Positions 1 through 64,000 of a stretch of DNA of 64,000 bases are shown here, one piece after another. Source of the stretch: Salinimicrobium sediminis (GTDB lineage: Bacteria; Bacteroidota; Bacteroidia; Flavobacteriales; Flavobacteriaceae); NCBI RefSeq assembly GCF_900215295.1, contig NZ_OCMF01000002.1, positions 62,001 to 126,000 of the forward strand, in the 5' to 3' direction. Each line of letters opens with the position of its first letter. Position 1 is the first letter of the stretch. Under the pieces are notes generated by a model that saw nothing but the letters and a program-made list of their open reading frames with translations, was not told where the DNA came from and searched no databases. Both the position numbers and the translations under genes were made by a program.

Positions 1-392
1 AGCAGTGTATTGTTGTTGCAATAGATGCTAAACAAGTTCGGGGTCAATGGCTGGTGCACCTTGTCGGCGGAAAAGTTCCAACAGAAATTGACCTTTTTGA
101 CTGGGCAAAAGAGGTAGAGCAAAGAGGGGCCGGAGAAATTCTGTTCACTTCCATGGATCATGACGGCACCAAAAATGGCTTTGCAAATGAAGCTTTGGAA
201 AAGCTTTCAGGAATGGTGAATATTCCGGTAATAGCTTCGGGTGGAGCAGGGGAAATTCAGCATTTTTGCGATACCTTCAAAAATGGAAAAGCCGATGCTG
301 CTTTGGCAGCCAGTGTCTTCCATTTTAAAGAGATCGAAATAAAAGATCTGAAACAGGAGATGAAGGAACAGGGGATTGAAGTTAGATTGTAG
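1..392 (+). CDS. hisF: Imidazole glycerol phosphate synthase subunit HisF, C-terminal part (5' end outside window)
   Basis: HisF is the cyclase subunit of the HisHF complex. It uses ammonia from HisH to turn PRFAR into imidazole glycerol phosphate and AICAR in cytoplasmic histidine synthesis. The frame is open from base 3 and reads VVAIDAK, then [25 protein letters not shown] and [11 protein letters not shown]. These are the later strands of the HisF barrel; the second catalytic Asp lies in SMDHDGT and the phosphate-binding glycines in ASGGAG. About 129 residues are visible, roughly half the usual 250. The gene stops at TAG 390-392, inside a seven-base repeat tract. hisIE follows 167 bases later, the normal gene order at the end of a flavobacterial his operon. 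Assignment is firm; only the start is missing. Confidence 0.96.
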
Positions 393-493
393 AAGTTAGA
401 AGTACGAAAAGAAATAGCGGGTTACCAGTTGCAGGTTACAGGTTGCGTAGTAAAAGGTAAAATTGTTTACTGATCACTGCGCACTGTCTACTA
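378..493 (+). repeat. Three consecutive degenerate heptanucleotide tandem arrays between hisF and hisIE
   Basis: Three runs of seven-base units follow one another. At 378-412 the units are GAAGTTA, GATTGTA, GAAGTTA, GAAGTAC, GAAAAGA; this run contains the last codons and stop of hisF. At 420-447 they are GGTTACC, AGTTGCA, GGTTACA, GGTTGCG. At 466-493 they are TTTACTG, ATCACTG, CGCACTG, TCTACTA. Each run keeps its own consensus and a strict 7-base period. Similar runs occur near 43405 and 58747-58863. The periodicity is seen directly; no function is known to me. Confidence 0.75.
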
Positions 494-502
494 AAAAGTG
501 AG

Positions 503-531
503 GGAGGTCTCGACTTCGCCCGACCTGACAG
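503..531. repeat. REP-like imperfect hairpin upstream of hisIE
   Basis: The stretch reads AGGTCTCGACTTCGCCCGACCT and can fold with AGG/CCT and TCG/CGA stems and a two-base bulge. Short CGACTxCGCxCGA hairpins are a recurrent extragenic repeat style in many bacterial genomes. Only one copy is seen in this window, so the repeat nature is inference from resemblance. Confidence 0.35.
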
Positions 532-559
532 CAAAAGAAAAAGATTTAAGATATAAATT

Positions 560-1165
560 ATGAAAATAGATTTTTCAAAAGATAAAGATGGTTTAGTGCC
601 TGCAATTATTCAGGATGCGGAGACTAAGAATGTGCTCATGTTGGGATATATGAATGAGGAAGCACTGGAGAAAACTAAAGCTTCAGGAAAGGTAACCTTT
701 TTCAGTAGAAGCAAACAGCGACTCTGGACCAAAGGGGAAGAAAGCGGAAATTATTTGAATCTGGTCGATTTAAAAGTGGATTGTGACAAGGATACTTTGT
801 TGGTTACTGTCAATCCGCAGGGGCCAACCTGCCATAAAGGAACCGATACCTGCTGGGGAGAAAAAAATGTTTCAGAAATGTCATTTTTGAATCAGCTGGA
901 AGAGGTGATCTCCGATAGAAGGTCAAATCCCGAAAATGAAAAAAGTTATGTGGCTTCCCTTTTCAGAAGCGGAATGAATAAGATTGCGCAAAAGGTAGGT
1001 GAGGAGGCAGTGGAAGTGGTAATTGAGGCAAAAGATGAGAACGATGAGCTGTTTCTAAACGAAAGTGCCGACCTGCTTTTCCATTACCTTATCCTGCTGC
1101 AGGCAAAAGGATTTAAACTCGGGGATGTTATACAAATTCTGGAAAAAAGACATAGCAAAAAATAA
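560..1165 (+). CDS. hisIE: Bifunctional phosphoribosyl-AMP cyclohydrolase / phosphoribosyl-ATP pyrophosphatase HisIE
   Basis: This fusion carries out steps 2 and 3 of histidine synthesis. The C-terminal HisE domain removes pyrophosphate from PR-ATP and the N-terminal HisI domain opens the adenine ring of PR-AMP. The HisI part (about 1-105) shows MLGYMNEEAL, FFSRSKQRLWTKGEESGN and the metal-binding VDCDKDTLL ... GPTCHKGTDTCW cysteines. The HisE part (about 110-200) shows YVASLFRSGMNKIAQKVGEEAVEVVIEA, an all-alpha NTP pyrophosphohydrolase with the Glu-rich metal site; ESADLLFHYLILL follows. At 201 residues it has the usual fusion length. It is the last his gene here, followed by a bidirectional terminator and convergent clpC. 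Confidence 0.96.
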   Translation: MKIDFSKDKDGLVPAIIQDAETKNVLMLGYMNEEALEKTKASGKVTFFSRSKQRLWTKGEESGNYLNLVDLKVDCDKDTLLVTVNPQGPTCHKGTDTCWGEKNVSEMSFLNQLEEVISDRRSNPENEKSYVASLFRSGMNKIAQKVGEEAVEVVIEAKDENDELFLNESADLLFHYLILLQAKGFKLGDVIQILEKRHSKK

Positions 1166-1168
1166 AAA

Positions 1169-1194
1169 AAGCCTGTGGAATTTATCACAGGCTT
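1169..1194. terminator. Bidirectional intrinsic terminator between hisIE and clpC
   Basis: AAGCCTGTG (1169-1177) pairs perfectly with CACAGGCTT (1186-1194) around an 8-base loop. An A tract lies on the left and a T-rich tract on the right. It sits between two convergent genes and can serve both strands. Confidence 0.85.
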
Positions 1195-1215
1195 CTTTCA
1201 TTCTTTTACTTCTAT

Positions 1216-3777
1216 TTACTTAGAATCTTCAGAATTGGTTTCCTTTTTGGCTTTTTCCACCTTTATGGTCAATTCCTTTTTCTCTTCATCAAGATCCATA
1301 TAGACCTTATCTCCTTCAGAAATATGGGAGGTAATGATCTCTTCGGCCAATGCATCTTCAATATATTTTTGAATAGCACGGTTCAATGGTCTTGCACCAT
1401 ATTGCTTATCAAAACCTTTTTCGGCAATATAATCCTTGGCTTTTGGACTTAATTCAAGATCGTATCCAAGAGCTCCAATTCTTCCGAAAAGTTTCTCCAA
1501 TTCAATGTCAATGATCTTATGGATATCTTCCTGTTCAAGAGGATTAAAGATCACAACATCATCAACCCTGTTAAGGAACTCAGGAGCAAAGGCTTTTTTC
1601 AAGGCACTTTCGATCACGCTGCGTGCGTTCTCATCCACCTGGGATTTCTTGGCTGCAGTACCAAAACCTACACCCTGGCCAAAATCTTTAAGTTTTCGGG
1701 CTCCAATGTTGGATGTCATGATGATGATTGTATTTCTAAAGTCGATCTTACGACCTAAACTGTCAGTCAAATATCCGTCATCAAGTACCTGTAACAACAT
1801 ATTGAATACATCGGGGTGAGCTTTTTCCACCTCATCCAATAAAATTACCGCGTAAGGTTTACGACGTACTTTTTCAGTAAGCTGTCCACCCTCTTCATAT
1901 CCTACGTATCCCGGAGGTGCACCGATCAATCTGCTCACCGCGAATTTTTCCATGTATTCACTCATGTCGATACGGATCAAAGCATCCTCGTTGTCAAACA
2001 GCTCGCGCGAAAGTATCTTTGCCAACTGAGTTTTACCAACCCCGGTTTGTCCAAGGAAAATAAAGGAACCAATGGGTTTGTTAGGATCTTTAAGCCCCGC
2101 GCGGTTACGCTGAATGGCTTTTACAACTTTACCTACAGCTTCGTCCTGTCCAATAACTTTTCCTTTGATCAATTCAGGTAACTGGTAAAGTTTGTTGATC
2201 TCTGTTTGGGCAATCCTGTTGACCGGAACTCCGGTCATCATGGAAACTACATCAGCCACGTTATCTTCGGTCACCGTTTCACGATGCATCTTAGATTCTT
2301 CTTCCCACTTAGCCTGAGCTTTTGCAAGATCTTTTTCTATGTTCTTCTCATCGTCACGCAGTTTGGCAGCTTCTTCATACTTCTGTTTTTTAACAACAGT
2401 ATTCTTAAGCTCTCTCACTTCTTCCAGCTTACGCTCCAGCTCCAGGATCTGCTTTGGCACATCAATATTTGTGATGTGAACGCGGGATCCGGCCTCATCA
2501 AGGGCATCAATAGCCTTATCCGGAAGGAATCTATCTGTCATGTATCTGCTGGTAAGCTTCACACATGCTTCAATAGCTTCGTCTGTATATGTAACGTTGT
2601 GATGTTCTTCGTACTTGTCTTTAATATTATTAAGGATCTCGATAGTCTCTTCAATGGTAGTAGGTTCTACGATCACCTTTTGGAAACGTCGTTCGAGTGC
2701 TCCATCTTTTTCAATATACTGCCTGTATTCGTCGAGAGTAGTAGCACCAATACATTGGATTTCTCCTCTTGCAAGGGCCGGCTTGAACATGTTGCTGGCA
2801 TCCAGACTTCCTGTGGCACCACCGGCACCTACAATCGTATGGATCTCATCAATGAAAAGAATAATGTCGTCATTCTTTTCCAACTCATTCATTACCGCTT
2901 TCATACGCTCCTCGAATTGTCCACGGTATTTTGTCCCTGCAACCAAACTCGCCAGGTCAAGAGTTACAACGCGTTTATCAAAAAGGATTCTAGAAACCTT
3001 CCTTTTTACAATACGCAGTGCAAGACCTTCAGCGATTGCCGATTTACCAACCCCGGGTTCTCCAATAAGTAAAGGGTTGTTCTTTTTTCTTCGGCTCAAG
3101 ATCTGCGATACGCGCTCGATTTCTTTTTCACGACCTACTACCGGATCTAGTTTATCCAGCTCTGCCAGAGCAGTAAGATCCCTTCCGAAGTTATCAAGAA
3201 CCGGAGTTTTAGATTTCTTAGTGGTTTTCCCTGAAGTTCCGGCAAAAGGATTGCTTTTTCCGGCATCATCTGCAGTTGCATCTTCATCAGAAAATGATTC
3301 TGAAGTAGGGGAATCGATATAATCGTCTTCGTTGGTGATCATATATTTAAACTGGTCTTTGACTCCGTCATAATCAACCTTAAGCTTATTCAGAAGCTTT
3401 GTTGTAGGGTCGTTTTCATTTCTTAATATGCACAACAGGAGGTGAGCAGTATTAATGGAAGTGCTTTGGAAAAGCTTGGCTTCCAAAAATGTGGTTTTAA
3501 GGGCTCTTTCTGCCTGTCGTGTAAGGTGAAGATTTCTCTTCTCGTTAGATTCTACTGCCGCGTTAGGATTTGCAGGGCTAAGGATCTCGACTTTTCTTCT
3601 CAAATGAGTCAGGTCTACATCAAGGGCGTTCAAAATATTGATGGCCTTACCATCACCGTCCCTAAGCAGGCCCAGCATCAAATGTTCTGTACCTATAAAG
3701 TCGTGACCAAGCCGCAGGGCTTCTTCTTTACTGTAGGCAATTACATCTTTTACTCTTGGTGAAAAATTATCATCCAT
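1216..3777 (-). CDS. clpC: ATP-dependent Clp protease ATP-binding subunit ClpC
   Basis: ClpC is an AAA+ unfoldase that feeds substrates to ClpP. Visible parts are a duplicated Clp-N domain (about 1-145), a Ser/Asp/Lys-rich linker (about 150-190), AAA domain 1 with Walker A GEPGVGKSA near residue 240 and Walker B ILFIDEIH, a UVR coiled-coil middle region (KKQKYEEAAKLRDDEK), and AAA domain 2 with Walker A GQTGVGKTQ, VILLDEVEKA and a ClpP-docking loop GVGFG. The length of 853 fits ClpC rather than ClpA or ClpB. The ATG at 3777 gives the standard MDDNFSPRVK start. gyrA is divergent; a 6-bp inverted repeat lies 49-71 bases upstream of the start. No CIRCE element was seen. Confidence 0.97.
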   Translation of the reverse strand: MDDNFSPRVKDVIAYSKEEALRLGHDFIGTEHLMLGLLRDGDGKAINILNALDVDLTHLRRKVEILSPANPNAAVESNEKRNLHLTRQAERALKTTFLEAKLFQSTSINTAHLLLCILRNENDPTTKLLNKLKVDYDGVKDQFKYMITNEDDYIDSPTSESFSDEDATADDAGKSNPFAGTSGKTTKKSKTPVLDNFGRDLTALAELDKLDPVVGREKEIERVSQILSRRKKNNPLLIGEPGVGKSAIAEGLALRIVKRKVSRILFDKRVVTLDLASLVAGTKYRGQFEERMKAVMNELEKNDDIILFIDEIHTIVGAGGATGSLDASNMFKPALARGEIQCIGATTLDEYRQYIEKDGALERRFQKVIVEPTTIEETIEILNNIKDKYEEHHNVTYTDEAIEACVKLTSRYMTDRFLPDKAIDALDEAGSRVHITNIDVPKQILELERKLEEVRELKNTVVKKQKYEEAAKLRDDEKNIEKDLAKAQAKWEEESKMHRETVTEDNVADVVSMMTGVPVNRIAQTEINKLYQLPELIKGKVIGQDEAVGKVVKAIQRNRAGLKDPNKPIGSFIFLGQTGVGKTQLAKILSRELFDNEDALIRIDMSEYMEKFAVSRLIGAPPGYVGYEEGGQLTEKVRRKPYAVILLDEVEKAHPDVFNMLLQVLDDGYLTDSLGRKIDFRNTIIIMTSNIGARKLKDFGQGVGFGTAAKKSQVDENARSVIESALKKAFAPEFLNRVDDVVIFNPLEQEDIHKIIDIELEKLFGRIGALGYDLELSPKAKDYIAEKGFDKQYGARPLNRAIQKYIEDALAEEIITSHISEGDKVYMDLDEEKKELTIKVEKAKKETNSEDSK

Positions 3778-3825
3778 GTTAATTCCTTTCTCTCTAATTA
3801 TTTTTATTCAGGTTTCAAAAACCAT

Positions 3826-3848
3826 ACCCGATTGTGAATAATTCGGGT
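3826..3848. promoter_or_regulatory. Inverted repeat ACCCGA-N11-TCGGGT upstream of clpC
   Basis: Perfect 6-bp arms at 3826-3831 and 3843-3848 flank an 11-base spacer in the clpC-gyrA divergent region. It could be a regulator site or a leader hairpin for clpC. It does not match CIRCE or a known CtsR site. The 3778-4035 spacer otherwise shows only AT-rich sequence and no exact TAnnTTTG element that I could place. Confidence 0.35.
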
Positions 3849-4035
3849 TGATTGCCTTTAAGCTAATTGACAAAAATGCTTCTTTATTACAAAGCAGAAT
3901 GTAATGAACTTATTAACCAAGCACAACTAAAAATTTGTTAATAAAATACAAGAAAACCTCAACGAATAGTGCCTTCGGGTGGGGTAAAATGCGTAAATTG
4001 GCACGTTAGATTTTTGAACCAAAATATAGATATTT

Positions 4036-6591
4036 ATGGCTGAGGGAGAAAAGTTAATTCCTATCAATATTGAAGATGAAATGAAGTCGGCTTACATTGA
4101 TTATTCAATGTCGGTCATTGTGTCACGTGCACTGCCAGACGTACGTGACGGCTTAAAACCGGTTCACCGCCGGGTTTTATACGGAATGTATGAACTAGGA
4201 GTTCTTTCCAACAGGGCTCACAAGAAATCGGCCAGGATCGTAGGGGAAGTATTGGGTAAGTTTCACCCTCACGGGGATTCTTCAGTATATGACACTATGG
4301 TGCGTATGGCTCAGGAATGGAGTTTACGATATATGCTCGTTGACGGGCAGGGTAACTTTGGAAGTATTGACGGCGACAGTCCGGCAGCGATGCGATATAC
4401 TGAAGCCAGAATGCGCAAGATCAGCGAAGACATGCTTGCCGATATCGATAAGGAAACTGTAGATACCCAGTTAAACTTCGATGATACGCTACATGAACCG
4501 GTAGTACTGCCTACCCGAATTCCTAATCTTTTAGTCAATGGTGCCAGCGGTATTGCGGTTGGTATGGCTACAAACATGCCGCCTCACAACCTTTCTGAAG
4601 TTGTTGACGGGGTAGTGGCTTATATCGACAATCACGATGTGACTATAGATGAATTGATAGAGCACGTGAAAGCGCCCGATTTTCCAACAGGAGGAACCAT
4701 CTATGGTTATGACGGGGTTAGGGAAGCTTTTAAAACCGGTCGCGGTAGAGTAGTGTTGAGAGCAAAAGCTCACACCGAAGAAGTGGCAGGGAAAGAAGCG
4801 ATCATAGTTACTGAAATTCCTTACCAGGTCAACAAAGCCGAAATGATCAAGAAAACGGCCGACCTTGTAAACGAGAAGAAGATAGAAGGTATTTCTTTGA
4901 TAAGGGATGAGTCTGACCGTAACGGGATGAGAATCGTTTATATCCTTAAAAGGGATGCTATTCCAAACATTGTATTAAACACCCTTTATAAGCATACCGC
5001 TTTACAAAGCTCCTTTAGTGTAAACAACATTGCACTGGTTAAAGGACGCCCGCAGATGCTTAACCTTAAAGACATGATCCAGTATTTTGTGGAGCATCGT
5101 CATGAGGTAGTTGTACGTCGTACTGAGTATGAACTTCGTAAAGCTGAAGAAAGAGCACATATCCTGGAAGGATTGATCATTGCTTCAGATAATATTGATG
5201 AAGTAATTGCATTAATAAGGTCCTCCAGCAATGCTGATGAAGCACGTGCAAAATTAGTTGAGCGTTTTGAACTTTCCGAATTGCAGGCGAAGGCGATCGT
5301 AGAGATGCGATTGAGACAACTTACCGGCCTGGAGCAGGACAAGTTGAGAGCAGAATATGATGAATTAATGTTGACCATCGAAGATCTTAAGGATATTCTA
5401 GCCCGTAAAGAGCGAAGAATGGAAGTGATCAAAGATGAAATGCTTGAGGTGAAAGAGAAGTATGGGGATGAAAGACGTTCCAATATTGAATATGCCGGTG
5501 GAGATCTAAGCATGGAAGATATGATCCCTGATGAGCAGGTAGTGATCACCATTTCTCATGCAGGATATATCAAAAGAACTTCCCTTACAGAATACAAAAC
5601 CCAAAACCGTGGCGGGGTAGGACAAAAAGGTTCTACTACGCGTAATGAAGACTTCCTTGAAAACCTTTTCATTGGAACCAATCACCAGTACATGTTATTT
5701 TTTACTGAAAAAGGTAAATGCTTCTGGATGAGAGTCTTTGAGATCCCTGAAGGAAGTAAAACTTCAAAAGGTAGAGCCATTCAGAATCTTATCAATCTTG
5801 AGCCGGATGATAAGCTGAAAGCCTTTATTTGTACCAAAGATCTTAAAGATGAGGAGTACATTAACAGTCACTATGTGATTATGGCCACTAAGAAAGGACA
5901 GGTGAAGAAGACTTCTCTTGAACAATATTCCCGTCCAAGAACCAATGGTATCAATGCGATTACCATTAGAGAAGGAGATGAGCTTCTGGAGGCAAGGTTG
6001 ACCACAGGTGAAAGCCAGGTCATGTTGGCTCTTAAGAGTGGTAAAGCTATTCGCTTCGACGAGAGCAAGACAAGACCAATGGGAAGGAATGCGTCAGGAG
6101 TAAGAGGTATAACTCTTGCCGATGATAATGATGAAGTAGTTGGAATGATCGCGATCCAAAATCCGCAGGAAGAAACCGTATTGGTGGTTTCAGAAAACGG
6201 CTATGGAAAACGAACTTATATTGATGACCCCGAAGATGGGGAACCAATCTACAGAATTACCAACCGTGGAGGAAAAGGAGTAAAAACCATTTCCATCACG
6301 CCAAAAACAGGTAATTTGGTTGCAATTAAGAATGTGACCGATCTTGATGATCTTATGATCATCAATAAATCTGGACTGGCCATACGTACATCAGTGTCAA
6401 ATTTAAGAGTAATGGGAAGAGCAACTCAGGGAGTACGTCTCATTAATCTTAAGAATAACGATTCTATTGCTGCTGTTGCGAAAGTCATCAACGAAGAGGA
6501 AGATGTGGAGGATGTTGCAGATGATGCAACACCCGAAAACAATGGACTCAACGAGGATGGCACAACTCTTGCAAACGATAGTGAAGAATAA
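4036..6591 (+). CDS. gyrA: DNA gyrase subunit A
   Basis: GyrA is the breakage-reunion subunit of type II topoisomerase, acting with GyrB to supercoil DNA. The active-site tyrosine is Tyr121 in [10 protein letters not shown]. The quinolone region reads [11 protein letters not shown], with Ser82 and Asp86 at the E. coli Ser83/Asp87 positions, so the quinolone-sensitive residues are present. The C-terminal beta-pinwheel starts near residue 510. At the usual GyrA-box place it has QNRGGVG (about 524-530), and a closer-looking NRGGKG occurs later near 742-748. The tail is acidic, as in E. coli. The length of 851 is normal. The ATG start gives [16 protein letters not shown], typical for the group. 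Confidence 0.97.
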
Positions 6592-6596
6592 CTTTA
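6569..6596 (+). promoter_or_regulatory. Putative promoter of the TPR gene inside the 3' end of gyrA
   Basis: TTG (6569-6571), a 17-base spacer and TAACTTTA (6589-6596) resemble the Bacteroidetes promoter TTG-N17-20-TAnnTTTG with one mismatch. The -7 element includes the gyrA stop codon, and the next ATG is 17 bases further on. Confidence 0.4.
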
Positions 6597-6612
6597 AACA
6601 AACCCAAAAAAG

Positions 6613-7890
6613 ATGAAAACTAGAATTTTAACGGCGGTACTAGCTTTGTTTACTGTCGTATCATTTGCGCAGAAAAAGGAAATTAAACGTGCCGGAAAAG
6701 CTGTTGAAAAAGGTGAATATCAGGAGGCTAAAGATTATTTAAATCAGGCGGAAGCTCAATTGGCTAATGCAGATGAGGATGAAAAAGCAGAATTTTACCT
6801 TTATAAAGGCTATGCCTTAATTGGAAACGGAGAAAATGTACCTGCGGCTGATTTGATGGCAGCATCTGAAGCTATGCAAAAAGCAAAGGAATTGGGACAT
6901 GCTGAAGCACAACAGGGAGCAACTGCAGTAAGTAACGCTCTTGTAAATTCTGCAATTGCCGATCAAAATGCTGAAAAGTATGGGCAGGCTGCAGAAAAGC
7001 TTAACTCTGCTTATAGAATGAATACCCAGGATACTCTTTATTTGTATTATGCTGCTTCCAATGCTGTAAATGGACAGGATTATGACTCAGCGCTTAAATA
7101 CTATGAGGAGCTACAAGATCTTGGTTTTACAGGTGAAGAAGTGATCTACACTGCTGTAAATAAAGAAACCGGAGAAGAGGAAAGAATGGCTTCAAAGGAG
7201 CAAAGAGATCTTTTCGTAAAAGCCGGAACTTATATTAATCCGCAGGAGAAAAAATCTGAATCCAGAAAAGGAGAAATAGCTAAGAACATTGCTTTGATCT
7301 ATATTGAAAAAGGAGAGAAGGATAAAGCTATTGCAGCAATGGAAACTGCCAAGAAAGAAAATCCAAATGATGCAGGTCTAATGCAGGCAGAAGCAGATAT
7401 GTACTATAAGATGGGCGATATGAAAAAGTATCGTGAGACTATTGAAAAAGTAGTTGAGCAAAACCCAAATGATGCTATCTTGTATTATAATCTTGGAGTG
7501 AGCTCTGCAGAACTAGGAGAGCATGAGCGTGCGATCGAATATTATAAGAGAGCTATCGAGCTTGATCCTGAAATGAGCAATGCCCGTATCAATATTGCCT
7601 TCGTGATCTTGTCTAAAGAGCAGCCTCTTGTTGAAGAAATGAATAAACTTGGAATGAGTAAGGCAGATCAAAAGAAATATGATGAGCTGGCTAAAGAACG
7701 TCAGGAAATCTACAAGGAAGCTCTTCCACACCTTCAGAAGGTAATTGCTAAAGATCCTACGAACATCGAAGCTGCAAGAACTATAATGAATATCCATTAT
7801 CAGTTAAACCAGAATGAAGAGGCAGAAGCCATGAAAGCTAAAATTGCTGAAATGGAAGCTTCTACTGCTGCACCGACCAACGGACAGTAA
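6613..7890 (+). CDS. Exported tetratricopeptide repeat protein
   Basis: The 425-residue product has a cleavable signal peptide (MKTRILTAVLALFTVVSFAQ). It then carries at least five helix-turn-helix TPR units, for example at about 100-140, 215-245 (GEIAKNIALIYIEKGEKDKA), 280-315 (NDAILYYNLGVSSAELGEHE) and 370-410. TPR repeats mediate protein-protein contacts; the partner is unknown. The C-terminus is Ala/Glu-rich and ends in a short low-complexity tail. The gene lies 21 bases after gyrA and is followed by a strong terminator. It may be read through from gyrA or use its own promoter. The family is common in Flavobacteriia and has no assigned function that I know. Confidence 0.85.
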   Translation: MKTRILTAVLALFTVVSFAQKKEIKRAGKAVEKGEYQEAKDYLNQAEAQLANADEDEKAEFYLYKGYALIGNGENVPAADLMAASEAMQKAKELGHAEAQQGATAVSNALVNSAIADQNAEKYGQAAEKLNSAYRMNTQDTLYLYYAASNAVNGQDYDSALKYYEELQDLGFTGEEVIYTAVNKETGEEERMASKEQRDLFVKAGTYINPQEKKSESRKGEIAKNIALIYIEKGEKDKAIAAMETAKKENPNDAGLMQAEADMYYKMGDMKKYRETIEKVVEQNPNDAILYYNLGVSSAELGEHERAIEYYKRAIELDPEMSNARINIAFVILSKEQPLVEEMNKLGMSKADQKKYDELAKERQEIYKEALPHLQKVIAKDPTNIEAARTIMNIHYQLNQNEEAEAMKAKIAEMEASTAAPTNGQ

Positions 7891-7914
7891 TATTATCTTT
7901 AAAAAGATGTCAGT

Positions 7915-7945
7915 AAAAAACCCGCTCGATTGAGCGGGTTTTTTT
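7915..7945. terminator. Strong intrinsic terminator between the TPR gene and the NlpC/P60 gene
   Basis: CCCGCTC (7921-7927) and GAGCGGG (7932-7938) form a GC-rich stem with a GATT loop, flanked by A6 on the left and T7 on the right. It is placed between convergent genes and works in both directions. Confidence 0.92.
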
Positions 7946-8690
7946 ATATGATCTTTTTTATAACTCTTAATTGATGGGTATGCCGTTTTACTTCGGCATT
8001 ATAAATGCCCGAATGATCGATTCGGTCCAGTCGTACCTTCCCGTCGACATGAATGATGTAATTGTCACTCATCATAATTCCTACATGATTGATGATCCCT
8101 TCGGCATTATCAAAGAAAGCCAGATCCCCGGGTTCGCTTTCCTCTATAAAACTAAGTGACTCCCCCTGGTGTGCCTGTTGAGCAGCATTTCTTAAAAGTT
8201 TATGACCATTAAGTTTATAAACCATCTGAGTGAAACCGCTGGCATCTATCCCAAAAGGAGATTTTCCTCCCCAGAGGTAGGGTGCATTGAGGTACAAAAA
8301 TGCCGTTTCAAGCAGTTTATCTTTTGGCTTACTTCCGGAAGCTATGCTGCCACTATGCTGGTGTTGCATAAGACCAACGCCGTTCAAAACGGCCCCCATG
8401 GGTATGGATATTAACTGTTCTCCTTTTGAAACGAATTCGACGAGATCTGCACAAAGCAGAGGAGTTTCAGCATTAATCCCCTCAAATTCTTCTGCGGAAA
8501 TTTTTTGAAACTGTTTGTTCTCGACCCAGGCTTCCAAATTATCATAAGCAGATTTTATCCTCGACCATTGAGCACGTTCTTCAAGAATCTGAAACACCTC
8601 CCCGTACAATAACTGGCTAAGCATTTGAGAAGTATGTGCAGGTTCAATCCTAAGAGGAACAATGCCTAAATTGCAAATGGCATATTGCAT
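7944..8690 (-). CDS. NlpC/P60-fold protein with SH3 domain, catalytic cysteine replaced by alanine
   Basis: NlpC/P60 proteins are cell-wall cysteine peptidases that cut gamma-D-Glu-diaminopimelate bonds. The N-terminal half (about 1-75) looks like a bacterial SH3 domain (LLYGEVFQILEERAQWSRIK, DNLEAWVENKQF). The C-terminal half (about 125-245) has YLWGGKSPFGIDASGFTQMVY, PGDLAFFDN, INHVGIMM and YIIHVDGKVR. Active homologues read D-C-S-G-F; here the codon at 8241-8243 (minus strand GCC) encodes Ala150. The His residues of the triad are kept. The first ATG is at 8690; a TTG one codon earlier is less likely. I infer a non-catalytic binding protein, or a sequence error. No signal peptide is evident. 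Confidence 0.85.
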   Translation of the reverse strand: MQYAICNLGIVPLRIEPAHTSQMLSQLLYGEVFQILEERAQWSRIKSAYDNLEAWVENKQFQKISAEEFEGINAETPLLCADLVEFVSKGEQLISIPMGAVLNGVGLMQHQHSGSIASGSKPKDKLLETAFLYLNAPYLWGGKSPFGIDASGFTQMVYKLNGHKLLRNAAQQAHQGESLSFIEESEPGDLAFFDNAEGIINHVGIMMSDNYIIHVDGKVRLDRIDHSGIYNAEVKRHTHQLRVIKKII

Positions 8691-8714
8691 CAAAAACAGG
8701 TTTTGAAATAAGAA

Positions 8715-9893
8715 TTATTGACGCTCAAGGATCATTGCCGAAGCACCGCCCCCGCCATTACAAACAGCTGCAGCACCTATTTTACCATCATTCTGTTTCA
8801 GGACATTCAATAGTGTCACAAGGATTCTCGCTCCGGAACAACCCAGTGGGTGACCAAGAGAAACTGCACCTCCATTAACATTCACGTTTTTGTCTTCTAA
8901 TCCAAGGATCTTCATATTTACCAGACCTACTACAGAGAAGGCCTCATTAAATTCAAAGTAATCCACTTTATCAATAGAAATTCCTGCCTTGTCAAGGGCT
9001 TTAGGAAGCGCCTTGGCCGGTGCTGTAGTAAACCAGATTGGATCTGTTGCTGCATCTGCAAATCCTTTTATGCTTGCTAATATTTCCAATCCCAGCTCTT
9101 CTGCTTTCTCACGGCTCATAAGAACCAGAGCGGCGGCACCATCATTTATTGTGGAAGCATTTGCAGCCGTAACTGTTCCTTCTTTTCCAAAAGCAGGGCG
9201 TAAAGAAGCAATTTTATCCATCTTTACATTCTTGTATTCTTCGTCCTCCTTAACGATAACAGGATCTCCTTTACGTTGAGGGACTTCTACCGGAACAACT
9301 TCTTCATTAAATTTTCCATCTTCCCAGGCTTTGCGGGAACGTTCATATGACTGAATGGCGAATTTATCCTGCTCTTCCCTGGTATAATTATGTTCTTTAG
9401 CACAATGATCTGCAGCTACTCCCATAGCATTGTGATCATAGGCATCAACCAAACCATCTTTTTGCATGCCGTCTTCCATTTGAGCCGGTCCAAATTTGTG
9501 ACCATTTCTAAGGTGTAGGTAATGAGGAATTAAACTCATATTTTCCATACCCCCGGCTACAACTATACTGGCATCTCCAAGGCTAATAGCCTGTGCAGCC
9601 TGCATCACGGCTTTCATCCCGCTGGCACAAACCTTGTTGACAGTAGTACATGGTACGCTGGTAGGAATACCCGCGCCAAGAGCAGCTTGTCTTGCCGGAG
9701 CCTGGCCATTCCCGGCCTGTACTACGTTACCCATAAGTACCTCTTCCACCATTTCTGGCTTAAGATTGATCTTTGCCAAAGCTCCTTTTATTGCAATAGA
9801 TCCCAGCTTTGTTGCGGGAACAGTGGATAGGCTTCCTAAAAAACTTCCTATAGGAGTTCTTGCGGCGCTCACTATGACTACTTCCTTATTCAT
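8715..9893 (-). CDS. Acetyl-CoA C-acyltransferase (thiolase)
   Basis: Thiolase condenses two acetyl-CoA to acetoacetyl-CoA or cleaves 3-ketoacyl-CoA, in the cytoplasm. The acyl-accepting Cys is in NKVCASGMKAVM (about residue 88), the His in FNEAFSVVG, and the second catalytic Cys in CNGGGGASAMI near the C-terminus; GGAVSLGHPLGCSGAR is also present. The length of 392 is typical of the AtoB/PhaA group. It is a single gene, divergent from the PgpH-type gene, and overlaps nothing. Direction (synthetic or degradative) cannot be told from sequence; no other beta-oxidation gene is adjacent. Confidence 0.93.
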   Translation of the reverse strand: MNKEVVIVSAARTPIGSFLGSLSTVPATKLGSIAIKGALAKINLKPEMVEEVLMGNVVQAGNGQAPARQAALGAGIPTSVPCTTVNKVCASGMKAVMQAAQAISLGDASIVVAGGMENMSLIPHYLHLRNGHKFGPAQMEDGMQKDGLVDAYDHNAMGVAADHCAKEHNYTREEQDKFAIQSYERSRKAWEDGKFNEEVVPVEVPQRKGDPVIVKEDEEYKNVKMDKIASLRPAFGKEGTVTAANASTINDGAAALVLMSREKAEELGLEILASIKGFADAATDPIWFTTAPAKALPKALDKAGISIDKVDYFEFNEAFSVVGLVNMKILGLEDKNVNVNGGAVSLGHPLGCSGARILVTLLNVLKQNDGKIGAAAVCNGGGGASAMILERQ

Positions 9894-9979
9894 GTTTTTG
9901 GATTTTAGATTTACTCTCGCGAATTTAATGATTTTATAAGGAACAAACCAGCTGCTTCTCTACAGCCGGCTTTTTTTAC

Positions 9980-9987
9980 TACATTTG
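9980..9987 (+). promoter_or_regulatory. -7 element TACATTTG upstream of the PgpH-type gene
   Basis: Exact match to the Bacteroidetes -7 consensus TAnnTTTG, 18 bases before the ATG at 10005. No clear -33 TTG at the expected distance. It argues that a GTG at 9990 is not the start. Confidence 0.5.
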
Positions 9988-10004
9988 ATGTGAGAAATAC
10001 CTGT

Positions 10005-12050
10005 ATGAAAAACTTTATAAATAATCTTTATAAAAATCAGGACCTGTTTTACAAGGTTTTTCTATTTCTTCTTACCACTTTTCTGATTGTCTACATTTTT
10101 CCCAAAGGAGGTAAATTCAAATATGAAATTCCAAAAGGAAAACCCTGGCAGTATGAAAATTTATATGCTCCCTTCGATTTTGCCATTTTAAAGGCTCCTG
10201 AAGAAATCGCTGCCGAAGAAGGTGAAATTAGGGAAAATCATACCCCGTATTACGACCTGGATCCCGAAGTGGCCGGGGATGTACGTGCCAATCTGGAAGA
10301 GAGGTTTAGCCGAATTTTTCCCGATACTTTAAGGAGATCTGAAAATCGCAGACTCCGTAGTTTTATTGAAAAGATTTCAGCAGAGATATTTGACAGAGGT
10401 TTGCTTCAGGAAATTGTGCCCCGCGAACCACAACAGCTTATTTATTTAAGGGAGGGCAATGAGGTTACCGAGATCACTTACGAAAACATTCTGAAACTTA
10501 ACCAAGTAAGAGACTTTCTTAACCGGAAGATAGATCAGGCGCAGCTTCAAAATTTCAGGGAAGAATTAATAGGGCTTTTCTTTGATTCCATTAAGCCCAA
10601 TGTCAGCTTTAATGAATCCCTTACCCAGAGCGAACTAAAAAGTAAACTTAACCAGATCTCCTACACCCGTGGAAGTGTAGAGCGGGGAACTATTATTGTG
10701 GCCAAAGGAGAGATCGTGGAAGGGGATAAACTGCAAACCCTAAACTCTTTAAAGGCTGAGTATGAGTCCCAGGTTTGGAGTGAAGCCAATTATAATTGGG
10801 TGATCGTAGGATATACCTTGCTGGTGTTTCTTGCTCTGTTGATGTTGATGCTTTTTATTAGGAAATACCGATATGATATTTTTCAGAATAATATTAAAGT
10901 AACCTTTATATACTTTAATGTTGCACTAATGGTGCTGCTTACCGTGCTTGTGATCAACTTCAATGTAGAATATGTTTATGTAGTACCCCTATGTATTCTT
11001 CCCCTTACTATTAAAGGTTTCTTTGATTCCCGGCTTGGTTTGTTTACCCACGTTATAACCGTATTGCTGCTTGGTTTCATCGTGCCCGACAGCTATGAAT
11101 ATATGTTTCTGCAAATTATTGCAGGAATTGTCACTATACTCACTGTTTCAGAATTATACAAAAGAGCAAACCTGTTTATCACAGTGGGACAAATAACCCT
11201 GGTGTACATAGTTTCCTATTTTGCCTTCACTGTAATACAGGAAGGTTCTATATATGAAGTGGAGACTGAAACATTTTTAATGTTTCTTCTTGGTGGCCTG
11301 GCAACTCTTTTTGTGCAGCCATTGATCTATGCTTATGAAAAGCTCTTTGGTTTGATCTCAGACATGTCTCTGCTGGAACTTTCCGATACCAATACCAAAT
11401 TGCTTAAGGAGCTTTCAGACAAAGCTCCGGGGACTTTCCATCATTCCCTTAATGTAGCCAACTTGGCTGAAGCTGCAGCGAATGAGATCAATGCAAATTC
11501 TATGTTGGTTAGGGTAGGGGCGCTTTACCATGATATTGGAAAAATGCAGAATCCCACCTATTTTACCGAAAATCAAACCACTTCTGTTAATTCTCATGAT
11601 GAATTAGCACCCAGGGAAAGTGCACAGATCATTATAGAGCACGTGATCAACGGGATCGAAACAGCTAAAAGGAGAAATCTGCCAGACAGGGTGATAGATT
11701 TTATTCGCACCCATCATGGAACCACAACAGTTTACTACTTCCTGCAAAAGGCTAAAGATGAAGACGGGGAAGTAAATGAAGAAGATTTCAGGTATCCGGG
11801 ACCATTACCTTTTAGTAAGGAAACTGCAATTCTAATGATGTGTGACAGCGTGGAAGCAGCAAGTAGAAGTATTAAAGAACCTACTTCTAAAGTTATCGAT
11901 GATTTTGTCGAAAAGATCATAAATAAGCAGATGAAAGAAGGACAGTTCCTAAATTCTGATATCACATTTATGGAAATTCAGCAGGTGAAAAAGGTCCTAA
12001 AGCGAAAACTGAAGAATATCTACCACCTGCGAATTGAATATCCCGAATAG
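10005..12050 (+). CDS. PgpH-type 7TM-HD domain membrane phosphodiesterase
   Basis: Homologues of this family (7TMR-HDED, PgpH) hydrolyse the second messenger cyclic di-AMP. An N-terminal membrane anchor (about 10-30) precedes an extracytoplasmic domain (about 35-265) and a block of seven membrane segments (about 265-465). A cytoplasmic HD domain follows, with HHSLNVANLAEAA, the metal-binding pair in GALYHDIGKM, then IIEHVINGIE, RTHHGTTTVYYF and MMCDSVEAASRS. I use the ATG at 10005 (681 residues) because a TAnnTTTG element lies just upstream. The substrate is inferred from the family. No cyclic di-AMP synthase gene is in this window. Confidence 0.88.
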   Translation: MKNFINNLYKNQDLFYKVFLFLLTTFLIVYIFPKGGKFKYEIPKGKPWQYENLYAPFDFAILKAPEEIAAEEGEIRENHTPYYDLDPEVAGDVRANLEERFSRIFPDTLRRSENRRLRSFIEKISAEIFDRGLLQEIVPREPQQLIYLREGNEVTEITYENILKLNQVRDFLNRKIDQAQLQNFREELIGLFFDSIKPNVSFNESLTQSELKSKLNQISYTRGSVERGTIIVAKGEIVEGDKLQTLNSLKAEYESQVWSEANYNWVIVGYTLLVFLALLMLMLFIRKYRYDIFQNNIKVTFIYFNVALMVLLTVLVINFNVEYVYVVPLCILPLTIKGFFDSRLGLFTHVITVLLLGFIVPDSYEYMFLQIIAGIVTILTVSELYKRANLFITVGQITLVYIVSYFAFTVIQEGSIYEVETETFLMFLLGGLATLFVQPLIYAYEKLFGLISDMSLLELSDTNTKLLKELSDKAPGTFHHSLNVANLAEAAANEINANSMLVRVGALYHDIGKMQNPTYFTENQTTSVNSHDELAPRESAQIIIEHVINGIETAKRRNLPDRVIDFIRTHHGTTTVYYFLQKAKDEDGEVNEEDFRYPGPLPFSKETAILMMCDSVEAASRSIKEPTSKVIDDFVEKIINKQMKEGQFLNSDITFMEIQQVKKVLKRKLKNIYHLRIEYPE

Positions 12051-12055
12051 ATTGG

Positions 12056-12508
12056 CTACCAAATGTTGACAATCTCAACTTCCCCATCCCTGAAGTGAAA
12101 TTTATCACCCACCTTTTTCTCCTCCAGTTCTTTGTAGATAGGAGCTTCGGTTGAAATAGCGTAAACACTGCTGCCGCTGCTTAGTTGAACTTCTCCAAGA
12201 GGGACAGAAACAAAATAATACTGATTTTTTGTTTCTACCACACTTCCCGGTCTTACTACTTCACTGCGATGATCAATGTCAAGGTTGGCCAGGGTTTCTT
12301 TCATATTGCGTACCCTGTCCAGATAAGCCGAATTTTTCTCGTACTCGGTAAGCATTTCTCCCTTATTACCATATTCATCGAAATCTGGGTGAAATTTATT
12401 CTGCTCATTCTGGCCAGATATTGAATCTAATTTTTCGTTATACTGGTCAATTCGCTCATTGACTAAATCAATGCATTTATTGTATAATTCCTGTTTATTA
12501 ATACTCAT
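12056..12508 (-). CDS. GreA/GreB-like C-terminal domain protein
   Basis: The 150-residue protein has a helical N-terminal half (NKQELYNKCIDLVNERIDQY) and a beta-rich C-terminal half: VVRPGSVVETKNQYYFVSVP, then TEAPIYKELEEKKVGDKFHF. That C-terminal pattern resembles the FKBP-like domain of GreA/GreB transcript cleavage factors (a PGS-V turn, then SP-x-G-A-L-like and K-x-G-D-x-V motifs). The N-terminal half is shorter than the GreA coiled coil and lacks its acidic tip as far as I can see. An RNA-polymerase-related role is inference. It is convergent with the PgpH-type gene, with 5 bases between stops. Confidence 0.6.
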   Translation of the reverse strand: MSINKQELYNKCIDLVNERIDQYNEKLDSISGQNEQNKFHPDFDEYGNKGEMLTEYEKNSAYLDRVRNMKETLANLDIDHRSEVVRPGSVVETKNQYYFVSVPLGEVQLSSGSSVYAISTEAPIYKELEEKKVGDKFHFRDGEVEIVNIW

Positions 12509-12586
12509 TACTATGGGTTTTCTTTAAAATTAGCCAACAGCTATTTCAAAAAAGAACAATTAGCAAAAGTTTAATAATTGCATGGG

Positions 12587-12994
12587 TTAAACAGCAAACT
12601 GAGCGTCCAGGAGCTGGATGTTGCTCTGTATTCCTTCCCTTACCAGGTTCATCATTCTCTTGTTAAGAGCAGAAGAATTGGTAATGTAGAATCGATATTC
12701 GTCAATGGTGAACTGGCCTATGATCATTCCTTTCAGACTATTCCGGAATTTAATGTCCTTCTGCACTGCATTTTCAATGTAATTGAGTCTTTTCTCCACG
12801 TTCATTTCGTAGAACACATTCTTGTGCTTCTGAACATAATTGCGAAAAGCCTCCAAAAGCAGGTCGTTCTGCAAAAGGATCACCGGGCGTAAAGTTTTAT
12901 TCTGAAAACTTTCATGGGGTAGCGTAGTGGGAGTAATCACAGCCGATTCTATTACCGGTCTTGAGTCAAGTAGGTTTTTATCTCGCGGTTCCAT
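12587..12994 (-). CDS. Conserved flavobacterial hypothetical protein
   Basis: The product is 135 residues from the ATG at 12994 (MEPRDKNLLDS). A longer reading from TTG at 13036 would overlap a -7-like element TATCTTTA (13009-13016, minus strand), so the shorter start is preferred. The body is helical: LRPVILLQNDLLLEAFRNYV, a charged stretch, then YIENAVQKDIKFRNSLKGMI and ALNKRMMNLV. No catalytic motif is evident. I recognise the overall pattern as a small protein common in Flavobacteriia, sometimes labelled glyoxalase without support. Function unknown. Confidence 0.7.
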   Translation of the reverse strand: MEPRDKNLLDSRPVIESAVITPTTLPHESFQNKTLRPVILLQNDLLLEAFRNYVQKHKNVFYEMNVEKRLNYIENAVQKDIKFRNSLKGMIIGQFTIDEYRFYITNSSALNKRMMNLVREGIQSNIQLLDAQFAV

Positions 12995-13152
12995 AACAGG
13001 GTTTTTACTAAAGATAGGAAAAGAAGGGCCCTGCAAGAGCTTCTTCCTATAACTTTTATAAACGGGTTGTGAACAATCGGGCTTCCGTTAAATTCCTATA
13101 AATAGTTTCCATTCCTTAAGGCTTCTTTTTACCTTTAAAAAAAGCCACATTT

Positions 13153-14505
13153 ATGATCATTTCTCAAAATCCATATACCGGTGAAACCCTTAAAGAACAT
13201 CGGGAATTTTCTTCTGAAGATATATCTAATGCTCTCGAAAAGGCCGATTCCCAATTTAAGGAATGGAAAGGCACCAGTTTTTCTCATCGCTCTAAACTTA
13301 TGCTGAAGGCTGCTGAAGAGCTGAAGAAAAACAAACAGGAGTATGCCGAAACCATTACACGGGAAATGGGGAAACCTATTACACAATCTATAGCTGAAGT
13401 CGAAAAATGTGCCTGGGTGTGTGAATATTATGCCGAAAGAGCTGAAAAGCAGCTTGCTGCTGAAAAGATCGATACTGATGCGAAAGAGAGCTATGTGAAT
13501 TATTCTCCCCTGGGAGTAGTACTCGCCATCATGCCATGGAATTACCCTTTTTGGCAGGTTTTCAGGTTTGCAGCGCCGGCGCTCATGGCCGGAAATGTGG
13601 GAGTGCTTAAACATGCCAGTAACACAATGATGTGCGGCGAAAAAATAGAACAAGTATTCTTACGGGCAGGTTTTCCCGAAGGCTGCTTTCAAAATCTCCT
13701 TATTGGCAGTAAAAAAGTTGAAGAAGTTTTAGTAGACGAACGCGTGAAGGCGGTAACTCTTACTGGCAGCGGTGGTGCAGGTGGTGCCGTAGCCTCTACA
13801 GCGGGGAAGCATATAAAGAAATCTGTATTGGAACTTGGTGGTAGTAATGCGCTGGTAGTCTTCGAGGATGCCGATCTAAAGGAGGCACTGGAAACTGCTG
13901 TGCAGGCACGATTCCAAAATACCGGGCAAAGCTGTATCGCAGGGAAAAGACTTTTGCTGCATAAGAACATTGCCGGGGAATTCACTTCCCGATTTGTGGA
14001 AAAGGTGAAAGCATTAAAAGCAGGAGACCCTATGGAGGAGGAAACCTATATTGGAGTTCAGGCCAGAGAGGATCTTGCGAAGGATGTCGAGAAGCAGGTA
14101 AACGAATCGGTTAAAATGGGAGCAAAGATCTTAACGGGAGGGGTACGAAAAAAGGCATTTTTCGCACCTACTGTTTTAGATAAGGTCACCACAGAAATGC
14201 CGATGTTTAACGAAGAAACCTTTGGGCCTGCCATTGGAATTACAACTTTTGAAACCGAAGAAGAGGCTTTGAAACTTATCAACAAGACTCAGTTTGGTCT
14301 TGGGGTATCTTTATTTACTCAGGATCATGAGCGGGTTAAGAGATTGATCCCGCAAATAGAAGATGGAGCCGTCTTTGTGAATGAGCTCGTAAAAAGTGAT
14401 CCCCGTTTGCCTTTTGGAGGAACTAAAAAGTCTGGTTATGGACGGGAATTATCTCAGTTTGGGATTAGGGAATTTGTAAATATTCAGACGGTTTATATTA
14501 AATAG
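13153..14505 (+). CDS. NAD(P)-dependent aldehyde dehydrogenase, succinate-semialdehyde dehydrogenase type
   Basis: The enzyme oxidises an aldehyde to its acid. Landmarks are MPWNYPFWQVFRFAAPALMAGN (about 130-150, substrate tunnel and cofactor site), TLTGSGGAGGAVA (nucleotide binding), general base Glu in LELGGSNALVV, nucleophilic Cys in NTGQSCIAGKR (about 260) and the FNEETFGPAIG motif. At 450 residues it matches the short succinate-semialdehyde dehydrogenase-like group. It leads a three-gene set with a Nudix hydrolase (6-base gap) and a hotdog thioesterase (21-base gap). The actual substrate is not determined by sequence. Confidence 0.9.
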   Translation: MIISQNPYTGETLKEHREFSSEDISNALEKADSQFKEWKGTSFSHRSKLMLKAAEELKKNKQEYAETITREMGKPITQSIAEVEKCAWVCEYYAERAEKQLAAEKIDTDAKESYVNYSPLGVVLAIMPWNYPFWQVFRFAAPALMAGNVGVLKHASNTMMCGEKIEQVFLRAGFPEGCFQNLLIGSKKVEEVLVDERVKAVTLTGSGGAGGAVASTAGKHIKKSVLELGGSNALVVFEDADLKEALETAVQARFQNTGQSCIAGKRLLLHKNIAGEFTSRFVEKVKALKAGDPMEEETYIGVQAREDLAKDVEKQVNESVKMGAKILTGGVRKKAFFAPTVLDKVTTEMPMFNEETFGPAIGITTFETEEEALKLINKTQFGLGVSLFTQDHERVKRLIPQIEDGAVFVNELVKSDPRLPFGGTKKSGYGRELSQFGIREFVNIQTVYIK

Positions 14506-14511
14506 AGAACC

Positions 14512-14940
14512 ATGCCAAAGCAGAACATTGCGGTCACAACAGACTGTGTAATATTTTTAAACGAAGGGGAGGGATTTAAGGTGCTTCTGGTTCAAAGGAA
14601 TTCAGATCCCTATAGAGGAAAGTGGGCTTTACCCGGAGGCTTCCTGGAAGAGGAAGAAACCCTGGAAGCCGGCGCAAAAAGGGAGCTTCAGGAAGAAACG
14701 GGGTTAAAGATTAAAAATCTGAGACAATTAAGAGCCTTTGGAAAACCGGGGCGGGATCCCAGGGGAAGAACCATAAGTATTCCCTTTTTTGGAGAGGTAA
14801 CTTCAGAAGAAAAAGTAAAGGGAGCTGATGATGCTGCAGATGCTCAATGGTTTTACCTGAAGGAACTGCCCGATTTGGCTTTTGATCATGCAGAGATTCT
14901 GCAGGAAGCCAGGAACAAGTATTTTTCAGTAAAAGAATAA
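14512..14940 (+). CDS. Nudix hydrolase
   Basis: Nudix enzymes hydrolyse nucleoside diphosphates linked to another group. The Nudix box is complete at about residues 43-65: a Gly, five residues, Glu, seven residues, then RELQEETGL. The N-terminal strand reads VTTDCVIFLNEGEGFKVLLV and the acceptor region RGKWALPGGF. The length of 142 and the GKPGRDPRGRTIS segment resemble ADP-ribose pyrophosphatase/NrtR-like Nudix domains. It lies 6 bases behind the aldehyde dehydrogenase, so co-transcription is likely. Confidence 0.88.
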   Translation: MPKQNIAVTTDCVIFLNEGEGFKVLLVQRNSDPYRGKWALPGGFLEEEETLEAGAKRELQEETGLKIKNLRQLRAFGKPGRDPRGRTISIPFFGEVTSEEKVKGADDAADAQWFYLKELPDLAFDHAEILQEARNKYFSVKE

Positions 14941-14961
14941 TTAATCCCAGAATAATAAAAA

Positions 14962-15351
14962 ATGAGATTCCACACCCGTAAATGGATCAAACCCCAGGAC
15001 CTAAATCCAAATGGAACTTTGTTTGGGGGTCGACTTCTCGAATGGATCGATGAGGAAGCAGCTTTATACGCGATAATTCAGCTGGAAAATCCAAGGACGG
15101 TAACTAAATTTATGAGCGAAATTGACTTCAGGAGTTCGGCCACGGAAGGTGACATTATTGAAATTGGAATGGATGTGGTTAAATTTGGTACCGCTTCTAT
15201 CACCCTTCGCAGCGAGGTGCGGAACAAAATGACCCGGGAAGTGATCATCAGCATTGACAGGATCGTCATGGTTGCTCTTGATGATAATGGAAAAGCCAAA
15301 CCGCACGGAAAAACCCAGGTTGAATTCGTAAAAGACCGGCTTAAGGAATAG
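14962..15351 (+). CDS. Acyl-CoA thioesterase, hotdog fold (YciA-like)
   Basis: The protein would hydrolyse acyl-CoA to free acid and CoA. It shows the hotdog start DLNPNGTLFGGRLLEWIDEEAA, where the Asn/Gly-rich segment and the acidic residue of the central helix form the active site. FMSEIDFRSSATEGDIIEI follows and then VRNKMTREVI. At 129 residues it is a single-domain YciA-type enzyme. It is the third gene of the set starting at 13153 and its stop touches the stop of the convergent EEP gene. Confidence 0.85.
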   Translation: MRFHTRKWIKPQDLNPNGTLFGGRLLEWIDEEAALYAIIQLENPRTVTKFMSEIDFRSSATEGDIIEIGMDVVKFGTASITLRSEVRNKMTREVIISIDRIVMVALDDNGKAKPHGKTQVEFVKDRLKE

Positions 15352-16449
15352 TTATTCTTTACCTTCAGCCTTTTCTTTCTGGTCCTTTTCTACTTCTTTT
15401 TCAATTTGCTTTTCCGCTTCCTTTAATTCATCTTTTGTTGGCGGAGATGCCTTTTGGACGGCACCTTTAGAAGGTTCTAAGCTCAGTTTGGCGTAAAATG
15501 GAAAATGATCTGAGCCTACATGGTTACCAACTTTGATCTTTACCAGACGAAAATCTTCAGAAACAAATAGATGGTCAAGCGGCCAACGCATTATCCAACT
15601 ATCGGCGTTGAAAGTGTTATAAAATCCTCTGCCAATTCGTGGATCCAAAAGCCTGCTTACACTTTTAAACAGCTGAGTTGTTTCTGACCAGGCAACATCA
15701 TTAAAATCTCCTGCCACTATTACCGGAAGCTCTGCATTTTTTGACCTTTTGGCCACCATCATCATTTGCGCATCCCGATCGGTTGAAGAGCCGTCATGTG
15801 GAGGCATGGGTGGGGTAGGATGAATGACATGAAGTTGAACCAGTTCCCTGGAAGGTAAAACTATGCGCGCATGCATAGAGGGGATGCTGTCTTCCAATAA
15901 GAATTCAATTTTTTGATCCTGAAGTTCCAGTCTTGAATATACAAGCATTCCGTAGGTATTGTCCAGCGGCATCTCCATTCTATATTCATAACCAAAGCCT
16001 TGGAGGCCTTTGCGCAATTCATTTTGCCATTTTTCATTGGTTTCAGTAAAGATGAGGACATCGGGTTTCCAGATGAAAACTTCATTGATTACCTTCCCAT
16101 ACTCCTCGTTTTTTTGTAACACATTGATGGAAAGTAAATCAATACTCCGGGCCGGCACAGTGGCCGTGTTCTCTTTTAATTCTTCTTCGGCAAAAGGAGT
16201 ATAGGGATAAATTTTTAACAGTTGCAGCAAAAAACATCCCCCCAGGACAAAAATGAAGGTATAGTCTCTCCAGCTTCGCAGATCAAATCTAAAGAAGTAC
16301 ACCAGTAGTGCTACCAGGGTAAGAATGGTCAGTTGTACATGTGGATAGTCGAACATCCTTATCCACCAGTAATCTGCAGCAACAAAAGGAAACAGGGAAA
16401 GTATAACTGCCAGGATCCCAAAACCCTGGAGAAATGGTTTTAATTGCAT
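15352..16449 (-). CDS. Membrane-anchored endonuclease/exonuclease/phosphatase (EEP) family protein
   Basis: Three hydrophobic segments occupy about residues 5-95. The EEP domain (about 105-335) follows with INVLQKNEEY, VLIFTETNEKW, IHPTPPMPP, VIVAGDFNDVAWS, PLDHLFVS and HVGSDHFPFY, which carry the metal-binding and catalytic Asn, Glu, Asp and His residues. The C-terminus (about 335-365) is a highly charged Lys/Glu tail. Family members cut nucleic acids, phosphoinositides or sphingolipids; the substrate here is unknown. The membrane anchor places the domain at the membrane, probably on the outer face of the inner membrane. Confidence 0.85.
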   Translation of the reverse strand: MQLKPFLQGFGILAVILSLFPFVAADYWWIRMFDYPHVQLTILTLVALLVYFFRFDLRSWRDYTFIFVLGGCFLLQLLKIYPYTPFAEEELKENTATVPARSIDLLSINVLQKNEEYGKVINEVFIWKPDVLIFTETNEKWQNELRKGLQGFGYEYRMEMPLDNTYGMLVYSRLELQDQKIEFLLEDSIPSMHARIVLPSRELVQLHVIHPTPPMPPHDGSSTDRDAQMMMVAKRSKNAELPVIVAGDFNDVAWSETTQLFKSVSRLLDPRIGRGFYNTFNADSWIMRWPLDHLFVSEDFRLVKIKVGNHVGSDHFPFYAKLSLEPSKGAVQKASPPTKDELKEAEKQIEKEVEKDQKEKAEGKE

Positions 16450-16536
16450 TTTCTAATAAAATTGTAGGTGAAGGTAAGTACTTCCCGTAAAAGATGGTGG
16501 AATTTTAAGAATTTGCTTGGTAAATTATTTCGAAAA

Positions 16537-17823
16537 TCAGATACTTTCCCTGGACATTTCCCTAACCGCCTTAATAATATCATCCCCGGAAGGCGATTCG
16601 AAAAGCTGCAGGTCGAAATAGGGTACAGCAGCAATGAGGTGGTCAAAAATATCTGCTGTTATTGCTTCATAAAATTCCCAGCGTTTATCTTTACTAAAAC
16701 AGTAAATCTCGATTGGTATTCCCTGAGTAGTGGGAGCAAGATGTCTTACCATCATTGTCATTTCCTGATTTAACTGCGGATGGGCTTTTAAATAGGATAA
16801 GGCATATTGACGAAAGACTCCGAGATTGGTTTGATGTCTTCCGTTCAGGAGGTGTTTTTTATTTACCCCCATCTGGAGATTATAGTTGTTGATCTCTTCC
16901 TGCCGTTCTTTTATGTAAGGCGCAATCAATCCAAATTCTTTAAATTTTTCGATATCATTTTCATTTACAAACCTAATAGAACTCTGTTTGATATTGATAG
17001 CTCTTTTAATGCGCCTCCCCGGAGAGTCCTGCATTCCGCGCCAGTTATGGAAGGAATCAGCAATTAGATTGTATGTTGGAATGGTGGTATAGGTGTTATC
17101 CCAGTTCTGGACCCGGACGGTAGCCAGATTGATCTCTGTTACAAATCCATCTGCTCCATATTTACTGAAGGTGATCCAGTCCCCAATACGCACAATATCA
17201 TTCACCGAAACCTGGATCGAAGCAATAAAACCCAGAATTGTATCTTTAAAAATAAAAAGGATGATTGCTGAAGCGGCTCCCAGGGAAAGTAAAAATCCGA
17301 GTACAGATCTACCTGTGAGCTCAGAAAAAATAAAAATAAAGCCTATTGACCAGAAGACGATCATTAATACCTGGGTATAACTTTCTATAGGTTTATCCCG
17401 GTATTTTTCATGCCGCTTTAAATAATTGGTGGTGGTACGCAACAAACTGCGGCAGATCAAAACGATCAAAATGATAATATAAATATCCACCAGGGTTTCA
17501 AAAACCTTGAGCAGTTGAGGATATTCCTCAAAAGTGATCGGTACTGCCACTATAAGCAAAAGCAGCGGAAAAATATTACTTATATACCTCGGGAAATTAC
17601 TTTTAACCAGGAAGTCATCAAAAGTGGTTTTGGTCTTATCTGTAAATCTTTTAAAAGCTGTGAGGAGAATGGTCTTTGTGATATAATGGATTAAATACCA
17701 TAAGACAAAAACAATGGCTATGTTGATCAACATGTTCAGGAATTGAGCTATATCCTCATCCATTCCCTGTTCAATAAATCTTTTGGCTAAGAAATCGCTG
17801 AAATATTTTAATTTCTCGCGCAT
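16537..17823 (-). CDS. MscS-family mechanosensitive ion channel
   Basis: The N-terminal third has four to five membrane segments (about 25-190). A pore-lining helix with small residues (GFLLSLGAASAIILFIFKDT) is followed by the MscS beta domain (VSVNDIVRIGDWITFSKYGADGFV, WDNTYTTIPTYNLI). At 428 residues it belongs to the longer MscS group with a soluble C-terminal extension, like YbdG. It likely releases ions upon hypo-osmotic shock. It lies 3 bases after the DUF3817 gene start-to-stop order on the same strand, so the two may be co-transcribed. Confidence 0.9.
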   Translation of the reverse strand: MREKLKYFSDFLAKRFIEQGMDEDIAQFLNMLINIAIVFVLWYLIHYITKTILLTAFKRFTDKTKTTFDDFLVKSNFPRYISNIFPLLLLIVAVPITFEEYPQLLKVFETLVDIYIIILIVLICRSLLRTTTNYLKRHEKYRDKPIESYTQVLMIVFWSIGFIFIFSELTGRSVLGFLLSLGAASAIILFIFKDTILGFIASIQVSVNDIVRIGDWITFSKYGADGFVTEINLATVRVQNWDNTYTTIPTYNLIADSFHNWRGMQDSPGRRIKRAINIKQSSIRFVNENDIEKFKEFGLIAPYIKERQEEINNYNLQMGVNKKHLLNGRHQTNLGVFRQYALSYLKAHPQLNQEMTMMVRHLAPTTQGIPIEIYCFSKDKRWEFYEAITADIFDHLIAAVPYFDLQLFESPSGDDIIKAVREMSRESI

Positions 17824-17826
17824 TAA

Positions 17827-18111
17827 TTACAAATATTTTTTTTCTACATAAAAAGGCCCCAGGGGAAGAACAGAACTTGCGCAAATAATAGCCAGCGTTT
17901 TTAAGTTCCATTCCATTGGCTTGTACAACAGCAAGGCACCAAATATATAGGCGACAAAAAGAATTCCGTGAGCCATACCTACTGATTGAACCATTTGAGG
18001 AGCATCCCAAATGTATTTAAGCGGCATGGCGATCAATAGCAGAACCAAAAAAGATATTCCTTCTAAAATACTTATCCATTTAAAGATCTTTACCTGAGAT
18101 TCCAGTGACAT
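17827..18111 (-). CDS. DUF3817 small membrane protein
   Basis: The 94-residue product starts with MSLESQVKIFKWISILEGIS and has three hydrophobic segments (about 12-30, 45-65, 70-85) with MAHGILFVAYIF and the end motif LPLGPFYVEKKYL. This matches the DUF3817 family of integral membrane proteins; function unknown. A TTG three codons upstream is possible but the ATG at 18111 is the better start. A -7 element and a 17-bp palindrome lie upstream. Confidence 0.8.
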   Translation of the reverse strand: MSLESQVKIFKWISILEGISFLVLLLIAMPLKYIWDAPQMVQSVGMAHGILFVAYIFGALLLYKPMEWNLKTLAIICASSVLPLGPFYVEKKYL

Positions 18112-18132
18112 AATTATCAATTTTTATGGTTG

Positions 18133-18166
18133 CAAATATACTTCAAACCAGTGTAAATCTTACACT
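18133..18166 (-). promoter_or_regulatory. -7 element TATATTTG and palindromic operator AGTGTAA-N3-TTACACT upstream of DUF3817
   Basis: On the minus strand TATATTTG (18133-18140) matches TAnnTTTG. Ten to twenty-six bases upstream sits a perfect 7-3-7 palindrome at 18150-18166, covering the place where the -33 element would lie. That is the expected position of a repressor site, or of a MerR-type site. The regulator is not in this window. Confidence 0.5.
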
Positions 18167-18327
18167 TAAAAGCATGTCTTTTATAGCATTTTTAACCGGT
18201 TAAATAAGACACTTTCAGAATTAACCTTAAGGGTATAGTTGAGGAAAAAATAATAGTATTTTCTTCTTAAAGTGCCTGTACAAAAGCAGGTGTTTTCTTA
18301 ATTTGCGGCATATTCAGAAAAATAGAA

Positions 18328-19368
18328 ATGAGCAAAAGAATTTTAGTGACAGGCGGTCTGGGATATATTGGATCCCATACCGTGGTTGCACTACAGGAAA
18401 AAGGATTTGAAGTAGTTATTATAGATAACCTTTCTAATTCCTCGTTGGAGGTATTGGGCGGAATTACCCGTATTACCAAGATCTCGCCCCAATTTGAAAA
18501 AATTGATCTTCGTGAAAGACATGACGTAAGTAACTTTTTTGACAAGTATCAGGATATAGACGGAGTTATTCACTTTGCAGCTTCCAAAGCAGTAGGGGAA
18601 AGTGTGGAAAATCCTTTGCTATACTATGAGAACAACCTGAATACTCTAATCTATTTATTGCAGCAGCTTAAGGAAAAGGAGACTCCAAAAATTATTTTTA
18701 GCTCCTCATGTACCGTCTATGGACAGGCTGACGAATTGCCTATTACTGAAAACGCACCTGTTAAAAAAGCAGAATCACCTTATGGGAATACAAAACAAAT
18801 AGGGGAGGAGATCATTGCCGATACCTGTAAAGTAACTTCACATTTAAAAGCGATCTCTCTCAGGTATTTTAATCCCATAGGCGCTCATCCATCTGCCCAT
18901 ATTGGAGAATTGCCTATTGGTACTCCTCAAAATCTTGTGCCTTTTATCACTCAAACCGCTGCCGGTATAAGGGAAAAATTATCTGTTTTTGGACAAGATT
19001 ATCCAACACCGGACGGAACCTGCATAAGAGATTACATCCACGTAATGGACCTGGCCAGAGCACATGTGGTTGCCCTTGAAAGAATTATACATGGCGAGCA
19101 GTCTGAAAATTATGAAGTTTTCAATCTGGGTACCGGAAAAGGAAATTCGGTGCTGGAGGCCATTCAGGCTTTTGAAAAAGTATCGGGACAAAAATTACCA
19201 TATGATTTTGCTCCAAGAAGAGAAGGTGATATTACTGCAGCATATGCCGATACCACCAAAGCCAATGAAGTGCTTAAATGGAAAGCAGAGTATGGTATAG
19301 AAGAAGCAATGCAGAGTGCCTGGAAATGGCAGCAAGAACTTCAAAAGAAACAAAAAGAGGAGATATAA
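18328..19368 (+). CDS. galE: UDP-glucose 4-epimerase
   Basis: GalE interconverts UDP-glucose and UDP-galactose with tightly bound NAD. The Rossmann motif is GGLGYIGSHTVV at residues 8-19; the catalytic Tyr and Lys are in SPYGNTKQIGEE, and the catalytic Ser/Thr region is FSSSCTVYG. LRYFNPIGAHPS and RDYIHVMDLARAH are the usual GalE signatures. The length of 346 is normal. It is a single gene, probably feeding polysaccharide or glycan synthesis; no capsule genes are adjacent. Confidence 0.94.
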   Translation: MSKRILVTGGLGYIGSHTVVALQEKGFEVVIIDNLSNSSLEVLGGITRITKISPQFEKIDLRERHDVSNFFDKYQDIDGVIHFAASKAVGESVENPLLYYENNLNTLIYLLQQLKEKETPKIIFSSSCTVYGQADELPITENAPVKKAESPYGNTKQIGEEIIADTCKVTSHLKAISLRYFNPIGAHPSAHIGELPIGTPQNLVPFITQTAAGIREKLSVFGQDYPTPDGTCIRDYIHVMDLARAHVVALERIIHGEQSENYEVFNLGTGKGNSVLEAIQAFEKVSGQKLPYDFAPRREGDITAAYADTTKANEVLKWKAEYGIEEAMQSAWKWQQELQKKQKEEI

Positions 19369-19373
19369 AAAAG

Positions 19374-19488
19374 AAACTGTCTAAAATATAAGCTTAAAGG
19401 CTAATTCAAACTTTTGGAAATCTTCTTAAGAAGATTGTAAGACCTATTTTCATATGGTCGCAGAGGGGATTTACATTTTAGACAGTTT
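19374..19488. repeat. Palindromic 115-bp element with 14-bp terminal inverted repeats (MITE candidate)
   Basis: AAACTGTCTAAAAT (19374-19387) is perfectly inverted at 19475-19488. Inside lies a perfect 18-bp palindrome (AATCTTCTTAAGAAGATT, 19419-19436). The element fills the space between convergent galE and the yqaE-like gene. A similar layout is found at 30002-30112. It may be a miniature transposable element or an elaborate bidirectional terminator; no target duplication is obvious. Confidence 0.5.
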
Positions 19489-19498
19489 TTAAGTTTTT

Positions 19499-19642
19499 CT
19501 AATTCACAATGAACGCATGGATCACTCCGGGTAACCAACCAATTAAAGTCAGGATAATGCTAATTAAGAGTGTGGTTCCTACTCCATGGTTCAGGTATAC
19601 AGCAAGAGGTGGTAATAGGATGTTCAAAATTATAGTTAGCAT
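19499..19642 (-). CDS. Pmp3/YqaE-family small membrane proteolipid
   Basis: A 47-codon frame reads MLTIILNILLPPLAVYLNHG, then two turns later GWLPGVIHAFIVN. Two hydrophobic helices are joined by a short polar loop, with the diagnostic LLPPLAV and GW-P-G-IHA motifs of the Pmp3 (UPF0057) family. Members of the family are linked to membrane potential and salt or cold stress. The ATG at 19642 fits the family start exactly. An AT-rich region without a clear promoter lies upstream. Confidence 0.88.
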   Translation of the reverse strand: MLTIILNILLPPLAVYLNHGVGTTLLISIILTLIGWLPGVIHAFIVN

Positions 19643-19804
19643 ATTTCTTTTTTTATATGGTTATACTACCAAATTAGTGATAAATTCTTAAAAAAAATTC
19701 GGATATTATTGGTTTAGCTTGATTTTAACATGCAGATTTTTAATCTATTAAGAGGGATCATTGATGAAGTCAGGGCTGACGTGGGTTCAGCATTCAGCAG
19801 TTAA

Positions 19805-19831
19805 TTGGATTGTGCATTTTCCCTATCTTCG
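19805..19831 (+). promoter_or_regulatory. Putative promoter of the DEAD helicase gene
   Basis: TTG (19805-19807), a 16-base spacer and TATCTTCG (19824-19831), one mismatch from TAnnTTTG, lie just before the ATG at 19846. They make an upstream TTG start at 19810 unlikely. Confidence 0.4.
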
Positions 19832-19845
19832 CAAAAAATTGTGCT

Positions 19846-20958
19846 ATGACATTTAAGGAACTGGGAGTTTCAGAAGATATTATTAAAGGATTAGAGGAAA
19901 TGGGTATCCATACCCCTACCGGAATCCAGGAAGCTGCCATTCCGGTACTTACAGAAGGGGCGGTTGACTTTGTGGGACAGGCACAAACGGGAACAGGAAA
20001 GACTGCGGCCTTTGGGCTGCCGTTACTTGCTCAAATTGACCCTTCTAAAGAAGAAGTACAGGCGCTTATTCTTGCTCCCACCCGGGAACTCGGTCAGCAA
20101 ATTGCACGACAATTATTCAAATTCACAAAGTACAGCGATAAGATCTTTACTGAAGCGGTTTATGGGGGAGAAAAGATCGACATTCAAATCGCCCGATTAA
20201 ACCGTCCTACCCAGATTGTAGTCGCCACTCCGGGCCGGTTAATTGACCTTATGAAAAGAAAGGCAGTCGATATTCGAAAGATCAAAACTCTAATTCTTGA
20301 CGAGGCAGATGAAATGCTAAGTATGGGTTTTAAAAATGACCTCACGACTATTCTTGAAGCCACGGCTTCAAAGGAGCGAAATGTGTGGTTATTTTCCGCA
20401 ACTATTCCCCAGGACCTCAATGAGATCATCAACAAGTATGTCAACAAAGGAGCCCGCAGAGTACATATAGATAAGCAGGATGCGGTGAATACCGGTATCC
20501 AACATCAGTTTGTCTCTGGTGACGATAACAGTAAACTTGATACTCTTTCTTACTTCCTTAAATCTATGGGTAAAAAAAGAGGGATCATCTTTACTAAAAC
20601 CAAAACTGCCGCGCGAACACTTTCCAAACAACTGGCAGCCAAAAATTATGAGGTAGGTTTATTGGAGGGAGACATGCTGCAGAAAGACCGTGACAAGGTG
20701 ATGAGGGCTTTTAAAAACAAGAATTTGAGGCTGTTGGTATCAACAGATGTTGCTGCCCGGGGCATTGATGTAGAAAATCTGGCTTTTGTTGTACATTATC
20801 AAATGCCAGATCAAACCGATTACTATACCCACCGCAGCGGTCGTACTGCAAGAGCCGGTAAAACAGGTGTTTCTCTTGCTCTTGTAAATCAATATGAGCT
20901 TAAGAAAATACGGCAAATGGAAAGGGAATTGGGAATAAGGTTTACCCAGATAAGGTAG
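19846..20958 (+). CDS. DEAD-box ATP-dependent RNA helicase
   Basis: The 370-residue core helicase unwinds RNA duplexes in the cytoplasm. Motifs in order are the Q motif (GIQEAA), I (AQTGTGKT, about 50), Ia (PTRELGQQ), Ib (TPGR), II (LDEADEML, about 150), III (SAT), IV (IIFTKTK), V (STDVAARGID) and VI (HRSGRTARAG). It lacks the long basic C-terminal extension of DeaD/CsdA, ending soon after motif VI, so it is a minimal helicase of the RhlE/DbpA size class or shorter. The exact RNA target is unknown. Confidence 0.92.
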   Translation: MTFKELGVSEDIIKGLEEMGIHTPTGIQEAAIPVLTEGAVDFVGQAQTGTGKTAAFGLPLLAQIDPSKEEVQALILAPTRELGQQIARQLFKFTKYSDKIFTEAVYGGEKIDIQIARLNRPTQIVVATPGRLIDLMKRKAVDIRKIKTLILDEADEMLSMGFKNDLTTILEATASKERNVWLFSATIPQDLNEIINKYVNKGARRVHIDKQDAVNTGIQHQFVSGDDNSKLDTLSYFLKSMGKKRGIIFTKTKTAARTLSKQLAAKNYEVGLLEGDMLQKDRDKVMRAFKNKNLRLLVSTDVAARGIDVENLAFVVHYQMPDQTDYYTHRSGRTARAGKTGVSLALVNQYELKKIRQMERELGIRFTQIR

Positions 20959-21840
20959 TTACAAAAGATCACAGGATTCCTTATCCAGCTCCGTCTCTAT
21001 AGTGTAATGATCAAATTTGTATTCCTGCAGCACATTTTTGACATCCCGCTTCACATCGAGCAACTGCTGAAAATGGCTGATGTTTTTTAGTTTTATATGA
21101 GTTGTGAAAACGTGATCTGTTCCTTCCAGTGACCACACATGCATATGATGAAGAGAGGCAATATTTGGTAGGGCCTCCAGCTTTTGTTCGATCTCCTGTA
21201 GATCGATCTCTTTTGGCACCCCCTGAAGAAAAATAAATAAGGTTTCCTTTAATCTCTTAAAGACATTCCATAAAATATATAAAGTAATAAGCAGAGAAAG
21301 TGCAGGGTCGAGGTACGGCGTTTCATAAAAGTGAAGAATAATCGCTACGATAAGAACAGCTATCCACCCCAGCACATCTTCGATAAGATGCCATGAAACT
21401 ACTTTCTCATTCACGGAAGTTCCTTTAGAAAGCTTCCAGGCTGCAAAGCCGTTTACCGCAACACCTACGATCGCAAAGATCAACATTCCGCCCGCATCAG
21501 AATATTCAGGTTCTACAAGTCGGGAAATAGCTTCAGTAATTACATAAATGGAACCGGCAATAAGCACAAGGCTGTTTATGAGGGCACCTAAAAGAGAAAA
21601 TCGTTTGTAACCAAAACTGAATTTTGCATCTCGTTTCTGTTGGGATTTATTCTGAAGATACCAGGAAGTGCCAAGGGAAATAGTATCCCCCAGGTCATGT
21701 ATAGCATCCGAAATTATGGCGACGCTATTTACATAAAATCCGCCTATAAGTTCAAAGACAGTAAAAGCGGCATTAAGAAAAAATGCCAGTTTAAGATTCC
21801 TGCCCGAAGAATGATCGTGGTGGTGGTGGCCATTACCCAT
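20959..21840 (-). CDS. Cation diffusion facilitator (CDF) family metal efflux transporter
   Basis: CDF proteins export Zn2+ or related divalent metals in exchange for protons. The N-terminus is His-rich (MGNGHHHHDHSSG). Six membrane segments span about 15-205; the site A motif SVAIISDAIHDLGDT (about 38-52) carries the D-x-x-x-D pair and HLIEDVLGW the H-x-x-x-D pair. A cytoplasmic ferredoxin-like C-terminal domain includes LHHMHVWSLEG. The length of 293 is typical of CzcD/ZitB. The start codon directly follows the T tract of a long palindrome (21844-21882), which may affect expression. Confidence 0.92.
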   Translation of the reverse strand: MGNGHHHHDHSSGRNLKLAFFLNAAFTVFELIGGFYVNSVAIISDAIHDLGDTISLGTSWYLQNKSQQKRDAKFSFGYKRFSLLGALINSLVLIAGSIYVITEAISRLVEPEYSDAGGMLIFAIVGVAVNGFAAWKLSKGTSVNEKVVSWHLIEDVLGWIAVLIVAIILHFYETPYLDPALSLLITLYILWNVFKRLKETLFIFLQGVPKEIDLQEIEQKLEALPNIASLHHMHVWSLEGTDHVFTTHIKLKNISHFQQLLDVKRDVKNVLQEYKFDHYTIETELDKESCDLL

Positions 21841-21843
21841 AAA

Positions 21844-21882
21844 AAATCCCGTATTTATTGGAATTCCAAAAATACGGGATTT
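21844..21882. terminator. Long near-perfect palindrome, terminator of the VTT gene abutting the CDF start codon
   Basis: AAATCCCGTATTT (21844-21856) pairs with AAATACGGGATTT (21870-21882), and the middle TTGGAATTCCAA (21858-21869) is itself a perfect palindrome, so nearly the whole 39 bases fold. On the minus strand the stem is followed by T6 and then immediately by the CDF ATG (21840). Confidence 0.8.
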
Positions 21883-21918
21883 GTAAAGGATTTAGAGGAA
21901 GTGATCCTCACAAATATT

Positions 21919-22545
21919 TTATACGATCTTAAAGATCACCAATGCGTAGCCATAGAATCTTATGAACCTGAGCAGGCCAAACAAAAGATAATACCTGAAT
22001 TTATAATTGATTATACCTGCCGCCACACTGGTTATAGCAAAAGGAATAGGTAAAAGGGCACCAACTACAATTAAAAAACCACCCCACTTTTCGGTGTTCT
22101 TAATGTGTTTGGACATTTTGGTTTCCATGGTGCGGTGTACCGCAGGTATCCTTGTAATTGCTTTACCAATCCAATAGGAAATGATACCACCAACATAAGA
22201 AGCTAACGCCAGGAAACTAAGGAAAAGTACAGGCATGGCAGATTTTCCCGCCCACGCTATAAAAAGTTCGGGAGGAACCAGACCCAATCCTATAGATTCT
22301 GAAGCCAGGAAAACAGAGATGATTCCCAGGGGAGAAAAAGTTTCGGTAACGGTGACCAGAACACTGTTGATGTTGATCACATACTCATTAATGGCAAATA
22401 AGGCAGCTAAAAAAAGAATGACCGGTAAGATCGCTTTTTTTAAACTTGTACCTACAAATCTGTAAAATCCTGTGTAACTATAATATTGGTGTAGTAATTT
22501 CCAACGTGGTTTCTTATTCAATACAACTTCATTTTTCTTCTTCAT
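21919..22545 (-). CDS. VTT (DedA-like) domain membrane protein
   Basis: The 208-residue protein has a basic N-terminus (MKKKNEVVLNKKPRWK), an anchor near 40-60 and a VTT-type core. In the core LGLVPPELFIAWAGKSAMP and SYVGGIISYWIGKA form the first re-entrant part and GALLPIPFAITSVAAGIINY the second, with the conserved Pro residues. VTT/DedA proteins have been linked to lipid scrambling or carrier flipping and to envelope proton balance. The ATG at 22545 is used rather than a TTG two codons earlier. A second VTT protein is encoded at 36749. Confidence 0.75.
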   Translation of the reverse strand: MKKKNEVVLNKKPRWKLLHQYYSYTGFYRFVGTSLKKAILPVILFLAALFAINEYVININSVLVTVTETFSPLGIISVFLASESIGLGLVPPELFIAWAGKSAMPVLFLSFLALASYVGGIISYWIGKAITRIPAVHRTMETKMSKHIKNTEKWGGFLIVVGALLPIPFAITSVAAGIINYKFRYYLLFGLLRFIRFYGYALVIFKIV

Positions 22546-22618
22546 TTTCAATCGGTAATTAAAAAGCTTCTTTTCTCAAAGCTATTCAATTATTAAGCCA
22601 CATCCACCAAACGAAAGG

Positions 22619-22996
22619 TTAATTCTCTTCTGCGTAGGCGATTAAGTTATCACGGTATTCCTTAAGATCGATTTCGTTAAGCTTATTATTGGATTCCGCA
22701 ATTAAAGAAAGCAGGTAATCCAGGCTTTCTTTGGGATCAACGTCATTCGCTTCAGGATTGTCGGCTTCAAAATCTTCAAGAGGCTCATCTTCAGGAATAG
22801 GAATATCAAAAGTCTGGTAGGTTTCGATATGCTCATAAGTAAGCCTGATCACCTTTGCCAGGAGAGGATTCTTTTCTTCAATGGCATAAGGACGCAATTC
22901 CTTAAGATCGTCAACAATTGTGTTGATTATAATGCCATTGCGCATAAGGTCGCGCTGTATTTTATTCAGAAGTTTTTGTGCCTTTTGATTTTCCAA
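22619..22996 (-). CDS. Hypothetical acidic protein
   Basis: The 125-residue product starts at a TTG (MENQKAQKLLNKIQRDLMRN). It is helical and charged, with an acidic Pro-containing linker (IPIPEDEPLEDFEADNPE) in the middle and a second helical part (ESLDYLLSLIAESNNKLNEI). No signal peptide, membrane segment or enzyme motif is seen. It is on the same strand as the VTT gene, 73 bases upstream of it. Not recognised; it may be a Flavobacteriia-specific cytoplasmic protein. Confidence 0.65.
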   Translation of the reverse strand: MENQKAQKLLNKIQRDLMRNGIIINTIVDDLKELRPYAIEEKNPLLAKVIRLTYEHIETYQTFDIPIPEDEPLEDFEADNPEANDVDPKESLDYLLSLIAESNNKLNEIDLKEYRDNLIAYAEEN

Positions 22997-23188
22997 CGTA
23001 AAGAATTTTGATAAAACAATTAATCATCCCTCAAAAAAGCACATTTTCAGGAGCTTTTCAGGAGGTTGCAAAGATAATTGATTCTCCCTGTAATTTGTAT
23101 TACTTCCTTCAAAGATTTTTGCTTCTGAAGTTAAAATTTTTAAAATCCTCTGCCTTCTGAAGAATTAACAAAGGCTTACGAGACTCTC

Positions 23189-23220
23189 TTTGAAAATGGA
23201 GCAGAGTTGTGGTAATTTTA
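23189..23220 (+). promoter_or_regulatory. Putative promoter of the SDR gene
   Basis: TTTG (23189-23192), a 20-base spacer and TAATTTTA (23213-23220) fit the Bacteroidetes promoter with one mismatch in the -7 element. The ATG is at 23239. The rest of 22997-23188 holds nothing recognisable. Confidence 0.45.
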
Positions 23221-23238
23221 TGGTGAAAAATAAAAATC

Positions 23239-23958
23239 ATGGAGAATTTAAATAATAAAGTAGCTTTTGTCACCGGCGGAAGCAAGGGAATAGGATATGG
23301 GGTTGCCGCAGCGCTTTCAGCAATGGGAGTTCGTGTGGGAATCACCAGCCGTAATAAAGCTGAAGCCGAAAAAGCAGCTAAAGAGATCACCGCTTCTGGA
23401 AAAGGTGAGGTGATAGGCATTGAAGCCGATGTAAGGGATTTCGAAAGTCAGAAAAGAGCTATTCAGCAGGTAACCGATAAATGGGGACAACTGGATGTGC
23501 TCGTTGCAAATGCCGGAGTGGGACATTTTGGTTCTATTGAAGAACTAACTCCCGAGCAATGGCAGCAAACCATTGATACCAACCTTACCGGAGTCTTCTA
23601 CAGTTTAAAAGCAGCTATCCCGGAACTAAAAAAGAGCAAAGGTTACATCTTTACGATCTCCAGCCTGGCTGGGACAAATTTCTTTGCGGGAGGTACAGCA
23701 TACAATGCCAGTAAATTTGGAGTTACCGGTTTCACCCAGGCCGCTATGCTCGATCTAAGGAACTATGATATTAAAGTTACTACCATAATGCCGGGTTCTG
23801 TTGCGACTCATTTCAACGATCACAATCCTTCAGAGGAAGATGCGTGGAAGATCCAAAAAGAAGATATTGGAGAATTAGTGGTTGATCTTTTAAAGATGAA
23901 TCAACGGGCGTTGCCGAGTAAGATCGAAATAAGGCCAACAAAACCGCCGCAAAAGTAA
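23239..23958 (+). CDS. Short-chain dehydrogenase/reductase (FabG-like)
   Basis: SDR enzymes reduce or oxidise carbonyls using NAD(P)H. The cofactor motif is GGSKGIGYG (about 12-20), followed by NAG (VANAGVG), the catalytic Ser in ISSLAG, and Tyr and Lys in YNASKFG (about 155). The Arg/Asn-rich segment after the first motif (SRNKAEAEK) suggests NADPH preference. The length of 239 is classical. It resembles 3-oxoacyl-ACP reductases, but the lone position argues against a housekeeping FabG. It is convergent with an alpha/beta hydrolase gene and shares a terminator with it. Confidence 0.88.
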   Translation: MENLNNKVAFVTGGSKGIGYGVAAALSAMGVRVGITSRNKAEAEKAAKEITASGKGEVIGIEADVRDFESQKRAIQQVTDKWGQLDVLVANAGVGHFGSIEELTPEQWQQTIDTNLTGVFYSLKAAIPELKKSKGYIFTISSLAGTNFFAGGTAYNASKFGVTGFTQAAMLDLRNYDIKVTTIMPGSVATHFNDHNPSEEDAWKIQKEDIGELVVDLLKMNQRALPSKIEIRPTKPPQK

Positions 23959-23973
23959 TTCTACAGAGGTTTC

Positions 23974-24001
23974 AAAAAGGAGGTTTTTAAGCCTCCTTTT
24001 T
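23974..24001. terminator. Bidirectional terminator between the SDR and hydrolase genes
   Basis: AAAAAGGAGG (23974-23983) pairs with CCTCCTTTTT (23992-24001) around an 8-base loop and ends in a T6 tract. It overlaps the last codons of the hydrolase gene on the opposite strand. Confidence 0.85.
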
Positions 24002-24895
24002 TGATGTCTTTAGGTGAACAGCTTGTGCCAGTTCCACAATTTTATCGGCTATGGAGAGCCAGGCTTCTTCCTGCAGGAGATGTTTAGATCGCAGCAAATG
24101 AATTTCTCTTAAACCTGCTGCTTTTTTGATCTCCTCTCCATAGGTTTCAAGCGTAAGAGCAGGATCTTTACTACCCCAAACCGCCTGTACAGGATAATTC
24201 ACATTTTGAACTGCTTTTAAACACAGCTCCCTGAATTCGGGAGACTTATCAAAGTTGCGCATGATCTTCAAAAACGCCTTTCCCTGATCGTCTTTTTTCA
24301 GAAGGTCTATATAGGCGTTTATTTCTGAGCTTGATATCCTGGAGGTATTTATTACGCCCACACTTTTGAACATTACCGGCCAGGTGAGGTGCGTCATCAT
24401 TTTTAATTCTGCTTCTCCCAAAACCCTTTTTTCAAAAGGTTTCATAAAAACAGGTTTATGGAAATTGACCACATCTATCCAGGTGTTGAGAATGGTGAGG
24501 GACATGATCCTGTTAGCATGACGGGCAGCCAGGGCGAATCCTATTGGTCCTCCCACATCGTGCACCACCAGGTGAAATTTCTTTAACTTAAGAGCCTTGG
24601 CGGCTTTATAGATAAAATCTGCCAGGTTGGAGAAGGAGTAATCGAAATCCTTTGGGCGGTCTGTAAGGCCCAGCCCGGGGAGATCAATACTCACTCCTTT
24701 ATATCCTTTTTTTTCAAGGGATCGCAGTACTTTTCTGTAAAGAAATGAAGAGGTGGGGACGCCGTGAATACACAAAACGGTTTCTCCACGGCCATATTTT
24801 AAGGCGAATGTTCTAATACCATCTACATCAAAATAAGTTCCCGAAGCTTCATGCTCCTTAATCACCTCTGCTACAGATCTTTCCTTTTTTGCCAT
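23987..24895 (-). CDS. Alpha/beta hydrolase, haloalkane dehalogenase/epoxide hydrolase type
   Basis: The fold is shown by HGVPTSSFLYRKV (oxyanion HG-P motif), the nucleophile elbow VVHDVGGPIGF and a C-terminal catalytic His in RSKHLLQEE. The nucleophile is Asp rather than Ser (H-D-V-G-G), which is the mark of haloalkane dehalogenases and epoxide hydrolases. The late acidic residue is plausibly in WGSKDPALTLE. The length of 302 is normal. The substrate cannot be decided from sequence. It lies 8 bases after a DJ-1/PfpI gene on the same strand, suggesting one transcript and perhaps a detoxification role. Confidence 0.85.
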   Translation of the reverse strand: MAKKERSVAEVIKEHEASGTYFDVDGIRTFALKYGRGETVLCIHGVPTSSFLYRKVLRSLEKKGYKGVSIDLPGLGLTDRPKDFDYSFSNLADFIYKAAKALKLKKFHLVVHDVGGPIGFALAARHANRIMSLTILNTWIDVVNFHKPVFMKPFEKRVLGEAELKMMTHLTWPVMFKSVGVINTSRISSSEINAYIDLLKKDDQGKAFLKIMRNFDKSPEFRELCLKAVQNVNYPVQAVWGSKDPALTLETYGEEIKKAAGLREIHLLRSKHLLQEEAWLSIADKIVELAQAVHLKTSKKEA

Positions 24896-24903
24896 AGATG
24901 CTC

Positions 24904-25581
24904 CTATTTTTGAAGCAGTCTTAGCAGTTCTCTCGCAGCTTTTTCTGAAGATGCAGGATTCTGGCCGGTGACAAGTTTTCCATCTACCATTACATAAGAG
25001 CTCCAGTCATCGCCTTTGCTGTAATTGGCTCCCATCTGATTCATTTTGTCCTCCACAAGAAATGGAACTACATTGGTAAGACCTACAGCTTCTTCTTCAG
25101 AATTTGCAAAGCCGGTAACATTTTTACCTCTAACAAAAGGTTCTTTATGCTCCTCTACATTTCCTAAAACTCCCGGTGCATGACATACAAAAGCCATAGG
25201 CTTCATCTGCCGGTTAAATTCCTCAATGAGAGCAATAGATTTCAAATCATTGGCAAGGTCCCAAAGCGGGCCGTGCCCCCCGGGATAAAAAACTCCGTCA
25301 AATTCTGATGCGTCTACATCTTCCAGTTTTTTGGTCATAGAAAGCTTCTTTTGCAGCTCCTCATCTTTATCAAAACGTTTGGTGGCTTCGGTTTGAGCAT
25401 CTTCTGTAGTACTTGCAGGATCGATTGGAGGCTGTCCGCCTTTAGGTGAGGCGAGAACAACTTCTGCACCTGCATCGGCTAATACATAATAGGGAGCCGC
25501 AAATTCTTCTACCCAGAAACCTGTTTTTTTTCCTGTATCTCCCAGTTTGTCATGGGAAGTTAGTACCATTAAAATTTTCAT
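24904..25581 (-). CDS. DJ-1/PfpI family protein, Hsp31-like (class I glutamine amidotransferase fold)
   Basis: The nucleophile Cys is in MAFVCHAPGVLGNV (about residue 130) after the nucleophile-elbow strand, with GVFYPGGHGPLWDLAND upstream supplying the acidic and glycine-rich part. The length of 225 and the KTGFWVEEFAAPYY opening match the Hsp31/YDR533C-like branch, reported as glyoxalase III, deglycase or chaperone. It is first in a two-gene transcript with the Asp-nucleophile hydrolase, consistent with protection against reactive electrophiles (inference). Confidence 0.87.
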   Translation of the reverse strand: MKILMVLTSHDKLGDTGKKTGFWVEEFAAPYYVLADAGAEVVLASPKGGQPPIDPASTTEDAQTEATKRFDKDEELQKKLSMTKKLEDVDASEFDGVFYPGGHGPLWDLANDLKSIALIEEFNRQMKPMAFVCHAPGVLGNVEEHKEPFVRGKNVTGFANSEEEAVGLTNVVPFLVEDKMNQMGANYSKGDDWSSYVMVDGKLVTGQNPASSEKAARELLRLLQK

Positions 25582-25750
25582 AGTTTGTTTTTTTGTTCAG
25601 AAATAGCTGAATTTTATCTTTTTTTCAGCTTTGCTTAAAATTACAATGCTCCCTGCCCATAGCCAAGGCTGCTTTACTAATTAAAGGTTAAAAGTGTGAT
25701 GAAGAACCTATTTTTAAAGAGTTGAAAGGGGCACTATTTTTAAAAGGGTT

Positions 25751-25758
25751 TAGCTTTG
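25751..25758 (+). promoter_or_regulatory. -7 element TAGCTTTG upstream of the FUSC gene
   Basis: Exact TAnnTTTG match. It covers the TTG at 25756 that would be the longest start, so translation more likely begins at TTG 25777. No convincing -33 was found. The remainder of 25582-25750 shows no gene. Confidence 0.45.
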
Positions 25759-25776
25759 TATAAAATTTCCCGGGGC

Positions 25777-27996
25777 TTGAACCTTATTCAATATTTAAAA
25801 GACTTCTTTAACCTACTTCGTACTGCCGAATTCTCAAAAGGGATCCGTTTTGCCGTGGCAGCAATTGTACCGCTGCTGGTTACGGGTTACTTTGATGTCC
25901 TGGAAATTGGAATGGCTATGGCAATCGGGGTTTTGCTCACTTCCCCCAGTGATGTCCCCGGCAGCCTTAGAAGACGGGTAATTGGGATATCCCTGTCTGT
26001 TGTTATCGCAGTTTTTGCAACCATAGTTATTGGATTTTCACTTACCCATCCCGTGATCTTCATTCCGGTCCTGGTGCTGCTCACTTTCCATTTTTCCATG
26101 ATCTCCGTTTTTGGTTTCAGGGCTTCTTTGATAGCATTTTCAGGGTTGTTTGCGGTGGTGTTAAGTATGGCACAGGTAGCTTCTCAAGGTGGAATTGTTC
26201 TCCATTCTTTATGGATTGGTGCCGGCGGAATCTGGTACCTGCTTTTTTCATTGGCACTTCATTATTTTTTACGCCGAAGAGAAACAGATCAGCTCCTGGC
26301 CGAAGCTTTTGAATTAACAGCAGATTACCTTGATATTCGCGCCCGACTCATGGATGAAAAAGGGGAGAACAATCATCAATTTCAGAAAGAGCTTTTCGAT
26401 CTTCAAACCTCCATTAATGAAAAACATGAGCTAATAAGAGAAATGCTCATTACCCGGCGCAGAAATTTTGGAAGATCGGGGATGGTGCGAAAGCGGCTTC
26501 TAATTTTTATGGAGCTGGTAGATATCCTCGAGCTTAGTATGGCTAACCCGGTGAATTATCAAAGAATGGAGGAACTTTTTAAAGAGCATCCGGAAAAAAT
26601 AGGCCTTGTAAAAGACTGGAGTTTTATTATGGCAGAAAACCTGCGAATGATAGCAGGTGTGATGTTAGGCAAAAAGAATTCCGGGGATAATGAATCCCTA
26701 CACCTTAAAAAAGCAGAAATATGGCAGAATTTTGAAGCCTTTGCCACAAACGCAAAATCTTCTGAAGATAATGAGGTGCTGCTGGTTTATAAAAACCTGT
26801 TGAACTTTAAAGAAAAGCAATACCAAAAGATCCTTTCCATAGAACGTCTACTTAAGGAGTGGGGAGAGAATAAGGAATTTCGGATCAAAAGAAAGGATGC
26901 CGCTAAATTCCTTACCACCCCTGATTATAACCCGAAGACACTTCAAGATCATCTGGATCTAAAGTCTCCCATCTTCAGACATTCCTTAAGACTCACAGTG
27001 ACTTTGGTTATTGGTTATGCGATAGGAAATTTTTTTGAAGTGCAGAATGCCTACTGGATCCTGCTTACTATTTTGGTGATCATGAGGCCCGGTTATGCCT
27101 TAACCCGGGACCGCTTCAAACAGCGGCTGTATGGAACTATTATTGGCGGGGCTATAGCCGTGTCCCTCGTGCTGCTTATTAGAAACCAGGTGATGTACGG
27201 TGTTTTCGCAGTAATTTCTCTTATCCTGGCGCACTCCATGATCCAGCGGAATTATAAAACTGCTGCAGCATTTATCACCCTCAACGTTGTTTTTGTATAT
27301 AGCTTATTAAGACCCGATGTACTGCAGGTGATCCAGTACAGGGTGCTCGACACAGCAGTTGGGGCTTTATTGGCATTTTTGGCTGCCAAGTTTCTGTGGC
27401 CAACCTGGGAGTATTCTATGATCCAAAACTTCATCAATGAAAGTATTAAAGCCAATTGCAGTTTTATAAAAGAGATTGAAGCCTATTACCAGAATAAAAA
27501 CAGGTTGCCCGCTTCATATCGTTTGGCACGTAAACAGGCTTTTTTAGCAATGGGAGATCTCAACGCAGCATTTCAACGCATGGCGCAGGAACCCGGCACC
27601 GAAAAAGACCATTTGGAAGCAACTTTTAAGCTTGTTTCCCTTAATCAGGAATTTCTTTCGGGTGCCGCATCTTTAGGAACTTTTATGAGGTCCCATCCTA
27701 CGACCGAAGCTTCAGAACATTTCAAAAATTACATGACTGCAATTCAGCAGAATTTGGCAGCTTCAGGAGGAAAAAAGGAAGGAGTACACCTTCAGTTTTC
27801 CGAAGAGATAAGGAACGCAGAGAGGTTTTATGAAGAGCTTTACAAAAAGCTACTTCAAATGAATAAAGTGAATGAGGAGCGCGAAAAAAAAGGCGTACGC
27901 GAAAGGCTGGAGGAGGTACAGATCCTAATGGACCGGTTAAAGTGGCTTTTGGAAATAAGTGAGAATACGAAAAACCTGCAGCTTAAAGAAGCATAA
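25777..27996 (+). CDS. FUSC family (YccS-like) inner membrane protein
   Basis: The product is about 739 residues from TTG 25777 (reading MNLIQYLKDFFNLLRTAEFS). It has two membrane halves: about 20-150 with six segments, and about 395-530 with LILLTILVIMRPGYALTRDR, a hallmark of the FUSC/YccS family. A cytoplasmic helical region (about 165-385) lies between them and another follows at the C-terminus. Relatives (YccS, YhfK, AaeB, FusC) are linked to aromatic acid or fusaric acid efflux and envelope processes. The gene stands alone, so no substrate can be inferred. The start codon is uncertain. Confidence 0.82.
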   Translation: MNLIQYLKDFFNLLRTAEFSKGIRFAVAAIVPLLVTGYFDVLEIGMAMAIGVLLTSPSDVPGSLRRRVIGISLSVVIAVFATIVIGFSLTHPVIFIPVLVLLTFHFSMISVFGFRASLIAFSGLFAVVLSMAQVASQGGIVLHSLWIGAGGIWYLLFSLALHYFLRRRETDQLLAEAFELTADYLDIRARLMDEKGENNHQFQKELFDLQTSINEKHELIREMLITRRRNFGRSGMVRKRLLIFMELVDILELSMANPVNYQRMEELFKEHPEKIGLVKDWSFIMAENLRMIAGVMLGKKNSGDNESLHLKKAEIWQNFEAFATNAKSSEDNEVLLVYKNLLNFKEKQYQKILSIERLLKEWGENKEFRIKRKDAAKFLTTPDYNPKTLQDHLDLKSPIFRHSLRLTVTLVIGYAIGNFFEVQNAYWILLTILVIMRPGYALTRDRFKQRLYGTIIGGAIAVSLVLLIRNQVMYGVFAVISLILAHSMIQRNYKTAAAFITLNVVFVYSLLRPDVLQVIQYRVLDTAVGALLAFLAAKFLWPTWEYSMIQNFINESIKANCSFIKEIEAYYQNKNRLPASYRLARKQAFLAMGDLNAAFQRMAQEPGTEKDHLEATFKLVSLNQEFLSGAASLGTFMRSHPTTEASEHFKNYMTAIQQNLAASGGKKEGVHLQFSEEIRNAERFYEELYKKLLQMNKVNEEREKKGVRERLEEVQILMDRLKWLLEISENTKNLQLKEA

Positions 27997-27997
27997 A

Positions 27998-28016
27998 GCC
28001 ACCCTTTTGAGGTGGC
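27998..28016. terminator. Weak hairpin downstream of the FUSC gene
   Basis: GCCACC (27998-28003) and GGTGGC (28011-28016) form a stem with a 7-base loop. There is no long T tract on either side, so termination efficiency is doubtful. Confidence 0.5.
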
Positions 28017-28050
28017 CTAAAAACATGCTACTAAGAATATTAGAACAGAA

Positions 28051-28152
28051 CTACTTTTTAGTGCTCTGCTTTCCAGATTTGTTATCCGATTTGTGATCGC
28101 TCTTTTTTGCAGCGTCTTGTTTTTGTCCGGATTTCTTTTGGTCTTGTGCCAT
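28051..28152 (-). CDS. Small lysine-rich protein (33 residues)
   Basis: A 34-codon frame reads MAQDQKKSGQKQDAAKKSDH, then KSDNKSGKQSTKK, and stops at TAG. It is very basic (about one third Lys), with Ser, Gln and Asp and no hydrophobic core, so it should be disordered. A TAACTTTA -7-like element lies about 30 bases upstream on the minus strand. Tiny Lys/Asp/Ser-rich frames of this sort recur in Flavobacteriia as I recall, but I know no function. Composition is unlike random non-coding sequence. The flanking parts of the 330-base gap between the FUSC and cysE genes hold only the hairpin at 27998 and the cysE promoter. Confidence 0.5.
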   Translation of the reverse strand: MAQDQKKSGQKQDAAKKSDHKSDNKSGKQSTKK

Positions 28153-28302
28153 GGTTATAAGTTTTTGATTAATAATATTAAAGTTACAATACCCTGTAAA
28201 ACAATGTTTTGAAGCACTGTTTTTTTAACCTTTCTTTTATAGTTAAAATTTTTAGCATAGAAGGAAGACCAAAACAGAAGCCGGCATTGGTTTGCATTTA
28301 GT

Positions 28303-28310
28303 AAATTTGA
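28303..28310 (+). promoter_or_regulatory. -7 element TAAATTTG upstream of cysE
   Basis: Exact TAnnTTTG match 17 bases before the cysE ATG. No -33 at the standard distance. Confidence 0.45.
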
Positions 28311-28326
28311 GAATCAACCCAACTTT

Positions 28327-29121
28327 ATGGAATACCAGGAGATAATAAGAAGAATAACCGAACAAAAGCAATTGCCTAATTTAAGATTCAGCATCAAAGA
28401 AAAAGCTGAGGCCTTTACCAATCATCTGTTCTATACATTGTTCGACAGGGATACAGCCGTAGAAGAAAATCTGGAACAGCTGGCAAGGGAATTTCAGGAA
28501 TTGGGAGACCTGGTTTGTTGGGAGCCGGGCAAACCTTGTTCTGAGCTTTGGGATGAGTACTGTCAAAAATTGCCATACCTGCTGGAGAAGATTAATCTTG
28601 ATGCCGTGGCCATTGCCAATAACGATCCTGCGGCAAACTCGGTGGAGGAGGTTTATCTATCTTATCCAGGGTTTTTTGCTATCGCAGTTTACAGGTTGAG
28701 CCATGAGTTCTACAAAATGGGTTTACCTTTAGTGCCGAGGTTAATGACAGAATGCGCCCATAAATTAACCGGAACGGATATCAATCCCGGGGCTCAAATA
28801 GGAGATTCTTTTTTTATTGATCATGCTACGGGAGTGGTAATAGGAGAAACCACAGTGATAAAAAACAATGTAAAACTGTATCAGGGAGTAACTCTGGGGG
28901 CCCTATATGTGGAGAGAGAGCTGCGAAATATCAAAAGACATCCTACCATAGAAAATAATGTAACTATTTACGCAAATGCCACAATCCTGGGAGGTGATAC
29001 TATTATTGGAGAAAATAGTATTATAGGAGGAAACGCCTGGCTCACGGGTTCAGTGCCTCCAAATTCATTTGTAACACATAATCCTACTATCAAAATTAAA
29101 AACCGGCAAAGAAATGAGTAA
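28327..29121 (+). CDS. cysE: Serine O-acetyltransferase
   Basis: CysE transfers acetyl from acetyl-CoA to serine, the first step of cysteine synthesis. An N-terminal helical region (about 1-130) is followed by a left-handed beta-helix of hexapeptide repeats (DINPGAQIGDSFFIDHATGVV, then VIKNNVKLYQGVTLGA, NNVTIYANATILGGDTIIG). The catalytic His lies in FIDHATG. The length of 264 matches the EpsC/CysE type of Bacteroidetes. The stop overlaps the start of cysM by 8 bases, so the two are translationally coupled and the product passes straight to the next enzyme. Confidence 0.93.
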   Translation: MEYQEIIRRITEQKQLPNLRFSIKEKAEAFTNHLFYTLFDRDTAVEENLEQLAREFQELGDLVCWEPGKPCSELWDEYCQKLPYLLEKINLDAVAIANNDPAANSVEEVYLSYPGFFAIAVYRLSHEFYKMGLPLVPRLMTECAHKLTGTDINPGAQIGDSFFIDHATGVVIGETTVIKNNVKLYQGVTLGALYVERELRNIKRHPTIENNVTIYANATILGGDTIIGENSIIGGNAWLTGSVPPNSFVTHNPTIKIKNRQRNE

Positions 29122-30001
29122 TACCGTATTAGATCTAATTGGGAATACACCTTTAGTTAAAGCACAGAATCTTGTTTCCAATCCGCGGGTGGAGTTGTAC
29201 TTCAAGCTGGAAGGACAAAATCCGGGAGGAAGTGTAAAAGATCGTCCGGCTTATAATATGATCAAAAAAGCAATGGAACGTGGGGATATCACTAAGGACA
29301 CAAAGCTTATTGAAGCCACCAGCGGAAATACCGGAATAGCGCTGGCTATGGTTGCCAGGTTGTTAAACTTGGATATAGAACTTGTAATGCCCGAAAATTC
29401 CACAGTGGAAAGGGTTCAAACCATGCGGGCTTATGGCGCTAAGGTGATCTTAACCGATGCCGATGTGGGAATAGAAGGAGCAAGGGATTATGCCGAAGAA
29501 CGCATGAAGAACGGCAACTATTTTATGCTCAATCAATTTGGAAATGATGATAACTGGCAGGCGCATTATCATTCTACGGGACCCGAGATATGGAATGATA
29601 CCCACCAGAAAATAACGCATTTTGTATCTTCTATGGGAACTACAGGAACAATTATGGGTACTTCAACTTTTTTAAAAGAAAAAAATAAAGGTATAAAAAT
29701 AGTTGGAGTGCAACCGGCAGATGAGGCACGAATACCCGGAATTAGAAAATGGCCCGAAGCCTATTTGCCCCGAATTTTTGATCCTAAAAAGGTAGATCGT
29801 ATCATGGAAGTGACCGAGGAGGAAGCAAGAGCTATGACGATGCGTCTGGCCGAAGAGGAGGCCATCTTTGCGGGAATGAGTAGTGGGGGAGCAGCTGCGG
29901 CCGCTGTTAGGTTATGTGAAGAATTGGAGGACGGGGTGGTGGTAAGTATAGTATGCGATAGAGGGGATCGATATTTATCTTCTAACTTATTTGAAAAATA
30001 A
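29114..30001 (+). CDS. cysM: Cysteine synthase B (O-acetylserine sulfhydrylase)
   Basis: This PLP enzyme makes cysteine from O-acetylserine and sulfide (or thiosulfate). The Schiff-base Lys is in NPGGSVKDRPAYNMI (about 43); the substrate loop TSGNTGIALA and the phosphate-binding glycine loop SSMGTTGTIMGTS follow. RIPGIRKWPEAYLP is a CysM-type segment, and GMSSGGAAAAAV is near the end. At 295 residues it is closer to CysM than CysK. It overlaps cysE by 8 bases, forming a two-gene cysteine operon. Confidence 0.92.
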   Translation: MSNTVLDLIGNTPLVKAQNLVSNPRVELYFKLEGQNPGGSVKDRPAYNMIKKAMERGDITKDTKLIEATSGNTGIALAMVARLLNLDIELVMPENSTVERVQTMRAYGAKVILTDADVGIEGARDYAEERMKNGNYFMLNQFGNDDNWQAHYHSTGPEIWNDTHQKITHFVSSMGTTGTIMGTSTFLKEKNKGIKIVGVQPADEARIPGIRKWPEAYLPRIFDPKKVDRIMEVTEEEARAMTMRLAEEEAIFAGMSSGGAAAAAVRLCEELEDGVVVSIVCDRGDRYLSSNLFEK

Positions 30002-30112
30002 AGGCTGCTAAAAAGACTCGTTAATTTTTTCTTTTGCTTCATAGGGTTCAGATTTACAATTGTTCTAAATCTGAGGAAGCTTCCTGAAATTATTAGATTC
30101 TTTTTGCAGCCT
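30002..30112. repeat. Palindromic 111-bp element with imperfect terminal inverted repeats (MITE candidate, second copy type)
   Basis: AGGCTGCTAAAAAG (30002-30015) is inverted at 30100-30112 as CTTTTTGCAGCCT, with one extra base. Inside are a 9-bp inverted repeat TCAGATTTA/TAAATCTGA (30048-30056 and 30066-30074) and a 10-bp palindrome GGAAGCTTCC (30075-30084). It lies between convergent cysM and a hypothetical gene. The ends resemble those of the 19374-19488 element (CTG, optional T, CTAAAA). Could also act as a terminator. Confidence 0.5.
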
Positions 30113-30123
30113 CTTCTTCCGGC

Positions 30124-30669
30124 TTACAATCCTACAAGGGTAATTGCACCTTGTTCTTTATTTATTTTTACTCTTCGGGTTTTATCACCATCTCTTAGTT
30201 TCACTTTATAGAATTCTTTATGGATGTCCCATCCTTTAGAAACGGCTATGTGTTTATTCCCCACAACAACAGCATCTCGGTATTGTTGAAGTATTTTCAT
30301 GCGTGCATCTTCAGGTAGTCTTACATTTTTGAATTTTTGGAAGGAAGAAACCAATTCTCCATCCTTGTCAAAATTTGCAAGTAAATGACCTTTAGTACTC
30401 TTGAAGCTAACCTGATAGGAATCATAGTCTTCTTTTTCATTATCCTTTAATACTCTTTGAATGTCAAATCCGTTTTTCACAAAAGCAAGTGGATTTTTTT
30501 CAAATTCTCCATAGTTTTTTTCCGCAATTTTTATTGTCAGAGTATTTGAAACCGGGTCAAGTTTCATGGATTCTGGTCGGTATTCTAGTTTTGTCTCCTT
30601 TAGGAGGATTTGTGAATGTCCTGTTCCAATAAACCCAAACAGGAGCAATACAAGAATTAAATTTTTCAT
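30124..30669 (-). CDS. Exported hypothetical protein
   Basis: The 181-residue product has a signal peptide (MKNLILVLLLFGFIGTGHSQ) with likely cleavage after HSQ. The mature part is polar and beta-rich, with KLDPVSNTLTIKIAEKNYGE, FDIQRVLKDNEKEDYDSY and a C-terminal half resembling one PepSY-like unit (LPEDARMKILQQYRDAVVVG). No lipobox and no catalytic motif. Such proteins are frequent in Flavobacteriia without known function. It is on the same strand as the upstream Crp/Fnr regulator gene, 89 bases away. Confidence 0.7.
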   Translation of the reverse strand: MKNLILVLLLFGFIGTGHSQILLKETKLEYRPESMKLDPVSNTLTIKIAEKNYGEFEKNPLAFVKNGFDIQRVLKDNEKEDYDSYQVSFKSTKGHLLANFDKDGELVSSFQKFKNVRLPEDARMKILQQYRDAVVVGNKHIAVSKGWDIHKEFYKVKLRDGDKTRRVKINKEQGAITLVGL

Positions 30670-30758
30670 AGCACTGTGTATTAGAGATTAATATGGTATA
30701 AAGGTATGGAGAGGAATTTCCCCGGAAAACTACTTAAGTAGCATATCACGTTAAATAT

Positions 30759-31466
30759 TTAATTTGAAAAACGCCCTTGAGCCTTGTCCAGCAGCAGTTT
30801 CAGGTCTTTTATCTCCACTTTTTGCCGGCCAATATTGATAATGCCGTCGTTTTTAAATTGCTGTAAATGTCGGTTTACAACTGCACGGGTCGACCCAATT
30901 AAATTTGCAATTTCATCATTGGAAAGATCGTTGATCAATTCCAGTTCTTGAGATTCTGAATTAATATGATTTAAGATTAATCGGGCGAGACGTGTTGCAA
31001 TTGGTATTAGTGTCACATTCGAAGCACATTCTTCAAGGATCCTTACTTGCTTACTTAAATAGGGAAGTAGATTTTTATTGATGCCCGGGTTTTTTATTAT
31101 CCAATTTTTCATTTTAAACATTGGAATAGTCAATAAAACGACCCTGTCCAGAGATTCATAATAAATTCGATGTTCACCTCCATCCAGTAAACATAGTATA
31201 TCCAGAACATCTCCCTTTTTCAGGAGGAAATAAGTGAGTTCCCGGTCATTGTTCTTTTCTACATGGTAAGCTTTAAGTCGGCCGGAAATAACGAAGTAAA
31301 ATGTTTGAAGGGTCCTTAAGTTGCTAATACTGCAGGTATTTTTTGGCATGATCTCCTCCTCCAGATCATCCAGGATTAGAAGCAGGTCTTCGTCTTTAAG
31401 GCCTTTTAAAAGCTCATTCTGTTGAAGGGCCTGGAAGTATTTAAACCGTTTTTTTTCACTCTTCAT
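30759..31466 (-). CDS. Crp/Fnr family transcriptional regulator
   Basis: The protein has an N-terminal cyclic-nucleotide-binding-like beta barrel (about 20-135: TFYFVISGRLKAYHVEKNN, LKKGDVLDILCLLDGGE), a long dimerisation helix, and a C-terminal winged helix with the recognition part NDEIANLIGSTRAVVNRHLQ. No Fnr-type Cys cluster is evident at the N-terminus, so an Fe-S oxygen sensor is unlikely; the ligand is unknown. The length of 235 is typical. It is divergent from the SF2 helicase gene, which has a very good promoter. Confidence 0.88.
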   Translation of the reverse strand: MKSEKKRFKYFQALQQNELLKGLKDEDLLLILDDLEEEIMPKNTCSISNLRTLQTFYFVISGRLKAYHVEKNNDRELTYFLLKKGDVLDILCLLDGGEHRIYYESLDRVVLLTIPMFKMKNWIIKNPGINKNLLPYLSKQVRILEECASNVTLIPIATRLARLILNHINSESQELELINDLSNDEIANLIGSTRAVVNRHLQQFKNDGIINIGRQKVEIKDLKLLLDKAQGRFSN

Positions 31467-31594
31467 AAGCCTTTATAATTTGTAGGGGAAGAGGCTGGGG
31501 AAGGATTATATCGTATTCTTCAAAGATAACTTTTTTAAAATCAGTTTTTTATATGCCTTTAAAATTTATTTTTTCAGGTTTTTGGGATGATAAT

Positions 31595-31625
31595 TTTGGC
31601 TGAAGCTTAATTTCAGTTATTTTTG
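31595..31625 (+). promoter_or_regulatory. Canonical Bacteroidetes promoter of the SF2 helicase gene
   Basis: TTTG (31595-31598), a 19-base spacer and TATTTTTG (31618-31625) match the full consensus exactly. The ATG used is at 31652, so a TTG at 31631 is too close to the -7 element to be the start. Confidence 0.65.
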
Positions 31626-31651
31626 CAAAATTGCAATTGAAAGAAAAATTA

Positions 31652-33169
31652 ATGACGCAGGACACATTCGGAATTGAAGAAAAGACGGTTGATAAAGAAC
31701 TATATGCCTATCAACAGGAGGATATACATAAAATATTTAAAGTTCTTGAAGCTCACCCCGAACGTTATAACCTGCTTTATCAATTACCTACCGGGGGCGG
31801 AAAAACCGTTATTTTCTCCCAAATCGTAAGAGAGTATATCCAGAGAACCGGAAAAAAAGTCCTTATCCTTACGCATCGAATTGAATTATGTAAGCAAACC
31901 TCCCGCATGCTTACAGGTTTTGGGGTAAGGAACAAGATCATTAATTCAAGCATTAAAGAACTCCCGGACCAGAACGAATACATGTGCTTTGTAGCCATGG
32001 TAGAAACCCTTAACAACCGTCTCAATGATGAAAAAGTAGAGCTGGAGAATCTTGGTATGGTGATCATCGATGAAGCCCATTACAATTCCTTTAGGAAATT
32101 GTTCAAGTTCTTTAATAGAAGCTTCATTCTTGGAGTTACTGCCACGCCTCTAAGTTCCAACATAAAGCTGCCCATGAAGGATAACTACAGGGAGTTGATC
32201 GTTGGAGATTCCATAAGTTCTCTTATTTCAAAAGGTTTTCTGGCAAAGGCGAATACGTACAGCTATGATGTGGGGTTATCTACCTTAAAGGTTGGAATCA
32301 ACGGGGACTATACCGTTAAATCTTCAGAAGAACTGTATTCCAATTTAAATATGCAGGAGAAATTACTGGATGCCTATATGGAAAAGTCCCAGGGGAAGAA
32401 AACCCTGATTTTTAACAACGGGATCAATACTTCCAAGGAAGTGTATGAAACTTTTAGAAATGCTGGTTATGACATAAGGCATCTTGACAATACCACCAGC
32501 AAACAAGACCGGAAAGACATTTTAAAATGGTTTAAGAAAAAACCTGATGCCATTCTTACTTCCGTTAGTATTCTTACCACAGGTTTTGATGAACCCACAG
32601 TTGAATCTATTATCCTTAACAGGGCCACTAAATCATTAACCCTGTACTACCAAATGATTGGCCGTGGGTCTCGTGTCCTGCCGGGAAAAGATGAATTTAC
32701 AGTTATTGATCTTGGAAATAATGCTGCCCGCTTTGGATTATGGAGTGCACCTGTAGATTGGAAACAAATTTTCAGGTCCCCCGATTACTTCCTGGAGAAC
32801 CTGGTAAGTGATGAGGAGATAGAGCAGAATTTCAGATATGAAATGCCGGAGGAACTTCGAAAGAAATTTTCCAAGTCCAAAGATGTTTCCTTTGATGTGG
32901 ATGAAGAGTATGACAATGTGATCAAGAGGGGCTTAAAATCCAAAACCGTACTGGAGCGCTCCATGGAACAACATTGCCAGATGTGTGTAGAAAACAGTGA
33001 AGATGTTTTTGATGCACGCCTTCTGGCTAAGGAGCTGGAGGAAGATATCGCCTACCGCATTCGCAAATATTCCTACTGTATTAGTAACAGCACCAAGAAT
33101 TACAGAGACTGGCTTAAGGAGGATTATATGCGTAAGCTTAGGATGAAGATCAATCAGGCCGACTTTTAA
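31652..33169 (+). CDS. DEAD/DEAH-type superfamily II helicase
   Basis: The 505-residue protein has RecA-like domain 1 with LPTGGGKTVIFS (motif I), LTHRIELCKQ (Ia), VIIDEAHYNSFR (DEAH-type motif II) and GVTATPLSS (III). Domain 2 has KTLIFNNGINTS, TSVSILTTGFDEP and YYQMIGRGSRVL (VI). Organisation is like RadD/YejH and UvrB-like SF2 helicases. The C-terminal about 110 residues are helical and charged, with one C-x-x-C (HCQMCVE). Likely roles are DNA repair or nucleic-acid remodelling; RadD-like function is inference. It is a single gene with its own promoter. Confidence 0.85.
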   Translation: MTQDTFGIEEKTVDKELYAYQQEDIHKIFKVLEAHPERYNLLYQLPTGGGKTVIFSQIVREYIQRTGKKVLILTHRIELCKQTSRMLTGFGVRNKIINSSIKELPDQNEYMCFVAMVETLNNRLNDEKVELENLGMVIIDEAHYNSFRKLFKFFNRSFILGVTATPLSSNIKLPMKDNYRELIVGDSISSLISKGFLAKANTYSYDVGLSTLKVGINGDYTVKSSEELYSNLNMQEKLLDAYMEKSQGKKTLIFNNGINTSKEVYETFRNAGYDIRHLDNTTSKQDRKDILKWFKKKPDAILTSVSILTTGFDEPTVESIILNRATKSLTLYYQMIGRGSRVLPGKDEFTVIDLGNNAARFGLWSAPVDWKQIFRSPDYFLENLVSDEEIEQNFRYEMPEELRKKFSKSKDVSFDVDEEYDNVIKRGLKSKTVLERSMEQHCQMCVENSEDVFDARLLAKELEEDIAYRIRKYSYCISNSTKNYRDWLKEDYMRKLRMKINQADF

Positions 33170-33173
33170 AATT

Positions 33174-33197
33174 AAAGGTCTTCTAAAAACCTTTTTT
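33174..33197 (+). terminator. Short terminator after the SF2 helicase gene
   Basis: AAAGGT (33174-33179) and ACCTTTTTT (33189-33197) form a 6-bp stem followed by T residues, five bases after the helicase stop. Confidence 0.55.
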
Positions 33198-33207
33198 ACC
33201 ACCTCTT

Positions 33208-33350
33208 TTATTCCTGAAGTTTTCTTTTAGATTTTTTCTGAAGTTTTACTGCTGAAAGTTATTTATTGCTGAAGCTTTATAATTTCTGCTTCACATTCAA
33301 AAAGAATTTTAGTACCCTTTCTTTAGTTATTTATTGCTGAAGATTTGGAT
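33208..33350. repeat. Degenerate CTGAAG-containing repeats between convergent genes
   Basis: The 18-base word AGTTATTTATTGCTGAAG occurs at 33257-33274 and again at 33325-33342. Related CTGAA words occur nearby (after 33210, near 33238 and 33252). The stretch is AT-rich and non-coding, between the SF2 helicase and PBP gene ends. Confidence 0.5.
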
Positions 33351-33432
33351 AGAGGATTGATCAAGCCTCCAAATTAACTTCTAAATCCTGAAATAGCCCC
33401 TTCAAACTTCTAGCTTCGTAGCCCGTCCTTCC

Positions 33433-35724
33433 TTAGTTTTTCTTTTTAAAGATTCCTTTGATCTTGCTGAAAAGACCATCTTTTTTTTCTTTTTTTTCCT
33501 TCTTAGGCTTGTCAGATTTTGAGAAGAGCCGGTCCAGAAAATTATCCCGCTTTTCGGGCTCACAGTTAAGCATCATTTGCACAGTAGAGGAGGGAGCAGG
33601 GAAATTGGCCTGGGTGATTTCCTTAAAATGAGGATTTGCATTCATCTTTTGCATAAACAAGGCGAATGCCGGTAATGCAGAATTTGCCCCCTGCCCAATA
33701 TAAGTCGAAGGAAACCCAATACGGGGATCGTCGGTTCCCGCCCAGGTTACAGAAATAAGATGGGGAGTGATCCCCACAAACCATCCGTCTTTATTGTCCT
33801 GAGTAGTTCCGGTTTTTCCGGCAATATCGTTGGGCAATTGATACTTAAACCTCAGCCTTGCAGCAGTACCGCTATTTACTGTTTCCTTCATCATTTCGAT
33901 CATCACCTGCCCGGTTGTGCTTGAAAAAGCCGGTGTTTTAGCTACCTGCGGCTTAAATTCGGCAATGGTATTCCCATACTTGTCTTCGATACGGGTAAGG
34001 TAATACGGTTTTGCTGCTTTACCCCGGTTTGCGAAGCTGGCGTAAGACCCGGCAAGATCTGCCGCACTCATTTGGGCAGTTCCAAGGGCGATTGACGGGT
34101 ACTTTGGAATGTCTTCAGGAAACATCATTTTTTTGGCCTGGTCGATCACATTTTGCAAACCAACATCATACAGTACTTTTACAGCAATAGTATTAATGGA
34201 TTGAGCCAGGGCAGTGGACATAGGATAATTCATATATGGATCCTCTTCCTCATTACCCGAATTCTTTGGAGTCCAGCCACCGCCATAGGTAACCTCCCTT
34301 ACCGAATAATAGGTGCAGGGATCAATGCCGGCTTCTACTGCAGCTGTGTACACTACCGGTTTAAAAGTAGAACCAATCTGCCTGCGGCTTTGCATCACAT
34401 GGTCATATTTAAAATACCTGTGATTGATCCCGCCTACCCATGATTTCACAGCCCCGTTAGCAGGATCGAGATTTACCATTCCCATATTCAGGAATTTCAT
34501 ATAATGTTGAAGGCTGTCTGCAATACTGGCTTTTATAAGTTTCTTTTTACCCCAGTCAAAGAATTCCATATCGGTTTTACGATGCAGAGAATCTAAAATC
34601 TTTTCCTTTTTCCACCCGGCGGCAGCCAAAGATCTATACTGCTCACTTTCCTCCAATGCCTCCTGCAGGAGATCATCTCTCATCCATGGGGGATTGTTGC
34701 CGTAGGCTTTCTCAAATTGTTTTTGAAGGGCAGCCATATGTTCTTCCATAGCTTCTTCGGCCATTATCTGCATTTCATAATCTATGGTAGTATGTACCTG
34801 CAGGCCGTCGCGATAGATGTTATATGGTTCACCATCCTTAGTTTTCAGAGTATCAAGGATCCTGGCCAACTCCTTTTTTAGCTGGGAACGAAAATATGGC
34901 GCAACTCCTCCATTATTGTTGAAATACTGATAGTTCAGGTCAATGGGCTTTGCCCTGGCTTCAACATAAGCTTCAGAAGGTAAAAAGCCATACTTGTTCA
35001 TTTGATGCAGAACTACATTACGCCGTTCCAGGCTTCTTTGAGGAAAAAGCCGGGGGTTGTAATAATGGGAAGCCTTGAGTGTTCCTACAAGGGTGGCAGC
35101 CTGGATAAGATTAAGATCTTTTGTAGTGGTGCTAAAAAATTTCCTGGCGGCGCTTTCAATTCCGTAAGTATTATCACTAAAAGGGACTGTATTAAAATAC
35201 AAGCCTATGATCTCTTCCTTAGTATAAATGTCTTCCAGTCTGCGGGCAATGATCGATTCCCTGAGCTTATTCACCACAATGCTCAATTTCCCGTAATCAT
35301 TCCTTCCAAAGAGATTCTTTGCGAGCTGCAGAGTAATGGTGCTTCCCCCGCCGGAGGATTCGTCGCCCATAAGTATGGTCTTAATAAAGACCCGTAGTAA
35401 ACTCCTGTTGTCGATCCCAGAATGTTCATAGAACCTAACATCTTCTGTAGCTATTAAAGCATCAATAAGGTGTTGAGGAAGTTCTTCGTAAAGGACAGGC
35501 TGCCTGTCAAAAATGTAATATTTTCCAATGAGTTTTCCTTCCGCAGAAAAAACTTCTGTGGCTTCATTTTGTTTAAGATCCCGTAGTTCTGCGGTATCGG
35601 GTATTTCTCCCCACCAACCCCAGTAAATACTCAGGTAGAAAAAACCGAATATGAGAAAAATCCCAAGTAAGGATCCTAACACCCATTTCTTTAGGGGTGT
35701 CAACTTCAAATTTTTGAACATCAT
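33433..35724 (-). CDS. Class A penicillin-binding protein (PBP1A type, transglycosylase and transpeptidase)
   Basis: The enzyme polymerises and cross-links peptidoglycan on the periplasmic face. A short cytoplasmic tail and one membrane anchor (about 14-32) precede the GT51 glycosyltransferase domain, with EDVRFYEHSGID (catalytic Glu), GGGSTITLQLAKNLFG and RRLEDIYTKEEIIGLYFN. The transpeptidase domain has SxxK in GSTFKPVV, SxN in AQSINTIAVK and KTG in GKTGTTQDNKDGWFVG. The last 30 residues are very Lys-rich. The length of 763 is normal for Bacteroidetes PBP1A. Either of two adjacent ATG codons (35724, 35721) may start it. Confidence 0.95.
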   Translation of the reverse strand: MMFKNLKLTPLKKWVLGSLLGIFLIFGFFYLSIYWGWWGEIPDTAELRDLKQNEATEVFSAEGKLIGKYYIFDRQPVLYEELPQHLIDALIATEDVRFYEHSGIDNRSLLRVFIKTILMGDESSGGGSTITLQLAKNLFGRNDYGKLSIVVNKLRESIIARRLEDIYTKEEIIGLYFNTVPFSDNTYGIESAARKFFSTTTKDLNLIQAATLVGTLKASHYYNPRLFPQRSLERRNVVLHQMNKYGFLPSEAYVEARAKPIDLNYQYFNNNGGVAPYFRSQLKKELARILDTLKTKDGEPYNIYRDGLQVHTTIDYEMQIMAEEAMEEHMAALQKQFEKAYGNNPPWMRDDLLQEALEESEQYRSLAAAGWKKEKILDSLHRKTDMEFFDWGKKKLIKASIADSLQHYMKFLNMGMVNLDPANGAVKSWVGGINHRYFKYDHVMQSRRQIGSTFKPVVYTAAVEAGIDPCTYYSVREVTYGGGWTPKNSGNEEEDPYMNYPMSTALAQSINTIAVKVLYDVGLQNVIDQAKKMMFPEDIPKYPSIALGTAQMSAADLAGSYASFANRGKAAKPYYLTRIEDKYGNTIAEFKPQVAKTPAFSSTTGQVMIEMMKETVNSGTAARLRFKYQLPNDIAGKTGTTQDNKDGWFVGITPHLISVTWAGTDDPRIGFPSTYIGQGANSALPAFALFMQKMNANPHFKEITQANFPAPSSTVQMMLNCEPEKRDNFLDRLFSKSDKPKKEKKEKKDGLFSKIKGIFKKKN

Positions 35725-35889
35725 AGGCTAAGTGTCTGCCAAAGAAACAAAGACTTACAGAAATATTTCTGAAAGTTTATAAAACTTTAGGATTCAGTAG
35801 TTGCTAAAACCGTGCTAATCTTTATCAAGAAAATGTAAACTTCATCTTTAATGCCTTCCGAATTCTCTATTTTTAGGAAAAATGAATCC

Positions 35890-36744
35890 ATGAGCGAAAA
35901 GAAGATAGTGATCCTCATTACAGCGGGCTTGATATTTTTAACTGCTGTTTTCTTCTATACGGTGAGGGATGAAGCCGAAGAATATCGCTCCTCCATTTCA
36001 AAGGAAGTGGTGGTCGAACAAACATGGAAGCTACCTAAAGAACTAAAGGAAGTATCGGCGATCGCATTTTTAAAAGAAGATTTACTGGCCTGTATTCAGG
36101 ATGAAGATGGAATCATATTTCTTTTCGACCTGCATACCTCAAAGGTTGTAAAGAAAATTCCTTTTGGGAAAGGCGGGGATTATGAAGGAATTGCTGTACA
36201 TCAAAACATTATTTTTGTGCTACAGGCTAACGGGACAATATACAGGATCAACAACATAGACGGGAAGCCTAAGGTGGAAAGTTTTGAAACTCCGTTTAGC
36301 TCCAAAAATGATATGGAAGGAATGTTTTTCGATGTTTCAAGAAACAGATTGCTTGTTTCGGTCAAGGAGCGGGATCTGCATTCCAAAGATTTTAAGGGTA
36401 TTTATGCTATAGATCCTGAAACTATGGAATTAGAGGAAGCTGCAGTTTATAAGATGTCCTTTAAGGAAGAAATGTTCAGGCCTAAAAATAAGAAAAACGA
36501 AGGATCATTTTTTCCTTCAGAAATTAACAGGAACTCTAAAACAAGTGAGATTCTGGTTCTGGAGGCAAGGGAGCCCAAGTTACTTATCCTTGACCCCAAT
36601 GGAAAACCTAAAGCCCTGCATCGTCTGGATCGCAAATTCTTTCCGCAGCCGGAAGGTCTGGCTTTTGATAATAACGGCAACCTTTATATCTCCACAGAAG
36701 GAGAGCCCGGAATGATCCATCGGGTTAATTTAAACACCAAATAG
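35890..36744 (+). CDS. SdiA-regulated/YjiK-like beta-propeller protein, membrane anchored
   Basis: A single N-terminal membrane segment (KKIVILITAGLIFLTAVFFY) is followed by a periplasmic domain of repeated beta blades: ELKEVSAIAFLKEDLLACIQ, GGDYEGIAVHQNIIFVL, KNDMEGMFFDVSRNRLLVS and PQPEGLAFDNNGNLYISTEG. The repeated EG-IA and EGMFF pattern matches the SdiA-regulated (YjiK) family. Function is not established. I use ATG 35890 because a TATTTTTA -7-like element lies just before it; an ATG at 35851 would add 13 residues. The TVP38 gene follows after 4 bases. Confidence 0.75.
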   Translation: MSEKKIVILITAGLIFLTAVFFYTVRDEAEEYRSSISKEVVVEQTWKLPKELKEVSAIAFLKEDLLACIQDEDGIIFLFDLHTSKVVKKIPFGKGGDYEGIAVHQNIIFVLQANGTIYRINNIDGKPKVESFETPFSSKNDMEGMFFDVSRNRLLVSVKERDLHSKDFKGIYAIDPETMELEEAAVYKMSFKEEMFRPKNKKNEGSFFPSEINRNSKTSEILVLEAREPKLLILDPNGKPKALHRLDRKFFPQPEGLAFDNNGNLYISTEGEPGMIHRVNLNTK

Positions 36745-36748
36745 TTTT

Positions 36749-37456
36749 ATGCCCCAGGAAGTAGAAACTACCTCTATAAAGAAGAGCAAAGCCCCTCTGT
36801 ACATTTCTCTCGCTATTATTGCAGCAGTTATTCTAAGCTATTTTTTTATTCCGGAGGTGAAAGATTTCCTCTCCAATGCCTGGAGTGTGCTTACCAGTGG
36901 AGATGAGCAACGAACCCGGGCATGGGTGGCTCAATTCGGTTGGTTTGGTCCTATTATCATTATCTTAACCATGATCCTGCAAATGTTCCTCATTGTTATT
37001 CCCACCCCTTTGCTCATGGTTGTGACGGTACTGGCTTACGGGCCCTGGATTGGTGCTATAATCCTGTTCCTTGCGATCTTTTTAGCTTCAAGCTTCGGGT
37101 ATTTTATAGGCCGGTACTTTGGTCCTGTGATCGTGGAGAAATTAATTGGCTATAAAACTGAAAGGAAGATTTCAGATTTTATTGAAGAGTATGGTTTCTG
37201 GACTGTAATAGTCATAAGACTTAGTCCTTTTCTTTCTAATGATGCCATCAGTTTTGTGGGAGGTGTTTTAAAAATGGGGTATTGGAAATTTATTGGTGCT
37301 ACTATGATAGGGATCTCCCCTTTAATCATTTTCATAGCCTATTTAGGGGGAGATTATGAGAGGCTTAAAACGGGTCTCATTTGGACATCTGTGATAAGCC
37401 TGGTCCTTTTTATCGCTTTTGTATGGTGGGATAAAAAGAGAAGAAACAGAAAATAA
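36749..37456 (+). CDS. TVP38/TMEM64 family (VTT domain) membrane protein
   Basis: The 235-residue protein has five to six membrane segments. The VTT core carries IPTPLLMVVTVLAYGPWIGA, ASSFGYFIGRYFG and, in the second half, VIRLSPFLSNDAISFVGGVL with the family R-x-S-P motif. VTT proteins are thought to move lipids across or along membranes. It is co-oriented and 4 bases behind the YjiK-like gene, so they likely share a transcript. The C-terminus is basic (WWDKKRRNRK). Confidence 0.82.
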   Translation: MPQEVETTSIKKSKAPLYISLAIIAAVILSYFFIPEVKDFLSNAWSVLTSGDEQRTRAWVAQFGWFGPIIIILTMILQMFLIVIPTPLLMVVTVLAYGPWIGAIILFLAIFLASSFGYFIGRYFGPVIVEKLIGYKTERKISDFIEEYGFWTVIVIRLSPFLSNDAISFVGGVLKMGYWKFIGATMIGISPLIIFIAYLGGDYERLKTGLIWTSVISLVLFIAFVWWDKKRRNRK

Positions 37457-37680
37457 TCTCTTAGGGTTTGCTTTGATGATACTGTACTTTTATTGTAAAA
37501 TTTAATCATTTAAATACAAAATTTAACTCAATTGCTTATTTGTTGTTTAAAAATAAGTAGGTTTATTCCGATTAATTCACTTTTTTTAAAGAATAAACTT
37601 TTACCTTTAAAAATAATTCCGGCCGAACGCAGGTGAATCCCCTTCTGCGATTTTAATATGTAACTTTTAAATTTTATGCT

Positions 37681-38094
37681 ATGAGAAGAATTATTCTTAA
37701 AGCCGGGATTCTTTTGCTTTTTTGCGGAATGACCGGATGCAGTGTTTATCATCCCGAGTCGGTGAGCATTGACGATGGGGTAAACTCCCAAAACAGGATC
37801 AAAGTAACAACTATGGACAATCATGTAATCGAATTAAAAGAACTTGTTCGTGAAGATGGTCAGTTGTACGGCATTACCGGGAAAAAATCTGAAACAGCCA
37901 AGCTGTTGTTGGACAGGCCACATATTCCCCATGGGAATAATGTAATGATCCCGTTTAGTGATGATGAAATAAAGGCAGTACATCTTAAGAACAAAAAGAT
38001 GTCCAACATTGTTAATGTAGGTGTTCCTATAGTTGGCGCTGCCGGCCTTTTAGGTATAGCTAATAAAGATTTTAGACCAGATGTAGGGAACTAA
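37681..38094 (+). CDS. Putative lipoprotein, hypothetical
   Basis: The 137-residue product has a lipoprotein signal (MRRIILKAGILLLFCG, lipobox MTGC, modified Cys about 20). The mature part reads as a small beta domain (RIKVTTMDNHVIELKELVRE, QLYGITGKKSETAKLLL), then a Gly/Val-rich segment VGVPIVGAAGLLGIAN near the C-terminus that may be a short hydrophobic helix. Function unknown. The 224-base spacer before it (37457-37680) is AT-rich with a TAACTTTT near-match at 37661 and no other feature that I can see. Confidence 0.7.
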   Translation: MRRIILKAGILLLFCGMTGCSVYHPESVSIDDGVNSQNRIKVTTMDNHVIELKELVREDGQLYGITGKKSETAKLLLDRPHIPHGNNVMIPFSDDEIKAVHLKNKKMSNIVNVGVPIVGAAGLLGIANKDFRPDVGN

Positions 38095-38102
38095 AAAAGA
38101 AA

Positions 38103-38130
38103 AATCCCCTGTTTAAAAGAACAGGGGATT
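38103..38130. terminator. Bidirectional terminator between the lipoprotein and dipeptidase genes
   Basis: AATCCCCTGTT (38103-38113) pairs perfectly with AACAGGGGATT (38120-38130) around a 6-base loop, with A-rich sequence on the left. It sits between two convergent stops. Confidence 0.85.
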
Positions 38131-38151
38131 CTAACTTCAACACGCCTGTTT

Positions 38152-39435
38152 TTATTTTGTTTGCATATTTTGGGCTACAGCCTGGACCTCATCCAGCACG
38201 CGCAATAGGTTTTCTCCCCAAAGCTTTGCGATTTCTGCTTCGGTATATCCTCTTTTTACCAGCTCCAGGGTAATATTGAAAGTTTCTGACGCATCACTCC
38301 AGCCTTCAATTCCACCGCCACCGTCAAAATCTGAACTTATTCCTACATGATCAACACCCATTTTTTCTACCAGGTAGTCTACATGGTCAACGAAGTCTGA
38401 AACATCTACGGGATGCACTTTTTCCTTTAACTTTTGAATTTTAGGTTGAGACAATTTTCTCACTCTCTCAAATTTTTCCCGGTAAGTTTTTCTTTGTTCC
38501 GGCTCCATGGTTTTTATCTCGTCCCAACTCAAAACCTTAAAGTCAATTTTTTCTCCTACCTCTTCATAGATTTTTTTTACAGCCGCATCATATGCGTTAT
38601 GTTTTTTGGTATTTAGGTAAGAATTAAAAGCAACAGTTTGCACCACTCCATTACTTTCTTTGATCCATTCTAATTGCTCGTCATCAAGATTCCTGCTATG
38701 ATCACATAAACCTCTTGCTGAGGAATGAGAAGCAATGAGCGGGGCCTTCGAGAGTTCGAACATGTCTTTAATAGCCTCTTTTGAAGGATGAGAAACATCA
38801 ATCATAATTCCCAGACGGTTCATTTCCTTAACTACTTCCTTTCCTAACTCGCTCAATCCACCATGAAGCCATTGATCATCTTCTTCCCCTGTATTGGAGT
38901 CGCTCAACTGGCTATGCCCATTATGTGATAAGGACATGTACCGGGCTCCCAGATCATAGAATTTTTTTACATTTTTAATGTCTGTACCAATGGGATAACC
39001 ATTTTCAACTCCTATCATAGCAACCTTTTTTCCCTGTGATACGAGATCCCGTACTTCAGCAGAAGTAGTTGCCAAACCAATCTGGGAAGGTGCAATTTCT
39101 TCAACAAGACGATGAATTGCCTCAAACTTGGTCATTGCTTCTTTATGAGCTGCTTTATAACCGGCATCATTAAGTTCTTCCTGTCCGGTGTAAACAATTA
39201 ACCAGGTTACATCAACCTTTCCTCTCTCCATTTTAGGTAGGTTTACCTGTGTTTCAAGGTCCTGTGTGTAATTTTTTGCAGCAGTAAAATTGTCTACGTT
39301 TATATCATTATGAGTGTCAATTGTAATCACCTTCTCGTGAATTTTTCTCGCCTTCTCAATTAAGGCTTCATCTGTCTGTGCATTGGCAGCAAAAGTAAAC
39401 AGGAGAAGAAGCAGGGGTGTCTTTAGAAATTTCAT
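38152..39435 (-). CDS. Exported membrane dipeptidase (renal dipeptidase family, M19)
   Basis: The zinc peptidase hydrolyses dipeptides. A signal peptide (MKFLKTPLLLLLFTFAANAQ) is followed by the metal site TIDTHNDINV, Glu in MIGVENGYPIG, and His residues in DVSHPSKEAI and ASHSSARGLCDHSRNL; Asp is in GISSDFDGGGGIEGW. These are all the M19 ligands. The length of 427 is normal. It likely acts in the periplasm on peptides. A single gene, with no peptide transporter adjacent. Confidence 0.93.
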   Translation of the reverse strand: MKFLKTPLLLLLFTFAANAQTDEALIEKARKIHEKVITIDTHNDINVDNFTAAKNYTQDLETQVNLPKMERGKVDVTWLIVYTGQEELNDAGYKAAHKEAMTKFEAIHRLVEEIAPSQIGLATTSAEVRDLVSQGKKVAMIGVENGYPIGTDIKNVKKFYDLGARYMSLSHNGHSQLSDSNTGEEDDQWLHGGLSELGKEVVKEMNRLGIMIDVSHPSKEAIKDMFELSKAPLIASHSSARGLCDHSRNLDDEQLEWIKESNGVVQTVAFNSYLNTKKHNAYDAAVKKIYEEVGEKIDFKVLSWDEIKTMEPEQRKTYREKFERVRKLSQPKIQKLKEKVHPVDVSDFVDHVDYLVEKMGVDHVGISSDFDGGGGIEGWSDASETFNITLELVKRGYTEAEIAKLWGENLLRVLDEVQAVAQNMQTK

Positions 39436-39606
39436 GGGTCTTATTTGGATTTGAAGGCCTCAAAATAGGAAATATTTTTTAGAACACCTTTTTACCCGTT
39501 CTTCCATTATTTTTCTCATTTCAATAGGATTTCATACCTTGTTAAAAATTTAACAATGGGCAGGAAACTTCGGAAGAGGAAAGCTGCAGAACTTAAATTT
39601 ATTTTT

Positions 39607-40029
39607 ATGGAAACTTCAGGAAGCATTCAGGAGAATTTTAGAAGAACAAAGATCTGCTATCCAAAGAGTCGGTTACAAAATCAATTCGGTTATGGAATTA
39701 TTATGATTGGTGTTGGGTTCTTTGCTGTTTATATCAATAGTTCCTCGATTTTTAGCTATCTGTGGATCCTGTTAGGGGCATTGCAAACCGGAACTTCAAT
39801 GTATCAAAAAAAGCATCAATATATCACTATTGAGAATGACAGGTTGATTAAACATTCTCTCATTCCTAAGAGCATTGAATTATCAAAGATCAGAAAAGTT
39901 CGAAAATATGTGAACAGCTATAAAATTGAAGGAGAGGATAAATCCATTCGAATAGAAAAGAAAATGATTGAAGATGATTCTCTGTATAGGCTCAATCATT
40001 TTCTCGACAACCTTGAATTAAGCAGGTAA
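39607..40029 (+). CDS. Small membrane protein with PH-like C-terminal domain
   Basis: From ATG 39607 the product is 140 residues. Two hydrophobic segments lie at about 28-43 and 47-62, followed by a beta-rich part: YITIENDRLIKHSLIPKSIE, KIRKVRKYVNSYKIEG, then a helix. This layout resembles bacterial PH-domain membrane proteins. A longer start at 39556 would add a basic 17-residue N-terminus; a TAAATTTA element between the two favours the shorter. Function unknown. The next gene starts 22 bases later. Confidence 0.6.
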   Translation: METSGSIQENFRRTKICYPKSRLQNQFGYGIIMIGVGFFAVYINSSSIFSYLWILLGALQTGTSMYQKKHQYITIENDRLIKHSLIPKSIELSKIRKVRKYVNSYKIEGEDKSIRIEKKMIEDDSLYRLNHFLDNLELSR

Positions 40030-40051
40030 TTAGAACATCTAATGTGGTTGA

Positions 40052-40315
40052 ATGAGTAAATACTTTATAATTGCAGTTGTTCTCACCTTTGTCTTGTTTT
40101 GGATATGGGCGCTCCTGGATTTGAGTGCTTCTACCTTCAGGAAAACTAAATGGAAGTTGGCCTGGCTATTGATCATTATATTTTTTCCGATTTTAGGTTC
40201 CATTCTGTATTTGCTGCTCAGGAGTGAGTTTAAAGCAAAAAAGAAACGGGAATTTAACCCGGGATTTATGCCACAACGTTTTTCAGGTAATCAACAAAAT
40301 CATGATATTTCCTGA
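40052..40315 (+). CDS. PLDc_N domain small membrane protein
   Basis: The 87-residue product has two membrane helices, with IWALLDLSASTFRKTKWKLA between them and ILGSILYLLLRSEFKAKKKR after the second. This matches the N-terminal membrane domain of cardiolipin synthases (PLDc_N), here without any catalytic HKD domain. Such stand-alone units are common and of unknown role. The tail is short and basic. Confidence 0.78.
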   Translation: MSKYFIIAVVLTFVLFWIWALLDLSASTFRKTKWKLAWLLIIIFFPILGSILYLLLRSEFKAKKKREFNPGFMPQRFSGNQQNHDIS

Positions 40316-40446
40316 TTGCCTCTATAGAATAGCTTAACGGATTTTTTGATCGACCTTCAAAGTTCCCGAATAGAGATTTGACAATTGCGCGTTTTATAAA
40401 GATCAGTAACCACTTAATTTTTCCACCGGATTCCCCAACAAAATGA

Positions 40447-40454
40447 TAACTTTG
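40447..40454 (+). promoter_or_regulatory. -7 element TAACTTTG upstream of the DUF1648 gene
   Basis: Exact TAnnTTTG match about 46 bases before the ATG at 40501; no -33 element at the standard distance. Confidence 0.4.
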
Positions 40455-40500
40455 TTATTAGCAATAATAATCTGTAAAAAATGATTTTTATCCTCCTTCT

Positions 40501-41010
40501 ATGAAACGGCCAAAAATCCAGGTCAGGAAAACGATTTTTGACCGGTTGGTGGAACTGCTCACTTTCCTTGCTGTAATAGCTTCTCTTGTTATACCTGTTT
40601 ATTATTACCAGGACCTTCCCGGGGAGATTCCAATGCATTTCAATACTTCGGGAACTCCTGATAGAGTAGGGCCCCGAAGCTCCATCTGGTTTCTTCCCAT
40701 ACTGGGTGCAGTTTTATGTATAGGCATTAACCGACTTATTAAATTTCCACACCTCTTTAATTATCCCGGAAAAATTACTGATAAAAATGCAAGGGTAAGT
40801 TACCAGATGGCCCAAAGGTCTCTAAGGATGATCAACTTAATCGTCGCCGGTTCCATTGCCTACCTCACCCTTGAAATGATATATACCGCTCTGGGAAGAT
40901 CACAGGGTTTTAGCAGGGAATTCCTGATTCTTTTTTCAATTTTAATTCTTGGAACTCCGCTGTTCTTTCTGTTGAAAATGAGGCGCATGATCAGAAAGGA
41001 AAAGAGGTGA
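40501..41010 (+). CDS. DUF1648-type membrane protein
   Basis: The 169-residue product has four predicted membrane segments (about 18-35, 63-80, 108-125, 143-158). After the first comes YYQDLPGEIPMHFNTSGTPD, the diagnostic DUF1648 motif (L-P-x-x-I-P-x-H-F-x-x-x-G-x-P-D). Members include the sporulation-delay immunity protein SdpI; most have unknown function. The tail is basic. It seems to be transcribed on its own. Confidence 0.82.
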   Translation: MKRPKIQVRKTIFDRLVELLTFLAVIASLVIPVYYYQDLPGEIPMHFNTSGTPDRVGPRSSIWFLPILGAVLCIGINRLIKFPHLFNYPGKITDKNARVSYQMAQRSLRMINLIVAGSIAYLTLEMIYTALGRSQGFSREFLILFSILILGTPLFFLLKMRRMIRKEKR

Positions 41011-41133
41011 AAAAGCCGGATTAAATGGAGGAAATTTCCGATTAGACAAATAGCCACATTATATTATCTTTAACAGGTTCAAATCCCGGAATTTTTTTTA
41101 ACGAGAATATTTAATCCGGTTAAAATTACTTTT

Positions 41134-43017
41134 ATGAGAAATTTTCTCCTAGTTCTGCTTATGGCAGGTGTTTATTCTGTTTCAGCGCAAACTCTCACTC
41201 CCGAAAAGCTTTGGGAATTGGAAAGGGTTTCTGCGGTTGGTCTTTCTGATGATGGTCAAAAAGTGATCTTTACAACCAGGTCTTACGATCTGGAATCAAA
41301 CTCCGGTTCATCTAAAACTTTTATGATCCCGGTAAGAGGAGGAGCAGCTGTAGAGATTAAAAGTGCCGATAGTTTAATTAAAGATGCAAAAATCTCGGCC
41401 TCAGGAAAATGGAAAATTCTCCCTAAAGATGTAGAAGTAATCCCGGTTAAAGGGGAGGATTTCTATCCGGAACTGGAAAAGTCTGAAGTTTATATTTATG
41501 ATGATCTCAATTACCGGCACTGGGATACCTGGGAGGATGGGCACTATAGTCATTTGTTCCTGCAGGATCTTTCAACCGGGGAGGAAATGGACATCATGAA
41601 AGGGGAGCCACATGATACACCCCTTCAACCTTTTGGAGGCCCGGAAGATTATATCTGGAACAACGAGGGCACCAAAGTCTATTATGTTTCAAAAAAGCTC
41701 CATGGCAGTGAATATGCAGTAAGTACCAACACAGATATTTATGTGTATGACCTGGCTGCAAAAACGACTTCCAACCTTACTGAAGAAAATAAAGGTTACG
41801 ATACTCAACCTGCATTTTCCAAAAAAGGCATTCTTGCCTGGTTACAAATGGATGAACCGGGATATGAAGCCGACAAGAATGACATCATCATCCTTACAGA
41901 CGGGAAAAAAAATAACATCACAGAAGCCTGGGACGGTACTGTAGATAGTTTCCGCTGGAGCAATAATGCGAAGACTATTTATTTTGTAGCACCTGTATTG
42001 GGAACAAAACAAATGTTTTCCGTTGATCCTTTTAAAAAGGGAGCGCCACAGATCAAACAGATCACCGAAGGCCAGTTTGATATTACCGGCCTTGTTGGAG
42101 AATCCGGAAATACCATGGTCGTGACGCGGACAGACATGAACCATGCAGCAGAGATCTATACCGTTGATCTTAAGTCTGGGAAGATGACTCAGCTTACCCA
42201 TATCAATGATGAATTCTATGATTCAATAGAGCTGAGTAAGGTTGAAAAACGCATGATCCCTACAACAGACGGTAAAGAGATGCTTGCATGGGTGATTTAT
42301 CCACCCGATTTTGATCCTGCTAAAAAGTATCCTACGCTTCTTTATTTGCAGGGAGGTCCTCAATCTCCATTGTCCCAGTTCTATTCCTTTAGATGGAATT
42401 TTCAGTTAATGGCAGCAAATGGATATATTGTAGTGGCTCCCAATCGTCGCGGGATGCCGGGACATGGGGTGGAATGGAACGAGCAGATAAGCGGCGACTG
42501 GGGCGGACAAAATATCCGGGATTATCTTTCAGCTATAGATGCAGTAAGTGCAGAACCTTTTGTTGATAAAGACAGAATTGGAGCTGTTGGAGCCAGCTAT
42601 GGGGGATATTCGGTCTTCTTCCTGGCCGGAATGCATAATGACCGATTCAAAACCTTTATCGCTCACGACGGAATATTCAATACCCGCAGTATGTATGGAA
42701 CCACTGAAGAGCTGTTCTTTGTGAACAAAGATTTGGGAGGACCATACTGGCAAAATCCAACCCCAAAGGCCTATACCGATTTTAATCCCATCAATTTTGT
42801 GGATAAATGGAATACCCCTATCATGATCGTACAGGGAGGTATGGATTTTAGAGTGCCAATAGGGCAGGGGCTGGAGGCTTTTCAGGCTGCTCAACTCCGC
42901 GGAATCAAGAGTAAATTGTTATATTTTCCTTCCGAAAATCATTGGATCCTAACGGCGCAGAATTCTATTGTATGGCAGAGAGAATTCTTTAAATGGCTGG
43001 AAGAAACACTTAAATAA
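41134..43017 (+). CDS. Exported S9 family peptidase (dipeptidyl/acylaminoacyl peptidase type)
   Basis: A signal peptide (MRNFLLVLLMAGVYSVSAQ) is followed by an N-terminal beta-propeller (about 20-370) and a C-terminal alpha/beta hydrolase domain (about 385-625). The catalytic Ser is in GAVGASYGGYSVFF (about 489), Asp in QGGMDFRVP (about 570) and His in SENHWIL (about 603). LLYLQGGPQSPLSQ and VAPNRRGMPGHG are typical of the family. At 627 residues it is a usual size. It acts on peptides in the periplasm. Confidence 0.92.
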   Translation: MRNFLLVLLMAGVYSVSAQTLTPEKLWELERVSAVGLSDDGQKVIFTTRSYDLESNSGSSKTFMIPVRGGAAVEIKSADSLIKDAKISASGKWKILPKDVEVIPVKGEDFYPELEKSEVYIYDDLNYRHWDTWEDGHYSHLFLQDLSTGEEMDIMKGEPHDTPLQPFGGPEDYIWNNEGTKVYYVSKKLHGSEYAVSTNTDIYVYDLAAKTTSNLTEENKGYDTQPAFSKKGILAWLQMDEPGYEADKNDIIILTDGKKNNITEAWDGTVDSFRWSNNAKTIYFVAPVLGTKQMFSVDPFKKGAPQIKQITEGQFDITGLVGESGNTMVVTRTDMNHAAEIYTVDLKSGKMTQLTHINDEFYDSIELSKVEKRMIPTTDGKEMLAWVIYPPDFDPAKKYPTLLYLQGGPQSPLSQFYSFRWNFQLMAANGYIVVAPNRRGMPGHGVEWNEQISGDWGGQNIRDYLSAIDAVSAEPFVDKDRIGAVGASYGGYSVFFLAGMHNDRFKTFIAHDGIFNTRSMYGTTEELFFVNKDLGGPYWQNPTPKAYTDFNPINFVDKWNTPIMIVQGGMDFRVPIGQGLEAFQAAQLRGIKSKLLYFPSENHWILTAQNSIVWQREFFKWLEETLK

Positions 43018-43034
43018 ATTTTAATTGAATAGAT

Positions 43035-43370
43035 ATGAAAGCCAGAACATGTCCAAAGTGTGGTTATAAATATTCCTTTAGTCTGCACCTGAAAAAGCAT
43101 TTTTTACAAAATGTTTATTCCACCTGGGAGTGCGACAACTGCGGAACCAAGTTAACTGTAGATGCTAAAAGAAGGATCCTTTTGCTTGTCATAGGAACCA
43201 TACCCATAGCTGCTCTTCCTATTTTAGCAGATTTTTTTATGGGTTACTATCTGGGAGGAACCTTTAGCTGGACTTTTTCGGTGGTACTTGTACTCATCTG
43301 GGCAACTTTTATTTTTACCCTGGACCATTTTTGTCTGGCAGAAGGGGAGGATATTGTTAATAATGAATAA
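43035..43370 (+). CDS. Zinc-ribbon small membrane protein
   Basis: The 111-residue product has an N-terminal zinc ribbon (CPKCGYKY at 5-12, CDNCGTKL at 37-44), followed by two membrane helices (about 52-72 and 80-100) and an acidic tail ending in GEDIVNNE. Four Cys in two C-x-x-C pairs are visible. Similar proteins with an N-terminal ribbon and a membrane tail are widespread and uncharacterised. It lies 17 bases after the peptidase gene. Confidence 0.72.
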   Translation: MKARTCPKCGYKYSFSLHLKKHFLQNVYSTWECDNCGTKLTVDAKRRILLLVIGTIPIAALPILADFFMGYYLGGTFSWTFSVVLVLIWATFIFTLDHFCLAEGEDIVNNE

Positions 43371-43404
43371 ATGAATATTGATTATTAATTACCGGAACTG
43401 AATT

Positions 43405-43431
43405 TTAAACCTTAGACCTTAAACCTTTAAA
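43405..43431 (+). repeat. Heptanucleotide repeats ending at the start codon of the CopD-like gene
   Basis: Units are TTAAACC, TTAGACC, TTAAACC and a degenerate TTTAAAA that runs into the ATG at 43432. The same seven-base word, read in another phase (AACCTTA), forms the array at 58829-58863. Confidence 0.7.
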
Positions 43432-43908
43432 ATGGATTATCTCACCCTGGCCCGTGTGCTACACGTCTTAGCTGTGGTGCTCTGGATTGGAGGCGTTGCC
43501 ATGGTGACTACGGTGATCATTCCGGCAGTGAAAAGAATGAGCTCAAAAGAGGAGCAAATGGAAACCTTTGAAAGGATCGAGGGACGTTTCTCACTTCAGG
43601 CTAAAATCACTACTGTTCTTACTGCAGTGACCGGATTCTACATGCTGCATCTTTACGGCTGGGACAGGTTGTTATACCTTCGGTTCTGGTGGATACATGC
43701 GATGATCCTCATCTGGTTGCTGTTCACTGTGATCCTTTTCATCCTGGAACCCTTCTTTTTACACAAGCTGTTCAGAAAATATGCTACTAAAGATGCGGGA
43801 AAGGCTTTTAAGATCATTCATCGTGCACATTGGGTCCTCCTTGTTTTAAGTCTCCTCACAATATTTGGTGCAGTTGCAGGAGGGCATGGCTGGTATTTTA
43901 TCAAATAA
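43432..43908 (+). CDS. CopD-like integral membrane protein
   Basis: The 158-residue product has four membrane segments, starting LTLARVLHVLAVVLWIGG. The conserved His of the first helix, the His in LRFWWIHAMILIW and others (FKIIHRAHWVLL) suggest metal or haem coordination as in the CopD/DUF2269-like families. The N-terminal R-x-L-H-V-L-A-x-V-x-W-I-G-G pattern is typical of that superfamily. Function unknown. The seven-base repeat directly upstream replaces any recognisable ribosome binding site. Confidence 0.72.
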   Translation: MDYLTLARVLHVLAVVLWIGGVAMVTTVIIPAVKRMSSKEEQMETFERIEGRFSLQAKITTVLTAVTGFYMLHLYGWDRLLYLRFWWIHAMILIWLLFTVILFILEPFFLHKLFRKYATKDAGKAFKIIHRAHWVLLVLSLLTIFGAVAGGHGWYFIK

Positions 43909-43937
43909 AGTGTTAAATTGGATCATAATATTTGCTG

Positions 43938-44417
43938 ATGATACAATACTACTATTCCGACGGACTTGAGAAGCATGGGCCATTTTCTCTGGAAGAATTA
44001 CGAGCTAAGAAACTAAAGCGGAAGACCCTCGTATGGCACCATCCGCGGGAGATCTGGATCCCTGCTGAAGAATATGCAGAATTGCAGGGTTACCTTAGCG
44101 AAGAACCGCCTCCGGTCGCATCTTCGGCCAACCACCGAAACACCTTTTCCGGAAGTTATGAAGATCGAACCCTTCCACGTACCTGGTTGGTGGAATCTAT
44201 ACTGGTAACACTGCTATGTTGTATGCCGTTTGGAATTGCGGGCATTGTTAATGCAGCCAGGGTAGAGACCCGCTACAGCTGCGGGGACTATGAAGGTGCA
44301 GTGAGAAGTTCTAAAGAAGCTGCAAAGTGGACCCAGATCGGTTTTTGGATAGCAATAGCAGGCATTGTGATATACGGTGCTTTCATGGTTTTTGCAATTG
44401 CTCTTGGTCACGATTAA
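43938..44417 (+). CDS. GYF domain and CD225/dispanin-type membrane protein
   Basis: The 159-residue product has an N-terminal GYF_2-like domain (YYYSDGLEKHGPFSLEELRA, then TLVWHHPREIWIPAEEY), a Pro/Ser linker, and a C-terminal CD225-like domain with two membrane helices. In the latter LVTLLCCMPFGIAGIVNAAR shows the intramembrane helix with Cys-Cys next to the membrane as in interferon-induced transmembrane proteins, and GDYEGAVRSSKEAAKW the connecting loop. Bacterial members are common and poorly understood. ATG 43938 is chosen over TTG 43932. The next gene overlaps its end. Confidence 0.8.
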   Translation: MIQYYYSDGLEKHGPFSLEELRAKKLKRKTLVWHHPREIWIPAEEYAELQGYLSEEPPPVASSANHRNTFSGSYEDRTLPRTWLVESILVTLLCCMPFGIAGIVNAARVETRYSCGDYEGAVRSSKEAAKWTQIGFWIAIAGIVIYGAFMVFAIALGHD

Positions 44418-44784
44418 CTCCATAAAGCAAGGGATAATAGCACTGGGATTTCTCCTGCTGTTAGTGCTTTATGCCTACTTTGATCCTGCACAGGCAGATT
44501 TCTTTCCCGCCTGTCCCTTTCATTCACTTACAGGCTTTCTTTGCCCCGGCTGTGGCTCTCAACGCGCTTTACATCACCTGCTCAACCTGCAGGTTAGTAC
44601 TGCCTATAGCTATAATCCTTTGTTGATCATATCTCTGCCTTACATTTTAACCGCTACCGTCGTTGATCATATTCCAAAACCTTCTCCTGCCTTGCTAAAA
44701 TGGCGAAAGATCTTCTTTGGAAGAAATGCTATTATTATTGTCCTGCTCATTATCATATCTTTCTGGATCTTTAGAAATCTCTGA
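44377..44784 (+). CDS. DUF2752 membrane protein
   Basis: The protein (up to 135 residues) has a central motif CPFHSLTGFLCPGCGSQRAL, the hallmark of DUF2752, with C-P-x-C-G and a C-P-F-H Cys/His set that may bind metal. Membrane helices flank it. The start is uncertain: GTG 44377 or one of the TTG codons at 44392-44404, all overlapping the GYF-CD225 gene by 14-41 bases. The tight overlap indicates translational coupling; DUF2752 genes often neighbour CD225 genes, as I recall. Confidence 0.75.
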   Translation: MLSWFLQLLLVTINSIKQGIIALGFLLLLVLYAYFDPAQADFFPACPFHSLTGFLCPGCGSQRALHHLLNLQVSTAYSYNPLLIISLPYILTATVVDHIPKPSPALLKWRKIFFGRNAIIIVLLIIISFWIFRNL

Positions 44785-44786
44785 AC

Positions 44787-45611
44787 ATGCCTCTCAAAAC
44801 TGTAATTTTTGTACTTCTTTTTTTAGCATCATCCCCCCTGAGTTTTGGGCAAAGCAGCGCCTCATCCCGGGTGAAAATTTTTGACATTGCAGCTCCCCAG
44901 CTGGATACGGTAAGGACCATCAGGATGTATCTTCCCCTGGGATATGAAAATACAGATGAAAAATACCCTGTCCTGTATATGCATGATGCCCAAAACGTTT
45001 TTGATACTGCCACTGCTTTTTCCGGCGAGTGGGAGGTCGATGAATTTTTGGACAGTCAAAAAGGGCAAAAAGTGATAGTGGTTGGAATCGATCATGGCAA
45101 TGAAAAAAGAATTGCTGAACTCACTCCGTTTCCCCATGAAAAATATGGTGGGGGAGAGGCAGCTGCATATGTGGATTTCATTAGAGAAACTCTTAAGCCT
45201 CACGTAGATGCCACCTACAGAACCCTTACTGCTGCTGAAAATACGGCTGTTATAGGGTCTTCTCTTGGAGGACTCGTTTCTTTCTATGCTGCTTTGAAAT
45301 ATCCGGAAGTGTTTGGGATGGCAGGTGTGTTTTCTCCTTCCTTCTGGTTCAGTGAAGAGATCTATGGTTTTGCTGAAGCTTCCGAGATCAGCAAAGGGGT
45401 CCGATTCTATTTTTTAGGCGGAACTTCCGAAGATGAAACCCTGGTCTCCAACATTCAAAAGATGGAGGAATTGTTGCTGAAAAAAGGCCTTTCCGAAGAA
45501 AATATTTTTGTGAAGATCGTGGAAGGCGGAGATCATAATGAAGCTTTTTGGCGCTCAGAATTTCCGGAAGCCTTTCAATGGCTTTTTTCAGAAAAAGCTA
45601 CGGGAAAATAA
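44787..45611 (+). CDS. Exported alpha/beta hydrolase esterase (enterochelin-esterase-like)
   Basis: The 274-residue product has a signal peptide (MPLKTVIFVLLFLASSPLSF) and then the esterase domain with RMYLPLGYENTDEKYPVLYM, VIVVGIDHGNEKR, the nucleophile elbow VIGSSLGGLVS (Ser about 152) and a late His in EGGDHNEAFW. This belongs to the putative esterase family that includes ferric enterobactin esterases. It starts 2 bases after DUF2752 and is paralogous to the lipoprotein esterase at 47515, with an ABC exporter between them. Confidence 0.86.
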   Translation: MPLKTVIFVLLFLASSPLSFGQSSASSRVKIFDIAAPQLDTVRTIRMYLPLGYENTDEKYPVLYMHDAQNVFDTATAFSGEWEVDEFLDSQKGQKVIVVGIDHGNEKRIAELTPFPHEKYGGGEAAAYVDFIRETLKPHVDATYRTLTAAENTAVIGSSLGGLVSFYAALKYPEVFGMAGVFSPSFWFSEEIYGFAEASEISKGVRFYFLGGTSEDETLVSNIQKMEELLLKKGLSEENIFVKIVEGGDHNEAFWRSEFPEAFQWLFSEKATGK

Positions 45612-45627
45612 TCTCTTTCAAAAATGC

Positions 45628-45635
45628 TATTTTTG
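45628..45635 (+). promoter_or_regulatory. -7 element TATTTTTG upstream of the ABC transporter gene
   Basis: Exact TAnnTTTG match about 42 bases before the TTG start at 45677. No clear -33. It suggests that the ABC transporter can be expressed apart from the upstream esterase. Confidence 0.4.
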
Positions 45636-45676
45636 AGGATGCATTTTTTTGCAGCGTAACCTAATTCCAAAAGATT

Positions 45677-47509
45677 TTGCCACGACCTCAACGATCCCTG
45701 GAACCTAACAGATATAAATTTAAGGAGAGTTTTGTCTCGCTCAAATATGTTCCTCGTTTCTTCAGGGAGATCAAAAAGGTGAATCCGGGATTATTTTATA
45801 TCAACGTGCTCTGCCGCCTTATAAATGCAATTTTACCTGTACTAATGCTGTGGGTTGGGAAACTCATCATTGATGAAGTAGTCCTGCAAATAGCTGCAGA
45901 TGTAAAAGATCTCGACAGACTCTGGACACTGGTTGCGTCGGAATTTGCTCTCGCAGTACTTTCCGATCTCCTTAGCCGGGGAATAAGCCTTAGCGATGCT
46001 CTTTTAGGGGATCAATATTCGATCGATACTTCGGTGAAGATCATCAGGAAAACATCCGAAGTTAATCTTGATGAACTGGAGGATTCAGAATTCTATGATA
46101 AGCTGGAAAGAGCGCGGCAGCAAACCACAGGAAGAGTTGGTTTAATGTCCAATGTGCTCACCCAGGCAGAGGATATCATTGTGATCGTTTCCCTGCTGGC
46201 GGGAGTGGTGGCATTTGAACCCTGGCTAATCATTCTCCTGGTTGTTTCTATTATTCCCACCATGATCAATGAGGTGAAATTTAGTGGGACCAGCTATTCT
46301 CTTGCCCGAAGCTGGACCCAGGAAAGACGTGAGCTGGATTATTTGAGATACGCAGGGGCAAGTGATGTGACTGCAAAAGAGGTTAAGCTCTTCGGACTTT
46401 CAGATTATCTTGCCTACCGGTTCAAAGGATTGTCAGATCAATATTACCACCAGAGTAAAAAGCTTGCAAAACAGCGTGCGGGATGGGGCTCCTTTTTCAA
46501 CGTTATTGGGACCTCGGCATATTACGGGGCTTACGTTCTCGTCATTTTTAGAACTGTGCTGGGGGCTTTTACCCTTGGGGATCTTACCTTTCTCTCGGGA
46601 TCTTTCAATCGCCTAAGGCAAAAGCTTCAGGGATTCTTTACCCGTTTCACTATGATCACTGAAACTGCTCTTTATCTTCAGGATTATTTTGAGTTTCTCG
46701 ACCTTTCCTATCATGCTCCAGAATCAGAAGGGGCTAAACCCCTTCCGAAGGAGATTAAAGCAGGTTTTGAATTCAGAAATGTTGGTTTTAAATATCCAAA
46801 GTCCGATAAGTGGGTGGTGAGAAACATCAACTTTAAACTTAGAGCGGGGGAAAAATTAGCTTTTGTGGGGGAAAATGGTGCGGGAAAGACCACTTTGATA
46901 AAGCTGCTCCTTCAGTTCTATGAGCCTACAGAAGGAGAGATCCTGCTGGATGGAGTTCCCATTAAACAATATAACAGAACGGCTTATCAAAAGTACTTTG
47001 GGGTGATCTTCCAGGACTTTGTGAAGTTTGAACTCACCCTTCGCGAGAACATTGCCATGGGAGAGATCACCGGGATCGCAGACCAGGACAGGATCGAAGG
47101 TGCAGCCCAAAAAAGTCTGGCAGACCAGGTGGTGAAAGATCTTCCTTTTGGTTACGATCAGCAATTGGGCAAGAGGTTTAAACAGGGTAAAGATCTTTCT
47201 GGCGGTCAGTGGCAAAAGATAGCTATTGCAAGGGCCTATATGAAAGATGCAGAAGTGCTCATTCTCGACGAGCCCACTTCGGCCCTCGATGCCCGGGCAG
47301 AAACTGAGGCTTTTGACAGGTTTATAAAACTTACCGAAGGAAAGACTGCGGTGATCATTTCTCATCGTTTTAGCACGGTGAGAATTGCCGACAGGATCAT
47401 GGTCCTTAAGGATGGAGCAGTACTGGAAATTGGAACTCATGAAGAGCTTATGCAAAACAATAAATTATACTCCGAATTATTTAATCTGCAGGCCGCAGGA
47501 TATAAGTAA
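45677..47509 (+). CDS. ABC transporter, fused permease and ATPase (exporter type)
   Basis: The 610-residue half-transporter has six membrane helices (about 35-330) and a C-terminal ATPase. Walker A is GENGAGKTTL (about 397), the Q loop VIFQDFVKF, the signature LSGGQWQK (about 510), Walker B VLILDEPTSALDA and the switch His ISHRFSTV. It starts at TTG (MPRPQRSLEPNRY). Such exporters work as homodimers and move lipids, peptides or drugs. It is followed 5 bases later by an esterase gene and preceded by a paralogous esterase, which hints at a substrate with ester bonds. Confidence 0.88.
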   Translation: MPRPQRSLEPNRYKFKESFVSLKYVPRFFREIKKVNPGLFYINVLCRLINAILPVLMLWVGKLIIDEVVLQIAADVKDLDRLWTLVASEFALAVLSDLLSRGISLSDALLGDQYSIDTSVKIIRKTSEVNLDELEDSEFYDKLERARQQTTGRVGLMSNVLTQAEDIIVIVSLLAGVVAFEPWLIILLVVSIIPTMINEVKFSGTSYSLARSWTQERRELDYLRYAGASDVTAKEVKLFGLSDYLAYRFKGLSDQYYHQSKKLAKQRAGWGSFFNVIGTSAYYGAYVLVIFRTVLGAFTLGDLTFLSGSFNRLRQKLQGFFTRFTMITETALYLQDYFEFLDLSYHAPESEGAKPLPKEIKAGFEFRNVGFKYPKSDKWVVRNINFKLRAGEKLAFVGENGAGKTTLIKLLLQFYEPTEGEILLDGVPIKQYNRTAYQKYFGVIFQDFVKFELTLRENIAMGEITGIADQDRIEGAAQKSLADQVVKDLPFGYDQQLGKRFKQGKDLSGGQWQKIAIARAYMKDAEVLILDEPTSALDARAETEAFDRFIKLTEGKTAVIISHRFSTVRIADRIMVLKDGAVLEIGTHEELMQNNKLYSELFNLQAAGYK

Positions 47510-47514
47510 TACCT

Positions 47515-48456
47515 ATGGAAAGGATCCTTTCTCTTAGCATAATTCTTTTTTGTCTTAGTTGTAAATCACCCGTTGAGAAAATTGAACCGGCTCGCTCCGG
47601 TCTTGAGGTTTCCAAAGGGACTGTTGAGCGAATTTCTAACTTTCCCTCTGAACTGGTTCCTGCGAGAAACATTGATGTATGGCTTCCGCCAGGTTATTCG
47701 AAGACGAAAAATCACAAGGTGCTTTACATGCATGACGGCCAAATGCTTTATGATGCCACGACCACCTGGAACAATCAGGAGTGGGGGGTAGACGAAATTA
47801 TGGGACAGCTTATAGAGGAAAAAGCTATTGCAGAAACAATTGTGGTCGGTATTTGGAATTCGGGCGAAAACAGGCACGCCGAATACTTTCCGCAGAAGCC
47901 CTATGAAAAGCTTTCAGCAGAAATTAGAGCCAGGTATGAAAGAGAGAACGAGAAGAAAAAGGACCTTTTTTCGAACAGTGTGTTTTCAGATGCCTACCTG
48001 CAGTTCCTGGTAACCGAGCTTAAGCCTTATATTGATCAAAAATATGGGACAGATCCTGCTAAAGAGGCTACTTTTATTGCCGGTTCCAGTATGGGTGCAC
48101 TCATCTCCTGGTATGCGGTGACAGAATATCCTGATGTCTTTGCCGGGGCGGCTGCGCTTTCAACTCACTGGCCGGGAAGTTTCGCCACAGAAGATAATCC
48201 TATTCCTGCGGAATTTTTGGCTTATCTGGACCAATATTTGCCTGCTCCGGGAGAACATAAATTTTATTTTGACTATGGAACAGAAACTTTAGACGCTGTT
48301 TATGAACCATACCAGTTACAGGTTGATTCCCTCATGAGATCAAAAGGTTATACTGCTGAGGACTGGCAAACCCTCAGGTTTGAAGGGGCAGATCATTCTG
48401 AAAGATCGTGGAAAGCCCGTCTGGAAGTACCTTTGAAATTTCTTTTAAAAAAATGA
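47515..48456 (+). CDS. Lipoprotein esterase (enterochelin-esterase-like)
   Basis: The 313-residue product has a short lipoprotein signal (MERILSLSIILFCLSC, modified Cys 16). The esterase domain reads DIWLPPGYSKTKNHKVLYMH, then the nucleophile elbow FIAGSSMGALIS and a catalytic His in EGADHSERSWK. It is clearly related to the esterase at 44787 (shared LP-GY, VLYMHD-Q and W-VDE patterns). It is likely anchored in the outer or inner membrane facing the periplasm. Co-transcribed with the ABC exporter (5-base gap). Confidence 0.85.
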   Translation: MERILSLSIILFCLSCKSPVEKIEPARSGLEVSKGTVERISNFPSELVPARNIDVWLPPGYSKTKNHKVLYMHDGQMLYDATTTWNNQEWGVDEIMGQLIEEKAIAETIVVGIWNSGENRHAEYFPQKPYEKLSAEIRARYERENEKKKDLFSNSVFSDAYLQFLVTELKPYIDQKYGTDPAKEATFIAGSSMGALISWYAVTEYPDVFAGAAALSTHWPGSFATEDNPIPAEFLAYLDQYLPAPGEHKFYFDYGTETLDAVYEPYQLQVDSLMRSKGYTAEDWQTLRFEGADHSERSWKARLEVPLKFLLKK

Positions 48457-48517
48457 CATTTTTGAGTAACATCTAATAAAAGAATGCGTCCAACAACAGG
48501 GGCAAATTCTTTTTAAG

Positions 48518-48988
48518 ATGAAGTTAGAGGAAGCCATTCAAAAACTGGATCTTTCTGCCGGCATTTCAGGTACCAGACAAGCAGTAAAGGTTAAGCAGAG
48601 ATTTAGTAATATCCTGCAGGAGGTGAAATATAAAGATCTTCCTTCGGAGCAGTTGGCTCTTGTAGAACATGAGCTTGATTCCATATTTGACGGTTTGGAT
48701 CTGGAAGAAGAAAAAGCCGCCGAATATCTAAAGGCCTGCCTGCATGATTTTCTGAAATTTCTGAGAGTGAACTTCGCTTTTTTACCCGAAGGTTATTGTG
48801 CATGGTACGGGATGAGGCTGGGACTGGTTCTTGGAACTATTTTGTTACTCGTCCTGATCATTTATACCGAATCCAATTTGAAATATTATAGTCCCCTGGG
48901 AGGGCTTCTTCTTGGAGTGATGGTGGGTTCTGTTTGTGACAGGAGAAAGAAGGCCCGGGGTAGAGCACTTCTTACCCGTATGGTGTAA
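48518..48988 (+). CDS. Hypothetical membrane protein with helical N-terminal domain
   Basis: The 156-residue product has a soluble helical N-terminal part (about 1-95) with charged residues and DSIFDGLDLEEEKAAEYL. Two hydrophobic segments follow (about 103-118 and 126-142: SPLGGLLLGVMVGSVC), then a basic tail RRKKARGRALLTR. No family recognised. A CATTTTTG near-match to the -7 element lies upstream around 48460. Confidence 0.65.
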   Translation: MKLEEAIQKLDLSAGISGTRQAVKVKQRFSNILQEVKYKDLPSEQLALVEHELDSIFDGLDLEEEKAAEYLKACLHDFLKFLRVNFAFLPEGYCAWYGMRLGLVLGTILLLVLIIYTESNLKYYSPLGGLLLGVMVGSVCDRRKKARGRALLTRMV

Positions 48989-49000
48989 TTTGATTAAAAA

Positions 49001-49540
49001 ATGGCATTTTCAAAGGCACTTTACTTTGCAGCTCTGGTTCCCTCGCAGGCGGTAAAAGAGGAAGTAAGAAATTTGAAACTGGAGATCAGGGAGAGAGTCG
49101 GTGCGGCTCATGCCCTTAAGCTTCCTGCACATATTACTTTGATTCCACCTGTTTGGATTCAAAACGAAAAGGAACCATCACTTGTTGATGCTATAAGAGG
49201 AGTGACTGAAAAACAGCTGTGTTTCCCGGTTAAGCTCCAGGGTTTTGGGCGATTTGACCAACGGGTGATCTTTCTTAATGTTGTAGATCCTGAACCGGTG
49301 AAAGTACTGCATCACCAAATAATAGAAGCTTTAAAAGGAATTCTTGTTCTGAACGAAGGAAAAGAATTACACCCGCACATGACTCTTGCAACCCGGGATC
49401 TTCCCCGGGAACGATTCATGGAGACCTGGGAAATTTTCAAGGAAAGGAAGACTCACCTTAGTTTTGAAGCTAAAGCCATCACTATATTTAAACATAATGG
49501 AAAGACCTGGGATGTACTGGAGGAGTTAAACTTTCGGTAA
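49001..49540 (+). CDS. 2'-5' RNA ligase family (2H phosphoesterase) protein
   Basis: The 179-residue product has the two H-x-T-L motifs of the 2H superfamily: HITLIPPV (about 46) and HMTLATR (about 126). Members act as cyclic phosphodiesterases or tRNA 2'-5' ligases (ThpR/LigT). The length is typical. It follows the hypothetical membrane protein by 12 bases and may be co-transcribed. The substrate is unknown. Confidence 0.86.
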   Translation: MAFSKALYFAALVPSQAVKEEVRNLKLEIRERVGAAHALKLPAHITLIPPVWIQNEKEPSLVDAIRGVTEKQLCFPVKLQGFGRFDQRVIFLNVVDPEPVKVLHHQIIEALKGILVLNEGKELHPHMTLATRDLPRERFMETWEIFKERKTHLSFEAKAITIFKHNGKTWDVLEELNFR

Positions 49541-49780
49541 ACCCGGCATTCATCTTTTTAAACTGAGGTTTCAGTGCCTAAGGAATTTATGCCCTATAAG
49601 TTTCAATTGTCCGCTGATCATACAAAAATTATTGTGTTGTTGACTTTGCAACAGAAACTGACTCCCTCTTCTATAGCTTTAGTTGTAATAGTTTGATTTT
49701 TATCTTCGAAACATGGCGTTTAAGCCGTTCAATCTGGGAGAATTTAATAAATTAGGGAAGCAAAAATTCAATAATAAAGC

Positions 49781-51757
49781 ATGCATTTTCCCTTACTCCA
49801 GGACATCGTGGTATTGCTGGTTTTTTCGGTAGCGGTTGTACTTCTATTACAACGGCTGCGGCTGCCTTCGGTTCTTGGTTTCCTGCTTACAGGAATTATT
49901 ATTGGTCCTTTCGGACTCAGCTTTATAGAAAATCCTCAACAGATCGAGATACTTTCAGAAATAGGAGTTATCCTGCTCATGTTCGTAATTGGAATGGAAC
50001 TTTCAATAAAGCAACTGGCCTCCATGAAAAAAACAGTTTTTCTCGGAGGTTTTATGCAGGTTGGATTAAGTATTGTAGTTACGGCCATTATTTTTTATGT
50101 GTTCGGATTTCCCTGGAACGAAGCTGTATTCATAGGTTTTCTTTTCTCCCTGTCCAGTACAGCAATTGTCCTCAAAATTCTTTATGATCGCAATGAACTT
50201 ACCGCTCCACAGGGAAGAATGGCGTTGGGAATTCTAATTTTTCAGGATCTTATTGTGGTTCCCATGATGTTGGTCACTCCCATAATGGCAGGAAATTCAG
50301 CAAATGTCTTTAATGAGGTGTTGTTCTTAATTTTGAAGAGTGCCCTTGTCCTGGTACTCACTTATATAGGTGCAAAATACATCGTTCCGCGGGTGATGTA
50401 TCTTATTGCAAAAACCAAGAGCAAAGAATTATTTCTACTGGCTACTATCACGCTTTGTTTTACGGTGGCCCTTTTAACTGCCTCTGCAGGACTTTCACTT
50501 GCTTTTGGAGCTTTTCTTGCGGGACTCATCATTTCTGAATCAGACTTTAGCCACCAGGCCACCAGTACGATTTTACCTTTTAGGGAGTTATTTATCAGTT
50601 TCTTTTTTATCTCTATCGGGATGCTCCTGGATCTGGACTTTTTCCTGAAAAATACCTGGGTAATAATTTTCATGGTGCTAATTGTTTTTATTTTAAAAGG
50701 AGGCCTGGTCTCTTTAACTGCCCTAGCTTTGAATTATCCTATGAGGACTGTGCTGTTAACAGGAATGGCCTTGTTTCAGGTGGGGGAATTTGCATTTATC
50801 CTATCCCGTATTGGAATTGAGAATGGACTTTTATCACCTCAAATGAATCAGTACTTTCTTTCGGTTTCTGTATTCACGATGTTGCTTACTCCGTTTGTTT
50901 TTATGTTATCTGGCAGGACAACCAATTACATCTTAAGAAAGGTAGCGCCGGGATCTGCAGATTTAAGAACAGACAGGGATGTCAAACTGGCCTATGGACA
51001 AGATGGTCCCCAGGATCACCTGCTTATCATTGGTTATGGTATCAATGGAGCCAATCTTGCAAAAGCTGCAAAATATGCCGACATTCCTTACATGATCCTG
51101 GAACTCAACCCACAGATCGTTAGGGAACAAAAGGCCAGAGGAGAACCTATTATTTATGGGGATGCGGTACAGGAGCACATGCTGGAGTCGTTGAATGTGA
51201 AGAAGGCAAGGGTGGTTGTAATTGCTATTTCAGATCCTCGTGCAACAAAGACCATAGTGTCAAATATTCGCCATATTTCTCCCTCTGTGCATATCGTGGT
51301 AAGAACCAGGTATGTAAAGGAAATCGAAATGCTGCTGGCACTGGGAGCCGATGAAGTGATCCCGGAAGAATTCGAGACCTCTATTGAAATATTTTCAAGG
51401 GTACTAACAAATTTTTTGGTGCCCATTGATGAACTTGAAAATTTAATAGACTCGGTGAGAGCCGATAATTACCAGGTCTTCCAGTCTCATAAGCGCCTGC
51501 AAACCTTTAATTCCTCAACGATTCCCGATTTCAAGATCAGCTGTGTGAGAGTAATGGCAGAAACCGGACCCGTCGTGGGAAAAACTATTGAGGAAGTAGA
51601 TGTAAGAAAGAATTATGGAGTCAATGTCCTTGCTGTTTCACGCAAGGGAGAAATGATCAAGACAGTTTTTCCCAGTGTGAAACTTCTTAGAAACGATTTG
51701 GTATTTGTTAGCGGAGATCAGGAGCATATTGATTCCTTTTATAAAGCAGTGACATAA
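49781..51757 (+). CDS. CPA2-family cation:proton antiporter with TrkA-N and TrkA-C domains
   Basis: The 658-residue protein has about 12 membrane helices (1-380) with the CPA2 patterns LRLPSVLGFLLTGIIIGPFG and GAFLAGLIISESDF, an RCK/TrkA-N domain (about 410-540: LLIIGYGINGANLAKAAKYA binding NAD, then ELNPQIV) and a TrkA-C domain (about 570-655). This is the KefB/KefC or YbaL architecture, exchanging K+ or Na+ for H+ under nucleotide control. The 240-base spacer upstream has a TATCTTCG near-match at about 49702 but no other feature. Confidence 0.9.
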   Translation: MHFPLLQDIVVLLVFSVAVVLLLQRLRLPSVLGFLLTGIIIGPFGLSFIENPQQIEILSEIGVILLMFVIGMELSIKQLASMKKTVFLGGFMQVGLSIVVTAIIFYVFGFPWNEAVFIGFLFSLSSTAIVLKILYDRNELTAPQGRMALGILIFQDLIVVPMMLVTPIMAGNSANVFNEVLFLILKSALVLVLTYIGAKYIVPRVMYLIAKTKSKELFLLATITLCFTVALLTASAGLSLAFGAFLAGLIISESDFSHQATSTILPFRELFISFFFISIGMLLDLDFFLKNTWVIIFMVLIVFILKGGLVSLTALALNYPMRTVLLTGMALFQVGEFAFILSRIGIENGLLSPQMNQYFLSVSVFTMLLTPFVFMLSGRTTNYILRKVAPGSADLRTDRDVKLAYGQDGPQDHLLIIGYGINGANLAKAAKYADIPYMILELNPQIVREQKARGEPIIYGDAVQEHMLESLNVKKARVVVIAISDPRATKTIVSNIRHISPSVHIVVRTRYVKEIEMLLALGADEVIPEEFETSIEIFSRVLTNFLVPIDELENLIDSVRADNYQVFQSHKRLQTFNSSTIPDFKISCVRVMAETGPVVGKTIEEVDVRKNYGVNVLAVSRKGEMIKTVFPSVKLLRNDLVFVSGDQEHIDSFYKAVT

Positions 51758-51790
51758 AAAAAGGCCCTCAATTTCCCGAGAGCCCTTTTT
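51756..51790. terminator. Bidirectional terminator between antiporter and multicopper oxidase genes
   Basis: An A7 tract, AAGGCCCTC, a loop, GAGAGCCCTT and a T tract form an imperfect stem. It begins at the antiporter stop codon and lies before the stop of the convergent multicopper oxidase gene. Confidence 0.7.
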
Positions 51791-51805
51791 CAAAATCTCT
51801 AAACA

Positions 51806-53890
51806 CTATTTTGCCATGATGATCTTTTCAAAAGATTGACCATCCTGGGTAGTAAGCCTGCAAACATATGGACCGGCAGGTAGCCCGCTTCTATTAAATG
51901 TCAAATTATAATCTGTATTAGCTGCTGCAAATCCGCTATGAAGAACAGAAACTGTCCTTCCGGAAAAATCATGTACCTGTACCTGTACAGCTGCATCTGT
52001 TTTCATTCTGAATTTTACCTGAGCCACATCCATTACCGGGTTGGGCGCTATTTCGAGGATTTCCAAAAGCTCCATAGGTTTCATCTCAGAATGGGCTATG
52101 AGATCTTCGGCAATGTAATCACCAACATAAAAAGGCCTCATCATATCGTGGTCTTCATGAGAAAGTATATGACAATGCCATACGTATTCTCCTTCCTTGT
52201 CAAAAATGGCCTTTACTCGTGCTACCTCCCCGGGATAAACAATGAAGGTGTCTTTAGGCCCAGAATTTTCGGGTGCAGGAGGGGAAGGCATTCCGATTAG
52301 TTGCGCCTTCGACTTTCCATTTTCTCCAAAGACAGATTTTTTTACATTGAATTTCTGTGTATTGATCACTTGAAAATGAACCAAATGAAGATGTATTGGG
52401 TGAGCATCTTCTGTGGTATTGTAGATCTCCCAGGTTTCGGTTGAATTTAGAGCCGGATTTTCTGTGAGGATTTCTGTAAAAGGAAGAGCTCCTTTTTCAA
52501 GAGTGCCGAGAGAGGGAAGCAGCCTGCCATATTCATCCATTTCCTCGAAAAGCACTAATTGCCGTGTTTCTGCGCTTTCTCCCTGCACGGTAAATGACTC
52601 TGGCCTCAACACCGTCGGAATTTCGCTGGTATCGGGATTACTCAGAGGGGTTACCACCTTGAAAGCCATAATTTGTCCTGTGGTTAGTGGATTGGGAGTA
52701 GTACCAAATGGAAATGGTGAACGGGCGGTATTCCGCATTATCAAAGTTTGTCCCCATAACCCGGGTGCAGAAAAATCTACGATCACATCAATTCTTTCTC
52801 CCGGACCAATGGTGATAATACTTCTTTTTACCGGCGCCTTTAGTAATCCGCCATCAGAACCTATCTGGTAGAAATCCACTCCGGGGATCTTAAGATCATA
52901 GAACCTGGAATCTGACCCATTCAACAGGCGTAGCCTGTATTTCCTTGGCTGCACATTTAAGAAGGGCCAGGCCTTTCCGTTCACCAGGATAAAGTCTCCA
53001 AACATTTCGGGCATTATGGAATTGTAGATAGTCTCCGGGCTTCCCTCTGTCATATTTATTCCTGTAAAAAGTTCGGTAGGATAATACAGTTCACCATCAG
53101 CAGTAAAAGACCTGTCCTGGATAGCAAGCGGAATCTCGAAATGTTCCATAGGCGAACTTTCATCGGCGAGATCCATATGTTGATCTCGGGGAATGTTCAG
53201 TTTATCTTCATGGTTATCCCTTAGAAGATAAAACCCGGCGAGCCCCGCATATACGTTGAGGCGGGTAATCCCTATAGTGTGATCGTGGTACCACAAGGTC
53301 GCCGCTTCCTGACTGTTGTCATAAGTATAGAGCCCTTCATTGTCGTAATACTGAGAACCTTTATACTTATGATTGGGAGTATACCAGGCTTCAGGATGCC
53401 CATCGCTATCGGCATCTGTATGTCCTCCATGCAGGTGGGTTACAGTAGGCATTCCATTAAAGCTTTCTCCCTCAGGAGGGAGTACTCCGCCCATGTCATT
53501 CCCGGCCCAATGAATGGTTTTATCAATTGGAAACAGATGTTCCTCAGGCAGGTCATTGTACCATTTAACTTTAATTTTCACCCCGGACCGGGCTTCAATG
53601 GTAGGACCGGGATAACTCACTTCAGAGTCACGGCCATACCCCCACACTTTAGTTAGTACAGGATCTCCCTGCAGGGTTTTTAGTCCTAGCAGATCCTGTT
53701 TAGTGGCTTGAATGTAAACTTCATAATTACCGGGACTCACCGGCTGCATAACTCCGGGAAATGGAAGTTCATTCACAAATTTAGGATGAGAGACGGGATC
53801 AAGCAAAGGCTGTTGTGAAAACATTCGCCCTGCAATAAGTAAGCTAAAGAAGAGGAATAGCCTGTTGCTGAAAAGTAAAGTTTTTTTCAT
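51806..53890 (-). CDS. Secreted multicopper oxidase with T9SS C-terminal sorting domain
   Basis: A signal peptide (MKKTLLFSNRLFLFFSLLIAG ending FSQ) precedes three cupredoxin domains. All four copper-ligand segments are seen: HLHGGHTD and LWYHDHTIG in the N-terminal part, HPIHLHLVHFQ and WHCHILSHEDHDMM near the end of the oxidase. The last 75 residues form a type IX sorting domain (IAPNPVMDVAQVKF ... GLPAGPYVCRL ... FEKIIMAK). The enzyme is related to bilirubin oxidase/CotA-like oxidases that reduce O2 to water. T9SS export to the cell surface or medium is inferred from the domain. At 694 residues it is long because of the tail. Confidence 0.93.
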   Translation of the reverse strand: MKKTLLFSNRLFLFFSLLIAGRMFSQQPLLDPVSHPKFVNELPFPGVMQPVSPGNYEVYIQATKQDLLGLKTLQGDPVLTKVWGYGRDSEVSYPGPTIEARSGVKIKVKWYNDLPEEHLFPIDKTIHWAGNDMGGVLPPEGESFNGMPTVTHLHGGHTDADSDGHPEAWYTPNHKYKGSQYYDNEGLYTYDNSQEAATLWYHDHTIGITRLNVYAGLAGFYLLRDNHEDKLNIPRDQHMDLADESSPMEHFEIPLAIQDRSFTADGELYYPTELFTGINMTEGSPETIYNSIMPEMFGDFILVNGKAWPFLNVQPRKYRLRLLNGSDSRFYDLKIPGVDFYQIGSDGGLLKAPVKRSIITIGPGERIDVIVDFSAPGLWGQTLIMRNTARSPFPFGTTPNPLTTGQIMAFKVVTPLSNPDTSEIPTVLRPESFTVQGESAETRQLVLFEEMDEYGRLLPSLGTLEKGALPFTEILTENPALNSTETWEIYNTTEDAHPIHLHLVHFQVINTQKFNVKKSVFGENGKSKAQLIGMPSPPAPENSGPKDTFIVYPGEVARVKAIFDKEGEYVWHCHILSHEDHDMMRPFYVGDYIAEDLIAHSEMKPMELLEILEIAPNPVMDVAQVKFRMKTDAAVQVQVHDFSGRTVSVLHSGFAAANTDYNLTFNRSGLPAGPYVCRLTTQDGQSFEKIIMAK

Positions 53891-53969
53891 AAAAAAAATA
53901 AATAGGTTAAACGAAAGGGATCAAAAGCCAGGGGGAAGAGCTTTAAAGAACACTTGTGGGGGAATCATT

Positions 53970-53977
53970 CAAAAGTA
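53970..53977 (-). promoter_or_regulatory. -7 element TACTTTTG of the multicopper oxidase gene
   Basis: On the minus strand TACTTTTG matches TAnnTTTG, with a TTTT 17 bases upstream as a weak -33. The leader would be about 70 bases. The 320-base divergent spacer 53891-54210 also contains the fhs -7 element (54178) and AT-rich sequence with no gene. Confidence 0.45.
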
Positions 53978-54177
53978 ACGGGAAGGGCTTAATTAAAACC
54001 TGATTAATATCACAATTTAATAAATTTAACTTCCTTAAAAACAGATTATTAGAATAATTTAAAAGATTTTTTTTGAAGAATTTATAATGCTTAATAAGTT
54101 CTGTAATAAACAGCGAAAACGTTTGAAAATTTTAGCGAAACCTGATCCTCATCATTCTTCACACTGCTCTTTGATCG

Positions 54178-54185
54178 TAATTTTG
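54178..54185 (+). promoter_or_regulatory. -7 element TAATTTTG of the fhs gene
   Basis: Exact TAnnTTTG match, 25 bases before the ATG at 54211. No clear -33 element. Confidence 0.45.
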
Positions 54186-54210
54186 ACCTGTACTTAAAGC
54201 ATTAAGATCA

Positions 54211-55896
54211 ATGATGACAACCGCACCGCTCAGTGACCTGGACATTGCCCAAAAGATTAAATTATCTCCCATTACAGAAATCGCCAAAAAACTTGGCCTC
54301 GATCCCGAAGAAATAGAAATGTACGGGAAGTTCAAAGCTAAACTTCCATTGAACAATATTGATAAGGAGAAGGTAAAGCAGGGGAATTTGATCCTGGTTT
54401 CAGCAATTTCCCCGACCCCTGCAGGAGAAGGGAAGACCACGGTTTCCATAGGTCTTTCTGAAGCTTTGAACAGGCTTGGCAAAAAAACTACTGTAGTGCT
54501 TAGAGAGCCTTCTCTGGGGCCTGTTTTTGGGATCAAAGGGGGAGCGACCGGTGGAGGTTATTCTCAGGTTCTTCCAATGGAGGATATCAACCTGCACTTT
54601 ACCGGGGATTTTTCGGCCATTGAAAAGGCTCACAACCTGCTTGCTGCACTTGTAGATAATAACATCCAGTCAAAAGTGAATAACCTCGGTCTTGATCCCC
54701 GTACCATTTCTCTTAAAAGGGTAATGGATGTTAACGACAGGGCATTGAGGAACATAGTTATTGGACTCGGCGGCACAGGATCGGGTATACCCAGGGAAAG
54801 CGGATTTGACATTACAGCGGCCTCAGAGATTATGGCTATCATGTGTCTAACCGAAAACCTGGAGGACCTTAAAGGCCGTTTAGGGAATATCTTTATTGGT
54901 TATACCTATGATAAAAAACCCATTTATGCCCGGGATCTTAATGCCGAAGGAGCAATGGCTACCTTGTTAAAGGATGCTTTGAAGCCAAACCTGGTACAAA
55001 CCGTTGAAGGGAACCCGGCTATCATACACCTTGGGCCTTTTGCCAATATTGCCCAGGGTACAAACTCGGTGATCGCCACCAGAATGGGGATGAGCCTTTC
55101 TGATTATACTGTTACCGAAGCCGGATTTGGTTTTGATCTTGGAGCCGAAAAATTCCTGGATATTAAGTGCCAAAGTGCGGGGCTTGCACCAAAAGTGGTG
55201 GTGATGACAACTACCATAAGGGCTCTAAAATATCATGGGGGAGCTCCTTTGTCCACTCTCACCATACCTAATGTAGAAGCACTTATCAAAGGCTTGCCTA
55301 ACCTTGAGAAACATCTGGAGAATGCAAAACTTTACAATATTACTCCTGTTATTGCCATAAATAAATTCTTTAGTGACAGCGAGGAGGAAATACAGGTGAT
55401 CTTTGATCTTGCGAAAAGACTTGATATTAAAGTCGCACTTTCTGACGGATGGGCAAAAGGAGGTGAAGGTGCCCTGGATCTTGCTGCAAAAGTGATCGAG
55501 GCCATCGAAGAAAACGATGCTCCATTCAAGCCTCTGTACCAATGGGATCAGGATGTGATGACAAAGATAGACACCATTGCTAAAAAGATCTATGGAGCAG
55601 AAAAAGTAGAATACGCTCCCAAAGCCCGCAAAGATCTTAAAACCATTCTTGACCTTGATCTGGATAATTTACCAATATGTATTGCAAAAACACAAAAATC
55701 CCTCTCAGATGATCCGCTCTTGCTGGGTCGGCCTACAGGATTTACACTGAATGTAAGAGAGATACAGATCGCTGCCGGCGCCGGATTCTTGATTCCCATT
55801 ACGGGAGAGATGATGCGAATGCCGGGACTACCTGCACATCCTGCTTCAGAAAATATAAACATTGATTTGGAAGGAAATATTTCGGGGCTGATATAA
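54211..55896 (+). CDS. fhs: Formate-tetrahydrofolate ligase
   Basis: The enzyme makes 10-formyltetrahydrofolate from formate, ATP and tetrahydrofolate, feeding one-carbon metabolism. The P-loop is ISPTPAGEGKTTVSIGL (about 65-80). EPSLGPVFGIKGGATGGGYS (about 96-115) and MDVNDRALRNIVIGLGG are hallmark segments, with KVVVMTTTIRALKYHGG later. The length of 561 is typical. The ATG at 54211 gives MMTTAPLSDLDIAQK (the first two Met codons are adjacent). A strong terminator follows. Confidence 0.95.
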   Translation: MMTTAPLSDLDIAQKIKLSPITEIAKKLGLDPEEIEMYGKFKAKLPLNNIDKEKVKQGNLILVSAISPTPAGEGKTTVSIGLSEALNRLGKKTTVVLREPSLGPVFGIKGGATGGGYSQVLPMEDINLHFTGDFSAIEKAHNLLAALVDNNIQSKVNNLGLDPRTISLKRVMDVNDRALRNIVIGLGGTGSGIPRESGFDITAASEIMAIMCLTENLEDLKGRLGNIFIGYTYDKKPIYARDLNAEGAMATLLKDALKPNLVQTVEGNPAIIHLGPFANIAQGTNSVIATRMGMSLSDYTVTEAGFGFDLGAEKFLDIKCQSAGLAPKVVVMTTTIRALKYHGGAPLSTLTIPNVEALIKGLPNLEKHLENAKLYNITPVIAINKFFSDSEEEIQVIFDLAKRLDIKVALSDGWAKGGEGALDLAAKVIEAIEENDAPFKPLYQWDQDVMTKIDTIAKKIYGAEKVEYAPKARKDLKTILDLDLDNLPICIAKTQKSLSDDPLLLGRPTGFTLNVREIQIAAGAGFLIPITGEMMRMPGLPAHPASENINIDLEGNISGLI

Positions 55897-55925
55897 GGGC
55901 AAGATCTCTTTTCTTCTAGAAAATG

Positions 55926-55951
55926 GCCTTCCGGAAATCTTTCCGGAAGGC
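55926..55951 (+). terminator. Strong terminator after fhs
   Basis: GCCTTCCGGAAA (55926-55937) pairs perfectly with TTTCCGGAAGGC (55940-55951) with only two bases between the arms, followed by TTTTCTTTTT. It separates fhs from the amidoligase operon. Confidence 0.88.
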
Positions 55952-56052
55952 TTTTCTTTTTCCCTGATGAATTCTGTAAATTACATGAAAATAAGGATTA
56001 GAAGAGTCTACGGAATTTTGATTTCGTCTGAAAAAGATGACCTTATTTGATA

Positions 56053-56067
56053 TACATTTGATCAAAT
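56053..56067 (+). promoter_or_regulatory. Promoter -7 element and overlapping palindrome of the amidoligase operon
   Basis: TACATTTG (56053-56060) matches TAnnTTTG exactly, 19 bases before the ATG. The perfect 12-bp palindrome ATTTGATCAAAT (56056-56067) overlaps it and the predicted transcription start, an ideal repressor position. No clear -33 at the standard distance. Confidence 0.5.
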
Positions 56068-56079
56068 TTTATAATCTTA

Positions 56080-57537
56080 ATGAATAAATACATAGTTGTA
56101 AATAAACCTGAAAACTGGAACCTTCCGCTGGAGAATGTGAAGGTGATTTCGGCCAGGGATTATCTTACAAATCCTGAATTTTCCCGACTGAAAAAAGCCA
56201 GGATCTTTAACCTCTGTAAAGATTACTCTTATCAGTCAAAAGGCTATTATGTTTCTCTTTTAGCCGAAGCCCGCGGGCATCTTGCAATTCCTACAGTCAG
56301 AAACCTTGTGGACCTTAGGGAGCCCATCCTGGTAAAGATCGTTTCAGATGAATTTGACGACCTGATCCAAAAAAGCCTGAAAGGCATCAAATCTACTGAA
56401 TTTACCTTAAGCATATACTTTGGGCAGAACGTGGCTCAAAAATATAAGGAGTTGAGTGCCATGTTTCACAGGCATTTCCAGATACCCTTTCTCAGGGTAA
56501 AATTTAGCTATACCAATAAATGGAATTTGAAATCCATCAAAGCGCTTTCTGAAATTGAAATTCCGGAAGAACATAAGCCAAGTATGCATGAATTTGCGGT
56601 GCAGTATTTTGCTAAAAAGCGTTATGACACTCCAAAGAGTGAAAGCTATGAATATGACCTCGCAATTTTAGTACAGGATCACGACCCGGCCCCGCCTAGT
56701 AATCCAAAGGCTTTAAAGAAATTTGCAGAGATTGCCGAAAAAATGAATTTTTATGTGGAATTCATTTCACCAAAGGATCTTTCGCGTCTTCCTGCCTTTG
56801 ATGCTTTGTTCATTCGGCAAAGCACCGAAGTAAACAATGAAGCCTACGCCTTTGCCAGAAAAGCCCAACAGGAGGATATCGCGATAATTGATTATCCTGA
56901 TGCTATCTTAAAGTGCTGCAATAAGGTTTTTATGGCCGAAGCTCTTGAAAACGCCGGCATTCCTACGCCCAAAACTATTATAGTACACAAGGAAAACCGT
57001 AACACGGTGATTGAAAAAACAGGTTTACCGCTTGTGCTTAAATCGCCCGATTCTACTTTTTCCTTCGGAGTTAAAAAAGCTTCCACGGTCGAGGAATATG
57101 AAAAGCTGGTAGGGGAGATGCTCAAAAAGTCAGAATTGGTAATCGCGCAGGAATATACTCCATCAGATTATGACTGGAGAATTGGTATCCTTGATGACAA
57201 GCCTATATTTGCCTGCCGCTATTATATGGCAAAAGGCCATTGGCAGATCTATAACTGGGATGCTAAAAAGAAGGATGACCGCGATGGAAATGCAGATGTT
57301 ATGGCCATCGAAGAAGTGCCTAAAAAGATCATGAATGCTGCCCTTAAATCGGCCAAATTAATGGGAAAAGGTCTTTACGGGATAGATCTGAAGGAAGTAA
57401 ACGGGAAACCGCTGGTCATTGAGATCAATGATAATCCCAACATCGATTTTGGAGTAGAGGACAGGCATTATGGTGATAAGATCTATACTGAAGTTTTAAT
57501 GGCTCTTAAAAACCGGATTGAAAAGAAAACAGAATGA
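56080..57537 (+). CDS. RLAN-domain RimK-type ATP-grasp ligase
   Basis: The 485-residue protein has two parts. The N-terminal part (about 1-195) fits the RimK-like ATP-grasp N-terminal (RLAN) domain: KVISARDYLTNPEFSRLKKA, LCKDYSYQSKGYYVSLLAEA, YFGQNVAQKYKEL. The C-terminal part (about 200-480) is an ATP-grasp with nucleotide-binding Lys in PLVLKSPDSTFSFGVKK, VIAQEYTPSDYDWRIGI and the Mg-binding end EINDNPNIDFG. ATP-grasp ligases of this type add amino acids through acyl phosphates. Its stop overlaps the GCS2 start by four bases (ATGA), so the two are coupled. Substrate unknown. Confidence 0.88.
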   Translation: MNKYIVVNKPENWNLPLENVKVISARDYLTNPEFSRLKKARIFNLCKDYSYQSKGYYVSLLAEARGHLAIPTVRNLVDLREPILVKIVSDEFDDLIQKSLKGIKSTEFTLSIYFGQNVAQKYKELSAMFHRHFQIPFLRVKFSYTNKWNLKSIKALSEIEIPEEHKPSMHEFAVQYFAKKRYDTPKSESYEYDLAILVQDHDPAPPSNPKALKKFAEIAEKMNFYVEFISPKDLSRLPAFDALFIRQSTEVNNEAYAFARKAQQEDIAIIDYPDAILKCCNKVFMAEALENAGIPTPKTIIVHKENRNTVIEKTGLPLVLKSPDSTFSFGVKKASTVEEYEKLVGEMLKKSELVIAQEYTPSDYDWRIGILDDKPIFACRYYMAKGHWQIYNWDAKKKDDRDGNADVMAIEEVPKKIMNAALKSAKLMGKGLYGIDLKEVNGKPLVIEINDNPNIDFGVEDRHYGDKIYTEVLMALKNRIEKKTE

Positions 57538-58760
57538 GTTATCACCTTTTTGAAGTCTACGGAATTGAACTTGAATACATGCTCGTAAGTTCCGGAAATC
57601 TTAAAGTAAAGCCTATTGTTGACAAGCTGCTCACCCGCAAAAACGGCTTCCTGACATCTGATGTTGAGAACGGAAAAATCGAGTGGAGCAATGAGCTAGT
57701 GGCACATGTGGTGGAAATGAAGACCAATGGTCCTACTGCAGATCTGGAAACTTTGGATGAACTGTTTGCTGAAAACGTGCAGGAAATGAACCGGCTGCTT
57801 AAGGAGTTCGGGAGCGAATTATTGCCTACAGCCGCACATCCGCTCATGCATCCTGAAACCGAAATGCAGCTGTGGCAACATAACTACAGCAAGATCTATG
57901 CATTGTATAACCGCATTTTTGACTGCAGAGGCCATGGCTGGAGCAATGTGCAAAGTATGCACATCAATCTGCCATTTTCGGGAGATGCTGAATTTGAAAA
58001 ATTACATGCAGCAATAAGGATCCTGCTTCCTATCATCCCCGGGTTGAGTGCCAGTTCTCCTATTTTTGAAGGAAAAGTAACAGGTTTTAAGGATGCAAGG
58101 ATGCATGTGTACAAAACAAACCAGAAGGAAATCCCGCAAATGACAGGAAAGGTGATCCCGGAACAACTTTTTAGCAGGGAAGAATATTTTGGTGGAATCT
58201 TTGAACCTATAAACCAAGCCATAAAACCTCATGATTCGGAAAACATACTGGATCATCATTTCCTGAATTCCCGAGGTGCTATTGCCCGGTTTGACAGGGG
58301 AGCTATTGAAATAAGGGTGATTGATATACAGGAATGCCCAAAAGCCGATGTTGTTATTGCCGTTCTCATCATTGAAGCCCTGAAACTGTTGGTGAGCGAA
58401 GAACTGGTATCTTTGGAAGATCAAAAAAGCTGGCACGAAAATGACCTTTTTGAGATCTTTGATAAGGTTATCGTTGATGCTGAAGATACAGTGATCAAAA
58501 ATGCTGCTTTTGCCGGTCTTTTCGATCTTGAACCGGGAGTTACAGTCAGGGAATTGTGGGAAAAGATCTATGTTCTGGTAAAAGAAGAGCTTTCTAAAAA
58601 GCACAGGGAGAGTATCGAATTTCTTCTCGAAAATGGCAGCCTCTCCACCCGGATTTTAAAAGCAGTTGGAGACGATTTTTCTGAAGAAAAAATAATTTCA
58701 GTCTACAGGAAGTTGGGAAGGTGTTTGGAGGAAAACAGGTTCTTTGCAATTAACAATTGA
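57534..58760 (+). CDS. GCS2-family carboxylate-amine ligase
   Basis: The 408-residue protein belongs to the glutamate-cysteine ligase type 2 superfamily (YbdK-like). It starts MSYHLFEVYGIELEYMLV, where the E-L-E pair binds metal as in GCS2 enzymes; QSMHINLPF and RGAIEIRVIDIQECPKADV supply the His and Arg/Glu residues of the active site. The expected chemistry is ATP-dependent joining of a carboxylate to an amine, as in gamma-glutamyl bond formation. It is in frame-overlap with the RLAN-RimK gene. Its last codons and stop (TGA 58758-58760) lie inside a CAATTAA seven-base repeat. Substrate unknown; the pair suggests a small peptide product. Confidence 0.87.
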   Translation: MSYHLFEVYGIELEYMLVSSGNLKVKPIVDKLLTRKNGFLTSDVENGKIEWSNELVAHVVEMKTNGPTADLETLDELFAENVQEMNRLLKEFGSELLPTAAHPLMHPETEMQLWQHNYSKIYALYNRIFDCRGHGWSNVQSMHINLPFSGDAEFEKLHAAIRILLPIIPGLSASSPIFEGKVTGFKDARMHVYKTNQKEIPQMTGKVIPEQLFSREEYFGGIFEPINQAIKPHDSENILDHHFLNSRGAIARFDRGAIEIRVIDIQECPKADVVIAVLIIEALKLLVSEELVSLEDQKSWHENDLFEIFDKVIVDAEDTVIKNAAFAGLFDLEPGVTVRELWEKIYVLVKEELSKKHRESIEFLLENGSLSTRILKAVGDDFSEEKIISVYRKLGRCLEENRFFAINN

Positions 58761-58781
58761 CAATTAACAATAAGCAATTTG
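58747..58781 (+). repeat. CAATTAA heptanucleotide array covering the GCS2 stop codon
   Basis: Five units: CAATTAA, CAATTGA, CAATTAA, CAATAAG, CAATTTG. The first two encode the final residues (Ile, Asn, Asn) and stop of the GCS2 protein. Confidence 0.75.
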
Positions 58782-58828
58782 CATGCACCGATTTCCAAAA
58801 ATGGTCAACTCTATTAAGGACTCAACAA

Positions 58829-58863
58829 AACCTTAAACCTTAAACCTTCAACCTTGAACCTAA
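58829..58863 (+). repeat. AACCTTA heptanucleotide array containing the start codon of the amidohydrolase
   Basis: Units are AACCTTA, AACCTTA, AACCTTC, AACCTTG and AACCTAA. The TTG used as start codon (58854) is in the fourth unit. The same seven-base word in another phase is found at 43405-43431. Confidence 0.78.
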
Positions 58864-59537
58864 TCCTTACATGTGAACACGCGGGCAATGAGATCCCTGC
58901 ACACTACGAACATCTTTTTGCCAATGCTCATGATGTCATCCAAACTCATCGGGGATATGATCCCGGGGCATTGGACCTTTTTCGTGAATTATCAGGCTTA
59001 GCTGTTTTTAGTCAGGAGTACATGATAAGCAGGTTACTGGTGGAACCCAACAGAAGCCTGGGGCATCCGCAGTTATTTTCAGAATATACAAACCAGCTTC
59101 CGGAGGCAGAGAAAGAGGAACTGCTGGAGGAATTTTATTTACCCTACAGGCATTACATAGAAAGCCGTATTGGTAATTATATTTCTGCAGGAGGGGAGGT
59201 GCTGCACATTTCTGTACATTCCTTTACTCCCGAACTCAATGGGGAGGTAAGGAATGCTGATGTCGGGTTGTTATTTGACCCTGCAAGAGATGAAGAAGCA
59301 CATTTCTGTAAGAGGTTCCAAAAAAGCCTTTTTAGGCAGGATAAGGAGCTTGAGGTAAAGTTCAATTATCCCTATTTAGGAATAGACGATGGTTTCACCA
59401 CTTATCTGAGACAAAAATTTCCGAACCAATATGTGGGAATCGAGCTGGAAGTGAACCAAAAATTTGTGAAAGACAACAAAATGGAAAAGCGCCTCAAAAA
59501 TGTCATTTTTGAAGCGCTTTTAGAAACTCTTAAGTAA
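58854..59537 (+). CDS. N-formylglutamate amidohydrolase-like hydrolase (HutG family)
   Basis: The 227-residue protein shows the family motifs LTCEHAGNEIP near the N-terminus, QTHRGYDPGAL, RLLVEPNRSLGH, LHISVHSFTPELNG, DVGLLFDPARDE and YVGIELEVNQKF, with His, Asp and Glu residues for a metal-dependent amidase. HutG acts on N-formylglutamate in histidine breakdown, but no hut genes are here; the neighbours are the two amide-forming ligases. I infer a role in trimming or recycling their product. The only start in frame is TTG 58854, within a seven-base repeat; an in-frame TAA lies at 58815. A strong hairpin is built into the last codons. Confidence 0.85.
   Translation: MNLILTCEHAGNEIPAHYEHLFANAHDVIQTHRGYDPGALDLFRELSGLAVFSQEYMISRLLVEPNRSLGHPQLFSEYTNQLPEAEKEELLEEFYLPYRHYIESRIGNYISAGGEVLHISVHSFTPELNGEVRNADVGLLFDPARDEEAHFCKRFQKSLFRQDKELEVKFNYPYLGIDDGFTTYLRQKFPNQYVGIELEVNQKFVKDNKMEKRLKNVIFEALLETLK
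59485..59521. terminator. Hairpin terminator inside the 3' coding end of the amidohydrolase gene
   Basis: AAAAGCGCCTCAAAAATG (59485-59502) and CATTTTTGAAGCGCTTTT (59504-59521) form 18-base arms with one mismatch and a single central T. The structure lies entirely in coding sequence (residues about 211-222) and ends in T residues, as a terminator would. It can also serve the convergent osmC transcript. Confidence 0.75.
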
Positions 59538-59541
59538 TATT

Positions 59542-59955
59542 CTAACCGTTTAAGGTGGATTCCAGGCTAATCTCGGTATTAAGAAGCTTTGAAATCGGAC
59601 AATTTTCTTTTGCATGTTTTACCAGCTCCTCAAATTTTTCCTGAGAAACCCCCGGAACTTTTGCTTTCAACACCAAATGTGATTTTGTGATGCTGCCGTC
59701 TTCTAAAGTGATCGTAGCTTCTGTTTCCAAAGTAACAGGAGAAAATCCCTCTTTTGAAAGATTGGCAGAAAGCTGCATGGTAAAACAGCCTGCATGAGCT
59801 GCTCCCACCAATTCTTCAGGATTAGTTCCCTTTTCATTTTCAAATCGGGTATTAAAAGAATAAGGAGTCTTATTCAAAACCTCGCTTTGAGTAGATAAAT
59901 TACCTTTTCCTTCTTTAAGTGTGCCGTTCCAAACGGCTGTTGCTTTTCTTTTCAT
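59542..59955 (-). CDS. OsmC family peroxiredoxin
   Basis: OsmC proteins reduce organic hydroperoxides with two Cys. The peroxidatic Cys is in VGAAHAGCFTMQLS (about residue 56) and the second in HAKENCPISKLLN (about 122). GTNPEELVGAAHAG and KATAVWNGTLKEGKG are family signatures. The length of 137 is that of OsmC rather than Ohr. It is the last gene of glgB-adh-osmC (2-base gap after adh), consistent with a stress or stationary-phase operon. Confidence 0.9.
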   Translation of the reverse strand: MKRKATAVWNGTLKEGKGNLSTQSEVLNKTPYSFNTRFENEKGTNPEELVGAAHAGCFTMQLSANLSKEGFSPVTLETEATITLEDGSITKSHLVLKAKVPGVSQEKFEELVKHAKENCPISKLLNTEISLESTLNG

Positions 59956-59957
59956 TA

Positions 59958-61016
59958 TTAGTTTTGATTAATTAGAGATTTCATGTCTATTACAAATCTG
60001 TAGCGCACATCGGCATCCAAAGTACGTTCATAAGCTTCATTGATCTGATCCATGTTGATCATTTCAATTTCTGAAACTATGCCATGTTCTGCACAGTAAT
60101 CCAGCATTTCCTGGGTTTCCTTTATTCCGCCAACAAGAGAACCCACAAGGCTCCTTCTTTTCATGATGAGTTGGGCTGCCTGTACTTCGGAAGGTTTAGG
60201 TGGAATACCGAGTAATACCATTACCCCATCGGTTTTTAGCAGGTTAAGGTATGGATTATAATCATGTTGGGCGGAAACAGTGTTAATGATCAAATTAAAA
60301 CTGCCTGCCAATTTCTTCATGTTCTCTTCACTGGTAGTGAGCTCGAAATGAGCAGCCCCTAATTCGTTGGCATCTTTTTCTTTTTCTGGAGATCGGCTTA
60401 GCATAGTTACTTCGGCACCCATAGAGGATGCCAGTTTAACTGCCATATGGCCTAACCCCCCGAGACCTACCACCGCAACTTTATCTCCTTTTTTAACGTT
60501 CCATCTTTTCAAAGGAGAGTAAGTGGTAATACCGGCACATAAAAGAGGAGCTACAGCGTTAAGAGGCAATTTGTTTGAAATTTTAAGCACAAAATCCTCC
60601 TTCACAACGATGTGTGTAGAATATCCGCCGTAGGTATGAACATTCCTGTCCAAAGGGGATGGAGAATTATAAGTTGCCGTGGGACCATTTAAACAATATT
60701 GCTCAAGATCATCCTTACAGTTCTCACAATGTCCGCAGGAATCAATAAAACATCCCACACCCACAGTATCTCCTTCTTTATATTTTTTTACATCTTTCCC
60801 TACACGGGATACCTTTCCCACGATTTCATGGCCGGGAACGCAGGGATATTTGGTGCCTCCCCATTCGTTCCTTGCAGTGTGAATATCTGAATGACAAACT
60901 CCGCAAAAAAGGATTTCAATTTCTACATCTTCGGGTCCCGGGTCAGGACGGTCAATAGAAAATGGCTCGAGTTGTTTATCGGCTGCCTGGGCAGCATAAG
61001 CTTTTACATTTTTCAT
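59958..61016 (-). CDS. Zinc-dependent NADP alcohol dehydrogenase (YahK/CAD-like)
   Basis: The enzyme reduces aldehydes to alcohols. Catalytic zinc ligands are in CGVCHSDIHTARNEW, GHEIVGKV and GVCHS-type Cys; the structural zinc Cys cluster is CGHCENCKDDLEQYC. The cofactor site is VVGLGGLGHMAVKLASSMG, and the SRSPEKEKDA end of the motif suggests NADPH. The length of 352 fits the cinnamyl alcohol dehydrogenase/YahK group. Its start is immediately next to the glgB stop (no gap). Confidence 0.92.
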   Translation of the reverse strand: MKNVKAYAAQAADKQLEPFSIDRPDPGPEDVEIEILFCGVCHSDIHTARNEWGGTKYPCVPGHEIVGKVSRVGKDVKKYKEGDTVGVGCFIDSCGHCENCKDDLEQYCLNGPTATYNSPSPLDRNVHTYGGYSTHIVVKEDFVLKISNKLPLNAVAPLLCAGITTYSPLKRWNVKKGDKVAVVGLGGLGHMAVKLASSMGAEVTMLSRSPEKEKDANELGAAHFELTTSEENMKKLAGSFNLIINTVSAQHDYNPYLNLLKTDGVMVLLGIPPKPSEVQAAQLIMKRRSLVGSLVGGIKETQEMLDYCAEHGIVSEIEMINMDQINEAYERTLDADVRYRFVIDMKSLINQN

Positions 61017-63914
61017 TTATGCTTTTTTAAGATATATCACTGCCATTGGCGGGATAGTCAAAGATATGGAGTTATTTTGTCGGTGAGCCGGTAACTCTTC
61101 ACTATTGATCTTCTCGGAATTCCTAACATTACTTCCCCCAAATCGTTCCTCATCACTGTTAAAGATCTCTTTCCAGCTTCCGCTTTGCTGTACCCCGATC
61201 CTGTAATTCTCCCTGGGTACAGGAACAAAGTTGCATACCACCAGGATGTTATCCTCAGGATCCTTTCCTTTTCGCAGGAAACTTACAATACTATTTTCTT
61301 CGTCATTGATATCTACCCACTCAAAACCTTCATGGGAAAAGGCTTTTTCATAAAGAGCAGGTTCCTGTTTGTACAATTTGTTAAGTTCCTTTAAAGTTTC
61401 CTGAATCCTTGCATGCGGTTGTTCATTGGTGAGATGCCATTCAAGGCTGGAATCATGATTCCACTCGGTTGTTTGGCCGAATTCTGCTCCCATGAAGAGC
61501 AGTTTTGTACCCGGATGCGCAAACATATAACTGTACAGGGTGCGCAGGTTTGCGAATTTGTTCCACTCATCTCCCGGCATCTTGTTCAGGATAGATTGCT
61601 TTCCATATACGACCTCGTCATGAGAGAGCGGTAACATGAAGTTTTCTGTAAAGGCGTAATTCGAGCTAAAGGTGATCGTATTTTGATGATGCCTTCTGTA
61701 TAATGGATCTTTGCTGAAATACTCCAGAGTATCATGCATCCATCCCATCATCCATTTCATGCCAAAGCCAAGACCTCCAATATACGTGGGTTTTGAAACC
61801 ATAGGCCAGGCAGTTGATTCTTCGGCAATGGTTACGGCATCGGGAAATTCTTTATAAACTACTTCATTGAATTCCTTAAGGAAACTTATTGCCTCCAGGT
61901 TTTCCCTTCCACCGAACTCATTAGGTTCCCATTCTCCTTCTTTTCGGGAATAATCCAGGTAAAGCATAGAAGCCACGGCGTCTACACGTAATCCATCCAC
62001 GTGGAATTTATCAAGCCAGAACAAAGCATTACTTATAAGAAATGAACGTACTTCATTTCTTCCGTAGTTGAAAATATAGCTTTGCCAGTCGGGATGGAAA
62101 CCTTTGCGGGGATCCTCATGTTCGTAAAGGTGAGTGCCGTCAAAATAGTGCAATCCATGAAGATCATTAGGGAAGTGGGAGGGGACCCAATCCAGAATGA
62201 CTCCAATTCCTTCGCGGTGCAGGCTGTCAATCAATTGCATGAATTCCTGCGGAGTTCCAAAACGGCTTGAGGGAGCAAAATATCCGGTGATCTGGTACCC
62301 CCAGGAACCAAAGAAAGGATGTTCCATTACAGGCATGAATTCCACATGGGTAAAGCCCATCTCTTTTATGTAACCCGGAAGCTGTTCTGCCAGTTCCAGA
62401 TAGGTCAATGAACGCAGATTATCTTCGGGTACTCTTTTCCATGAACCCAAATGCAGTTCGTAAACCGACATTGGTTGGGGTTTGCCTTTTTTGCTGTCCC
62501 TGTCTTTCATCCATACATTATCATTCCATGTATTTTCCAGATCCCACACCATAGAAGCGGTATTGGGCGGAGTTTCCCATTGAAAGGCAAAAGGATCCCC
62601 TTTTTCAGCTTCATATCCGGTATTGGACTGGATATAATATTTGTAAAGACTTCCCTTTTTGGCTACCGGAATAAAGACTTCCCAGATCCCCGAATTATCC
62701 CAACGGGCAGACATGGGATGAGCTTCCCGATCCCAGTTGTTAAAATCTCCTATTACCGAGATCTTTTCGGCATTGGGTGCCCATAAGGCAAAGTAAACTC
62801 CTTTTGTTCCCATATATTCCATGAGATGGGAACCCAGTTTATTGTATAGGTGGTAGTGCTTACCTTCCCTGAACAAATGGATATCAAAGTCGGTTAGCAG
62901 CGTAGCTTCGGCCGGTTTTTCAGCAGAAGATTTCTGTTCCTTCTTTTTATCGGTGGTAGCATCCTCAATCGTCTTTTTCACTTTGGCGGCCGCGGCAGTC
63001 ACCTCTTCCGGGCTGGGAGTGATATCTTCCACGAATTTTTTAGCCTTTTCGGTCCCTTCCATCAATTTCTCTGCGATAGATCCGGCCACTCCTTTGATAT
63101 CTTCAGAATCGGGAATATATTCTCTTGCCTTTTCCTCCAGGTCCCGCTTCGTTTTCTCATCGGGAGTAAGCTTTTCTTTCAATCCTTCTGCAGTTTCCTT
63201 GGCTGCATCCTTCAGGTCATCGGAAGGGGAAGTATTGGGTAATTTCATTTTCTCTTCTGCACTTATTCCCGGAACTGCCTTTGGACGGGACATCTTTTTA
63301 GCAGGTTTCTTCTCTTCAGGTTTTGCTTTGTCTTCGGCAGCTTTTTTTCCCGGAGATTTCTTTGCAGCAGGTTTTGAAGTTGAAGCAAATTTTTTATCTG
63401 CAGCTTTTCTTCCCGGTTTTTTCTTATCCTCCTCCTGCGGACTCCTCACTTCTCCTGTGGCAGGTGCCGAAACATGTGGCACAGGCTCATCGATCATAGG
63501 ATCCTGAAATTTTGCAGGTTTACTTGAAGTTTTGGAGGCAGCAGCTTTCTTTCTTCCGGGTTTTCTATTTTCTGCTGAAGTTTTTCCTGTTTTTTCCTTG
63601 TCTGGCGTACCTGTTTCCGGTAAAGCCTTTTTTGGCTTCGGAAGTTTTGGTTTCCCGGAAGTATCACCGGGCGTGCTTCCTGCGGCAGAAGACTTACTTT
63701 TTGAAGGTTTTTTATCTGAAGTATCTTTTTTCAAATTTGAGCCTTTGGCACCCGATTTTGAACGGGTTTTATCACCAACTCCCATAGGTCCTTTTACATC
63801 ACCTGATTCTTCAGCCTTTCCGGAAGTTTTAGTTCCCGGTCTGCCTTTAGGTGCCTTTTCTGAATTAGTAAACTTCTTTTCTTTATCTGGATTATTTTCC
63901 TTTTTCTTAGCCAT
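61017..63914 (-). CDS. glgB: 1,4-alpha-glucan branching enzyme with a long disordered basic N-terminal extension
   Basis: The enzyme forms alpha-1,6 branches in glycogen. The catalytic half (about 335-965) has a CBM48 module (GVYFALWAPNAEKISVIGDF) and a GH13 barrel with the nucleophile Asp in HVDGLRVDAVASMLYLDY, the acid/base Glu in AIEEST-like VTIAEESTAWP and the HD motif in LPLSHDEVVYG. The first about 330 residues are almost entirely Lys, Pro, Ala, Ser, Gly and Glu, with PGRK-type units (RKPGRKKAAA, KKPGRKAADK) and no fold. Typical GlgB is about 630-730 residues. Codon frame is open throughout and the ATG at 63914 is the natural start. adh and osmC follow directly. Confidence 0.92.
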   Translation of the reverse strand: MAKKKENNPDKEKKFTNSEKAPKGRPGTKTSGKAEESGDVKGPMGVGDKTRSKSGAKGSNLKKDTSDKKPSKSKSSAAGSTPGDTSGKPKLPKPKKALPETGTPDKEKTGKTSAENRKPGRKKAAASKTSSKPAKFQDPMIDEPVPHVSAPATGEVRSPQEEDKKKPGRKAADKKFASTSKPAAKKSPGKKAAEDKAKPEEKKPAKKMSRPKAVPGISAEEKMKLPNTSPSDDLKDAAKETAEGLKEKLTPDEKTKRDLEEKAREYIPDSEDIKGVAGSIAEKLMEGTEKAKKFVEDITPSPEEVTAAAAKVKKTIEDATTDKKKEQKSSAEKPAEATLLTDFDIHLFREGKHYHLYNKLGSHLMEYMGTKGVYFALWAPNAEKISVIGDFNNWDREAHPMSARWDNSGIWEVFIPVAKKGSLYKYYIQSNTGYEAEKGDPFAFQWETPPNTASMVWDLENTWNDNVWMKDRDSKKGKPQPMSVYELHLGSWKRVPEDNLRSLTYLELAEQLPGYIKEMGFTHVEFMPVMEHPFFGSWGYQITGYFAPSSRFGTPQEFMQLIDSLHREGIGVILDWVPSHFPNDLHGLHYFDGTHLYEHEDPRKGFHPDWQSYIFNYGRNEVRSFLISNALFWLDKFHVDGLRVDAVASMLYLDYSRKEGEWEPNEFGGRENLEAISFLKEFNEVVYKEFPDAVTIAEESTAWPMVSKPTYIGGLGFGMKWMMGWMHDTLEYFSKDPLYRRHHQNTITFSSNYAFTENFMLPLSHDEVVYGKQSILNKMPGDEWNKFANLRTLYSYMFAHPGTKLLFMGAEFGQTTEWNHDSSLEWHLTNEQPHARIQETLKELNKLYKQEPALYEKAFSHEGFEWVDINDEENSIVSFLRKGKDPEDNILVVCNFVPVPRENYRIGVQQSGSWKEIFNSDEERFGGSNVRNSEKINSEELPAHRQNNSISLTIPPMAVIYLKKA

Positions 63915-64000
63915 TTTCTATCGTTTTATGCATGATTTTATTCCTCTTAGGGGGATCAAAACCCAATCTGGACGATTGTTCAATTCATAATTCATTTCAT
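63915..64000. other. Upstream region of glgB, no feature recognised
   Basis: Eighty-six bases with no gene and no exact TAnnTTTG element on the minus strand. The glgB promoter may lie beyond the window. Confidence 0.4.

Follow-up and report, generated by a model that had tools for sequence, protein, structure and literature searches.

Amidoligase neighbourhoods that combine RLAN, GCS2 and GNAT-papain proteins were reportedly predicted as a class by Iyer and colleagues in 2009 (Mol Biosyst 5:1636), in agreement with the surveys mentioned in the original prediction for this locus. In that class, according to the Pfam text, a GNAT acetyltransferase is fused to a papain-like peptidase near RLAN. 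GCS2 enzymes are, by family precedent, small-molecule ligases; RimK adds amino acids to ribosomal protein S6; and gamma-glutamylated amine pathways use a ligase plus an amide hydrolase. For linked ATP-grasp and COOH-NH2 or GNAT ligases, successive ligation or capping has been proposed (PMC4431377, in the part cited here), and NAGGN is described as the product of an N-acetylating peptide ligase with a peptidase in its operon (PMC8070244, likewise in part). Experimental work on an RLAN or RLAN-GCS2 enzyme did not appear among the literature matches listed.

Layout of the three-gene operon

The window (the whole 64,000-nucleotide stretch of Salinimicrobium sediminis DNA that was analysed) carries the following features:

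55926..55960, + strand: intrinsic terminator 3' of the FTHFS gene (12-base arms, 2 bases between, T-rich tail)
56053..56060, + strand: Bacteroidota-type -7 promoter element TACATTTG, conserved in 67/80 named loci
56056..56067, no strand: perfect 12-base palindrome ATTTGATCAAAT, not conserved
56080..57537, + strand: RLAN/RimK-like ATP-grasp ligase, 485 aa (Pfam search: RLAN domain aa 25-170, ATP-grasp approximately aa 279-456)
57534..58760, + strand: GCS2-family (glutamate-cysteine ligase family 2) ligase, 408 aa, with an ATGA overlap with the RLAN gene
58761..58853, no strand: GCS2-FGase spacer, 93 bases, with AACCTT-type repeats (3 copies of AACCTT)
58854..59537, + strand: FGase (HutG-like, N-formylglutamate amidohydrolase family), 227 aa, TTG start

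A sequence check of the window gave the same gene order, strand and positions as the original prediction, and both the coordinates and the Pfam matches confirm its three same-strand genes with ATGA coupling of the first two (overlap at 57534-57537). In all 73 Flavobacteriaceae loci with all three genes, RLAN and GCS2 are spaced by -11 to +5 bases. Tight coupling of the FGase gene, however, does not hold in the window, where the repeat-bearing 93-base spacer precedes it. In 65 of those 73 loci, by contrast, the FGase match begins directly at the GCS2 stop or before it (gap of 0 or less). The counterpart spacer in S. nanhaiense (L031) is 467 bases long and contains 42 AACCTT copies. The FGase start is TTG in the window; of 10 further loci compared side by side, 9 also have TTG or GTG.

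Upstream, the arms of the terminator (55926-55937 and 55940-55951) are complementary at 12/12 positions and followed by a T run, so the strong terminator described earlier is real. Of the 80 named loci, 67 carry the Bacteroidota -7 consensus, TAnnTTTG, 18-45 bases before RLAN begins. Random placement within these loci gave 276 matches in 16,000 (1.7%), and the single -7 element noted earlier is thus a conserved one. The palindrome at the start point, which the original prediction read as a sign of repression, does exist, but among the 80 loci it is found upstream in only one, that of S. nanhaiense. It therefore gives a conserved repressor site no support: a conserved operator was rejected and the repression reading was overstated. 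The earlier interpretation is supported in part, as a conserved amidoligase operon whose two ligases and hydrolase fit a make-and-trim metabolite.

The other neighbours in the window are FTHFS, OsmC (which adjoins the operon), alcohol-dehydrogenase-like and glucan-branching-like genes, the last two identified by eye; the operon's neighbours vary from genus to genus. A link to formate was dropped because, among the loci compared, the FTHFS neighbour is confined to Salinimicrobium. No tRNA adjoins the operon in the 6 loci examined.

Families, linkage and partner genes

The RLAN protein matches Pfam families RLAN (PF14401; 1.7e-47, 161.3 bits against a gathering cut-off of 25), Dala_Dala_lig_C (1.8e-12) and RimK (3.9e-10), the ATP-grasp domains beyond RLAN also passing cut-off, and it is the only RLAN match in its genome. 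RimK, LysX and MptN are the top-scoring families for its ATP-grasp part, and the 19 families listed for this protein at E 0.001 do not include NAGGN synthetase (TIGR03103). The GCS2 match (PF04107; 5.8e-30, 105.1 bits against 21) also passes its gathering cut-off. The best score against the NCBIfam glutamate-cysteine ligase and YbdK families is 54.8 against an equivalog or subfamily cut-off of 371 (YbdK subfamily, 53.2 against 176.4 bits), and we infer gamma-glutamyl chemistry solely from the family to which GCS2 belongs. The FGase match (PF05013; 1.2e-21) scores 78.4 bits against 28.9, and this protein has a solved relative, 2odf. Putative catalytic-type residues are invariant across 30 aligned GCS2 and 20 aligned FGase sequences.

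We counted neighbourhoods across 395 sampled Bacteroidota genomes, as the original prediction had proposed, and RLAN is above cut-off in 43 of them. The GCS2 subfamily occurs in 30 and directly adjoins RLAN in 30/30, so that 30 of the 43 RLAN genomes, including that of the window, have the RLAN-GCS2 linkage of the class attributed to the 2009 survey; this linkage is far beyond chance. The FGase subfamily is present in 21 of the 43 RLAN genomes, inside the operon in 21/21, and without RLAN in 2/277 genomes. A papain-like C39 protein is a fourth component, found in 26/395 genomes and adjoining RLAN in 26/26, with putative catalytic-type residues invariant across 20 aligned sequences. C39 of this RLAN-linked subfamily is absent from the window genome, which is why the original prediction missed it, as it also missed the GNAT/GCS2 alternation and the Fibrobacter pairs described below.

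A GNAT acetyltransferase is fused to or adjoins RLAN in 13 of the 43 RLAN genomes, GCS2 takes that place in the other 30, and no genome has both. The two types occur in different genomes of the same genus (g132) and of the same family (f24). The tree requires 3 GNAT/GCS2 changes, but the GCS2 genomes may still form one clade (p-AU 0.151), in which case one event could underlie the alternation. RimI, a protein N-terminal acetyltransferase, is the top-scoring family for the partner GNAT (85.2 bits against a cut-off of 86.4), and two GNAT-DUF3335 proteins (L152, L157) match TIGR03103 weakly (38.1 and 34.4 against 569 bits). The window locus has no GNAT match, so the GNAT-papain arrangement of the 2009 class is not found there.

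Beyond Bacteroidota, RLAN and GCS2 are together in 3/3 Fibrobacter loci long enough, and C39 and FGase are paired on a different contig in 3 of the 4 Fibrobacter genomes, the fourth being interrupted by a contig end. The split into a ligase pair and a hydrolase pair hints at which enzymes make the product and which unmake it. The plasmid collection gave 11 records with at least 80% of RLAN, in which RLAN is accompanied by an adjoining GNAT-DUF3335 gene (8), a divergent GNAT gene (1), GCS2-FGase (1) or neither (1); a search for close plasmid-borne copies gave no match. The P. aeruginosa RLAN gene (L156), which should be PA1345 by gene counting and locus numbering, adjoins neither GCS2 nor GNAT. 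A regulatory lead through CpxR came to nothing, as PA1345 is listed with a CpxR motif by sequence only and is absent from the DAP-seq results (PMC12802237, Table 1, in the part cited).

A proposed capped-peptide pathway and its rivals

We consider it just about probable that the operon supplies the central enzymes of a small non-ribosomal peptide pathway, one that has "make" and "unmake" halves and a capped, peptide-like product. This reading builds on gene content, linkage, the GNAT/GCS2 alternation, the Fibrobacter pairs and the conserved putative catalytic residues. GCS2 would attach glutamate (through its gamma-carboxylate, by family precedent) to an amino acid or similar substrate at its amine. 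The RLAN/ATP-grasp enzyme, acting through an acyl-phosphate, would extend a carboxylate by one more amino acid or amine, two successive ATP-dependent ligations giving a short N-capped, peptide-like molecule. Hydrolases would cleave the cap or the peptide, whether to trim the molecule or to turn it over: FGase here, FGase and/or the papain-like C39 in most other GCS2-type Bacteroidota. We infer the step order, the glutamyl cap, the small product size and the hydrolase roles. In the sister systems, GNAT is fused or next to RLAN in GCS2's stead, and the cap would therefore be acetyl instead of glutamyl. A doubtful extension is that GNAT and GCS2 are swappable N-capping modules of one ancestral pathway, with the same type of RLAN peptide bond throughout, an acetyl or gamma-glutamyl cap depending on branch, and a papain-like and FGase pair that reads and removes the cap; many marine and other bacteria would then contain a new family of capped short peptides. 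Some observations sit against the pathway reading: FGase is missing in 9/30 GCS2 genomes and present without RLAN in 2/277, C39 is missing in the window genome, the GNAT/GCS2 alternation may go back to a single event, the GNAT's RimI-like score leans to protein substrates, and the P. aeruginosa RLAN is without either partner.

The same enzymes could instead tag proteins, the RimK-like ligase adding amino acids to a protein, the RimI-like GNAT or GCS2 modifying an N-terminus and C39 or FGase removing the tag, much as RimB opposes RimK. We think this unlikely: the best ATP-grasp and GNAT matches point that way, but RLAN falls far below the RimK family cut-off (TIGR00768, a subfamily cut-off; 73.3 against 143.4 bits), and GCS2 precedent is for small molecules. 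In 44 neighbourhoods no other gene cluster comes close to RLAN, GCS2, C39 and FGase in spread (the next are in 14, 10 and 10 loci, unannotated), so no target gene stands out. RimK itself has a protease of its own, RimB, which trims what RimK makes (PMC12239564, in the part cited), a precedent in favour of tagging. RiPP maturation, with C39 cutting a leader while the ATP-grasp and GCS2 enzymes modify the precursor, draws on the occurrence of C39 and ATP-grasp proteins in RiPP loci (PMC8939145, in part) and is hardly credible here. Genes overlap in most loci, leaving scant space within the operon, and although 14 small-ORF families reach at least 10 loci (1.3-kb flanks, 110 loci), nearly all copies of 13 lie inside ORFs of at least 110 aa and the other (11 loci) straddles the start of an FKBP-like gene on the opposite strand; a precursor in the operon or its flanks is thus rejected.

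Three metabolic readings concern GCS2 or FGase. Detoxification or salvage of amines or amino acids, in which GCS2 glutamylates an amine, FGase frees glutamate and the ATP-grasp enzyme sits on a side branch, would follow the ligase-plus-hydrolase logic of gamma-glutamylated amine pathways, and the FGase family is named for N-formylglutamate cleavage; it is quite improbable, as the GCS2 genomes without FGase all retain RLAN (present in 30/30) and the varying neighbours listed above give it no help. A replacement thiol, a glutathione-like tripeptide that GCS2 and the ATP-grasp ligase would build between them, has the enzyme logic of glutathione synthesis, a GCS2 match to plant glutamate-cysteine ligase over 141-218 and the adjoining OsmC gene on its side, but GCS2 is far below every glutamate-cysteine ligase cut-off listed. 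The bacillithiol synthase BshC is in 384/395 genomes, including 43/43 RLAN genomes, making this very unlikely, and we rejected it. Histidine breakdown, named earlier as a pathway that might fully explain the genes, would make FGase the HutG step and gains from FGase's HutG likeness and the two urocanase genes of the window genome, but it has next to no chance: urocanase is in 17/21 RLAN genomes with FGase and 17/22 without, an absence of association, and FGase sits with the ligases throughout.

Relation to known systems

This marine bacterium has two enzymes that make amide bonds and one that cuts them, kept together as a closely conserved set, and with them it probably builds and recycles a capped small peptide. 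If so, approximately a tenth of sampled Bacteroidota (43/395), Fibrobacter and some Pseudomonadota would share a metabolite family whose enzymes are testable, and the GNAT/GCS2 alternation would predict an acetyl or a glutamyl cap in related strains.

The 2009 class is likewise reported to link RLAN-ATP-grasp to GCS2, and elsewhere to GNAT fused with a papain-like (DUF3335) domain, but the window operon is without GNAT and papain-like genes and has FGase third. The NAGGN operon, asnO-ngg-peptidase, also joins an N-capping activity to a peptide ligase and an operon peptidase (PMC8070244, in part); unlike it, the window operon has no asparagine-synthase gene, its RLAN lacks a TIGR03103 match at E 0.001 and its cap would be glutamyl. 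Glutathione synthesis (glutamate-cysteine ligase and glutathione synthetase) shares the order of GCS2 then ATP-grasp ligase, whereas here scores are far under family cut-offs, hydrolases are linked and bacillithiol synthase is already there. RimK/RimB ribosome modification pairs a RimK-like ATP-grasp ligase with a hydrolase, but the window system has an RLAN domain, GCS2 as second ligase and unrelated hydrolases, and no rpsF link came to notice in the flanks retrieved. HutG N-formylglutamate amidohydrolase belongs to the same PF05013 family, yet the window's FGase subfamily shows no urocanase association and is tied to ligases in 21/21 RLAN genomes that have it.

The operon and its relatives

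The window's genome is that of a Salinimicrobium-like member of the Flavobacteriaceae and contains a single RLAN match, whose closest named loci by RLAN identity are in S. nanhaiense (96%) and S. terrae (91%). A terminator and then a -7 element of the Bacteroidota type precede the three genes of the operon:

56080-57537, same strand as the next two: RLAN, an RLAN/RimK-like ATP-grasp ligase
57534-58760, same strand: GCS2, a glutamate-cysteine ligase family 2 ligase
58854-59537, same strand: FGase, HutG-like, N-formylglutamate amidohydrolase family

FTHFS lies upstream, adjoining the operon in Salinimicrobium loci only (among loci compared for neighbours), and OsmC lies downstream in convergent orientation. 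The FGase 3' end contains an 18-base inverted repeat (59485-59521, 94%) that resembles a minus-strand terminator and lies past the end of the convergent OsmC gene.

RLAN-GCS2-FGase is a real, tightly conserved amidoligase system. All three genes are present in 73 of the 80 named loci; the FGase match is missing in six and both GCS2 and FGase in one, and of these seven, four (L046, L061, L085, L110) end less than 0.5 kb past the last gene found and the other three are from Fibrobacter. In 73/73 three-gene loci the RLAN-GCS2 gap is between -11 and +5 bases, so that the two genes overlap or almost abut, and in 65/73 the distance between GCS2 and the FGase match is zero or less. The window is an exception in FGase coupling, with a 93-base spacer (58761-58853) that contains AACCTT repeats. 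Tandem repeats of this type, which part GCS2 and FGase, genes that overlap in most relatives, number three copies in the window and 42 copies over 467 bases in the S. nanhaiense locus L031 (about 10682-11148).

A divergent M19 membrane dipeptidase gene, identified by Pfam in two of the 33 loci concerned, sits just upstream of RLAN in 33/80 named loci and is absent from the window locus. Examples are:

L039, 6551-7837, minus strand: M19 dipeptidase gene
L042, 6574-7860, minus strand: M19 dipeptidase gene

Gene linkage across Bacteroidota

RLAN occurs in 44 of 395 Bacteroidota genomes, 43 of them above the cut-off; the match below it (L153) is a 110-aa frame with stops and is excluded from counts. 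Four of the 41 sampled genomes in the window's family have the gene. Its partners include C39, a papain-like enzyme, and GNAT, an acetyltransferase.

Gene sets in the 43 RLAN genomes
C39+RLAN+GCS2+FGase: 17
C39+RLAN+GCS2: 9
RLAN+GCS2+FGase: 4, all Flavobacteriaceae, the window among them
GNAT fused or adjacent to RLAN: 13 (domain confirmed by Pfam in 5, the remaining ones assigned by similarity to those 5)

The original prediction proposed a neighbourhood count across Bacteroidota, and this count upholds the linkage. The GCS2 subfamily adjoins RLAN, by coordinates, in 30/30 genomes that have it and the C39 subfamily in 26/26 (both out of 395), and the FGase subfamily, found in 21/43 RLAN genomes, is operon-borne in all 21. 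Distant copies could escape these profile searches and that of the smaller draw below, which scored only so many first-look candidates in each genome. One GCS2 gene (G179:C1:2375278-2376482, in L111) is in two overlapping pieces, through either a frameshift or a sequencing error.

A smaller draw of 277 genomes held the FGase subfamily in 18, of which 16 were in the operon and two were orphans from one genus (genomes G081 and G151), with no RLAN in either genome and no ligase gene seen in the fetched flanks:

L170, 7476-8189: orphan FGase gene
L171, 7589-8302: orphan FGase gene

Alternation of partners and other phyla

GNAT at RLAN together with GCS2 was found in none of the 43 RLAN genomes, and both types occur within one genus (g132) and one family (f24). 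A tree of 55 RLAN proteins, in which Aeromonas is scored as lone and several rows are long branches, requires three changes for the GNAT label (bootstrap range 3-5) and three for the GCS2 label (2-3). A single swap is possible, since placing every GCS2 row on the same side of one branch is not rejected by the AU test (p 0.151). Given the change counts and the AU result, the pattern of alternation is clean but involves few independent events.

Other phyla show related arrangements. A GNAT-DUF3335 (papain-like) fusion lies directly beside RLAN in 8/8 records with that fusion (seven Azospirillum, one Tistrella); a GNAT gene (PF00583, 1.3e-10) adjoins RLAN divergently in an Aeromonas record, and neither GNAT nor GCS2 flanks RLAN in a P. 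aeruginosa record. Legionella adelaidensis (L155) has RLAN-GCS2-FGase, with RLAN 45% identical, on a 9-kb record labelled plasmid, which may instead be a chromosomal piece because it also carries fur, bamE, RnfH and a RatA family gene.

All three Fibrobacter loci of sufficient length (L107-L109) hold RLAN together with GCS2, and C39 and FGase are paired on a separate contig in three of four Fibrobacter draft genomes, the fourth having its C39 gene at a contig end. In one genome (G395), the C39-FGase pair is >10 kb from both ends of its contig. This pairing, i.e., two ligases together and two hydrolases together, is the clearest hint of function.

Enzymes and candidate function

C39, GCS2 and FGase all look active, judging from conserved residues. 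C39 has invariant Q9, C15, H171 and D189 (alignment of 20/26 sequences), which we take to be the set expected for a papain-like enzyme. GCS2 has invariant G10, E12, E14, H143, E259 and R261 (30 sequences), and in a weak match, YbdK (1r8g) has GIELE and an E-R motif at corresponding places. In FGase, C7-E8-H9 and H122 are retained along with an N-PY-G-DG motif (20 sequences), as they are in its solved relative 2odf. RLAN scores best against RimK, LysX and MptN, under the cut-off of every family listed, and its solved relatives span the ATP-grasp half only, from about residue 236. The GNAT partner scores highest against RimI, at 85.2 (L157), 76.7 (L152) and 64.3 (L139) bits vs a cut-off of 86.4.

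Could a known pathway explain the genes? The original prediction named histidine breakdown as one that might, and the data speak against it as the FGase role: urocanase, present in 34/43 RLAN genomes, is equally common with the FGase subfamily (17/21) and without it (17/22). A replacement thiol is unlikely because bacillithiol synthase (BshC) is in 384/395 genomes, including all 43 with RLAN. A RiPP precursor in the operon or its flanks is rejected, since 110 loci held no fitting conserved small ORF: of 14 small-ORF families in at least 10 loci, 13 sit almost wholly within longer ORFs, and the 14th (11 loci) straddles an FKBP-like gene start on the opposite strand. As a separate observation, the window's genome has two urocanase genes (G000 C8:433383-434105 and C6:308270-308992), and the other 42 genomes searched have none or one.

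Our best reading, held with barely better than even confidence, is that the system handles a small N-capped peptide, which the two ligases would build and the hydrolase(s) would trim or turn over. According to excerpts of earlier papers, successive ligations are often catalysed by linked ligases and GNAT may cap the product (PMC4431377), the ligase that makes N-acetylglutaminylglutamine amide also carries out N-acetylation (PMC8070244), and RimK is opposed by RimB (PMC12239564). Among the matches listed from the open-licence literature, we found neither experimental work on RLAN enzymes nor a known product of the RLAN-GCS2-FGase system. Iyer et al. are said to have named, in 2009, neighbourhoods in which RLAN is accompanied by GNAT-papain, GCS2 and peptidases. 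The system is a variant of a neighbourhood class reportedly predicted at that time, to which we add a count of the linkage, the alternation of GNAT and GCS2, and the gene pairs of Fibrobacter.
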